Shown: positions 1 to 32,921 of the stretch, in pieces
Layout: the number at the start of each line of letters is the position of its first letter
Numbering within the stretch: position 1 is the stretch's first letter
The notes under the pieces: generated by a model
What the model was told of the DNA's origin: nothing
Database searches by the model: none
Seen by the model: the letters and a program-made list of their open reading frames with translations, nothing else
Program-made: the position numbers and the translations under genes
IMG/VR virus record: IMGVR_UViG_3300042876_001168
Coordinates: 1-32,921 of that record
Reading direction: 5' to 3' (one strand)
DNA length: 32,921 nt
From: a virus

Positions 1-1
1 G

Positions 2-1033
2 CTATAGGTCTCCTATCAGGGTCATATTGACGGTATTTGTACTTTCTGCGAACACCATTTTTGTAATTCGTGCTTTCCCCCGCCAGCCACGTTTACCGCC
101 TGGCAGGATGATATTTGTCGAATGCACCATTACCAGGTTTCCAGGACGCATGCGCAAAAACGAATGATCGATATTTTCCACGCTCACAGCCAGTTCCAGA
201 TAAGGTTTCCTCGATGCAGACAGTGAATTGCTGGTATAGGCATCCAGTGTGCTGCGCATCGTAACGTCGCGGAACTGGACGAACCTATTTCGCATCCTAT
301 AGACGTTTTTTGATTCTGTATTCTCGAGCACTTCAGTCTGTAGCCTGCTGGCTGCCGTGCTCTGGCTGCTGATGCCGATAATGCGGTTATAGATTTCACC
401 GCGCACTATGGCGCCATTCACCTTCATGTTCGTCCCTTCGCTCAGCAGGTAATCGGTGTCGATCCCAATGGCTCTGGCAATGTCTATGTACACATACCAT
501 TGACCGTCTGCGCCCTGCCCGGCCCGAAACACCAGTTCCGTGGCGGACCTGGACAATAATGCCTTCAACTGCTCCCACAGCATCCGCGTGTCAACGGTCT
601 CTTCACGGTTTGACGCATCCACATCGCCGATATTTCCCATTCGCACAAACATATTTTCCTGCGAGTTCAAACCGTTGACATAATCGCCGATCAGTTTTCC
701 AACGGTGCCAGAGATTTTTACTGGCGCATTTTCCGCAACCCGAATGGCAAAAAGGTATTCGGGGTCGTAGATGGTCATGGTCACGGGTGACACTGCACTC
801 CATGGAGTATCGATGATGCCAATATAGGCTGGCAGATCGTCTGGCTCAATGACCACCATTCGCCCGAAATTGATCCAAGACTGCGCGGCAACCTCATCGG
901 GTATTTTCAGCGCAAAGCTCCCCCCGCCTGAAACATTGGGATGCCCGTTCAGGGACCATGCCAGAGATGGGACGATCGCGTCGAATTGCCCAACGCTGTA
1001 ATTGTTCAAATCCAGCACCTTGACTTTGCTCAT
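2..1033 (-). CDS. Siphovirus tail protein, Gp37-like / tail-hub type
   Basis: A 343-residue protein that ends with TAG at positions 4-2, so it is complete. It is the last tail gene in the window, downstream of tape measure and distal tail protein, the usual place for tail-hub or tail-associated endopeptidase proteins. The N-terminal third (roughly residues 1-110) resembles the opening of the siphovirus ReqiPepy6 Gp37-like family, with a GGGSFALKIP strand and a YIGIIDTPW strand; this assignment is from recall of the family style, not a search. No catalytic motif is visible. Its start overlaps the stop of the preceding gene by one base (TAATG), so translation is probably coupled. It could instead be a generic baseplate hub component. 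Confidence 0.7.
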   Translation of the reverse strand: MSKVKVLDLNNYSVGQFDAIVPSLAWSLNGHPNVSGGGSFALKIPDEVAAQSWINFGRMVVIEPDDLPAYIGIIDTPWSAVSPVTMTIYDPEYLFAIRVAENAPVKISGTVGKLIGDYVNGLNSQENMFVRMGNIGDVDASNREETVDTRMLWEQLKALLSRSATELVFRAGQGADGQWYVYIDIARAIGIDTDYLLSEGTNMKVNGAIVRGEIYNRIIGISSQSTAASRLQTEVLENTESKNVYRMRNRFVQFRDVTMRSTLDAYTSNSLSASRKPYLELAVSVENIDHSFLRMRPGNLVMVHSTNIILPGGKRGWRGKARITKMVFAESTNTVNMTLIGDL

Positions 1034-2982
1034 TACAACCGCCTGCGGTAATAGCTCATCACCACATTGAGCGTCCCCAGGTCTGCGCCTGAGATCTGGA
1101 TCGTGTTCGTGGCATTTCCCTTCAATCGTATGAACGCGGAGCGGCTCTCATCGTCCAGTGCGATCGCGCTGTGCGCATTGACGCCGTCGTAGGTGGCTGT
1201 TTTTTGCTCGCCATCGATGACAAAGGTCTTGTTGATCAGCATCATGTACGAAAGAATGAGCGCATCGCTGTAGACGGCGTCTGTGATGTTTTCGAGGACC
1301 AGGGATAATGGATAGGCATTTGTTTCGCTCAACAGGGTCCCAGTTGGAACATAGTTCGAATCCGCAACCGCAGTGCATGTCAAAGCCTCGAACACCGCAT
1401 AGGCGTTCGCAGCCCCTGGATATCCTCCATAGAAATATATGCCCAGCCGTGGTGTGTAGGTGGCGACACTGACGCTGTTGTGCGTCCACGCAGTCCAGGT
1501 TGCCGCAGTTGCTGGAAGCGTCTCGTTCCATAACTGCACATACGCGTTTTGTGCTGTGATCCTGTACAAGGCTGCAATTGTTGGCCAGTTTGCGTTTGAT
1601 CGATATTTATCGCCAGTCATCGAGACAGACGTGAATCCACAGGCTCGATATATGGTTGCGTGCAGGTCAAACGTTTCTGGCTTCCAGACGGAACCGATGA
1701 TATAACTTACAACCTTGAAACCAAGTGCGGGATCTCCACTTGCGGCATCCTGTTTGATGTTGAATGTCTTCGAGTTCGGTCCCAGCGCTTTCGCGCCAAA
1801 TATCCATCCACCCGTTCGATTGGGATTGTCAGGGTCGTAGAATTTTGTCGTGCTATCCCAAACCCAGGATGTATTTGTTGAGCTGTTCAGGTTGATCAGC
1901 GGCTTGTCGATGTCATAGCTTGCATCCGTTGACGCAGGGCTCGCAACGGCAGAGTTTCCATACTTGATCAACAGCGGATACTGGATGTATGCAAAGGTCA
2001 CTCCTCCCGCATGTGCCTCCATCGTTGTGCCGAATAATGCGCGTGTGCTGAGTGTCAGTCGGCAGTTCACAACATCGGTGTTGGTATAGGCAAACCATTC
2101 GTTGCCATGATAGACAATGCCCGACTTCGGCATTTGTGAGATCCGCGTCTTCATGTCGGTGGTGACCGCAAATTGCAAATAGGCTGGCGTCCCGCTCGAT
2201 GCGACAGCGGTCAATAGTGTCAGCGAAAACCCCTTCTTCAGGTTCAGGTTGATCCATACCTTCGTCGAGGCATTGTTCGGGGTATCGATCCAGCGCTTGA
2301 GCTCCTGACCTGTATTCAGGTCTACGACGCGCAGGTCATCGCAGTCGGCTTGCATCTTTCCAGCAGTCACCAGCGCAGCTGTGTCGAGGGTAATGCACCA
2401 CGGAATTAGCCCATGCTCTACATTCAACGTATTTGGCAGTTGGTACAGCCGCTGATAAAGATATCCAGTTGCAGGACCTCCCGCAGCTGTCAGGCTCAAA
2501 TTCAGAAGCGTTTCGTCCTTTCCACCCACGGCGATGGTCTGCGTCTCGCTTGTCCCTGTCACCACCCATGTGGTTTCTGTGGTGGCTGTCACAGCCCGCC
2601 ACGCGCTGTTTCCTGTTTCCAGCAATACTGTAAAGTGGTTGGCAAAGTCGGGGTTTGGCACAAAGCTCGTCACGCGGCAATCCAGCTGGTAATCGGTTGC
2701 ATCGTCGGAAAATGTCGCGACCAGCGTGCCTCGCGTCCCGCGTTTGAACCAGGTCTTCAGCTGCGCGATCAACGCATGGCGGTCCGCATAGTCCCTGACC
2801 TTGATGTTCAGCGTCAGCGGCCGCTTATCGACGGTATAGGTCCCTGCATCCACTGCGTCCGCCTGGGACTGATCGATGAATACGGGGTTGGCGCTCGTCG
2901 ATCCATGCGGGTTCAACAACACCGCCTGATAATCGGTATCGTTCAAAGTATGCCCGTCGAAAGTCTTTACAGTAATAAGCAT
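1033..2982 (-). CDS. Distal tail protein with DUF2341-like and C-terminal adhesin-like region
   Basis: 649 residues. Residues about 1-135 look like a Dit (SPP1 gp19.1-like) domain that caps the tail tube and joins it to the tip: an N-terminal beta-rich part followed by the DYADRHALIAQLKTWF segment typical of such proteins. Residues about 190-275 resemble a DUF2341-type carbohydrate-associated beta domain (IPWCITLD, then DDLRVVDLNTGQELKRWID, then STKVWINLNL). The remaining 370 residues are beta-rich, Trp- and Tyr-rich and may fold as jelly-roll host-binding modules. Ordinary Dit proteins are about 250 residues, so this is an enlarged, probably receptor-binding form. The ribosome site TTAGGTGAG precedes the ATG. 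Position right after the tape measure supports the call. Confidence 0.7.
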   Translation of the reverse strand: MLITVKTFDGHTLNDTDYQAVLLNPHGSTSANPVFIDQSQADAVDAGTYTVDKRPLTLNIKVRDYADRHALIAQLKTWFKRGTRGTLVATFSDDATDYQLDCRVTSFVPNPDFANHFTVLLETGNSAWRAVTATTETTWVVTGTSETQTIAVGGKDETLLNLSLTAAGGPATGYLYQRLYQLPNTLNVEHGLIPWCITLDTAALVTAGKMQADCDDLRVVDLNTGQELKRWIDTPNNASTKVWINLNLKKGFSLTLLTAVASSGTPAYLQFAVTTDMKTRISQMPKSGIVYHGNEWFAYTNTDVVNCRLTLSTRALFGTTMEAHAGGVTFAYIQYPLLIKYGNSAVASPASTDASYDIDKPLINLNSSTNTSWVWDSTTKFYDPDNPNRTGGWIFGAKALGPNSKTFNIKQDAASGDPALGFKVVSYIIGSVWKPETFDLHATIYRACGFTSVSMTGDKYRSNANWPTIAALYRITAQNAYVQLWNETLPATAATWTAWTHNSVSVATYTPRLGIYFYGGYPGAANAYAVFEALTCTAVADSNYVPTGTLLSETNAYPLSLVLENITDAVYSDALILSYMMLINKTFVIDGEQKTATYDGVNAHSAIALDDESRSAFIRLKGNATNTIQISGADLGTLNVVMSYYRRRL

Positions 2983-2995
2983 GTCTCACCTAACT

Positions 2996-3012
2996 AGCCA
3001 ATCGCTAAAAGC
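2996..3012 (-). repeat. Short post-stop repeat, copy 1
   Basis: The 17-base minus-strand sequence GCTTTTAGCGATTGGCT starts with the last base of the tape-measure stop codon. The same 17-mer with one T/C change follows the stop of the winged-helix gene at 32180-32196. Both lie between a stop codon and the next gene. It may be a remnant of a host-type dispersed repeat. Confidence 0.4.
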
Positions 3013-5321
3013 TAATACCTCTTCGCCATCAACTCCGAACCGAAGCTCTCAGGAGTCGTGCTGCCCTGCATGATCACGTTGCCGAAGATATCGAAGCGGT
3101 TTGAAGTTGAATTCACATTGCTCTGTGCTCCGCTCAATCCATTGGCTGCCGCAACCGCCAGGTTGCCCGTCATGCCCATAAACACGCGCTCGACCTCCTG
3201 CATCGCCTCCATGCCGCCTACCGCAACCGAGCCCATGAAGTTCCGCCCGATCGCTTTGCCTTTCTTCGAGGGCGAGGCGATTCCAAGCGCCTCTTCTGCG
3301 GTATCGACGATGTCGGTAAAGAAGCTGCCGATCTGGTCGAAGAACCAGCCAGCGTTTGCCACAATGCCGTCCCACACGCTTTTTACGATATTCGCGCCAA
3401 CGCTGGTCAGGGACGAATATAGGTTATTGATCCCGCGCACCAGGGCATCCACCAGCTGTACAGCGCTCGAGCCGATCAGTGGCAGGTTTGCAACGATGCC
3501 GCCCGCCAGGGTTTGTAATAGTTTCACGGCCGCTTGTCCGATCATGGGCAGCGCCGCCACAAGGGCTGTAAAGATTGCCTGTACGATCTGCGGAATGGCA
3601 GGGATCAGGATCGGGATGGCAGCCACCAATCCTTCAGCCAGTCCCAGGATCAACGCCAGAGCTGCATCCACCAGCATCGGCACGTTCTCCACCAGCGTAT
3701 TGACGATCAATATCACCGCCTCCACGATCGCAGGGATCAGCGTGGGCAGAGATTCAGACAGACCATTCGCAAGCGCAATGATTGCCTGCAAAGCCGCATC
3801 GATCAGCATCGGCAGATTGGTGACGATGGCGTCCACCAAAGCCAGCAGGATCGGCACGCCTGCGCCGATCAATAATGGCAGGTTCGAAACAATGAACTGG
3901 ATCAGCGAGGTCAACAACGACGTCGCCGCGGGCAGTAAGGTCGGCAGCGCGCCTGTGATGGAACCAATAATGCTCTGGATCAACCCAAGCCCAACCTGTA
4001 ACATCTGCGGAGCCTGCGCAGCCAGGTCCGTCACGATTCTGCCCAGCAGACCGCCCAACCCATCGGCAATTGCGCCCACGTCGCCGCCTGAGCCTTGCAC
4101 CACGCCCACCAGCTCGCCCAGGTATCCTTTCGCCTGGTCGGCAATGCCAGAAAGCCCAGGGATGAACGCCAGCCCGATTTGAGCCAGCACGCCCTGAAAT
4201 CCCATCTTCAGCCCGTCCAGTTGATCCTGGAACGCAGCCCCGGCCGCCACATCCTCCTCGGAAAGCACAGCGCCCATCGTGTGGGCTTCTTCGCTCAGCC
4301 GCGCCATCTCGTCCGCGCCCGCCTTGATCAGCGGGTTCAGTTCCTGCGCGCTCTTGCCGAATATCTGCATCGCCAGCGCATCACGCTCGGCGGGGTTCTC
4401 GATGCGTCCCAGCGCATCGATCGTTTCTGCGAAAACGGTCTGGTTGTCGCGCAGGTTACCGTTGACGTCAGTGACAGCAACGCCCAATGTCTCGAAAGCC
4501 TTTGCGCCGTCGCCAAGCTCAATGTCTTCGATGTCCTTGCCGGCCCTTGCGGCTTCCGCGATTTTTTCAGCATAACTTTCGCTTTGATCCTGCGCGCCCG
4601 CCATCGAGCGGATCAACCGCGCATTTGCCCCTGTGATCGTATCCAGCGACGTGCCCAGGATCTCGCCCGCGTATTTCATCTCCTGAATCCGCGTGGCGGA
4701 AATGCCCGTCTGGTTCGAGAGATCGGCAATTCCCTCTGCTGTGCTGGCGGCATTCAGCCCCAGTCCGCCCAGCGCAGCCACTGCGGTAATTGCCGCAGTC
4801 GCCACTGCCAAGACCCCAGTAATGAATCCTTTTGTTACCTGTCCCGCCCCGCCAAGAATGGATTTGAACGTCTCCACTTTCGATCCGCTCTCCTCCACAT
4901 CCTCTCCCATCGCCTGCGCTGCCGAGCCTGCTTCCTCCTCGCCTTTCTTCATCTCGTCCAGGGACGTGTTGGTATCGCTCAACTCCAGCGTCATCTTGTT
5001 GAGCGTTTCAGTCTCTTTATTCAGCTTGATCTCTGCATCCTGCGCAGCGCGGCTGTTTTCACCATTGGCTTCCACAAGCCGTTGATGCTCCGCCCTCAAG
5101 GCTTCCACCTTCAGTTTTTGGATATCGATCTGACCCGTCAGCGTCTTGACTCTCGCCTCGAGCCCGCTGGCGTCCCGCGTCCAGTCGTTGAGCGATGCTG
5201 CCGAAGCCTTGAAGGAACTCTCCAATACACGGATCTCCCGATTCGCCGCGCCAATCGCGGTCTTGAAATCGGTGGTGTCTATCCCAAGTTTTCCAGATAA
5301 CTTCTCAACTTCGTCAGTCAT
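3012..5321 (-). CDS. Tail tape measure protein
   Basis: 769 residues; sets tail length and is packed inside the tube. Residues 1-150 are a charged coiled coil with alternating Lys/Glu and heptads. A hydrophobic segment at about 168-190 is a likely membrane-inserting stretch. Residues about 459-632 contain at least seven consecutive 22-residue hydrophobic repeats, each of the pattern (N/S/A)-(L/V/I)-P-hydrophobic, such as NLPMLIDAALQAIIALANGL. The motif ALGIASPSK at 678-686 is typical of the C-terminal part of many siphovirus tape measures. It follows the tail assembly chaperones, as expected. Only a weak ribosome site (AAGAGAA) precedes the start, so translation may depend on chaperone-gene readthrough or coupling. 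Confidence 0.93.
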   Translation of the reverse strand: MTDEVEKLSGKLGIDTTDFKTAIGAANREIRVLESSFKASAASLNDWTRDASGLEARVKTLTGQIDIQKLKVEALRAEHQRLVEANGENSRAAQDAEIKLNKETETLNKMTLELSDTNTSLDEMKKGEEEAGSAAQAMGEDVEESGSKVETFKSILGGAGQVTKGFITGVLAVATAAITAVAALGGLGLNAASTAEGIADLSNQTGISATRIQEMKYAGEILGTSLDTITGANARLIRSMAGAQDQSESYAEKIAEAARAGKDIEDIELGDGAKAFETLGVAVTDVNGNLRDNQTVFAETIDALGRIENPAERDALAMQIFGKSAQELNPLIKAGADEMARLSEEAHTMGAVLSEEDVAAGAAFQDQLDGLKMGFQGVLAQIGLAFIPGLSGIADQAKGYLGELVGVVQGSGGDVGAIADGLGGLLGRIVTDLAAQAPQMLQVGLGLIQSIIGSITGALPTLLPAATSLLTSLIQFIVSNLPLLIGAGVPILLALVDAIVTNLPMLIDAALQAIIALANGLSESLPTLIPAIVEAVILIVNTLVENVPMLVDAALALILGLAEGLVAAIPILIPAIPQIVQAIFTALVAALPMIGQAAVKLLQTLAGGIVANLPLIGSSAVQLVDALVRGINNLYSSLTSVGANIVKSVWDGIVANAGWFFDQIGSFFTDIVDTAEEALGIASPSKKGKAIGRNFMGSVAVGGMEAMQEVERVFMGMTGNLAVAAANGLSGAQSNVNSTSNRFDIFGNVIMQGSTTPESFGSELMAKRY

Positions 5322-5340
5322 AATTTACTTTTATTCTCTT

Positions 5341-5387
5341 CCCCCAAATATCCGCGTCAGCGTATTTGGGGGAGGCTGGGAGGGGGG
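5341..5387 (-). repeat. C-rich post-stop palindromic repeat, copy A
   Basis: Directly after the stop of the frameshifted chaperone comes a C-rich run and then a perfect 10-bp inverted repeat (5341-5350 with 5363-5372, arms CCCCCAAATA / TATTTGGGGG, 12-base loop). No T-tract follows, so it is not a classical terminator. A related element sits at 5977-6023, also directly after a stop codon. It could stop 3' exonucleases or be a REP-like host repeat. Confidence 0.6.
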
Positions 5388-5953
5388 TCACAGCCAGTTC
5401 ACCTGGTCTGCGAATACGGTCCTGGTCGTGGCGCTCTTCTTCGCGCCTTGTTTCCACTGTGGGTAATACGTCACGAACTGGATCAGACTCTCAATCTCTG
5501 TCGCATCGATGTCGTTCAAGCTCCAGTGGAACATCTCGACGATCATGCACTCAAGGTCAAGCACCCAATCCCCGTCATCGTCTACTTCCTCGATGACGGC
5601 GGCGGCGTAGGGTTTGCGATAACCGAGGCGTTTGCCCGCGCGATCACCGCCTTGAACACGGTCATGATCTCGCCAATGTCCGCGCCTGTCTCCAGCTCCT
5701 TTACCGTAAAACGATTACCGAACAGTTCGACCACGAACTGCGATATGGCGCGCATTTGCGCCTCTTCGACCGTGGACTCCTCGCTGGTTTTCCAGAACTC
5801 CCACCACATCTTTTGCTGTGTGCTGGTTGCGGTCGCGATCTTCTGAATGCTGATCGCCTTCTTCAGCAATCCCCACGGAATGACATTCCGCTGAAATGTT
5901 TCTTTGGGTTCATCTTTCTCGTCATAAAGGGTCAACTCAATCGGTGGTTGCAT
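5388..5953 (-). CDS. Tail assembly chaperone GT, made by -1 frameshift
   Basis: The long tail assembly chaperone, joined from two frames. It starts at the same ATG (5953) as the short chaperone, reads 115 codons to the slippery heptamer A-AAC-CCT (5615-5609), shifts back one base and continues for 73 residues to TGA at 5390-5388, giving 188 residues. The -1 frame is open from about 5726 and has no good start codon of its own. Its product has coherent protein character: an acidic stretch EEVDDDGDW, then FHWSLNDIDATEIESLIQ and TYYPQWKQG, which resembles the T part of lambda-like G/GT chaperones. G and GT load and stabilise the tape measure during tail assembly. The gene lies between tail tube and tape measure, as the family requires. 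Confidence 0.85.
5572..5615 (-). promoter_or_regulatory. Programmed -1 ribosomal frameshift signal
   Basis: The minus strand carries the canonical X-XXY-YYZ heptamer AAACCCT at 5615-5609, in phase with the short chaperone as A-AAC-CCT. After a 9-base spacer comes a perfect 9-bp hairpin, arms CCGTCATCG (5599-5591) and CGATGACGG (5580-5572) with a 10-base loop that contains the zero-frame TAG stop. Heptamer, spacing and stem all fit a stimulated -1 frameshift. Confidence 0.85.
5582..5953 (-). CDS. Tail assembly chaperone G (short form)
   Basis: 123 residues beginning MQPPIELTLYDEKDEPKETF; the unshifted product of the G/GT pair. It has the usual style of these chaperones: a beta-rich start, FQRNVIPWGLLKKAI, then a helical core with FVVELFGNRFTVKEL, and ends a few residues past the slippery site. 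The ATG at 5953 is chosen because GGAAGG sits 4 bases upstream (5963-5958) and because a longer reading from 5986 would translate a non-coding palindrome. Its role, in a complex with the longer GT form, is to bind the tape measure protein before tube polymerisation. Confidence 0.85.
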   Translation of the reverse strand: MQPPIELTLYDEKDEPKETFQRNVIPWGLLKKAISIQKIATATSTQQKMWWEFWKTSEESTVEEAQMRAISQFVVELFGNRFTVKELETGADIGEIMTVFKAVIARANASVIANPTPPPSSRK

Positions 5954-5976
5954 GGTTTCCTTCCAGTTTGATATTT

Positions 5977-6023
5977 CCCTCCCCAAATGTACTTATTTGG
6001 GGAGGGGCTAGGGGTGGGGTAGG
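5977..6023 (-). repeat. C-rich post-stop palindromic repeat, copy B
   Basis: A perfect 12-bp inverted repeat (5977-5988 with 5995-6006, arms CCCTCCCCAAAT / ATTTGGGGAGGG, 6-base loop) lies after the tail tube stop and after a C-rich run like that of copy A. The ribosome site of the next gene is 14 bases beyond it. Same family as 5341-5387; possibly an mRNA-stabilising hairpin that favours the highly needed tail tube message. Confidence 0.65.
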
Positions 6024-6935
6024 TTACGCCGTTGTAAAGTTCACAACGGTATCTGCCAGCGTCTGACCGTAAATGTCCACAACGCCAGGCACGATCACCA
6101 GGTATTCGGTTGCCGCTGCCATGTCTGAAGTTGGGTTCAACGTCACAACCTTTCGTGCTGCATCGATCGTGCGCGCGCAAGCCTTGGGCACGCCCGCCAC
6201 GGTGGTCAGGATGATTCCGTTCTCCGAACCGCTGCGCAAGGCATTGTTGAAGGTGAGTGTGACGTTGGAGTTGACGTTTACGCCAGTGGCCGCATCAGCG
6301 GGCGAAGGCGTGCAGGTCAACGCGCTGGGCGAACCAGCGACGGGCACCTGCACTGAGGCGAACCAGGTCGTACCACTGAACGCGGCAATATCCTCGTCAC
6401 CGACAACGCGCTTCACACCGTCATTCACATCGCCCAGGTCGAACTGGTAAATGGTCTTGACCGCTGTGAATGTGATCTTCGTGCTTTTCGGATCCGGGGT
6501 GTCGGTCTTGGTCGCGTTGTCCTGCGCAGGCGATGAAAAACGCCCCTTCAGGTATTGGTAATAGACATACTTGCCCGTGGACTTGATGGAGCGGAATGAA
6601 AGGGCAATGTCGGGAGGTGTGCCTCCGTTATCGAACATGCGCCCTGTGACTGCGTCATATTCCTTGCCCAAGATGGCTGCAAGGGTTTCGAGCGGAATCG
6701 CGGTAACCTCCAGCTCGATCTTGGTCTCGCCTTCCGAGGTCATCACATCGAAGGGACCGTCATCGGCATATTGGGTCTTGCTGTTTACTGCGGGCGCCTG
6801 GCTCGCGTTGATGGATGGCGCAAGATATGCGGGGGTCCCCGCGGCGTAGGCGCTTGCATCGTCCTGGGTCACCAGCGCATAATACACATCGCGCAGACCC
6901 ACAACACTTTTTTGTTCTGCTGCTGTAACTGTCAT
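6024..6935 (-). CDS. Major tail tube protein with C-terminal Ig-like domain
   Basis: 303 residues. Residues 1-200 fit a phi13/TP901-type major tail protein: GLRDVYYALVTQDDASAY at the start, a middle LEVTAIPLETLAAILG and YVYYQYLKGRFSS, and the TAVKTIYQFDLGDVNDGV region. Residues about 205-303 are a separate SbsA/Big_5-type Ig-like domain: CTPSPADAATGVNVNSNVTLTF, then TEYLVIVPGVVDIYGQTLA and VVNFTTA at the end. Such Ig domains project from the tail surface and are thought to bind cell-surface sugars weakly. AAGGAG lies 5 bases before the ATG. Position between the tail terminator and the chaperones fits. Confidence 0.9.
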   Translation of the reverse strand: MTVTAAEQKSVVGLRDVYYALVTQDDASAYAAGTPAYLAPSINASQAPAVNSKTQYADDGPFDVMTSEGETKIELEVTAIPLETLAAILGKEYDAVTGRMFDNGGTPPDIALSFRSIKSTGKYVYYQYLKGRFSSPAQDNATKTDTPDPKSTKITFTAVKTIYQFDLGDVNDGVKRVVGDEDIAAFSGTTWFASVQVPVAGSPSALTCTPSPADAATGVNVNSNVTLTFNNALRSGSENGIILTTVAGVPKACARTIDAARKVVTLNPTSDMAAATEYLVIVPGVVDIYGQTLADTVVNFTTA

Positions 6936-6949
6936 GGCTTCTCCTTATG

Positions 6950-7288
6950 TCATTCGAGGTAAACAAAATCTTTCGCCAAACCATAATGACCAGTTTCCTG
7001 ATCCTGCGGCAGTTGGCGCTCGCCGCTTTTTTCAAATCCAGCCGCAAGCATCGCGGCATTTACATTGGGCAGGTTTGCCAGTCCAGCCTTCGACCAAATG
7101 GAGACCTGCACCAGGTATGACCTGTGTGTTTCGGCATCATCGGCATGTTGTTCTGGCGTTCCAGTAATCAACTGGTACGCGATATAGGTGTCAGGCAGGG
7201 TCGCGCTTTTATAGGGGGCAAGCGCAAAAGGCACAGCTGGGGAAAGAGTATTCAGGGCGGTGGACACACGATCAAGGATTGCGGTCAT
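6950..7288 (-). CDS. Tail completion/terminator protein (DUF3168-like)
   Basis: 112 residues. The layout matches small tail-terminator proteins: N-terminal helix ILDRVSTALNTL, then PYKSATLPDTYIAYQLITGTPEQHADD, a VQVSIWSKAG strand, and a final GHYGLAKDFVYLE strand. These proteins form the ring that stops tail tube growth and joins tail to head. The start overlaps the stop of the HK97 gp10-like gene by four bases (ATGA), and the tail tube gene follows 14 bases later. Family assignment is by pattern and position. Confidence 0.8.
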   Translation of the reverse strand: MTAILDRVSTALNTLSPAVPFALAPYKSATLPDTYIAYQLITGTPEQHADDAETHRSYLVQVSIWSKAGLANLPNVNAAMLAAGFEKSGERQLPQDQETGHYGLAKDFVYLE

Positions 7289-7689
7289 TTCAGCAAACCA
7301 TACCTTTTGACGATGGAACGCATCGCGGCCTTCAACGCATTTTTCATACGGTGACTTCGCAATGCTGGACGAAGAAAAGCTTCTGCACTCTGTCGTGTCG
7401 TGCCATACTCTTTGAAGTAACCTGCAGGGTCTTTTTGCGTATCTGCGCCAAATTCGATAAAGACATAATTGCCTTCTTGGTGTGCGTCAGTGCTGTACAA
7501 CGTTGCTGCAGTTTCACCTGTCCATTGTTCACTGCTGGCTCTCAGGTTATGTAGCATTTCCTCTTCAGCAATTGGCTTGGCTTCTTCCAATGTTTTAGCA
7601 ACAACTGCATCCACATCTTGTTCTGCTGCAGCGAGGTCTTCGAGATATGCTGTCAAGCCTGTTAGTTCGAATACTCCGCGCACTGCCAT
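7285..7689 (-). CDS. HK97 gp10-like head-tail joining protein
   Basis: 134 residues, beginning MAVRGVFELTGLTAYLEDLA. It has the gp10/neck-protein pattern: FELTGL opening, a long helix (DVDAVVAKTLEEAKPIAEEEM), then a beta-rich YVFIEFGADTQKDPAGYFKEYGTTRQSAEAFLRPAL segment, where YxxFxEYGT..Q.A.PFLRPA is characteristic of the family. The ATG at 7689 is preferred over 7734 because the longer form reads into the preceding gene; the preceding stop is only two bases away. It acts at the head-tail interface. Confidence 0.85.
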   Translation of the reverse strand: MAVRGVFELTGLTAYLEDLAAAEQDVDAVVAKTLEEAKPIAEEEMLHNLRASSEQWTGETAATLYSTDAHQEGNYVFIEFGADTQKDPAGYFKEYGTTRQSAEAFLRPALRSHRMKNALKAAMRSIVKRYGLLK

Positions 7690-7691
7690 GA

Positions 7692-8045
7692 TTACACCGT
7701 GCCTTTCGCGCGTTCCACGCGGAATACCGTCCATTGGTTTTGGTTTTGCACGTTCTCAGGCGGGGTGATAATCTTCCATGCCAGTCCGTTGTTGAGTATC
7801 TGCCACGACGGGTCGATATCGCTGCGGTACCGCACCGTCACCGTTGCGCGCGCAATGGCTACGATGGCATTGCCCTGCTCGCTTTCCTGCCCGTGGTCAT
7901 GGACCCACTTAGACCAGACCGTTGGGTTTGTGGAAACGTTGGCATAGACCTGTGTTTGAGCCCCGCCCGCATCCTTCGACTCGGTCGGTTGCTGAAACGT
8001 GATCCGCGTCTGTAAATCAGAAATGGAGACTTTCAGCCCAGTCAT
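7692..8045 (-). CDS. Head closure / head-tail adaptor protein
   Basis: 117 residues starting MTGLKVSISDLQTRITFQQP. It resembles the Phage_H_T_join (SPP1 gp16, HK97 gp9-like) family: L..RI.FQ..TES.D..GA, then WSKWVHDHGQESEQGNAIVAIARATVTVRYRSDIDP, then WKIITPPENVQNQNQWTVFRVE, a small beta-barrel. It closes the capsid channel after packaging. I use ATG 8045, which overlaps the previous stop as TAATG; GTG at 8054 would add three residues. Confidence 0.85.
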   Translation of the reverse strand: MTGLKVSISDLQTRITFQQPTESKDAGGAQTQVYANVSTNPTVWSKWVHDHGQESEQGNAIVAIARATVTVRYRSDIDPSWQILNNGLAWKIITPPENVQNQNQWTVFRVERAKGTV

Positions 8046-8596
8046 TAGAACCACACTGTCCGTTCGCTCATCATTGCCTCGCGGATATAAGCGGGCACGC
8101 CTGGCGCTTCGCGGTTTTCATAGCGATACGCGATCAATCCCAGAATGGCATCGATCACGCGCTGGGGGACATTGGTCGCCGCCGCACCATAGCCTGCCAC
8201 AAAGCGGATGGCAATCGCGCCCGATTTTCGCAGGGTGTCGGATGGAAGCGTATTGAAAACAATCACGCCAGGATCACTGCGCGCATCCACGATGTAGTCT
8301 ATCCACGTATGTTCTACATTGTTCTGATCGAGATACTTGACCGAAGTCACGCTTTGCAGGGGGGGACGGTAAAACTTCAGGCGCAGGTCGCACGGCCACG
8401 CATCGAGGATCATCTCCCAGGTCTGCGTGATAAACGCCCGTCGTGAAATCTCCTCGCACGTCTCGCGAGCGGATTTGATCAGCCTCGTAATCTCTGCATC
8501 GTCCGCCGTGCCATCCACGCGCAGATAGAGCTTCGCCGTTTCCAGGGAAACGGGTTCAACGGAGGGAGCGGTAACAAGGGTCAGGGTCATGGGCAT
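8045..8596 (-). CDS. Head-tail connector protein (gp6-like)
   Basis: 183 residues. The start LETAKLYLRVDGTADDAEITRLIKSARETCEEISRRAF is the classic phage gp6-like connector helix pair (PF05135 style: L.eaK..LRvd...dD..I..li.aA...ce...r). The C-terminal part has IRFVAGYGAAATNVPQRVIDAILGLIAYRYENRE, also usual for the family. It forms the ring below the portal. Two in-frame ATGs (8596 and 8590) are possible; the second has GAGAG at 7 bases. It follows the coat protein after a 97-base gap that holds a strong hairpin. Confidence 0.9.
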   Translation of the reverse strand: MPMTLTLVTAPSVEPVSLETAKLYLRVDGTADDAEITRLIKSARETCEEISRRAFITQTWEMILDAWPCDLRLKFYRPPLQSVTSVKYLDQNNVEHTWIDYIVDARSDPGVIVFNTLPSDTLRKSGAIAIRFVAGYGAAATNVPQRVIDAILGLIAYRYENREAPGVPAYIREAMMSERTVWF

Positions 8597-8607
8597 CTCT
8601 CAGGGTA

Positions 8608-8645
8608 TGTCCTGCCAGTTGGGAAGGGAGGCAACTGGCAGGACA
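8608..8645 (-). terminator. Strong hairpin between coat and connector genes
   Basis: Perfect 14-bp inverted repeat: TGTCCTGCCAGTTG (8608-8621) and CAACTGGCAGGACA (8632-8645), 10-base loop. There is no U-tract on either strand. It lies downstream of the coat gene and could be a partial attenuator or RNA-stabilising stem that keeps coat expression above the connectors. A second weaker repeat, GCGGGCG/CGCCCGC (8651-8657 with 8676-8682), lies just after the coat stop. Confidence 0.5.
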
Positions 8646-8693
8646 AGGAAGCGGGCGCGGCAAGCACCAGTAAAACGCCCGCGATTCCACGAA

Positions 8694-9854
8694 CTATCCA
8701 AGCAAGGTGGCAATGGCGTCGCTCTTGGCCGCCTTCACGCCCCAAGCTACGCTCACCTCGATGATGACCTCATGGTACCCAGCGTAGGTGCTGACCAGGA
8801 ACGAAATGCCGCTGAACGGATCGGTAACGACTTCGTGCTCTCCCAGCGCGCCTTCTTTCGGCATTTGCGGCAGGCGGGTGAGCAGGTGTAGGGCGTTACG
8901 CTCGAAAGCGAAGTTGCCTGTGTAATTGTTCCCGACCGCTACAGGGTCGTTGTTGACCCACGCCACACGGTTGCCCGGCTTGCCAATGACAATATCTCCA
9001 TCGGCATCGCCCGCGTAGCCCGAATTGACCACATATTTGTTCGTGTCGCGGCTGGTCTTGGTGTTGGTCAGAATGTCGCCCGCAAGGATCGTCCCGGTTC
9101 CAGTGTCAACATGGATGGCGTTGGACCCGACCGCGTAACCTGCTGTCAAATCGAGCAGGTATCCGCTGGCTGTGCCCTTGGTATGCAGGGTGATTTGCCC
9201 CGATTCATGCAAGCCAAAGCCCTGCAAAGTGCCCAGTCGTCCTTCACGCAGCAAGCCCGCGTCTCCCGCTTCATTCACCTTGAAAAGGCTGCTCTGCTTT
9301 GAGCGGATGTTGGTGCCAGTCGCAGGACTAAAAACCATGTGCATGTCGCTGGTCCATGCGCCGTTATCGGTCAGGATCTGGCGGATATTGGCGATGTCCG
9401 AAAGGTCGGCGGCAGTCCCAAACGGGGTCGTGCCAGGTGTGCCGTAAGCGCGCGAGGCGCCGCCCTTGGCCGCGGAAAACAGGTCAGCTTCCATTTCGTT
9501 CACCAGCACACGGAACGCCTGCTCGAACTGGTTCTCCTTGACGGTGTCGTACAGTCCGCCAAGGTTCAGTTGGTCTTCGCCTGTCCAGTGGAACGGGACC
9601 TTGCGCACCTTGCTGATCGACATATCCCCATAACCCACTGTCTTTCCGCTCGGCTCGGTAACCGCTGCAGCGGGAGTCACGTCCGCCGCAACCATAGCCC
9701 CAACGATGGGGTAGCGGATGGTCTGGTCTTTGGCGACCCTCTCCACGTCCGAATTGACATACACGGCAGGCAGGAACCCGAGCTGCTCGCGCAGCACTTT
9801 GTCCATTGCCTTGTAAAGGGTCGGGATCAACCCTGTAATGGTATTTGCGCTCAT
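8694..9854 (-). CDS. Major capsid protein, HK97 fold, P22-coat-like
   Basis: 386 residues. It follows the protease/scaffold gene, has a good AAGGAG site 9 bases upstream, and has the composition of a coat protein. The C-terminal block (NFAFERNALHLLTRLPQMP, then VVTDPFSGISFLVSTYAGY, then WGVKAAKSDAIATLLG) follows the P22 gp5-like pattern: F.rNA..L..R.L..P, G...V..Y, YG.....P..A. The N-terminal part (residues 1-120) holds TIRYPIVGAM and VRKVPFHWTGEDQLNLGG, which would be the N-arm and E-loop. No HK97 delta domain is fused here; the delta-like sequence is instead on the scaffold part of the upstream protease. Confidence 0.9.
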   Translation of the reverse strand: MSANTITGLIPTLYKAMDKVLREQLGFLPAVYVNSDVERVAKDQTIRYPIVGAMVAADVTPAAAVTEPSGKTVGYGDMSISKVRKVPFHWTGEDQLNLGGLYDTVKENQFEQAFRVLVNEMEADLFSAAKGGASRAYGTPGTTPFGTAADLSDIANIRQILTDNGAWTSDMHMVFSPATGTNIRSKQSSLFKVNEAGDAGLLREGRLGTLQGFGLHESGQITLHTKGTASGYLLDLTAGYAVGSNAIHVDTGTGTILAGDILTNTKTSRDTNKYVVNSGYAGDADGDIVIGKPGNRVAWVNNDPVAVGNNYTGNFAFERNALHLLTRLPQMPKEGALGEHEVVTDPFSGISFLVSTYAGYHEVIIEVSVAWGVKAAKSDAIATLLG

Positions 9855-9882
9855 GGATTATTTCTCCTTTACGTGATTTGCT

Positions 9883-10227
9883 TTACTTGATTTGCCCGCC
9901 GCCTTTGATGAACGCCATGCGCTCGGCAGGGGATAATAGGTTGAAGTCCGCGAGGGTTTTCACCTTCGGGGCGTTGTCGGCTTCTGGCTTTTCAGCCTTG
10001 GGTTCAGCCGCTCCCAAATCGGCGACTAAGGCTTTCCGCAGCCGCTCACGGTCATCGTTATGCTTGGCAATCTCCCCCGCCAGCATATCGGCGTCTGCCA
10101 GGCACTGATCGAACTCTACGCGCTCCTCATCGGAAAAATCGCGTGTCTCATTGTCTGCGAGTTCTGCCAGATCCTTGGCGCGTTGCAGTTTATCTGCGCG
10201 AGCCTGGATTTTTTCTCTTGTGTTCAC
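9883..10227 (-). CDS. Nested scaffolding protein (in-frame internal start)
   Basis: The C-terminal 114 codons of the protease gene appear to have their own start. A perfect AGGAGGT site (10240-10234) stands six bases before GTG at 10227-10225, in frame. The product begins VNTREKIQARADKLQRAKDL and is a Lys/Glu-rich coiled coil with TRDFSDEERVEFDQCLADADML, very like the N-terminal delta (scaffold) domain of HK97 coat proteins, ending in FNLLSPAERMAFIKGG. This is the arrangement of lambda C/Nu3, where a scaffold is made from an internal start of the protease gene. It would direct prohead assembly and be degraded. Confidence 0.75.
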   Translation of the reverse strand: MNTREKIQARADKLQRAKDLAELADNETRDFSDEERVEFDQCLADADMLAGEIAKHNDDRERLRKALVADLGAAEPKAEKPEADNAPKVKTLADFNLLSPAERMAFIKGGGQIK

Positions 10228-11208
10228 AGTGGAACCTCCTGTAAATTGAAGTAACGATCTTGTTGAGATCTCCAAATAGCGGGAGCGCGCCTGCGCGAGC
10301 CATTCGGGACCCATTTGGTTATCCGCCTTCACAACGGGCGCCTGCCCGCCATCTGCGGTTTGTAAACTTTGTGGATGGACTGCCTCGGATAAACGGGCAA
10401 TCGTATCTTCGAGCGTTTCAACGCGGTCCGCCATTCCATACTCGACCGCCTGTTGTGCGCTTACCACGCGCCCCTGTCCAAATCCATTGCGTACCTGGTC
10501 TAAATTTGCACCTCGATTACGCGACACAGCTGCAATAAATTCATCGTAGACCTGATCAACGCGCCCCTGTATCGACGCGCGTGCCTCATCGGTCAGCGGC
10601 TCGTATGGATTCCCCTCGACTTTGTATTTTCCAGCGCTCACTAGCGATATCTTGATCCCGTCCTGATCCATCATTTTGCTGAGATCTTCGTGCGCCGCAA
10701 AAACGCCAATCGAGCCAACCTGCGCGGAGGGTGTTACCACCAATTCATCGGCGGCAGTTGCAATCCAATAAGCAGCGGAAGCCGCAAGATGATTCGCAAC
10801 TGCAACGATGGGTTTCCTCCCGCGTGCCTCGAATATCCTGTTGGACATCTCCAACACACCGCCTGCCTGACCGCCAGGGCTGTCTACATCCAGCACAATC
10901 GCGCTCACGTTCGGATCGTCGAGCAGTTTTTGGAATTCCTTCCCAAATCGCTCCACGCTGGTCGCGCCTGAGACCTCCGTTAGAAGGTCGGCTCGCGGGA
11001 TCAATGCCCCAAACAGAGGTAATACCGCAACCTGACCGACATTGCGCTGTTCGGGTCTCGGGGAACCGTTGATCGCCGCGTGAATTTCTTCTGCGCTCAA
11101 CTTCTCGCCAGCCACATGGCGCGAAACAACCGCCTCCAACACTGCCAGCTTCTGCGGCAAAATCACCCACGGTGTTTCCAGAAATGCGTTCAAAATATAA
11201 TGTTTCAT
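9883..11208 (-). CDS. S49-family prohead protease fused to scaffold
   Basis: 441 residues. Residues about 55-260 are an S49 (SppA/lambda C-like, ClpP-fold) peptidase: AIVLDVDSPGGQAGGVLEMS at about 103-122, the nucleophile region NHLAASAAYWIATAADE with Ser144, PSAQVGSIGVF at 160-170, and GKYKVEGNPYEPLTDEA with a candidate catalytic Lys196. Residues about 328-441 are the scaffold domain described for the nested gene. The protease matures the prohead by cutting scaffold. The start overlaps the previous stop by four bases (ATGA). Length fits protease-scaffold fusions of about 440 residues. Confidence 0.92.
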   Translation of the reverse strand: MKHYILNAFLETPWVILPQKLAVLEAVVSRHVAGEKLSAEEIHAAINGSPRPEQRNVGQVAVLPLFGALIPRADLLTEVSGATSVERFGKEFQKLLDDPNVSAIVLDVDSPGGQAGGVLEMSNRIFEARGRKPIVAVANHLAASAAYWIATAADELVVTPSAQVGSIGVFAAHEDLSKMMDQDGIKISLVSAGKYKVEGNPYEPLTDEARASIQGRVDQVYDEFIAAVSRNRGANLDQVRNGFGQGRVVSAQQAVEYGMADRVETLEDTIARLSEAVHPQSLQTADGGQAPVVKADNQMGPEWLAQARSRYLEISTRSLLQFTGGSTVNTREKIQARADKLQRAKDLAELADNETRDFSDEERVEFDQCLADADMLAGEIAKHNDDRERLRKALVADLGAAEPKAEKPEADNAPKVKTLADFNLLSPAERMAFIKGGGQIK

Positions 11209-11762
11209 TGGTATGCTCCAAATACTTCGACTAAAGGACCGGACATCACACGAATGCGCTCAGGGTATGGCACGCTATTCCTGCAATCTTCTACCCAGGG
11301 ACGGGTATAAAACTCCAGTGGCATGTCGAACATGGGAGAGTAATAATCGCTTGGCTCGCAATGTTTCACCTTGCCTTGGTAACAATCCATCCCGCACAGG
11401 ATGACGGGATCGCATCCCATCCACAGCGCGAACCATGCCGCTGTATTACTTGAAAAATGACCTGTCCACACGTTCGGCACATCGAACAGGATATCGCTCG
11501 TTGGTTCCGGACTCACATGGACAGCGCGATGTTCTGCGACCGCCTTCTCCATCAACGGGTTTGTGGATGGCGTGTCGTTGTAAACCATGAAATCCACGAA
11601 CTCACAGTGATAAAAAGCGTGGTAATTCACAGCGATCATCAGGCAATCCTTCGGAAGTCGTTTGATGTCCTCTGGCAGGCTGGGACCGCCGCCCAAAATC
11701 GCGGCTGGAACTCCATCGTATAAATCCTTCATCCCGGAGAGTTTCGAACGGAATACTATCAA
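11205..11762 (-). CDS. MptE/DUF115-like Rossmann protein, unexpected head-region cargo
   Basis: 185 residues from a TTG start. AILGGGPSLPEDIKRLPKDC followed by IAVNYHAF resembles the glycine-rich nucleotide loop of the DUF115/MptE-like (MAF, 6-hydroxymethylpterin pyrophosphokinase) fold. The downstream NTAAWFALWMGCDPVILCGMDC matches its second conserved block (A...A..lG..pI.L.G.D). Several Cys residues cluster near the end. TTG at 11762 is chosen because it overlaps the portal stop as TTGA and AGGAG lies 8 bases upstream; ATG 11792 would overlap the portal by 34 bases. Its role between portal and protease is unknown; a sugar- or nucleotide-related host modification function is possible. Confidence 0.6.
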   Translation of the reverse strand: MIVFRSKLSGMKDLYDGVPAAILGGGPSLPEDIKRLPKDCLMIAVNYHAFYHCEFVDFMVYNDTPSTNPLMEKAVAEHRAVHVSPEPTSDILFDVPNVWTGHFSSNTAAWFALWMGCDPVILCGMDCYQGKVKHCEPSDYYSPMFDMPLEFYTRPWVEDCRNSVPYPERIRVMSGPLVEVFGAYQ

Positions 11763-13378
11763 CTCGTCATCTCCTCGATGAAATTCATCCATTCATCCGC
11801 GTCGCTCGCCTGATTCAACGCCTGCTCCACTTCTTCGACACTGGCATTCAAAAACAACTCGCGCCTCGCCTCGCAATAATCGCTGATCCGCACAAGAATG
11901 AATGGATGTAGTTGACCGCCTTTCAATTGCTTCTGCGCGTCCAACAGCGGTTGAAATTGTTTCCACAGGAAGGCTGGGTGATCGTGGTTATAGAAATTAT
12001 CCAGCCATAAGCAAAACGCCTCGATATCCGCATTCTTCTTAAGGCGTTTTACCGCTCCGCTCACATCGTTTTGCTCGCGCTTCATCGCCCGCGCAACCGC
12101 GTCGCGCCACAAGGGCTTGAGCGCGCTCGCCTGATTCCCTGGCTCACTGGTCTTCTTACTCGCCGAATCATTGGGTTGCTGATCCGCTGGCTCGCTCACG
12201 GGTTCTTCCGTGCGCGTCATGTTCAACGGACGCCAGTACACGTCGCCGCCCTTGTAAGGATTCATATTCTCACGCGACCGCGCCTCGTTCGGCGACATAA
12301 TTCCGTTGTTGATCGCCTGCACGTAAGCCGCGTAGCGCGTCGCAATATCGCCGCGCAGCAAACCATCCATCAGATGTTCATAGAACAACGTGCTGCGATC
12401 CTTCGGCAGCAGCAGTTGCATGTTCAAAGACTGTTCGGTTCGCACGCCCCAGGGTCGCAATGTATGGTTGACATAGCCCTGTTCCTGCGAATCGATCCCG
12501 CTGCCCCACGACGTGGTGCGTTCCACGTCGCCGATCATGTGCGGCGGCACGCGGAAAATCCGCGCGATCTCGCTCACCTGGAATTTGCGCGTCTCTAAAA
12601 ATTGCGCGTCGTCCGGTGGAATGGATAATTTCTCGATGCTCATTCCCTCTTCGAGGATGATGTCTTTATGGCTGTTATCCGTGCCCTTGCGCTCTGCCAG
12701 GGACTCCTTCAGGCGGTTATACGCCTGATCTCCCAGCGTGCCGGGATGCTTGAACAGCACGCCGGGGTTCGCGCTATTGGAGAACAACTTACTGCCGAAT
12801 TTCTCGGTGCTGATTGCCAGCCCGATGGCATTCCGCGCCAGCGAAATGCGCGAATAACCGATCAACCCGTCGAAGCCGAATGCGGGGATATGCAAAATTT
12901 CATCCGCAAAGAAGATGCGCGGCTTGCCCTCACTCGTTTGGTACGTGTAGATTTTTTGTCCCTGCTTACGTTCCACGGTCATACGATCGGGACGCAGCGG
13001 CCACACTTCAGCCACGTCGCCGCGGCGGTCGAAGATTGGCTGTCCGAAGAAATTGCCCCACCCCAGCAGGTGACCAACAATAATTTCTCGAAAGACCATC
13101 GAAGTCATTTCCGGGTTTGGTTGGTCATGCATTAGTCGATAATACGGGCTATCCCATGCGCGGATTTTATTTCTCCCCATCCGCCTGTATAAAATCAATG
13201 GCAGCGACGAAATGTCTTCCGACAGGATCGTGAAAGCTGCCAGCACCGCTGAAACCGTCAGCGACAATTCCGGCGTGATGGTCTCATCGCTGTAGCTGCG
13301 TTCTTGCCGCGACGCGCGTGCGGGACGCTGGGTGGGATCGGCTTTTGCCGTTACAAGCATTGCGGGAGATAAAGGCAT
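11759..13378 (-). CDS. Portal protein, HK97-type
   Basis: 539 residues starting MPLSPAMLVTAKADPTQRPA. It has the standard phage portal pattern: ELSLTVSAVLAAFTILSEDISSLPLILYRR, YYRLMHDQPNPEMTSMVFREIIVGHLLGWGNFF, VWPLRPDRMTV, and ILHIPAFGFDGLIGYSRISLARNAIGLA, then the stem and clip region with RIFRVPPHMIGD and SEARS-type NNGIMSPNEARSREN. The last about 120 residues are a helical extension rich in Lys, Phe and Trp. The start ATG 13378 overlaps the preceding stop as TAATG; the reading frame upstream is non-coding extension. The protein forms the dodecameric DNA channel and binds the terminase. Confidence 0.95.
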   Translation of the reverse strand: MPLSPAMLVTAKADPTQRPARASRQERSYSDETITPELSLTVSAVLAAFTILSEDISSLPLILYRRMGRNKIRAWDSPYYRLMHDQPNPEMTSMVFREIIVGHLLGWGNFFGQPIFDRRGDVAEVWPLRPDRMTVERKQGQKIYTYQTSEGKPRIFFADEILHIPAFGFDGLIGYSRISLARNAIGLAISTEKFGSKLFSNSANPGVLFKHPGTLGDQAYNRLKESLAERKGTDNSHKDIILEEGMSIEKLSIPPDDAQFLETRKFQVSEIARIFRVPPHMIGDVERTTSWGSGIDSQEQGYVNHTLRPWGVRTEQSLNMQLLLPKDRSTLFYEHLMDGLLRGDIATRYAAYVQAINNGIMSPNEARSRENMNPYKGGDVYWRPLNMTRTEEPVSEPADQQPNDSASKKTSEPGNQASALKPLWRDAVARAMKREQNDVSGAVKRLKKNADIEAFCLWLDNFYNHDHPAFLWKQFQPLLDAQKQLKGGQLHPFILVRISDYCEARRELFLNASVEEVEQALNQASDADEWMNFIEEMTS

Positions 13379-13569
13379 TATTTCTTCTCGCTCATCCACG
13401 TCGCCAGGTAGGACGTAATCACCGACTCCACAGCCATTGCAGCCCCAACGACGACAAATGCTGTTGCCACAGAAACGCGCAGGCTGAGACCGATAAACAG
13501 AAACAACAAACCGATCCAATAGACCCGCTCGTTGCGGTCCAGCGTTCCGAGCCAAGGTACAAGGTTCAT
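13378..13569 (-). CDS. Small two-segment membrane protein, holin-like
   Basis: 63 residues, MNLVPWLGTLDRNERVYWIG..., with two hydrophobic segments at about 17-30 and 34-54 and a charged C-terminus (SEKK). It starts on an ATGA overlap with the upstream coiled-coil gene and ends on a TAATG overlap with the portal start. Size and topology fit class II holins, but position next to the portal is unusual, and no endolysin is seen in the window, so function is open. Confidence 0.65.
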   Translation of the reverse strand: MNLVPWLGTLDRNERVYWIGLLFLFIGLSLRVSVATAFVVVGAAMAVESVITSYLATWMSEKK

Positions 13570-13946
13570 GGGGTACTCCCTGTGATCGATAAATAAATCA
13601 ATCGTCCGATAAAGTAGACCAGCCCGCTGATGATCAACGCCGTGGCAATGCCTGCCGCCCATTTGCCCCACCCACTGATGACCTTGACTGCATTGCTGAT
13701 TTTGTCTGCGGCGCCAATCTGTAACTGGATCATGGCGCGCAGCTCGTCGATCTCTGTATTTTGTGTCGCAATCTGCTTCTCCACAGCGGTAATCCGCGCC
13801 ACCAGCAAGGGAGAGCAACCTGCCTCACGCAACTCAATCGAACGGATCCGCTCGTCGAATGACCGCATGAGGTTTTTGATCTCATCAAACCCCTTATCGA
13901 AACGAGCGCCGAGACCGTCCAATTGCTGTTGATTCACGCCTGGCAT
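13566..13946 (-). CDS. Coiled-coil protein with C-terminal membrane anchor (XhlA-like architecture)
   Basis: 126 residues from ATG 13946, with AGGGG and GGGGAG upstream. Residues about 1-90 are helical and coiled-coil-like (GFDEIKNLMRSFDERIRSIELRE, VARITAVEKQIATQNTEIDELRAM); residues about 95-122 form one membrane segment (WGKWAAGIATALIISGLVYF). A soluble coiled coil with one C-terminal anchor is the layout of XhlA-type hemolysins and some spanin or holin partners. With the holin-like gene directly downstream it may be a lysis-associated pair. The reading upstream of 13946 runs through a small RNA locus and is not coding. Confidence 0.65.
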   Translation of the reverse strand: MPGVNQQQLDGLGARFDKGFDEIKNLMRSFDERIRSIELREAGCSPLLVARITAVEKQIATQNTEIDELRAMIQLQIGAADKISNAVKVISGWGKWAAGIATALIISGLVYFIGRLIYLSITGSTP

Positions 13947-13951
13947 GTCCC

Positions 13952-14014
13952 CTATCTCCCCATCAGACCCAGGATGGTATTTGTGTGTTTGGCATAAAAG
14001 AATGGTGCGGGCAT
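13952..14014 (-). CDS. Possible 20-residue micro-ORF
   Basis: ATG at 14014-14012 has GGGAG seven bases upstream and gives MPAPFFYAKHTNTILGLMGR, stopping with TAG at 13954-13952, five bases before the next gene start. It lies directly after the terminator of the small RNA. It could be a leader peptide coupling translation into the coiled-coil gene, or chance. Confidence 0.35.
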   Translation of the reverse strand: MPAPFFYAKHTNTILGLMGR

Positions 14015-14034
14015 AAGTAGTCTCCCAAAGCAAC

Positions 14035-14074
14035 AAAAAACGCCCGACGACTCTCTTGCGAGAATCGTCGGGCG
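14035..14074 (-). terminator. Intrinsic terminator of small RNA copy 1
   Basis: On the minus strand a 15-bp hairpin (outer arms 14041-14050 and 14065-14074) closes with a GCAA GNRA tetraloop and is followed by six T residues (14040-14035). Confidence 0.9.
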
Positions 14075-14130
14075 CATCGGTTCCGACAAACGTCCCGGTC
14101 AAATACCAGGACTGCGTAAATTAGTTCTTA
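14035..14130 (-). ncRNA. Small structured RNA locus, copy 1
   Basis: A roughly 96-nt minus-strand transcript is predicted from a consensus promoter (TTGACA, 16 bases, TATAAT) to an intrinsic terminator. The RNA contains GCAGTCCTGG (14115-14106), loop TATTTGA, CCGGGAC, giving a 7-bp hairpin with one U-G wobble, then the linker GTTTGTCGGAACCGAT and the terminator hairpin. The second copy at 22232-22337 keeps hairpin, loop and linker almost exactly. The variable pair positions are wobbles as RNA on the minus strand but mismatches on the plus strand, which fixes the strand. It matches no riboswitch, ribozyme or sRNA family I know. It lies between the PIN-nuclease operon and the coiled-coil membrane gene. 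It could be a trans-acting sRNA, an antitermination element or a leader attenuator. Confidence 0.75.
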
Positions 14131-14136
14131 TGTTCT

Positions 14137-14164
14137 ATTATAGTCATCCAGGGCAGATTGTCAA
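14137..14164 (-). promoter_or_regulatory. Consensus sigma-70-type promoter for small RNA copy 1
   Basis: TTGACA at 14164-14159, a 16-base spacer and TATAAT at 14142-14137, both hexamers perfect, on the minus strand. The expected transcript start is near 14130. It lies immediately after the stop of the PIN-domain gene, so the RNA is an independent unit. Confidence 0.8.
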
Positions 14165-14170
14165 GTCAGG

Positions 14171-14659
14171 CTAGAATCTCATTTGTTTCACGTAAGGTTC
14201 ACAGATATGAATTCCAATCATAGCCTCGAATTTGTAAAGTTTTGTGTCGTATGTATGAAATTCATCAATTGGGCAAACATTTTTATTGTACCAATACGCT
14301 GATGCAAGGTGAACAGCATCTTTTGGTGACAATTTCCATTTTTGAGGAATGGCATCTCGAATAAGATTTCTGGCAAGTGTGGAAATATGATGCCCATTGT
14401 CAATCATCTTTATTAGTTTGTGGTTTTGCCACATAGCATCAATAGCTTCTTCTACACGCGGATCTAACCTGCCATTCATTTTTTCGTCTAAAACATGCGC
14501 GACTTCCACTATACTTTCTGACGAGGTGAGGATACAACTGCTTTCATTTTCTTCAATTTCTTGAATTAGATCACGAATAGTTTTTATTCTTTCGGGAACA
14601 CCATTAAGGTGCGACAGAAAAACATTACTATCCCAATACAAGCATATTTTATTCGGCAT
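14171..14659 (-). CDS. PIN-domain nuclease, VapC-like toxin candidate
   Basis: 162 residues with the acidic PIN residues in order: Asp10 in YWDSNVFLSHLNG, Glu49 or Glu52 in SESIVEVAHV, Asp114 in SPKDAVHLASAYW, and Asp138 in EFHTYDTKLY. These bind the metal ion for RNA cleavage. It overlaps the upstream 250-residue gene by 11 bases. GC content is clearly lower than the neighbours (about one third in the stretch I counted, against roughly half or more around it), which suggests recent transfer. A toxin-antitoxin or phage-exclusion role is inferred; the unknown partner would be the antitoxin. Confidence 0.8.
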   Translation of the reverse strand: MPNKICLYWDSNVFLSHLNGVPERIKTIRDLIQEIEENESSCILTSSESIVEVAHVLDEKMNGRLDPRVEEAIDAMWQNHKLIKMIDNGHHISTLARNLIRDAIPQKWKLSPKDAVHLASAYWYNKNVCPIDEFHTYDTKLYKFEAMIGIHICEPYVKQMRF

Positions 14660-15401
14660 CTCTTAACCGCCTTATGGCTTCTTCTGGATATTCGTCCCCG
14701 TTATTCCAGGGAATGATTCCCGCTAAACTCATAAAGTCTAGTTGTCCATCACGTAAGACTTGAATATAGTTGATTTCGCGAACGTCAGTTGGTCTTCCAG
14801 TGTTGGGATCTCTATATACCTGACCAGCAACAAATACATGTTTGTCCCATGCATCTAGCATCAAGCTTTCTTGCCCAGTTCCTAGATAGCAGTTTACGGC
14901 GCGGTCAAACAGCGAGTCGTACAGAACAAAACGTATTTTTCCACGTTTTGATAATGTTTCCACCGTGCCCGATATAGCCCCAAAAGAATACTCTCTCGAA
15001 AATGCTTCATCATAAGCCAACGGTTTATCAATTAAGGATGATTCGTTGTCGGTTACAAATTCAACAGCTTTTATTTTTCCGTTTATTAAACTGGTGAGAG
15101 CTCGAGCTTCTTTAGAAATATTTTCAGAATAGGGAATTGGTTTTTTGTGTTTTATTGCAGAGCCAACAACTTCATACGCTCTAACAACCCTTTCAACAGC
15201 ATCATCGAAAGGAGATTTACCTATAATAACGGCTGTAGCACTACCAGCTTCAAGTTTAGTGATTTCCCATTCGACATTTGATTTTCCCACAACATCATCT
15301 GTTAATGCATCAACCAACGCAGAAAAATGCTCCATTGCCTGCGCAAATTCGGCAAGTGGGATATTTCCTTGCAACTTTAAAGTAAGAGTATTTTTAGGCA
15401 T
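14649..15401 (-). CDS. Unfamiliar partner of PIN nuclease, possible antitoxin
   Basis: 250 residues, low GC like the PIN gene. I recognise the general form from proteins seen next to PIN nucleases but know no named function: LTLKLQGNIPLAEFAQAMEHFSALVDAL, then VEWEITKLEAGSATAVIIG, then VERVVRAYEVVGSAI, then a beta-rich C-terminal half (ISGTVETLSKRGKIRFVLYD, HVFVAGQVYRDPNTGRPTDVREI). No DNA-binding helix-turn-helix or known antitoxin fold is visible. AAGGAG sits eight bases before ATG 15401. The large size argues against an ordinary VapB. Confidence 0.6.
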   Translation of the reverse strand: MPKNTLTLKLQGNIPLAEFAQAMEHFSALVDALTDDVVGKSNVEWEITKLEAGSATAVIIGKSPFDDAVERVVRAYEVVGSAIKHKKPIPYSENISKEARALTSLINGKIKAVEFVTDNESSLIDKPLAYDEAFSREYSFGAISGTVETLSKRGKIRFVLYDSLFDRAVNCYLGTGQESLMLDAWDKHVFVAGQVYRDPNTGRPTDVREINYIQVLRDGQLDFMSLAGIIPWNNGDEYPEEAIRRLRDAE

Positions 15402-15417
15402 TTAACTCTCTCCTTGA

Positions 15418-15445
15418 ATTTTAGCTGCGTTCATACAAAAGTCAA
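15418..15445 (-). promoter_or_regulatory. Possible promoter for the PIN operon
   Basis: TTGACT (15445-15440), 16-base spacer, TAAAAT (15423-15418). The -10 ends only two bases before the AAGGAG ribosome site, so a normal start point would fall inside the site; the call is therefore tentative. Confidence 0.35.
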
Positions 15446-15449
15446 GCCT

Positions 15450-15497
15450 TACAAAATGACAGACGCCGGGGTGAGGGGGGCACCCAAGCGTCTGTCA
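15450..15497 (-). terminator. Hairpin terminator upstream of PIN operon
   Basis: Perfect 10-bp outer stem TGACAGACGC/GCGTCTGTCA (15457-15466 with 15488-15497), inner GGGTG/CACCC stem, then only four Ts on the minus strand. It ends the small-gene pair 16016-15529 and begins exactly where a transcript from the LexA-box promoter would start. Confidence 0.65.
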
Positions 15498-15503
15498 ATG
15501 TTT

Positions 15504-15532
15504 ATTTTAGAACTTTTGTTCTATTTTGTCAA
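15504..15532 (-). promoter_or_regulatory. Promoter with LexA-box-like operator in the spacer
   Basis: Minus-strand TTGACA (15532-15527), 17-base spacer, TAAAAT (15509-15504). Within it lies the perfect palindrome AGAACTTTTGTTCT (15509-15522 on the plus strand), i.e. GAAC-N4-GTTC, the form of Gram-positive LexA boxes. It overlaps the stop of the 70-residue gene. Transcripts would meet the hairpin at 15497 at once. Confidence 0.6.
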
Positions 15533-15741
15533 GTCCCAATTTGCAGTAAAACATTGCCTGTCATCGTCGCTTCCTCAATGATGAAATTCATCTGCCGCAG
15601 GCATTCCACCTGCTTCCAGCTGACTCTCGAAAGCTCGCTGACTCCCTCACCCACCTTGGTAAGTTCCGAAAAACAACGCTGGAGCTTCTCAAGCTCCAGC
15701 GTGTAAATTTCCTTCGGATCTGTGATGTACTTTGTTTTCAT
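15529..15741 (-). CDS. Hypothetical 70-residue helical protein
   Basis: MKTKYITDPKEIYTLELEKL...; mostly helical with a Leu/Glu-rich middle and two Cys. No family recognised. AAGGGG precedes the start by 5 bases; the upstream gene stops two bases before. It forms a two-gene unit with the 90-residue gene. Confidence 0.6.
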   Translation of the reverse strand: MKTKYITDPKEIYTLELEKLQRCFSELTKVGEGVSELSRVSWKQVECLRQMNFIIEEATMTGNVLLQIGT

Positions 15742-15743
15742 GC

Positions 15744-16016
15744 TTACCCCTTGGCGTATTCGCCCCTGCCGTGCAGCCGGTCGCTGATGTCCTGTAGTTC
15801 TGCCGTAATTCGATTCAAATCCCCAACGTGCCCCCAGTGGTGCCCAGCCTGCCCGCTAGCATTGCGATCATGCACCTGCAACCCCGCTTTAATATCCTTC
15901 AAAAGATGTTCGATCTCTGCCTGTTTTTCTTCATATTTTTCCAGGCTGCCTTCCCTGCTGGCGATGTTGCGTTTCTTGGCATTTGCTTTTTTGATTTCCA
16001 AAATTGATCTTGTCAT
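15744..16016 (-). CDS. Hypothetical 90-residue coiled-coil protein
   Basis: Starts MTRSILEIKKANAKKRNIAS; the first 45 residues are Lys/Glu-rich coiled coil, then HDRNASGQAGHHWGHVGDL, His- and Gly-rich, then another helix. No family recognised. AAAGGAG lies six bases before the ATG, and a possible promoter lies at 16043-16071. Placed downstream of the large terminase, where packaging accessory genes sometimes lie. Confidence 0.65.
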   Translation of the reverse strand: MTRSILEIKKANAKKRNIASREGSLEKYEEKQAEIEHLLKDIKAGLQVHDRNASGQAGHHWGHVGDLNRITAELQDISDRLHGRGEYAKG

Positions 16017-16042
16017 TTCAATCTCCTTTGTTTGTTGCCTTC

Positions 16043-16071
16043 ATTACGCCGCTGAACGCATAGGAAGTCAA
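16043..16071 (-). promoter_or_regulatory. Possible promoter downstream of terminase
   Basis: TTGACT (16071-16066), 17-base spacer, CGTAAT (16048-16043), followed by an untranslated leader with AAAGGAG and the ATG at 16016. The GGCTTGACTT context is shared with the candidate PIN-operon promoter. Confidence 0.45.
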
Positions 16072-16074
16072 GCC

Positions 16075-17784
16075 CTAATTGAGCGTGCGAATGCCCCGTT
16101 TTTCATACACACTTTTGACTTCTGGATGACGCAGCGCCAGATCAATTGCCATGACCAACGCCACAATACCGTCGATTTTCTCTCTACTTTTTTCTTTGTC
16201 AGGTTTAATGTTTCCTGCGGGATCCATGCGTGCCACCAGGTTATCAGCCATCCAGGTAAGCACGGGGTTGTTTCCGTGCTTGAGCTTTCCTGACAAAACC
16301 AAACGCTCCAGCTCCTTCATCGGTGGCGACATCGAGGCAAATCCCTGTCCAAATTGTGCCATCGTCATCCCCTTGTTTTGTAGCACAGTTGCCACACGTG
16401 CCGCGCCCCAGCGGTCGAATGCAATCTGATCAAGATCGAACATATCCGCGTCGCGTTCGATGCCTTCAAAGATCCAATCATAATCAATAGTATTCCCCGG
16501 CGTCGCCTCGATATACCCTTCCCTGACCCATTGCTCGTATTTCACACCCTGGTCACGCGTGCGAATGAGCATGTTGTCCTCTGGAATCCAGAAGCGCGGT
16601 ACAACATGGATATTTTCGTCATCATCGAGGAACACCATCACGAACGAGGTGATGTCTGACGTGGAAGACAAGTCCAACCCGCAATAGGCTGTCATGCCGC
16701 GCAAACGCTCAGGCATTCCCAGCGCGGGGACATCCCCAGCGCAGTTGCGCCAGTTGTCCATGTCCATCCACTTTACTGCTCCCTGCACCCACACGTTCAT
16801 CTCGCGCCGCAGGAAGTTGTTCAATGCGGTGGGCATCTTCTCGGCGCGCTTGGCTTTCATACGCAGGTCGTCGATATATTTCGATACTCCGAGGTTTGGG
16901 TTTGCCTTAATCCAGACAGATTCGTCCCGCCAGTCGTCACCCTCATCGAGGGTAAAGATAATTCCAAACCATGTATCATCAACGAATGACCCATCCTGCC
17001 AACCTTCAAGAACTTTGCAGGTGTATTCATGCTTTTCCCAGCAGATGCTTTGGCGGTCCATGCCAGCAGTGGTAATGGCAATGATCATCGGCTGTTCACG
17101 TGAGCCCGTTGCCGTCTCTAGCACGTCCCACATTTCACGGCTTTTCCAGGCATGGACTTCATCGGCGATCACGCCATGCACATTAAGACCATCCGTAGAA
17201 TCCGAGTCCGCGCCAAGCGGTTCATACTTACTGGCTGTTTGTTCGAGGTTGAGGTTGTCTTTGTATATTTTGATGTGCTTCTTCAGCCCGGCGTTCTTGC
17301 GCACCATGCGGATTGCTTCTTTATGGACAATGCGTGCCTGGTCTCGCTTGGTGGCAGCGCTGTAAACTTCCGCGCCGGGTTCGCCATCAGCAAAACCGAG
17401 ATATATGCCAAGCCCGGCCCCCTTGGTGCTTTTCCCATTTTTTCGAGCGACCTCTTCATAAATGACTCGAAAGCGCCGCAAACCATCCTCGCGCTTCCAT
17501 CCGAAGCCAACCCAGATAATAAATTGCTGCCAGGGTTCGAGAATAATGAACTCCCCTTTTCCACGCCCCCATTTGCCTTTCGAATGGCGCAACATGCCGA
17601 TGAAATCAAGGACATATTGCGCAGCGCCTGCGTCAAAATACAAGCCGCGTTCGTGACCATGTTCCAGATCATGAACGTGACGCTCGCATGCCAGCCTCAC
17701 CCACTTGCACGCGATGATTCTGCCGCTGATTACATCCTGCGCATACTGCTCTGCGGGATGTAGTTTCTCCTTCCTCTTTGCCAT
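16075..17784 (-). CDS. terL: Terminase large subunit
   Basis: 569 residues of the Terminase_1/HK97-like type. N-terminal ATPase: adenine-region WQQFIIWVGFGW, Walker A-like VARKNGKST at about 112-120, Walker B VIADEVHAWK at about 205-214, and AITTAGMD as the coupling motif. C-terminal RNase-H-like nuclease: CGLDLSSTSDITSFV with the first catalytic Asp, a middle QIAFDRWGA, and DGIVALVMAIDLA near the end with the last Asp. It cuts and pumps DNA into the prohead through the portal. The start follows the second small terminase by one base; only a weak ribosome site is present, consistent with coupling. Confidence 0.96.
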   Translation of the reverse strand: MAKRKEKLHPAEQYAQDVISGRIIACKWVRLACERHVHDLEHGHERGLYFDAGAAQYVLDFIGMLRHSKGKWGRGKGEFIILEPWQQFIIWVGFGWKREDGLRRFRVIYEEVARKNGKSTKGAGLGIYLGFADGEPGAEVYSAATKRDQARIVHKEAIRMVRKNAGLKKHIKIYKDNLNLEQTASKYEPLGADSDSTDGLNVHGVIADEVHAWKSREMWDVLETATGSREQPMIIAITTAGMDRQSICWEKHEYTCKVLEGWQDGSFVDDTWFGIIFTLDEGDDWRDESVWIKANPNLGVSKYIDDLRMKAKRAEKMPTALNNFLRREMNVWVQGAVKWMDMDNWRNCAGDVPALGMPERLRGMTAYCGLDLSSTSDITSFVMVFLDDDENIHVVPRFWIPEDNMLIRTRDQGVKYEQWVREGYIEATPGNTIDYDWIFEGIERDADMFDLDQIAFDRWGAARVATVLQNKGMTMAQFGQGFASMSPPMKELERLVLSGKLKHGNNPVLTWMADNLVARMDPAGNIKPDKEKSREKIDGIVALVMAIDLALRHPEVKSVYEKRGIRTLN

Positions 17785-17785
17785 T

Positions 17786-18274
17786 TCACTCGCTTGGTTT
17801 TACTTTCACATTTCGATTTCCAAAAAGGAAAGCTGTCATCTTATCTTCCTCGTCTGGCGCATCCACCTTCACGCGCGATCTGCTGCTGGGTGTCATTCCA
17901 AACTCGGCATAGAACTTTATGACCTGATCCATGCTGCGCTTCTTAATCGCTACCCAGGGATTTTGGTACATGCCACCTTTCTCGCTGATGATCACCTCGC
18001 CTTGCTTCACCAGCTTATTGCTGGCTTTGACATAATCAGCCCATGCCGTGCAACAGATAGCCAGGGCAGCGCGGTCCACGTTCGAGATCAACCCTAGCGC
18101 GTGCAGCTCCTTTGTCAGCGTGTTCCACTCTGTCCGCGCTGCACCCTTCAAGTGATTGGGGCAGGCAGGGATCTTGGACTCCACTTTTGGCTCCCTCTTG
18201 TTCAATGCCCGCTTGCCTGGATTCCCCTCTAATTGCTTCATGACTGTTGGTTTAGGTTTGCGTCCCCGGCCCAC
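17786..18274 (-). CDS. terS: Terminase small subunit, P27 family (copy 2)
   Basis: 162 residues, GTG start with GGAGGAG just upstream. Family motifs: GRGRKPKPTVMKQLEGNPGK, ALNKREPKV, and the C-terminal EFGMTPSSRSRVKVD. It is the small terminase adjacent to terL. It is clearly related to the 160-residue protein at 20833-21315, sharing the GRKPKPTV..L.GNPGKRA.N opening and the FGMTPSSRSRVK ending while the middle has diverged. It overlaps the preceding methyltransferase by 37 bases, a longer overlap than usual here. Confidence 0.93.
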   Translation of the reverse strand: MGRGRKPKPTVMKQLEGNPGKRALNKREPKVESKIPACPNHLKGAARTEWNTLTKELHALGLISNVDRAALAICCTAWADYVKASNKLVKQGEVIISEKGGMYQNPWVAIKKRSMDQVIKFYAEFGMTPSSRSRVKVDAPDEEDKMTAFLFGNRNVKVKPSE

Positions 18275-19509
18275 ATCTCCTCCAATTCAGGGGTCTCCCC
18301 CGTTGCTATACTCCACCTCTCAAGAGCCACTGCCACATATTTTGGATCATTGTCCATCGTGCGGCAGACTCTCCCCAGGCGCTCACATGCCATCAAGGTC
18401 GTGCCAGATCCCGAAAACAGATCAAGCACGACATCCCCGTACCCACTCGAATTCTTCAGCGACCGTTCCACCAGTTCCAACGGCTTCATGGTGGGATGCT
18501 CCTCGCTCTTCTTGGGTCGATCGATAAACCACACGTCCGACTGCTTGCGGTCCTCAACGTCCATCAGGCGTGCTGCATCCCCATTCCATCCGTACCATAT
18601 CGGTTCGTACTGGGTGTGATAATCCTTGCGCGATAAGACCAACTGGTCTTTGACCCACACGATGGTGGACGACCAGTGAAAGCCAGCCTCACGCAATTCC
18701 TCATCAATCACTGGCCATTCCTGCGCACCCATCACCACATAGATCGGCGCGCCTGGTTGGCTGAATATATAAAAGTTGCAACAAAACTCTCTGACGAATT
18801 CAGGAAACTTATCGCCAAGGTTGTCATTGTTCATCGTGCGGACTCGATATCCCTGCTGATTCTCCAGGTCCACCCCGCCGCCATAGTTCACGTTCCAAGG
18901 GGGGTCGCTCCAGATCAGCCGGGCACGGTCTGAACCCATCAACTGTGCCACGTGCGCCCGCTGGGTGGAATCCCCGCACAGAATGCGATGCTTGCCCAAC
19001 TTCCAGACTTGCCCCGGCACGACCTGCCACTTGGCGAGCAGTTCCTCGGCGCGGTTTGGCTCGGCGCCGGGGTCTTCGACGGTGGGTTCTGTTGCTGTGG
19101 AAACGCCCACCAAGTCTTCCAACTCGGCAGGCTCGAAGCCGGTAAACAGGTCGCCGGTAGTACTGGCGATCTCGCGCAGGACGTCCTCGTCCCAGCGGCT
19201 GAACTCGGCGACGCGATTATCTGCAATGCCAAATGCCGCAGCGGTCGCGGGATCATCATCCACGAAGACCACAGCAATGTGGGTCCAGCCTAATGACTTA
19301 GCCCCACGATACGTGCCATTGCCTGCCTCGATCTTGCCGCCCTGCAAACGGTTGGCAACGATGGGCTTGCGCTGGCCGTATGCCTTGAGCGATGCGGCAA
19401 TGCGTGCTACATCATGCCCCACGCGGGCATTCGCGGGGTCCTCGTGCAGGCTGTCAATCGGCACAGCCAGCGGGCGCAGGGATTCGGAGATATAAGTGAG
19501 ATCTGTCAT
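18238..19509 (-). CDS. ParB-domain DNA methyltransferase (DPPW type)
   Basis: 423 residues. Residues 1-110 are a ParB/Srx-like N-terminal domain (VPIDSLHEDPANAR, AYGQRKPIVANRL, EAGNGTYRGAKSLGW, VDDDPATAAAFGIADNR). The rest is an N4/N6 amino-methyltransferase: DPPW motif IV in IWSDPPWNVNYGG (202-205) and FSGSGTT motif I near residue 370. DPPW and the motif order suggest an N6-adenine, beta-type enzyme. It overlaps the previous methyltransferase by four bases (ATGA). No restriction partner is visible, so it likely protects phage DNA. Confidence 0.9.
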   Translation of the reverse strand: MTDLTYISESLRPLAVPIDSLHEDPANARVGHDVARIAASLKAYGQRKPIVANRLQGGKIEAGNGTYRGAKSLGWTHIAVVFVDDDPATAAAFGIADNRVAEFSRWDEDVLREIASTTGDLFTGFEPAELEDLVGVSTATEPTVEDPGAEPNRAEELLAKWQVVPGQVWKLGKHRILCGDSTQRAHVAQLMGSDRARLIWSDPPWNVNYGGGVDLENQQGYRVRTMNNDNLGDKFPEFVREFCCNFYIFSQPGAPIYVVMGAQEWPVIDEELREAGFHWSSTIVWVKDQLVLSRKDYHTQYEPIWYGWNGDAARLMDVEDRKQSDVWFIDRPKKSEEHPTMKPLELVERSLKNSSGYGDVVLDLFSGSGTTLMACERLGRVCRTMDNDPKYVAVALERWSIATGETPELEEMWAGDANLNQQS

Positions 19510-20840
19510 TTTATTTTTTCTGGCATTTCGCCAGTCATTAATTGCCAGCGTTCCAACGTCGCGGCAACATAGGCGGGGTCAAGTTCCACAGCTCGGCAAG
19601 TGCGATTCAGAATTTCGCACGCAATCAGGGTTGTGCCTGAACCGCTGAAAGGCTCGAATACAATCTCATCGGGCTTGGTGTACAGTAGGATATGACGGGC
19701 GGGTATTTCGAGCGGGAACGCGGCTGTGTGCCCATTCGCCCCGGCCGTGCCTTTGATGTCGTTCCAGTAAGAGCGCAGCGCCCACTTCTGGTTCGTCTTT
19801 TCCTGTCCGCGGCTCTTACCGTCGCGGTTGTAGAACGTCTCGAGCAGCTGCACGTCTTGCTCATTGAGCACATCCTCGAACTGCATCTCGGCGCCGGTGT
19901 CATGCTCGAACGCCCCAATGAATTCGGAATGCTGGTCAATCAAATCAGTCTTCGGGGAAACAGAAGCGACCTGCCCCTCCTTCAGCCAGTGGCGAATATG
20001 ACGCAGATTCCAGCCCAGCGGGTAGAGCGCATTCATCCACTTGTCGATCAACAAAAGCACCTGGCGCTTTTTGCGCTTATCAAATGACGTTGTAAAACCT
20101 GTGCCAGTGTTGATCACAATCCGACTCTCATCCAGTCGGGTCATGCCGTGCATGGTCACGGCCACATCTTGAATAAAGGCGTCAATCTCTTCAACGCTCT
20201 TTTGCTGTTCATAATCCTTGCCAACCCAGTAAGGCGGCGAGGTAAACGTCAGCGCTGCGGCTTGGTCTGCCAAGTGGACTCCAACTTCCAAATATCGGGT
20301 GCTATCCCCACACCAAAGAAGATGCCTGCCCAAGTGCCAAACCTGCCCCGGCTCGGTTTGCCACTTCTCACGCAGCTCTGCACCCTGATCAACCTGCGGA
20401 CCGGGATCCACCAACAATCCGCCACCACGCTCGCCGAGCAGGTCGCGGATCTCGCCATCTGAAAAACCAGTGAACAGGTCTTCAACTGTTGGAATCAACG
20501 CGCCCAGCGCATCAAGATCCCAATCACTTAACTCGCTCAGGCGGTTGTCCGCGATTCCATAGGCGGCTGCGGTTGCTGGGTCATCGTCCACGAATACAAC
20601 GGCAATATGACTCCAGCCGAGTTTCTTCGCCGCAAGCCATGTCCCGTTACCAGCTTCGACCTTGCCATCCTGAAGACGGTTTGCAATGATCGGCTTGCGC
20701 TGTCCGTAAGCTTTCAGTGACGAGGCAATGCGGTCCAGCGCATGATTCTTGCGCGCGTTGGCAGGGTCAATGTGCAGGCTATCAATTGGGACAGCCAATC
20801 CCCGAAGCCCCTCGGCAATGTAGTTAAGGTCATCAGTCAT
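19506..20840 (-). CDS. ParB-domain DNA methyltransferase (SPPY type)
   Basis: 444 residues. The ParB-like N-terminus (1-110) is very close to that of the next gene, but the catalytic half has diverged: motif IV is TSPPYW (SPPY at 201-204), motif I FSGSGTT lies near 398, and there is a longer insert between them (residues about 225-370) that would hold a different recognition domain. SPPY is common in N4-cytosine enzymes but also occurs in some N6-adenine enzymes. It overlaps the first small terminase by eight bases. Together the pair may modify two different sites. Confidence 0.9.
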   Translation of the reverse strand: MTDDLNYIAEGLRGLAVPIDSLHIDPANARKNHALDRIASSLKAYGQRKPIIANRLQDGKVEAGNGTWLAAKKLGWSHIAVVFVDDDPATAAAYGIADNRLSELSDWDLDALGALIPTVEDLFTGFSDGEIRDLLGERGGGLLVDPGPQVDQGAELREKWQTEPGQVWHLGRHLLWCGDSTRYLEVGVHLADQAAALTFTSPPYWVGKDYEQQKSVEEIDAFIQDVAVTMHGMTRLDESRIVINTGTGFTTSFDKRKKRQVLLLIDKWMNALYPLGWNLRHIRHWLKEGQVASVSPKTDLIDQHSEFIGAFEHDTGAEMQFEDVLNEQDVQLLETFYNRDGKSRGQEKTNQKWALRSYWNDIKGTAGANGHTAAFPLEIPARHILLYTKPDEIVFEPFSGSGTTLIACEILNRTCRAVELDPAYVAATLERWQLMTGEMPEKIK

Positions 20841-21315
20841 AGTTTGATACCGTTACACGCGGACCGAAAAGCATCCGCTCCAATTCTCGATCTGGATCCG
20901 TCACGTCTGTCTTCACCCGTGACCGGCTCGATGGTGTCATCCCGAATTCAGTACCCAGCTTATTCAACTGATCAAGTGCGCGGTTCGCAATCGAAAGGTA
21001 GGGATTTTGGATTATGTTCCCAGCAGCGGTCTTTATGATTTCACCTTTATCGCGGACCATCTTTTCCGCTTTCACCCATCGCGCAAAGATTACGCAGTAC
21101 ATCGCGAGCGCATCCTTGTCGATGGTGGTCACCAATCCAAGCGGATGCAGTTCGCGCACCACTGCCTTCCACTTTTCTTTCTCTTCATCGCTCAAATGAC
21201 CGGGTGGTTTTGGCAATACGACTCTGGGCTTTGGTTCTGCGTGATTGATTGCTCGCTTCCCAGGATTGCCAGCCAGCAGCTTGAGCACCGTTGGTTTTGG
21301 TTTGCGTCCTTGCAT
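20833..21315 (-). CDS. Terminase small subunit, P27 family (copy 1)
   Basis: 160 residues with the same family signatures as the copy next to terL: GRKPKPTVLKLLAGNPGKRA, LHPLGLVTTIDKDAL, and FGMTPSSRSRVKTD. It lies directly after the HNH nuclease gene. Having two small terminases is unusual; this one may be the older packaging-site binder or may recognise a different site. A run of eight Gs upstream in the short gap (21329-21336) is noted. The ATG has AGGCGG upstream. Confidence 0.9.
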   Translation of the reverse strand: MQGRKPKPTVLKLLAGNPGKRAINHAEPKPRVVLPKPPGHLSDEEKEKWKAVVRELHPLGLVTTIDKDALAMYCVIFARWVKAEKMVRDKGEIIKTAAGNIIQNPYLSIANRALDQLNKLGTEFGMTPSSRSRVKTDVTDPDRELERMLFGPRVTVSNYD

Positions 21316-21402
21316 TCATCCGCCTATACCCCCCCCTGCCTAATTTCGCGGGTGCGCGAGCAAAACTGCCTAGCCGGTCTACATCCCCAAGGTTGTAGAG
21401 AT

Positions 21403-21762
21403 TCAAGCCCCCCTCCCCCTGCGGCTTCCATCATTTGCAGTCTTTTTGTTATTACACCGCACACACAGGGATTGGTAGTTGCTTTCATCGTCTCTGCCTC
21501 CTTGTCGCAAAGGTTTGATGTGATCAACAATAATTGCCTTAACTAATATGCCTGCATGATAGCCATACAGATCAACACAATAGGGATGCTTCTCTAACCA
21601 TGCATCTCGCTTTTTCTGCCATGCCGCATCGTATCCTCGACGCGCTGCGTTGGGACGTCGATCACGCGGGCGTGGCAGCCGATGTCGTGGGCACCGGCTG
21701 CCATCGTAGATTAACTCAGGACATCCAGGCTCAGCGCATGGATGTGGTGGACGTCTAGGCAA
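21403..21762 (-). CDS. HNH endonuclease
   Basis: 119 residues. N-terminal Cys/His cluster (PCAEPGCPELIYDGSRCPRH) and C-terminal HNH core: VDHIKPLRQGGRDDESNYQ and SLCVRCNNKKTANDG, with two CxxC-type pairs holding zinc. This type stands beside terminases in many phages and helps the large terminase make specific cuts. It overlaps the upstream membrane protein by eight bases. Confidence 0.93.
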   Translation of the reverse strand: MPRRPPHPCAEPGCPELIYDGSRCPRHRLPRPRDRRPNAARRGYDAAWQKKRDAWLEKHPYCVDLYGYHAGILVKAIIVDHIKPLRQGGRDDESNYQSLCVRCNNKKTANDGSRRGRGA

Positions 21763-22201
21763 GGTGACCGTATCGCAGAGAGTACGAGAATGCAGGCAGT
21801 CTCAAGCCCTGTGTAAGAGCAATGTGTACCTGCTTTGAGCCAATGAACTGAATGATGTAGGCAAACACCAACCCGCCAATCTTGGCAAACTCGGCGATCT
21901 GCGCGTCAACGCTATTGAAATCAAACTGTGGGTAGAGCTTGAAGATAACAGCAACTCCAAGCAGAACAGCCAGATTCGCAATTGCAGACCATACGCCTGC
22001 TGTCCCATCAGTGACCACGCCTCCCCACTTGAGGATGTTGATAACCAGCGCGATCAACGCGAACGTACCAACCAGCCCCTCCACAATCTTGAGGATGCTG
22101 TCCAGTGACAACCCAAACAAACCAAGCACTGCGGCGAACAGGGCCAGCAATCCAGCTGGCAATCCAAGCGCCTTCAAAATAGTTTCGATATCGAGCTTCA
22201 T
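21755..22201 (-). CDS. Small membrane protein, three to four segments
   Basis: 148 residues from ATG 22201, with AAGGAG seven bases upstream. Hydrophobic segments at about 13-32 (GLPAGLLALFAAVLGLFGL), 41-57, 70-90 (AIANLAVLLGVAVIFKLY) and 112-120. Family not recognised; size and topology are compatible with a holin or a membrane component of the translocation-like cluster. Longer readings upstream of 22201 run into the small RNA locus and are not coding. The gene lies directly downstream of small RNA copy 2. Confidence 0.7.
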   Translation of the reverse strand: MKLDIETILKALGLPAGLLALFAAVLGLFGLSLDSILKIVEGLVGTFALIALVINILKWGGVVTDGTAGVWSAIANLAVLLGVAVIFKLYPQFDFNSVDAQIAEFAKIGGLVFAYIIQFIGSKQVHIALTQGLRLPAFSYSLRYGHLA

Positions 22202-22231
22202 ACTTATCTCCTTTTGATTAGATGTGGAAAC

Positions 22232-22264
22232 AAAAAACACCCGACGCCACAATGGCGCCGGGTG
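22232..22264 (-). terminator. Intrinsic terminator of small RNA copy 2
   Basis: Minus-strand 12-bp hairpin (22238-22249 with 22253-22264, three-base loop) followed by six Ts (22237-22232). One pair is a U-G wobble on the minus strand but an A-C mismatch on the plus strand. Confidence 0.88.
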
Positions 22265-22337
22265 CATCATTTCCGACAAACGTCCCAGTCATATACCAGG
22301 ACTGCAAACGATATTAAATTGTTGTGTGCCTCCTTTC
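22232..22337 (-). ncRNA. Small structured RNA locus, copy 2
   Basis: Second copy of the element at 14035-14130. It has hairpin GTCCTGG / CTGGGAC around the loop TATATGA (22302-22282), then the linker GTTTGTCGGAAATGAT and a GC-rich terminator. Compared with copy 1, the loop differs at one base, the hairpin at one, and the linker at three, all compatible with structure. A TATAAT box lies upstream, giving a predicted RNA of about 106 nt. A strong AAAGGAGG site with no start codon after it is present near the 5' end, so the leader is either a decoy ribosome site or untranslated. It lies directly before the 148-residue membrane gene, as copy 1 lies before another membrane-anchored gene. Confidence 0.72.
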
Positions 22338-22343
22338 AATTTT

Positions 22344-22349
22344 ATTATA
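22344..22349 (-). promoter_or_regulatory. -10 box for small RNA copy 2
   Basis: Perfect TATAAT (22349-22344) on the minus strand in an AT-rich stretch. No good -35 is found at 16-17 bases, so this promoter is weaker or needs an activator, unlike that of copy 1. Confidence 0.55.
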
Positions 22350-22376
22350 CAACATCTTATTTCTTGTTTATATAAG

Positions 22377-22502
22377 TCACGCTCCTATCCAATATGGGAT
22401 CGTGACAATATAAGCTGTAATGACACAGACTGCCCATGCGACAAATAGAACAACCAAGCCCAGTACGATCTTTGCCACTGTTGATAGAATTCGCGCAGTC
22501 AT
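22377..22502 (-). CDS. Small membrane protein, 41 residues
   Basis: Starts MTARILSTVAKIVLGLVVLF with an ATGA overlap with the previous stop. One long or two short hydrophobic segments fill residues 5-38, ending PYWIGA. No family recognised. The close coupling to the zinc-ribbon gene supports it as real. Confidence 0.6.
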   Translation of the reverse strand: MTARILSTVAKIVLGLVVLFVAWAVCVITAYIVTIPYWIGA

Positions 22503-22789
22503 ATCTTTCTTGGATAATGTTCTGCCAGTGCGGATAGGGCATCTTCCCCGATCAGCCAATCCCGTGTGGCTCCACACCCTGGCACAGTGCATTTGATCTC
22601 GCGCATCTCACCCACGACTTTCCCTCGCAACGTTGGCAGGGACTGGGGTTTATATAACGCGCTGGTTTCGTACAACATCAACGTACCGACCTTGATACCA
22701 TTTTGGGACCCGATCATCACACGCCTGACCTCACCCATCACATGCCCACGCGGACAACACCAATACCGTCGTCTGTTGGAGTCAGCCAC
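22499..22789 (-). CDS. Zinc-ribbon protein, 96 residues
   Basis: Cys pairs at the start (YWCCPRGHVMGE) and in the second half (IKCTVPGCGATRDWLIG), the latter a zinc-ribbon knuckle. Between them is a basic beta-rich stretch. No family recognised; DNA or RNA binding is likely. Overlaps the initiator-like gene by eight bases and the next small membrane gene by four. Confidence 0.65.
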   Translation of the reverse strand: MADSNRRRYWCCPRGHVMGEVRRVMIGSQNGIKVGTLMLYETSALYKPQSLPTLRGKVVGEMREIKCTVPGCGATRDWLIGEDALSALAEHYPRKI

Positions 22790-23777
22790 GTTCCGCCTCC
22801 GTTTCTACAGCAACAAACACCACACGCGCATGGTCAATCCCGCTGAGCATGGCGTAGATCTTACTCAGGGCTTCAGCCAAGTTGTGCTCGGCAATCGGCT
22901 GCAAGAGCGTTTCGCGCACCGCCACCGTCATCACCGGACCATCACAGTTGACCTGCTCGTCGCCCTTGAACGCTACGCCTCGCACGTTTGGACAATTGGG
23001 ATCGCACAAGACCTCCAACCACACGCGATGCCGTCCCACACCGTCGTACTCGTTATCGTCCATCACAGGCGTCGTTTCTGTCTCTTCGACGGACTGCTCC
23101 TCCAATCCGATTTCGACCAGGTATTCCCGTGGCAGATAATCTTCAGGATTTTTTAGATATTGCAATGGCGGACGCACATCCCGCTGTAACCGTGACCAAA
23201 CCAGCCCCTGGGCATTGGTGAGCTTGCGGCGATCAGTGTATGCCTTGGCAATCCAAGCCAGCACCCACTGCGGATTGAGTTCTTTGTCCGTGATGGGATT
23301 GACCGCACCACCCGTGAACAACAAATGCGTCGCCTCGAGCATACGTGCACATTTTGTGCGTTCAGTGACTGATGATGATGATTCAGAATCAGAATCTGAA
23401 TTAATATCATCATCATCATGAAGCACATTTTGTGCGTGCACATTTTGTGCGTCATCGTAAATTTTGGTCTCTTCTATGGAAAGATTCGTCGGCTGGAGAA
23501 GTTGACCGTCAGACCACCCAAACAGCGTATGCCGCCCGTTTGGCGTGACCACATACCGCCCGTCCTGCTGCTCGAGCACCAACCCCGCCGCAGACAGGGA
23601 CCGCAACTGCTTGATCACCGTGCGCTTGTCGGCTTCGAGGATATCAGCGATCTCGTAGTCGGCTATGGCGCGACCTGGGTGAAAGTGGTCAATCTGTGCT
23701 GCCACCAATAACACGGCGGCTGTGCGTGCGATGGATCGCACCATTGCCAGGCTTAGGGGTGGGAGTAGCGTCGTCAT
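22782..23777 (-). CDS. Winged-helix protein, candidate replication initiator
   Basis: 331 residues. Residues about 35-90 form a winged helix: AIADYEIADILEADKRTVIKQLRSLSAAGLVLEQQDGRYVV. Residues about 105-140 are an acidic, Ser-rich linker (DDDDINSDSDSESSSS); residues 150-331 form a C-terminal domain with a Cys pair (LCDPNCPNVRG). Three 14-bp iterons lie inside the linker-coding DNA, the same layout as lambda O. No helicase motifs. I infer that this protein opens the phage origin, or loads a host helicase. Start overlaps the previous stop by four bases. Confidence 0.6.
   Translation of the reverse strand: MTTLLPPLSLAMVRSIARTAAVLLVAAQIDHFHPGRAIADYEIADILEADKRTVIKQLRSLSAAGLVLEQQDGRYVVTPNGRHTLFGWSDGQLLQPTNLSIEETKIYDDAQNVHAQNVLHDDDDINSDSDSESSSSVTERTKCARMLEATHLLFTGGAVNPITDKELNPQWVLAWIAKAYTDRRKLTNAQGLVWSRLQRDVRPPLQYLKNPEDYLPREYLVEIGLEEQSVEETETTPVMDDNEYDGVGRHRVWLEVLCDPNCPNVRGVAFKGDEQVNCDGPVMTVAVRETLLQPIAEHNLAEALSKIYAMLSGIDHARVVFVAVETEAERG
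23347..23451. repeat. Iteron cluster, candidate replication origin
   Basis: Three identical copies of GCACATTTTGTGCG at 23347-23360, 23423-23436 and 23438-23451, each a palindrome (GCACA-TTT-TGTGC) extended by GT. Copies 2 and 3 are in 15-bp register; copy 1 stands 76 bp away. Between them is an AT-rich zone (TTAATATC) flanked by GAT/ATC trinucleotide repeats. The cluster is inside the linker codons of the initiator-like gene, like the lambda origin within O. Confidence 0.65.
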
Positions 23778-24604
23778 GATGGAACATCCTTGCTGACGGC
23801 GCTGTCAAATAGCACCTCAGCCAGTGCCTTTTCTTTTGGGTGTCGGTTCTTCATGTGACCTGCCTTCGCACTGGCAGCCGCACTCTTTGCGGACTTCCCT
23901 GCCTGTGCGCTCGCAATCAGCGCATCTACGGACGGACTCCAGCCGCACTGCGCCTCTTTGCAGGCGTACTGCGCCGAGAGTGCGCCGCACTGCGTCCGCA
24001 CTGCCTCCGCAGTCGACGCACCTGCGTCCGCACTGCGTTTCTTGTGCGTCCGCACTGCCCCCGCACTCTCCGCACTCTGCCCCGCACCTGCGCCTGAGTG
24101 CGCATCATCTTTCTTGCGTGCGTTCGCCTTCTTCTCGCGGTACTCTGCCACCGTGCGCTCGCGCTCATCCTGCTCGCTGCCCATCGCCCAAACTGCCGCT
24201 CCTGTAATGCCCAAAAAAGGGAACGCCAACGGCAGGAAGATGGTCGCTGTCGGCGCAACATCCACAAGGATGATCATCGCCACAACCACGATCAAGTAAA
24301 AGCCAGTTGCCGCGATTGCCTTGCCAGTCGGCGCTTCCAGCTTCTGCGTGCGTTCATCGAGCCGCAGACTCTTATTGTGGGTGTACATCCGCTCAGCCAA
24401 ATTGACCGAGGCAAACCCCAACCCTTCAACTGCCAGCGCAGCTGCGCCAGCCACCGGAACCGGCCAGTCCAGCTTTTGTTCAGCCGCAGCATACACACTC
24501 CACATTGCGGGGACTGGAGCCAGTGCAGGGATTGCCCGCATGATCCAGTTCATCGGCTTGATTGCAGCGCGCGAATTCTTTTGCTCATCCGTTTTTTGTT
24601 TCAT
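23774..24604 (-). CDS. Membrane protein with Ala/Cys-rich tail, SpdB/DUF2637-like layout
   Basis: 276 residues from ATG 24604, AAGGAG nine bases upstream. Hydrophobic stretches near residues 20-40, 48-70, 95-118 and 120-140 (MNWIMRAIPALAPVPAMW; GFYLIVVVAMIILVDVAP). The C-terminal half is a charged then Ala/Ser-rich low-complexity tail with repeated VRT(H/Q) units and three Cys, written in DNA with many repeated CCGCAC words. Membrane head plus soluble tail resembles spread or transfer proteins of actinomycete elements (SpdB2, DUF2637); the similarity is of layout only. It lies two genes from an FtsK-type ATPase. Confidence 0.6.
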   Translation of the reverse strand: MKQKTDEQKNSRAAIKPMNWIMRAIPALAPVPAMWSVYAAAEQKLDWPVPVAGAAALAVEGLGFASVNLAERMYTHNKSLRLDERTQKLEAPTGKAIAATGFYLIVVVAMIILVDVAPTATIFLPLAFPFLGITGAAVWAMGSEQDERERTVAEYREKKANARKKDDAHSGAGAGQSAESAGAVRTHKKRSADAGASTAEAVRTQCGALSAQYACKEAQCGWSPSVDALIASAQAGKSAKSAAASAKAGHMKNRHPKEKALAEVLFDSAVSKDVPS

Positions 24605-24896
24605 CACATTGATCTCCTTGTTGATCAGTAGGACGCTGATTGCCAGGTAAGTCAAGCTGCAATTCGATCTGATGCGCGTTGACCAGCCGCATATATTCCT
24701 TGTACTCGTCCTCGCTGAGCCGCTGGGCTGCTGGCGGCAGATCGTCAGGCTCCAGCTTGCCTTCCTTGATCACGTCCCGCACCTCCCTCTCGAGGTTCTT
24801 TGCCGCGATCAATGCCGTCTGTTTTCTCGTTTTGAAGTAATCCTGCTGCGCGGTCATCATCTGACCGACCAGCGTCAGGAATGCTTGTGCCTTCAT
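24585..24896 (-). CDS. Small helical protein, 103 residues
   Basis: From ATG 24896 with AAAGGTG upstream. Starts MKAQAFLTLVGQMMTAQQDY, then a long helix with KNLEREVRDVIKEGK. The pattern MR/MT..Q..YF..R....L..AK.LE..V is seen in many small phage proteins of unknown role that associate with replication genes. The last 20 residues are polar. Overlaps the next gene by 20 bases. Confidence 0.65.
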   Translation of the reverse strand: MKAQAFLTLVGQMMTAQQDYFKTRKQTALIAAKNLEREVRDVIKEGKLEPDDLPPAAQRLSEDEYKEYMRLVNAHQIELQLDLPGNQRPTDQQGDQCDETKNG

Positions 24897-24931
24897 GGTT
24901 TCACCTTTCTCTACTTCTTCTACTTCTACTT

Positions 24932-26254
24932 TCAAGCCTCTACAGCCCCAAAAACGCCGTTTTCTGGCATATTTTGAGTAGTAGAAGTAGAGGTCAAATA
25001 CTCGATGACGGCATTCACGGTCTGCATAATTCCGCCGCCATATTGTTTCCAACCGAGCAACTGCGCTACGCGATTTTTACTCATTGTTGGCAACCACTGT
25101 CCGCGTATCCGCTCCGCCAAAACCACGATCTCATCCTTCACGGTGACAGTCGGCTCAGAGATGGTCGTCTCTGGCAGGTCAACTATCGGCTTATGCTGAA
25201 GCTTCCCGAACCATTCCCTCTCGCGATCAGGGCTGACGTTGTACAACTGTACATCCTGATATTGACCACGTAGACGCAGAATGGCGCGCCCAGGCTGACG
25301 GAATTTCATCGTCCGCTTTCCACGCATTACATCGTCTAGCACAATGCGCCCAGTTGTATCGTTCGACGTGCGTAGGCAAAGGCGTGTTTCGAAGTAACTG
25401 GTCAGTGCACGGTTGACCGTGTATTCGTGCCAGTCATGACCAGCCAGCACAATATGGATTCCATACTTGCGTCCGATCTGTGCCGGGTACGCCAACCGTT
25501 CCTGCACTGCCTTTGAAGCGAGGCATGTATTTGCCTCGTCAGCGATCAACCACACCCTTGGCATCTGCTCACCAGTAACCTGGTTATATTGATCCAGATC
25601 TTCGGGCGGGATATTTCCAGCATCCTGAAATAAAGCGGACCGTTTCAAAATCTCATCATTCAGGCGCTCAAGCATCTTCAGCAGTCCAGCTGTATTGTTG
25701 GTGACCACCGCAGACGTCCCCCAAACGTTCGGGCTAAATGTATGCTGGATCGGGTCGGCAAGGTATAAGTCGCAACCGTTCAGCCTGGCAGTATGAGCCA
25801 GCGCCCTCAACAACATGCTTTTTCCGCTATCCTGTGCGCCTACAACGATCATGTTCACGATCTGCTTTGCATGTGCATGAATGGGACCGCTCAGTCCCAC
25901 ACCCAGTGGCATCACATCTCGCGCCTGCTCAATCATCGGATAATCCACCAACTGCGGCAGGCGTGGTTTGTCTGATAACAGCACCGCATACCTCAGCCCG
26001 GTATGGTTGCTCAACAACACCGGAAGTCCATCCAGCGCCGTGCTCAAACGGTGCAGGGTGCTGTCATGCACATATTTGTTCATCGAACCGCCCAGGTTCA
26101 AGTCGTCCATCACAGCCAACAGCCACGTAAATTGACCGTGTTCTGTCAGCATGAACCTCTGGGGGTATTGCAGTTTCATTTCCTCGCTCAGAATATGGCA
26201 CATCACCTGCGCGCACTTCTGGGCGTTTTGATATTGGGAAACTGTTGGTAACAT
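24932..26254 (-). CDS. FtsK/HerA-type DNA-translocating ATPase
   Basis: 440 residues. Walker A GAQDSGKS at 139-146 (VVGAQDSGKSMLLRALAHTA), Walker B WLIADEAN at 235-242, and IHIVLAGHD at 267-274, the usual sensor after Walker B in FtsK/SpoIIIE. No N-terminal membrane segment; the first 110 residues have an unfamiliar fold. The C-terminal portion (about 360-440) is a winged-helix-like region. It could pump DNA through the membrane or act on replication, partition or superinfection. Its neighbours (lipoprotein, membrane proteins) favour a membrane-linked role. GGAAGG ribosome site six bases upstream. Confidence 0.85.
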   Translation of the reverse strand: MLPTVSQYQNAQKCAQVMCHILSEEMKLQYPQRFMLTEHGQFTWLLAVMDDLNLGGSMNKYVHDSTLHRLSTALDGLPVLLSNHTGLRYAVLLSDKPRLPQLVDYPMIEQARDVMPLGVGLSGPIHAHAKQIVNMIVVGAQDSGKSMLLRALAHTARLNGCDLYLADPIQHTFSPNVWGTSAVVTNNTAGLLKMLERLNDEILKRSALFQDAGNIPPEDLDQYNQVTGEQMPRVWLIADEANTCLASKAVQERLAYPAQIGRKYGIHIVLAGHDWHEYTVNRALTSYFETRLCLRTSNDTTGRIVLDDVMRGKRTMKFRQPGRAILRLRGQYQDVQLYNVSPDREREWFGKLQHKPIVDLPETTISEPTVTVKDEIVVLAERIRGQWLPTMSKNRVAQLLGWKQYGGGIMQTVNAVIEYLTSTSTTQNMPENGVFGAVEA

Positions 26255-26256
26255 GG

Positions 26257-27294
26257 CTATCCTTCCTCTACAACCTGCCCCTCGATCTCCTCGAGGATGC
26301 CGCTGTTGATCTGGTCAGGCGTCACAACCTCCACCACTGGCAACTTGCGCTCTGACGACTGCTGCGGGCCAAATAATTGGTTGTATGCAGCCGCCCCGCT
26401 TGCTGTTGGGCTTGCGGGCATTACAGATAGCGCCTTGATCGCCTGTGAGCGGGCAGTCACCTGCACCTGTTCTTCTGGTTTTGCTACGTCTGGCATTTCG
26501 TTTGTTGTCAACATCAGCACTGGTTTTGGCAGTAGTGCAGGCTTGACAACCTGGGCATTGTCAAAGACGACCATTTCGATATCGCCATCTTCGTTACGGA
26601 ATTCCTGTGCGCGTGAACGCCTCATAATGAAGACCATAGCCGATGCGGTAAGCACGACAACAGCGCCATATTTCACAACCCATTCCAGTGTGTTCGTCTG
26701 CCGTTTTTGTTGAACGGACAGGTTCGACAGTTCAACCTCGTTGGTAGCGAGTATCATCTCCTGCTCAACCGCCTGCTGTGTCCACAGGTTGTGAGTTGGG
26801 ATCACCATCTCGGTCACTTTCCAGGAAGCGGCGGTTGCCTCTGCCTGTTGTGTTGCTTCCAGGTCCATTCGCGCCTGTGTTGCCTGCGCCTCCATCACGC
26901 GCTGTGCCTGTGCCTGCGTCGCCTCGATATCGATTCGTTGTTGGGTCGCCTGCGCATCCTTCCGCGCCTGGTCTGATGTAGCCTGGGCGTCTGCTCTCGC
27001 CCGTTGGGTGACAGCCTCCTGCGTGTTCAAAAACTGGTTGGTGGATGTGATCGCTATCACCTGTGCGGTCGCAGTAAAGAACTGGTTTACTGATGCCTGT
27101 GTCGCCTCCGCATTGACCTTATCTGCGAACATCGTCAGACCGACTTCAGCAGGGTTGACGTTCGTCTGATTGATGCTCGTTGGCGATGCAGTCGGCGACG
27201 CGGTCGGCTGTGGATTGTTCACTGCCTCACTGCAAGCAAGGGACGACACGATCATCATCAAGAACGGCAAAATAAGAGATAGATATTTCTTCAC
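26257..27294 (-). CDS. Lipoprotein with 11-residue coiled-coil repeats and second membrane anchor
   Basis: 345 residues; GTG start with AGGAGG five bases upstream. Signal peptide 1-20 (KKYLSLILPFLMMIVSSLA) with lipobox SLAC, Cys21 to be lipidated. A Thr/Ser/Pro linker follows. Residues about 97-155 hold five 11-residue repeats of the pattern xxxDAQATQxx, a hendecad coiled coil. A membrane helix lies at about 206-224, followed by RRSR, so the last 115 residues would be cytoplasmic. A protein anchored by lipid outside and helix inside could span the envelope like a transfer or exclusion protein. The ATPase gene follows after two bases. Confidence 0.75.
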   Translation of the reverse strand: MKKYLSLILPFLMMIVSSLACSEAVNNPQPTASPTASPTSINQTNVNPAEVGLTMFADKVNAEATQASVNQFFTATAQVIAITSTNQFLNTQEAVTQRARADAQATSDQARKDAQATQQRIDIEATQAQAQRVMEAQATQARMDLEATQQAEATAASWKVTEMVIPTHNLWTQQAVEQEMILATNEVELSNLSVQQKRQTNTLEWVVKYGAVVVLTASAMVFIMRRSRAQEFRNEDGDIEMVVFDNAQVVKPALLPKPVLMLTTNEMPDVAKPEEQVQVTARSQAIKALSVMPASPTASGAAAYNQLFGPQQSSERKLPVVEVVTPDQINSGILEEIEGQVVEEG

Positions 27295-27303
27295 GTCATC
27301 CTC

Positions 27304-27720
27304 CTAAAAACGCAGCTCGATATGAGTTTCTTCGGGCGGTGGATTTGTCTGCCTGCTGACCCGCTGATTCCCAGTCATACCCAACTGCCCTGCCAGTATT
27401 GAAGCCAGCACACGGTTGGCGTCGAACCTTGGCGCCTTGGGCGTGGTCGGTAGTTGGTCATGATCAAAGCGGTAATGCCTGCGTTCCTGTCGTTTTTTCT
27501 TTCGCCACACGCGCAGCCACGGCTTTATGTAATGCGGGATGGTCGTCAGCAGGAATGCCAACAGCGCGAGATAAAACCACTTCAGGGCAAAACCGAGGAT
27601 ATCGCCAGCCAGTTCAACGGCGCTTTTAGCGCTCACCCATGCCCAAACATCCTGCCAGTAAAACAATGCCGTAAGCGCCACAAGGAACAGCGCAACTTTC
27701 ACAAAAGTATTCGCCTTCAC
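27304..27720 (-). CDS. Two-segment membrane protein with basic tail
   Basis: 138 residues from GTG 27720, which overlaps the previous stop as GTGA and has GGAG eight bases upstream. Hydrophobic segments at about 7-28 (VKVALFLVALTALFYWQDVWAW) and 38-60 (ILGFALKWFYLALLAFLL), then a very basic stretch (KPWLRVWRKKKRQERRHYRF). No family recognised. It likely belongs to the same membrane cluster as the lipoprotein and ATPase. Confidence 0.65.
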   Translation of the reverse strand: MKANTFVKVALFLVALTALFYWQDVWAWVSAKSAVELAGDILGFALKWFYLALLAFLLTTIPHYIKPWLRVWRKKKRQERRHYRFDHDQLPTTPKAPRFDANRVLASILAGQLGMTGNQRVSRQTNPPPEETHIELRF

Positions 27721-27968
27721 TTTTTCTTCTCCTTCCAGATCATCCACAAGACAAAAAACTCATCGATCTCAACGAGGAAACTTTCCACCGCATTCCCTCG
27801 CGCCTCACTGGCAACCACCTGCTGCCATGTCTCGATGTCCATCACCTCGCCCTTCCGCGCCACTACGGTCCTGTGCAAACCGTACTTGGTCACATCCGAG
27901 ATCAATAGTCGGTCGGATTTATCCTCACCGACCCAGGCAAGAGGTTTCAGTAGATCGTATGGTGACAT
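27717..27968 (-). CDS. Hypothetical 83-residue protein
   Basis: MSPYDLLKPLAWVGEDKSDR...; ends with an aromatic and basic tail (FFVLWMIWKEKKK). No family recognised. ATG 27968 has AAGAG just upstream. It overlaps the preceding zinc-ribbon gene by 44 bases, more than usual here, and its stop is coupled to the next start. Confidence 0.55.
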   Translation of the reverse strand: MSPYDLLKPLAWVGEDKSDRLLISDVTKYGLHRTVVARKGEVMDIETWQQVVASEARGNAVESFLVEIDEFFVLWMIWKEKKK

Positions 27969-28170
27969 TGCTCTTATGCCCGCACGAGATGCAAACGCTC
28001 GCATCTCCATCCATATAATGCGGCGTCGGCAGCCAGCACCCGAAACACAGCGTAGTAAACGTGGACTTGCCATCGTAGGTAACTTTTGGCTTGTCTGTGC
28101 TGAGCGCAGCCATGCGTGCCGCCGCTGCAAACTGACTCGCTGATCCGCCGAATCGCTGATTCGTCGTCAT
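27925..28170 (-). CDS. Small zinc-ribbon protein, 81 residues
   Basis: Contains CFGCWLP and CISCGHKSNV, a C4 zinc knuckle separated by 14 residues (DGDASV between). Start overlaps the previous stop (ATGA). Probably DNA binding; no named family. Confidence 0.65.
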   Translation of the reverse strand: MTTNQRFGGSASQFAAAARMAALSTDKPKVTYDGKSTFTTLCFGCWLPTPHYMDGDASVCISCGHKSNVTIRSTETSCLGR

Positions 28171-28388
28171 CCCATCACCTCATCCTCGCTGAATACCCAT
28201 AACCCGCTGATCTCTGCCTGCGGCGTCAGGCAATTCGACTTCTTCATCTCGCCGCGTGTCTGCTCGTTGATCGGAAGCCGCACCATCACTCCGCGCGTCA
28301 CCGTCTCCGTTCCAGACATCACCGCAAACGACCCCTGCACTATGCCTTTGCCAATCGGTGTCGTCACTTTGCTATTTGTCAACATCAC
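28167..28388 (-). CDS. Hypothetical 73-residue beta-rich protein
   Basis: Begins MMLTNSKVTTPIGKGIVQGS, a TP-G-G turn common in SH3-like small barrels; no family named. GAGGTG lies just upstream of two adjacent ATGs (28388 and 28385). Overlaps the DUF6011-like gene by 17 bases and the zinc-ribbon gene by four. Confidence 0.55.
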   Translation of the reverse strand: MMLTNSKVTTPIGKGIVQGSFAVMSGTETVTRGVMVRLPINEQTRGEMKKSNCLTPQAEISGLWVFSEDEVMG

Positions 28389-28635
28389 GCACCTCAGCGA
28401 CCTTTGATTTTCGGTTTTTATTTGGCAGCGCTTCGGTGTTCACCGCTGGCGGCTCGATCACTTTGCCCGTCATGCCCACCAGCACCACGCGCCCGCCGCG
28501 CACCCGGTACTTCGGCTTCGGGAACTTCCAGCCTTTTTTCGAAAGCCCGCCCCTGCATTCGGGACCCATCCCAATTGCGATCGAGAAGGGATCGGTAAGC
28601 GGGCGATGGCACTTTGAGCATCGCGGTTTATTCAT
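28372..28635 (-). CDS. DUF6011-like small zinc protein
   Basis: 87 residues. The start MNKPRCSKCHRPLTDPFSIA then GMGPECRGG fits the DUF6011 pattern C..C.r.L.dp.S...G.GP.C, with four Cys for zinc. C-terminal half is basic. ATGA overlap with the upstream winged-helix gene. Function unknown. Confidence 0.75.
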   Translation of the reverse strand: MNKPRCSKCHRPLTDPFSIAIGMGPECRGGLSKKGWKFPKPKYRVRGGRVVLVGMTGKVIEPPAVNTEALPNKNRKSKVAEVRDVDK

Positions 28636-29054
28636 ATCGCCAACTCCATCTGCTTTACTGCAGCTGGATCAGGGCGGTAGGTTGTTGGCATTTCATAAAA
28701 CTTCGACACCGCCTCGATCTGCTCTTGAAGACGCGCCTTGCGACTCTCCAATTCCAGCAGCATCTTGCGGACTGCCTCGCGGCTCACATCCAGCCGATAG
28801 CCAGGCTTCCCGCTGGTAGACACAATCGGAAACAGCCGCTTGCGTAGCCGCTCGATTGCCTTGCGGATTTTCCGATCATCCGTGTTGCCGTCGATCTTGG
28901 TTGGCATGTACCCGAAGATGGCGCACACCAATTCCTGGCGTGTATAGCCCTGTGGGTAGTCACGCAGTAGGTCGAAAATCTTCCGCTGTAAAGCGGTCAT
29001 CTCTCCTGCTGCGAGTTCCTCCAACATCTTTTCGTAAGTTTCACTTGGTTTCAT
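28632..29054 (-). CDS. Winged-helix DNA-binding protein
   Basis: 140 residues. ALQRKIFDLLRDYPQGYTRQELVCAIFG, then NTDDRKIRKAIERLRKRLFPI, then GYRLD form a winged helix at residues about 20-90, followed by a coiled-coil helix (ESRKARLQEQIEAVSKFYE). AAGGAG seven bases before ATG 29054. Likely an early transcription regulator. The preceding small gene would overlap this start by four bases if its repeat tract had 11 or 14 units. Confidence 0.7.
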   Translation of the reverse strand: MKPSETYEKMLEELAAGEMTALQRKIFDLLRDYPQGYTRQELVCAIFGYMPTKIDGNTDDRKIRKAIERLRKRLFPIVSTSGKPGYRLDVSREAVRKMLLELESRKARLQEQIEAVSKFYEMPTTYRPDPAAVKQMELAI

Positions 29055-29099
29055 TCATCGCTCCTTTTCCTCCGCGCTTTCTTCGCTGCGCGGCGTGGT

Positions 29100-29287
<188 letters not shown>

Positions 29288-29291
<4 letters not shown>

Positions 29292-30214
29292 TTCTTTACC
29301 TTGCCCTTCTTCTCTGTTTCCACGGAAACAGACTTGATCTCAGCATCAAACTGCTCCGCCATCTTCTTGAGCGGTGTCGGAATCTTCACTTCCCAATTCT
29401 TGGAATACTTCTCCAGGTTGTCGAGGATGGCTGTCATCTTCTCGCGCCTATAACTGGAACTGCGCTCCTCGATCATCTTCCACACTATCAATCTGCGTAG
29501 ATATTCACCAAAGGCATCCTTATCCTTTTCGGACGGCACCTCTATCGGAGGAAGTTGATCTACGCCCGTGAAACGCCAGTTACTCACTCGCTCCAAAACA
29601 CTACCTGGCACGGCATCGAACATCGACTTGGCGCACGCAGTAAACGCCCACAGCAATTCCTTGCGTTTCACTCGATACAGCTTCAGTGCGCGCATCTCCG
29701 CTTTTTCCTTCTCGGTCTTTTTCCCGCCCTGTGTACCACCCGTCGAGCGGTGTATCTGGTTGAGCGCATCACCAGTCGCCACAACCACAACCAGGTCGTC
29801 GTCCAATCCCTTGAAGCTCTGATAGGCATATCCATTGATCTGGCGCTTCGGAATTAGCCGCAAATCCTTATGCTTCTTTTCGACCAGTTGTTTATCGTCA
29901 TAACGGAGGACTCGAAAGGCTCCATCCTTCTCTGCGTAGATCGTGATCTTGGTGCTTTTGCTGGCTGCCTCAACCATATGATCACTCCACGCAATGCTCT
30001 TGCGTGCGTGACAGATATTCATCCCGCAGTAATGACTCCCGCGTACCTTGGTGTAAAACGGGCAGGCAGTGCAAGCAGGTGGGTTGAGAAGATGCTCAAC
30101 CACTCGGGTGATTTTCTCCCCAACGCCTGACGGCACGTGCACATTTACCTTCCAGAAACTGAGCGCGTCTTCGATCGAAACCTCTTGTGATCTCGTCGGA
30201 GATTTGCTTGTCAT
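29288..30214 (-). CDS. ParB-related C-terminal half with Cys4 motif, in shifted frame
   Basis: 308 residues from ATG 30214 (30235 is a longer option). The central motif ACTACPFYTKVRG then YCGMNICHARKSIAW is a C2-C2 zinc site that I associate with large ParB-like proteins. The first 40 residues overlap the 3' end of the ParB gene by up to 119 bases in the +1 frame, and the overlapping stretch SIEDALSFWKVNVHVPSG is plausible protein. No ribosome site precedes the ATG. Either it is a separate overlapping gene or the two parts form one protein joined by a +1 shift or by an indel. Confidence 0.6.
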
Positions 30215-31001
30215 CTTTGCAGAATGCGCCCGCAATGTCAGCCTTGCTCAGTATGGGCAGCAGCCTGCTGGGCAAATTCTTCATATCCAACGGCCAGCCG
30301 TGGTACCCTGCACGCGGTTTGCCGTCGTGATGATGATGGTCGTTCCACATATCCACTACATTTTCAAGGCGGGAGATTTTGTCCTCTATCACTTCTTCTG
30401 GCAGGGTCTCCCCCTTTTCCTTTTCTATCGCTTTGAGCGTCTCGATGATCTTCGCTTCGGAAGTGATCTTCTGCATCGAGTGCAGGGCCCGCGCTGTGCT
30501 CATTGAGATCGTGCCATCGTCCAACTTGGCTTGTACCGCTTCTGGCAGGTCGAGGAAGATATCCATGCCGCGCACTGTGGCACCGTTCATATTGAAGACC
30601 ATCCCGATCTGTTCGCTTGTCGCATCTGGATTTACTTCCTTGTAGCGACGCAGCAGCCGCGCTTTCTCGGTCACCTTCAAATCATCGCGATGTACGTTCT
30701 CGATCACAACGCCATCGAACATTTCCTTATCGGTGATCTCTTCCACTACCAGTGGCATGACCGTGTATCCGCCGTACTGATCAGGCAGGCCCTCTTTCTT
30801 GAAGTTGTCACGCAGCCATTCAAATGCGCGTTTGCGTCGATGACCGAATTTCAACTGATAACGGTCCCCGATAAGACGGGCTTTGGGTGTTTGCTCCAAC
30901 CCGTTCACCGCGATCGTGCGTCCAAGTTCCGCGATGTCTTCATAGCTGCCGCGGTCCTGGTATGGGTTATCCAAAATCTTTTCAAGTGCAATCTGTTCCA
31001 T
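30096..31001 (-). CDS. ParB/RepB-like partition protein, N-terminal half
   Basis: 301 residues from ATG 31001 (AAGGAG five bases upstream). ParB N domain: LEKILDNPYQDRGSYEDIAE, VNGLEQTPKARLIGDRYQL, GHRRKRAFEWL with the GHRR CTP-binding motif, then VVIENVHRDDLKVTEKARLLR and a helix-turn-helix (TSEQIGMVFNMNGATVRGMDIF). This is more complete than the ParB domains of the methyltransferases. It may segregate a phage-plasmid or regulate transcription. The tail after residue 255 differs from the Cys motif expected and may be frameshifted. Confidence 0.85.
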   Translation of the reverse strand: MEQIALEKILDNPYQDRGSYEDIAELGRTIAVNGLEQTPKARLIGDRYQLKFGHRRKRAFEWLRDNFKKEGLPDQYGGYTVMPLVVEEITDKEMFDGVVIENVHRDDLKVTEKARLLRRYKEVNPDATSEQIGMVFNMNGATVRGMDIFLDLPEAVQAKLDDGTISMSTARALHSMQKITSEAKIIETLKAIEKEKGETLPEEVIEDKISRLENVVDMWNDHHHHDGKPRAGYHGWPLDMKNLPSRLLPILSKADIAGAFCKDDKQISDEITRGFDRRRAQFLEGKCARAVRRWGENHPSG

Positions 31002-31016
31002 GTTTGCTCCTTCCAT

Positions 31017-31330
31017 AGCAAATAAGAATTTTTATAAGATCCTCCCCTCCGCCCTGGAGGAGAGATGCGTACACTTGCACTGAGCGTGCGAAGTGCCAAA
31101 CGGGGTGCGATCCCGTAATGACCAAAAAGTGGGAGCAGCCTCCCTCCTGGACGCCACACGTGCGCCGCTCCCATTCGTACAAACATCAAGGTTAGGTGAG
31201 ACCACACCCTGCCACACTCACAGACTTCTTTCACCGCTCGACGTGTCCAGTCATCGAGGGAACAGTCCCGAAATCGCATGGAAAGTTCGGGACGCCATGC
31301 CTACAGGCTTGCGTGGGTCTCTAATGGATG
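31017..31330 (-). other. Structured non-coding leader between tRNA and ParB
   Basis: No convincing gene. The minus-strand RNA can form several stems: GTCCCGAA/TTCGGGAC (31286-31293 with 31265-31272), TGGGAGCGGC with GCTGCTCCCA (10 bp, one wobble), ACGGG/CCCGT and GCACT/AGTGC, then CCTCC/GGAGG before the ribosome site. A frame from 31279 (MRFRDCSLDDWTRRAVKEVC) contains CECGRVW and cannot be wholly excluded. The stretch may be an RNA gene or a regulated leader. Confidence 0.45.
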
Positions 31331-31402
31331 AGCCGAAAACAGGACTTGAACCTGCAACCTTTCCCTTACGAAGGGAACGCTCTGCCATTGAGCTACATCG
31401 GC
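31331..31402 (-). tRNA. tRNA-Thr(CGU)
   Basis: Clear cloverleaf on the minus strand: acceptor GCCGATG/TTTCGGC (one T-T mismatch and one G-T), D-arm GCTC-AATGGCA-GAGC, anticodon stem TTCCC/GGGAA with loop TTCGTAA (anticodon CGT), T-arm GCAGG-TTCAAGT-CCTGT. No encoded CCA directly after the discriminator T. Likely decodes ACG codons during phage growth. Confidence 0.93.
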
Positions 31403-31407
31403 ATTCA

Positions 31408-31437
31408 GAATTCATAATTCCGAATTCATAATTTCAA
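31408..31437 (-). repeat. Direct repeats with possible tRNA promoter
   Basis: Two perfect 12-base direct repeats GAATTCATAATT (31408-31419 and 31422-31433) sit directly upstream of the tRNA. The minus strand gives TTGAAA (31437-31432) and a TATGAA about 15 bases later, a weak promoter possibility. Such AATTC repeats may equally be host dispersed repeats. Confidence 0.45.
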
Positions 31438-31566
31438 ACTTCCCGCCGCTCGGTTGCCTCTATCGAGTCCGTGTTAGCACCGATTAGCCTTCGCCGCCTT
31501 TCGTGGTCGGCTGGTTACGCTTCGGGGATTATTCAGTTGGTAAGGTTCCCTTCCAAAAAACGGGGC
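31438..31566. other. Short non-coding stretch
   Basis: Between the 73-residue gene and the tRNA promoter region. I see no gene; a small stem CTCG/CGAG is the only structure noted. Confidence 0.5.
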
Positions 31567-31788
31567 TCACTTATCTTTCAAGGTCTTCCCGATTTCATAC
31601 AATTTATTCAGCGCGTTGTCGTTCTCACTCAGTTCCATCGCCACTTGACCAACCAGCGCCTTGATCAGGTTGTTCGGCGCTTCACTCATCAACCGCCGCA
31701 GAACGTTCCGCATGTTGATGTTCGCCTGCTGTGCCTCGCGCAGTGTCGCGTTATATTGGTTCTTACCGATTTGTGCTGGAATTCCCAT
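31567..31788 (-). CDS. Hypothetical 73-residue helical protein
   Basis: MGIPAQIGKNQYNATLREAQ...; helical with MRNVLRRLMSEAPNNLIKALVGQ. No family recognised. GGAG lies about ten bases upstream of the start, and it overlaps the membrane gene by 26 bases. Confidence 0.6.
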   Translation of the reverse strand: MGIPAQIGKNQYNATLREAQQANINMRNVLRRLMSEAPNNLIKALVGQVAMELSENDNALNKLYEIGKTLKDK

Positions 31789-32083
31789 TGAGCAGCTTCT
31801 CCGCTTCCTCGTTCGCCTTCTTTTGCTCGGCGATCAGTCGGCTGTAATATTCAATGCCCATCGGCAGCGCGGCAACGGCAAAACACGCCGCCTGAAACCC
31901 AACCACATCCCATCCCACGCGGAACCCCGTAAGCGTCACCACACCAGAGACTCCCAGTACCACCATCGCAAAGGTCTGCCCCTGAATTTTGTGTGTTGCC
32001 ATCAGTCGGGTCAAAAACGCAACCACTGCCGAGAAAACCAACACAGCCAAAACAATGCCAAATGCCTGCCAATTCGTATCCAT
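31763..32083 (-). CDS. Membrane protein, about three segments
   Basis: 106 residues from ATG 32083, with AAGGAG nine bases upstream; the TTG three codons earlier lies directly on the ribosome site. Hydrophobic at about 7-28 (FGIVLAVLVFSAVVAFL), 40-55 and 62-80, then a charged C-terminal helix (YYSRLIAEQKKANEEAEKLL). Family not recognised. Possible holin-like or anchoring role. Confidence 0.65.
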   Translation of the reverse strand: MDTNWQAFGIVLAVLVFSAVVAFLTRLMATHKIQGQTFAMVVLGVSGVVTLTGFRVGWDVVGFQAACFAVAALPMGIEYYSRLIAEQKKANEEAEKLLNGNSSTNR

Positions 32084-32140
32084 TGCTTGCAACTCCTTCC
32101 AATAATTGCTATTCTTCGATCATGAACCGAACCAACAAAC

Positions 32141-32164
32141 CTTGTCCTGAGCGACTCCGAAGGG
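32141..32164. repeat. Fragment of a dispersed CTGAGCGA-type repeat
   Basis: The stretch TGTCCTGAGCGACTCCGAAG resembles a short palindromic repeat that I recall as dispersed through many environmental bacterial genomes (often as CCTTCGACTTCGCTCAGGACA). It lies between the winged-helix and membrane genes. Confidence 0.4.
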
Positions 32165-32179
32165 CGCGACCACCGTGAA

Positions 32180-32196
32180 AGCCAACCGCTAAAAGC
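32180..32196 (-). repeat. Short post-stop repeat, copy 2
   Basis: Second copy of the 17-base sequence (GCTTTTAGCGGTTGGCT on the minus strand), beginning at the base after the second position of the winged-helix TGA stop. One base differs from copy 1 at 2996-3012. Confidence 0.4.
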
Positions 32197-32652
32197 TCAT
32201 CCAACCTTGCACGCCCGCAGTTGACCATTGCGAAACAGGCTGTACTTGTCATGCAGCACGCTCTCCCCATCAGCCCGCCGTAACGCATCCGCTTCGTCGC
32301 GCGCCTTGCCCATCGCCACCGCCTGCTCGAAGCAGTCCTGCTCTCGTTGTTTTCGTCGGGTTGTATTTTTCTCCTGCTTCAGCGGGCGATTGCGCGCCAT
32401 CGTCGGCAGCCGCATAAACGATGCCGGCCCGCGCAGCACGATCGGTCGCACATGACCTCGCAGCGGCAGCCGTTTGATCAACCCCTCCTGTTCCAACTGC
32501 TTCAAATAATGCAATACCGTGGCGTCATTCTTGATCTCGCACGCCTTCCCCAGCACTCCCATCGGCGGAGACTTCCCCTTGTTCTTCTCCATGTAGATTC
32601 TGATCGCGCCCAATACGCGATAACGCATATTCGAGTGTGGTGCCCCGCTCAT
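32197..32652 (-). CDS. LexA-like winged-helix regulator
   Basis: 151 residues. Residues about 9-75 match the LexA N-terminal winged helix: RYRVLGAIRIYMEKNKGKSP, then PMGVLGKACEIKNDATVLHYLKQLEQEGLIKRL. The rest is a basic helical tail with no LexA peptidase motifs. An early regulator of phage genes is likely. It overlaps the upstream gene by four bases (ATGA). Confidence 0.7.
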   Translation of the reverse strand: MSGAPHSNMRYRVLGAIRIYMEKNKGKSPPMGVLGKACEIKNDATVLHYLKQLEQEGLIKRLPLRGHVRPIVLRGPASFMRLPTMARNRPLKQEKNTTRRKQREQDCFEQAVAMGKARDEADALRRADGESVLHDKYSLFRNGQLRACKVG

Positions 32653-32921
32653 GGCTTTCCTGCTCCTGCGCGCGCCTGCCTCTTTGCCCTTCGTTCATTC
32701 CCGCGGCGAATAGATTCCAGTGCTTCTTCATAGGTGTACACGTGGCGGGTGGCAAGGTGTCTTGTGCAAAAATGCGCATCGCGTTCTTCTGCGGTATTCA
32801 GGGGTGAAAAACACTCCTGGCATTGGTAGCAGGGGCAGCCGTCTTCGATCCACTTGGCAACTGTTTCATACAGCACTGCCAGCGCCTGTGGGTTGGGTGT
32901 GCCAGAAATTTGAACAGTCAT
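32649..32921 (-). CDS. Small zinc-finger protein at the window edge
   Basis: 90 residues; the ATG sits exactly on the last three bases of the window, so the true start may lie outside. CYQCQECFSPLNTAEERDAH then FCTRH gives a C2H2-like zinc finger (residues 31-55), followed by a basic tail (RRGNERRAKRQARAGAGK). Probably DNA binding. Confidence 0.65.
   Translation of the reverse strand: MTVQISGTPNPQALAVLYETVAKWIEDGCPCYQCQECFSPLNTAEERDAHFCTRHLATRHVYTYEEALESIRRGNERRAKRQARAGAGKP

Follow-up and report, generated by a model that had tools for sequence, protein, structure and literature searches.

A terminator-embedded RNA pseudoknot proposed as a shared attenuator of both late operons in Chloroflexota-type phages

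What is the role of an RNA that starts at a perfect promoter, folds, and meets its own terminator before the genes that follow? The question is raised by a locus in the window, that is, the whole stretch of DNA analysed here, a 32,921-base IMG/VR phage record whose main genes lie on the minus strand. The initial annotation described a TTGACA-16-TATAAT promoter at this locus, and this is present on the minus strand (14137–14164), where it matches the sigma-70 consensus at 12 of 12 positions, with a predicted start near 14130. The related second copy that it also reported was located at 22228–22308 on the minus strand and is 88% identical over 50 nt. The first element (copy 1 of that annotation; 14035–14118, minus strand) is called here copy B and forms, with its pseudoknot and terminator, the leader of the head/tail operon; the second (copy 2) is called copy A and lies in the leader of the packaging operon.

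All parts of copy B are on the minus strand. The P1 hairpin (GUCCUGGU-AUUUG-ACCGGGAC, 21 nt, 14092–14112) includes a conserved U-G wobble and is preceded by GCA (14113–14115), the 5′ strand of helix P0, whose partner UGC (14074–14076) lies within a conserved GAUGC. Helix P2 is made of GUCGG (14083–14087), the antiterminator strand, equal in sequence to part of the terminator 3′ arm, and CCGAC (14067–14071), which at the same time belongs to the terminator 5′ arm. The intrinsic terminator, including its U-tract, occupies 14035–14075; its stem (14075–14040) has 16 bp with 10 G-C pairs and a GCAA loop, and is followed by six U. The same parts are found on the minus strand in copy A, with P0 at 22305–22303/22266–22264, P1 at 22302–22282, P2 at 22277–22273/22261–22257 and the terminator at 22265–22237. 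The earlier remark that the U-G pairs arise only in minus-strand RNA proved right (one P1 U-G pair, for example, stands in 44 of 50 rows), whereas a GNRA-closed terminator with six U describes copy B but not copy A, which has no GNRA loop. The conserved linker is also present, but it is not simply unpaired and contains two strands of the pseudoknot.

The structure was evaluated in an alignment of 53 copies. P1 is 94.8% paired and covaries. P2 (GUCGG/CCGAC) is 88.6% paired, with double changes in all five pairs, its alternatives including UUCGG/CCGAA, GACGG/CCGUC, GAUGG/CCAUC, AUCGG/CCGAU, GUCAG/CUGAC and GUUGG/CCAAC. P0 (GCA/UGC) shows pairing in 96.7% of cells and double changes in two of its three pairs (GUA/UAC, GCG/CGC, GUU/AAC, GUC/GAC), and the terminator helix covaries strongly, with changes on both sides in 9 of 12 pairs. 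None of 500 shuffles reached the covariation score of the structure, and the P2 signal was destroyed when the partner was slid by 1–3 columns. When terminators were swapped among 72 distinct copies, the observed count of perfect P2 helices was never reached in 20,000 trials, a test in which the automatic extraction was crude and relatedness was left uncorrected. All five P2 pairs were also present in 10 of 12 copies that had been found without a P2 constraint, GAUGG/CCAUC and GUUGG/CCAAC among them. Since P0 and P2 cross, they form an H-type pseudoknot, the first loop of which contains P1, and since P2 uses the CCGAC of the terminator 5′ arm, pseudoknot and terminator are mutually exclusive.

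Two other readings of the linker were rejected: the local hairpin GUCG-GAAN-NGAU, which the folding program preferred, showed covariation below random, and an ORF with a TTG start at 14102 is interrupted in relatives by stops and indels. Contig L020 (2847–2910) shows a naturally occurring deletion of the switch, a copy A that is missing the terminator 5′ arm and retains P1 and the GUCGG strand.

To our knowledge, Chloroflexota phages are almost unstudied. Covariance-model and pattern scans detected the element in about 90 copies, a round figure because some contigs are near-duplicates, on some 60 Chloroflexota-type contigs of phages or prophages. A search with the gene of the terminase large subunit (TerL) fetched 80 phage loci, in which a two-copy nhmmer profile found 29 significant copies; a covariance model (R1) found 31 in the window and the TerL set together. 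Covariance-model searches gave 28 further copies in prophage contigs and portal-based loci, another 35 lay on contigs retrieved by two DNA patterns, and whole records held a few others. With the model of the relatives, copies B and A score 87.9 and 88.8 bits (E 5e-22 and 3e-22), both being in the training set, and about 60 copies on loci outside that set score above 30 bits. Weak model hits in L113, L129 and L137 were set aside on reading, as P0 and P2 are not kept there.

The initial annotation had judged the RNA novel and proposed a covariance-model search of phage genomes and Rfam. Neither the two window copies nor those of eight relatives match an Rfam family at the gathering threshold, which bears out that judgement; the one Rfam match in the window is a tRNA elsewhere. 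With E values up to 10, copy B gave only chance-level scores against Rfam, and blastn of copy B against 50,697 cultured-phage records returned only chance pieces with E of 0.1 or worse. The exact P1-core pattern of both copies had no match in IMG/VR, being too strict. The element is thus a well-supported new structured RNA family with the anatomy given above, strongly covarying and absent from Rfam, and its occurrence as a pair in each genome provides a sequence handle for spotting such phages in metagenomes.

Host contigs bearing the element are labelled Anaerolineales UBA5796 and Chloroflexi CFX6 or come from a groundwater Chloroflexi MAG; one MAG labelled Bacteroidetes has it also, with copies identical to those of phage contig L018. 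Among 400 Chloroflexota genomes, true copies occur only in one prophage (G001). A riboswitch of host genes in Chloroflexota was rejected, the weak hits in these genomes being ordinary terminators. As the true copies in these genomes are confined to a prophage, the element belongs to mobile DNA and not to host genes. In another integrative element, within a single Chloroflexi genome, a tandem pair of elements (L197; G003:C67:81128-81301) lies between two tyrosine-integrase genes; the terminator of the first element is degenerate and the small gene g96, described below, is not adjacent.

Homology mapping to the window genes placed the copies at two sites. The copy A site lies 3′ of g96 and 5′ of the packaging operon (TM148-HNH-TerS-methylases-TerL), which in the window begins with the TM148 membrane protein gene (21755–22201, minus strand) 3′ of copy A and contains the TerL gene (16075–17784, minus strand). 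The copy B site lies 3′ of TerL-g90b-g70 plus variable genes and 5′ of the head/tail operon, in the order (variable genes)-TM63-portal-protease-capsid; in the window copy B is followed by a membrane/coiled-coil protein gene (13566–13949, start at 13949, minus strand), then by TM63 and the portal protein gene (11759–13390, minus strand). In the mapped relatives the element is in the operon sense at both sites without exception. The two-site layout is kept even on contigs whose best TerL match to that of the window has about 30% identity (e.g., L226, L253, L263, L268 and L285); each late operon is therefore headed by the element. The earlier suggestion of an attenuator acting on the membrane gene after copy B fits as to the attenuator, but that one gene is not its main target, because in dozens of phages the element leads the packaging operon and the head/tail operon in their entirety.

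Between the TerL and portal operons of the window, a PIN-domain gene (14171–14659, minus strand; Pfam E 2.9e-6) and its neighbour of no assigned family (14649–15401) form an insertion, possibly a toxin-like accessory pair. In L010 (4064 and 7795) and L064 (1732 and 3299), two elements occur in the copy B region and flank inserted genes, as if accessory cassettes travelled with a leader of their own.

Such flanking copies, and a terminator stem that is the strongest feature of the element, would also suit a plain terminator that insulates early, accessory and late genes from one another and takes no part in regulated read-through. An insulator, however, needs neither P0, P1, P2 nor the linker residues, which are conserved and covary, and the promoters sit directly 5′ of the terminator element with no gene in between, so that this explanation is hardly credible.

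We propose instead, with a probability of about 0.78, that the element is a cis-acting transcription attenuator, the 5′ leader common to both late operons. The covariation of pseudoknot and terminator, their mutual exclusion, the fixed place 5′ of both operons and the association with g96 are well supported; termination by default, the direction of the switch and the identity of its factor are what we infer from them. Three features of an attenuator were found here: compensatory changes in the terminator, a covarying alternative helix on the terminator arm, and a sense position in the leader. In the proposed mechanism, once the polymerase leaves the promoter, the leader would fold P1 and then the H-type pseudoknot (P0 crossing P2), which would hold the terminator 5′ arm. 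If the pseudoknot were not stabilised, the terminator 3′ arm would displace P2 and transcription would end some 100 nt in; a factor sitting on the pseudoknot would block the terminator and let the late operon be read. The packaging and head/tail operons would in this way be under one common switch. As the pseudoknot competes with the terminator, late-gene expression probably waits for something that favours the pseudoknot.

In nested folding of growing copy B transcripts, P1 and P2 appear at lengths of 64–80 and the terminator afterwards, and in copy A prefixes P1 and P2 appear only briefly (lengths 84–88) among other folds. The terminator fold reaches −47.8 kcal/mol against −19.8 kcal/mol for P1 plus P2 as a nested fold, a score that does not include the pseudoknot; as the terminator is much more stable, the default state would be off and read-through would need something that holds the pseudoknot. 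A counterpoint to the switch is that P0 has 3 bp only.

The factor would most likely be a phage protein of the early or middle phase, with g96 as the first candidate. The g96 gene (22499–22789, minus strand) lies just upstream of copy A and encodes a small Cys/His-rich protein of 96 residues, mostly beta in the AlphaFold model (pLDDT 83.5), with invariant His16, Cys67, Cys72 and Trp78; it is probably zinc-binding. The protein has no match in Pfam, PHROGs or NCBIfam, and its fold has no Foldseek match below E 0.001 and a best VIA Z of 2.4, which is not informative. A marginal profile match of its C-terminus to BIR zinc domains (E 0.0008) rested on the Cys/Trp pattern and was set aside. The gene precedes nearly every copy A, mostly by a few hundred bases and elsewhere by up to a few kilobases, and 17 related records that lack the element also lack g96; in the L144/L145 pair the element is present and g96 is not detectable. 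Because element and g96 are confined to one phage group, common descent alone could account for part of the association. In lambda, the gene of Q is located upstream of the late promoter. The position of g96 equals that of Q, and g96 has no detectable similarity to any family. That this protein of unmatched fold binds the terminator-embedded pseudoknot and activates the two late operons simultaneously is put forward tentatively, at somewhat less than even odds, and the L197 tandem pair, 5′ of an integrase gene with g96 not next to it, is a counterpoint to it. Chloroflexota phages would gain from this model a concrete, testable late-gene switch and a small protein family named as its likely partner.

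The promoters of the two leaders differ. Strong TTGACA/TATAAT promoters precede copy B in many relatives too, many of them near-consensus, whereas copy A promoters have TGTATAAT in common and are without a −35 (window 22344–22351, minus strand); the −10-like TATAAT of the window (22344–22349, minus strand) has TG just before it and no consensus −35. This contrast suggests that the two promoters differ in timing or that an activator works at copy A. Within its 5′ part, the copy A leader of the window contains a STAB-SD-like GAAAGGAGG (22329–22337, minus strand); roughly half of all copy A leaders have this motif close to their expected 5′ end, with no start codon after it. It resembles the STAB-SD of Bacillus, which binds the 30S subunit and blocks RNase J1 (PMC4113751). 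A leader peptide 3′ of this motif was rejected, the start codon not being conserved.

A stabilising-type motif in roughly every second copy A leader, a strong promoter, a short transcript and a strong terminator could also be expected of a small RNA that acts in trans, some 100 nt long and with the terminator as its normal 3′ end, and a phage regulatory sRNA was one of the first suggestions. But the position is always sense and at the head of late operons, the P1 loop is variable, and the exclusion between P2 and terminator would be pointless in a simple sRNA. Neither the switch anatomy nor the fixed place 5′ of the operons calls for such an RNA, which is very improbable.

A second covarying RNA hairpin, with the loop UGCCCCCCUCA, was observed in the window at 15454–15500 (minus strand), where a predicted transcript begins, and is conserved in about 18 relatives. 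Its promoter (15532–15504, minus strand) has a LexA-box-like GAACAAAAGTTC in the spacer between −35 and −10. In L004, L011, L012, L013 and L015, a further hairpin of this type lies between the promoter and copy B.

Structured RNAs carried by phages are also represented by the cyanophage manA/wcaG and PhotoRC-II motifs (PMC2864571), whose structure is unrelated to that of the element and which go with host-metabolism genes (PMC2864571). The putL and putR sites of HK022 are a closer parallel in layout, with two copies per phage, near promoters, of a structured RNA proposed to affect termination, and the initial annotation had considered an RNA of this kind. Such a leader would act on RNA polymerase by processive antitermination, its own terminator being the first target. 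HK022 put, however, is a pair of long stem-loops, about 70 nt altogether, without a terminator of its own, needs no phage protein and acts on distant, downstream terminators (PMC9378689). The put RNA works via the beta′ zinc-binding domain of RNA polymerase. The element is made of P1, a pseudoknot and a terminator, and one of its strands is part of that terminator and covaries with the 5′ arm, a feature for which a put mechanism has no need; such a mechanism is considered improbable here.

The fluoride riboswitch shows that coupling a pseudoknot to a terminator can make a switch (PMC11077080). Like the fluoride (crcB, RF01734) and ZTP (pfl, RF01750) riboswitches, in which a stabilised pseudoknot means gene on, the element combines a small pseudoknot with an intrinsic terminator that overlaps the 3′ part of the pseudoknot (PMC11077080, PMC2864571). 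This architecture (PMC11077080, PMC10085676; PMC2864571), with the conserved unpaired residues of the P2-P0 loop (A37, G41 and A42 of row 1), would fit a true riboswitch whose pseudoknot senses a small molecule or ion reporting host state and switches the late genes on. We consider it unlikely, since the element heads phage structural operons and not metabolic or transport genes, none was found in host genes of the 400 Chloroflexota genomes, and a partner gene, g96, travels with it. Unlike the fluoride and ZTP RNAs, it sits before phage late operons and differs in sequence and helix order, and neither the window copies nor those of eight relatives matched their covariance models.

The late leader of lambda runs from pR′ through the 6S RNA to tR′ and is served by the antiterminator Q, which is loaded at DNA and RNA polymerase. 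The attenuator proposed here resembles it in the constitutive-looking promoter, the short terminator-ended leader before late genes and the small phage gene directly upstream. It differs in having two leaders per phage and in that lambda Q is not loaded on an RNA pseudoknot. If g96 acts on the pseudoknot as suggested, the element would represent a new class of RNA-based late-gene switch, doing via RNA what lambda Q does via DNA and RNA polymerase.
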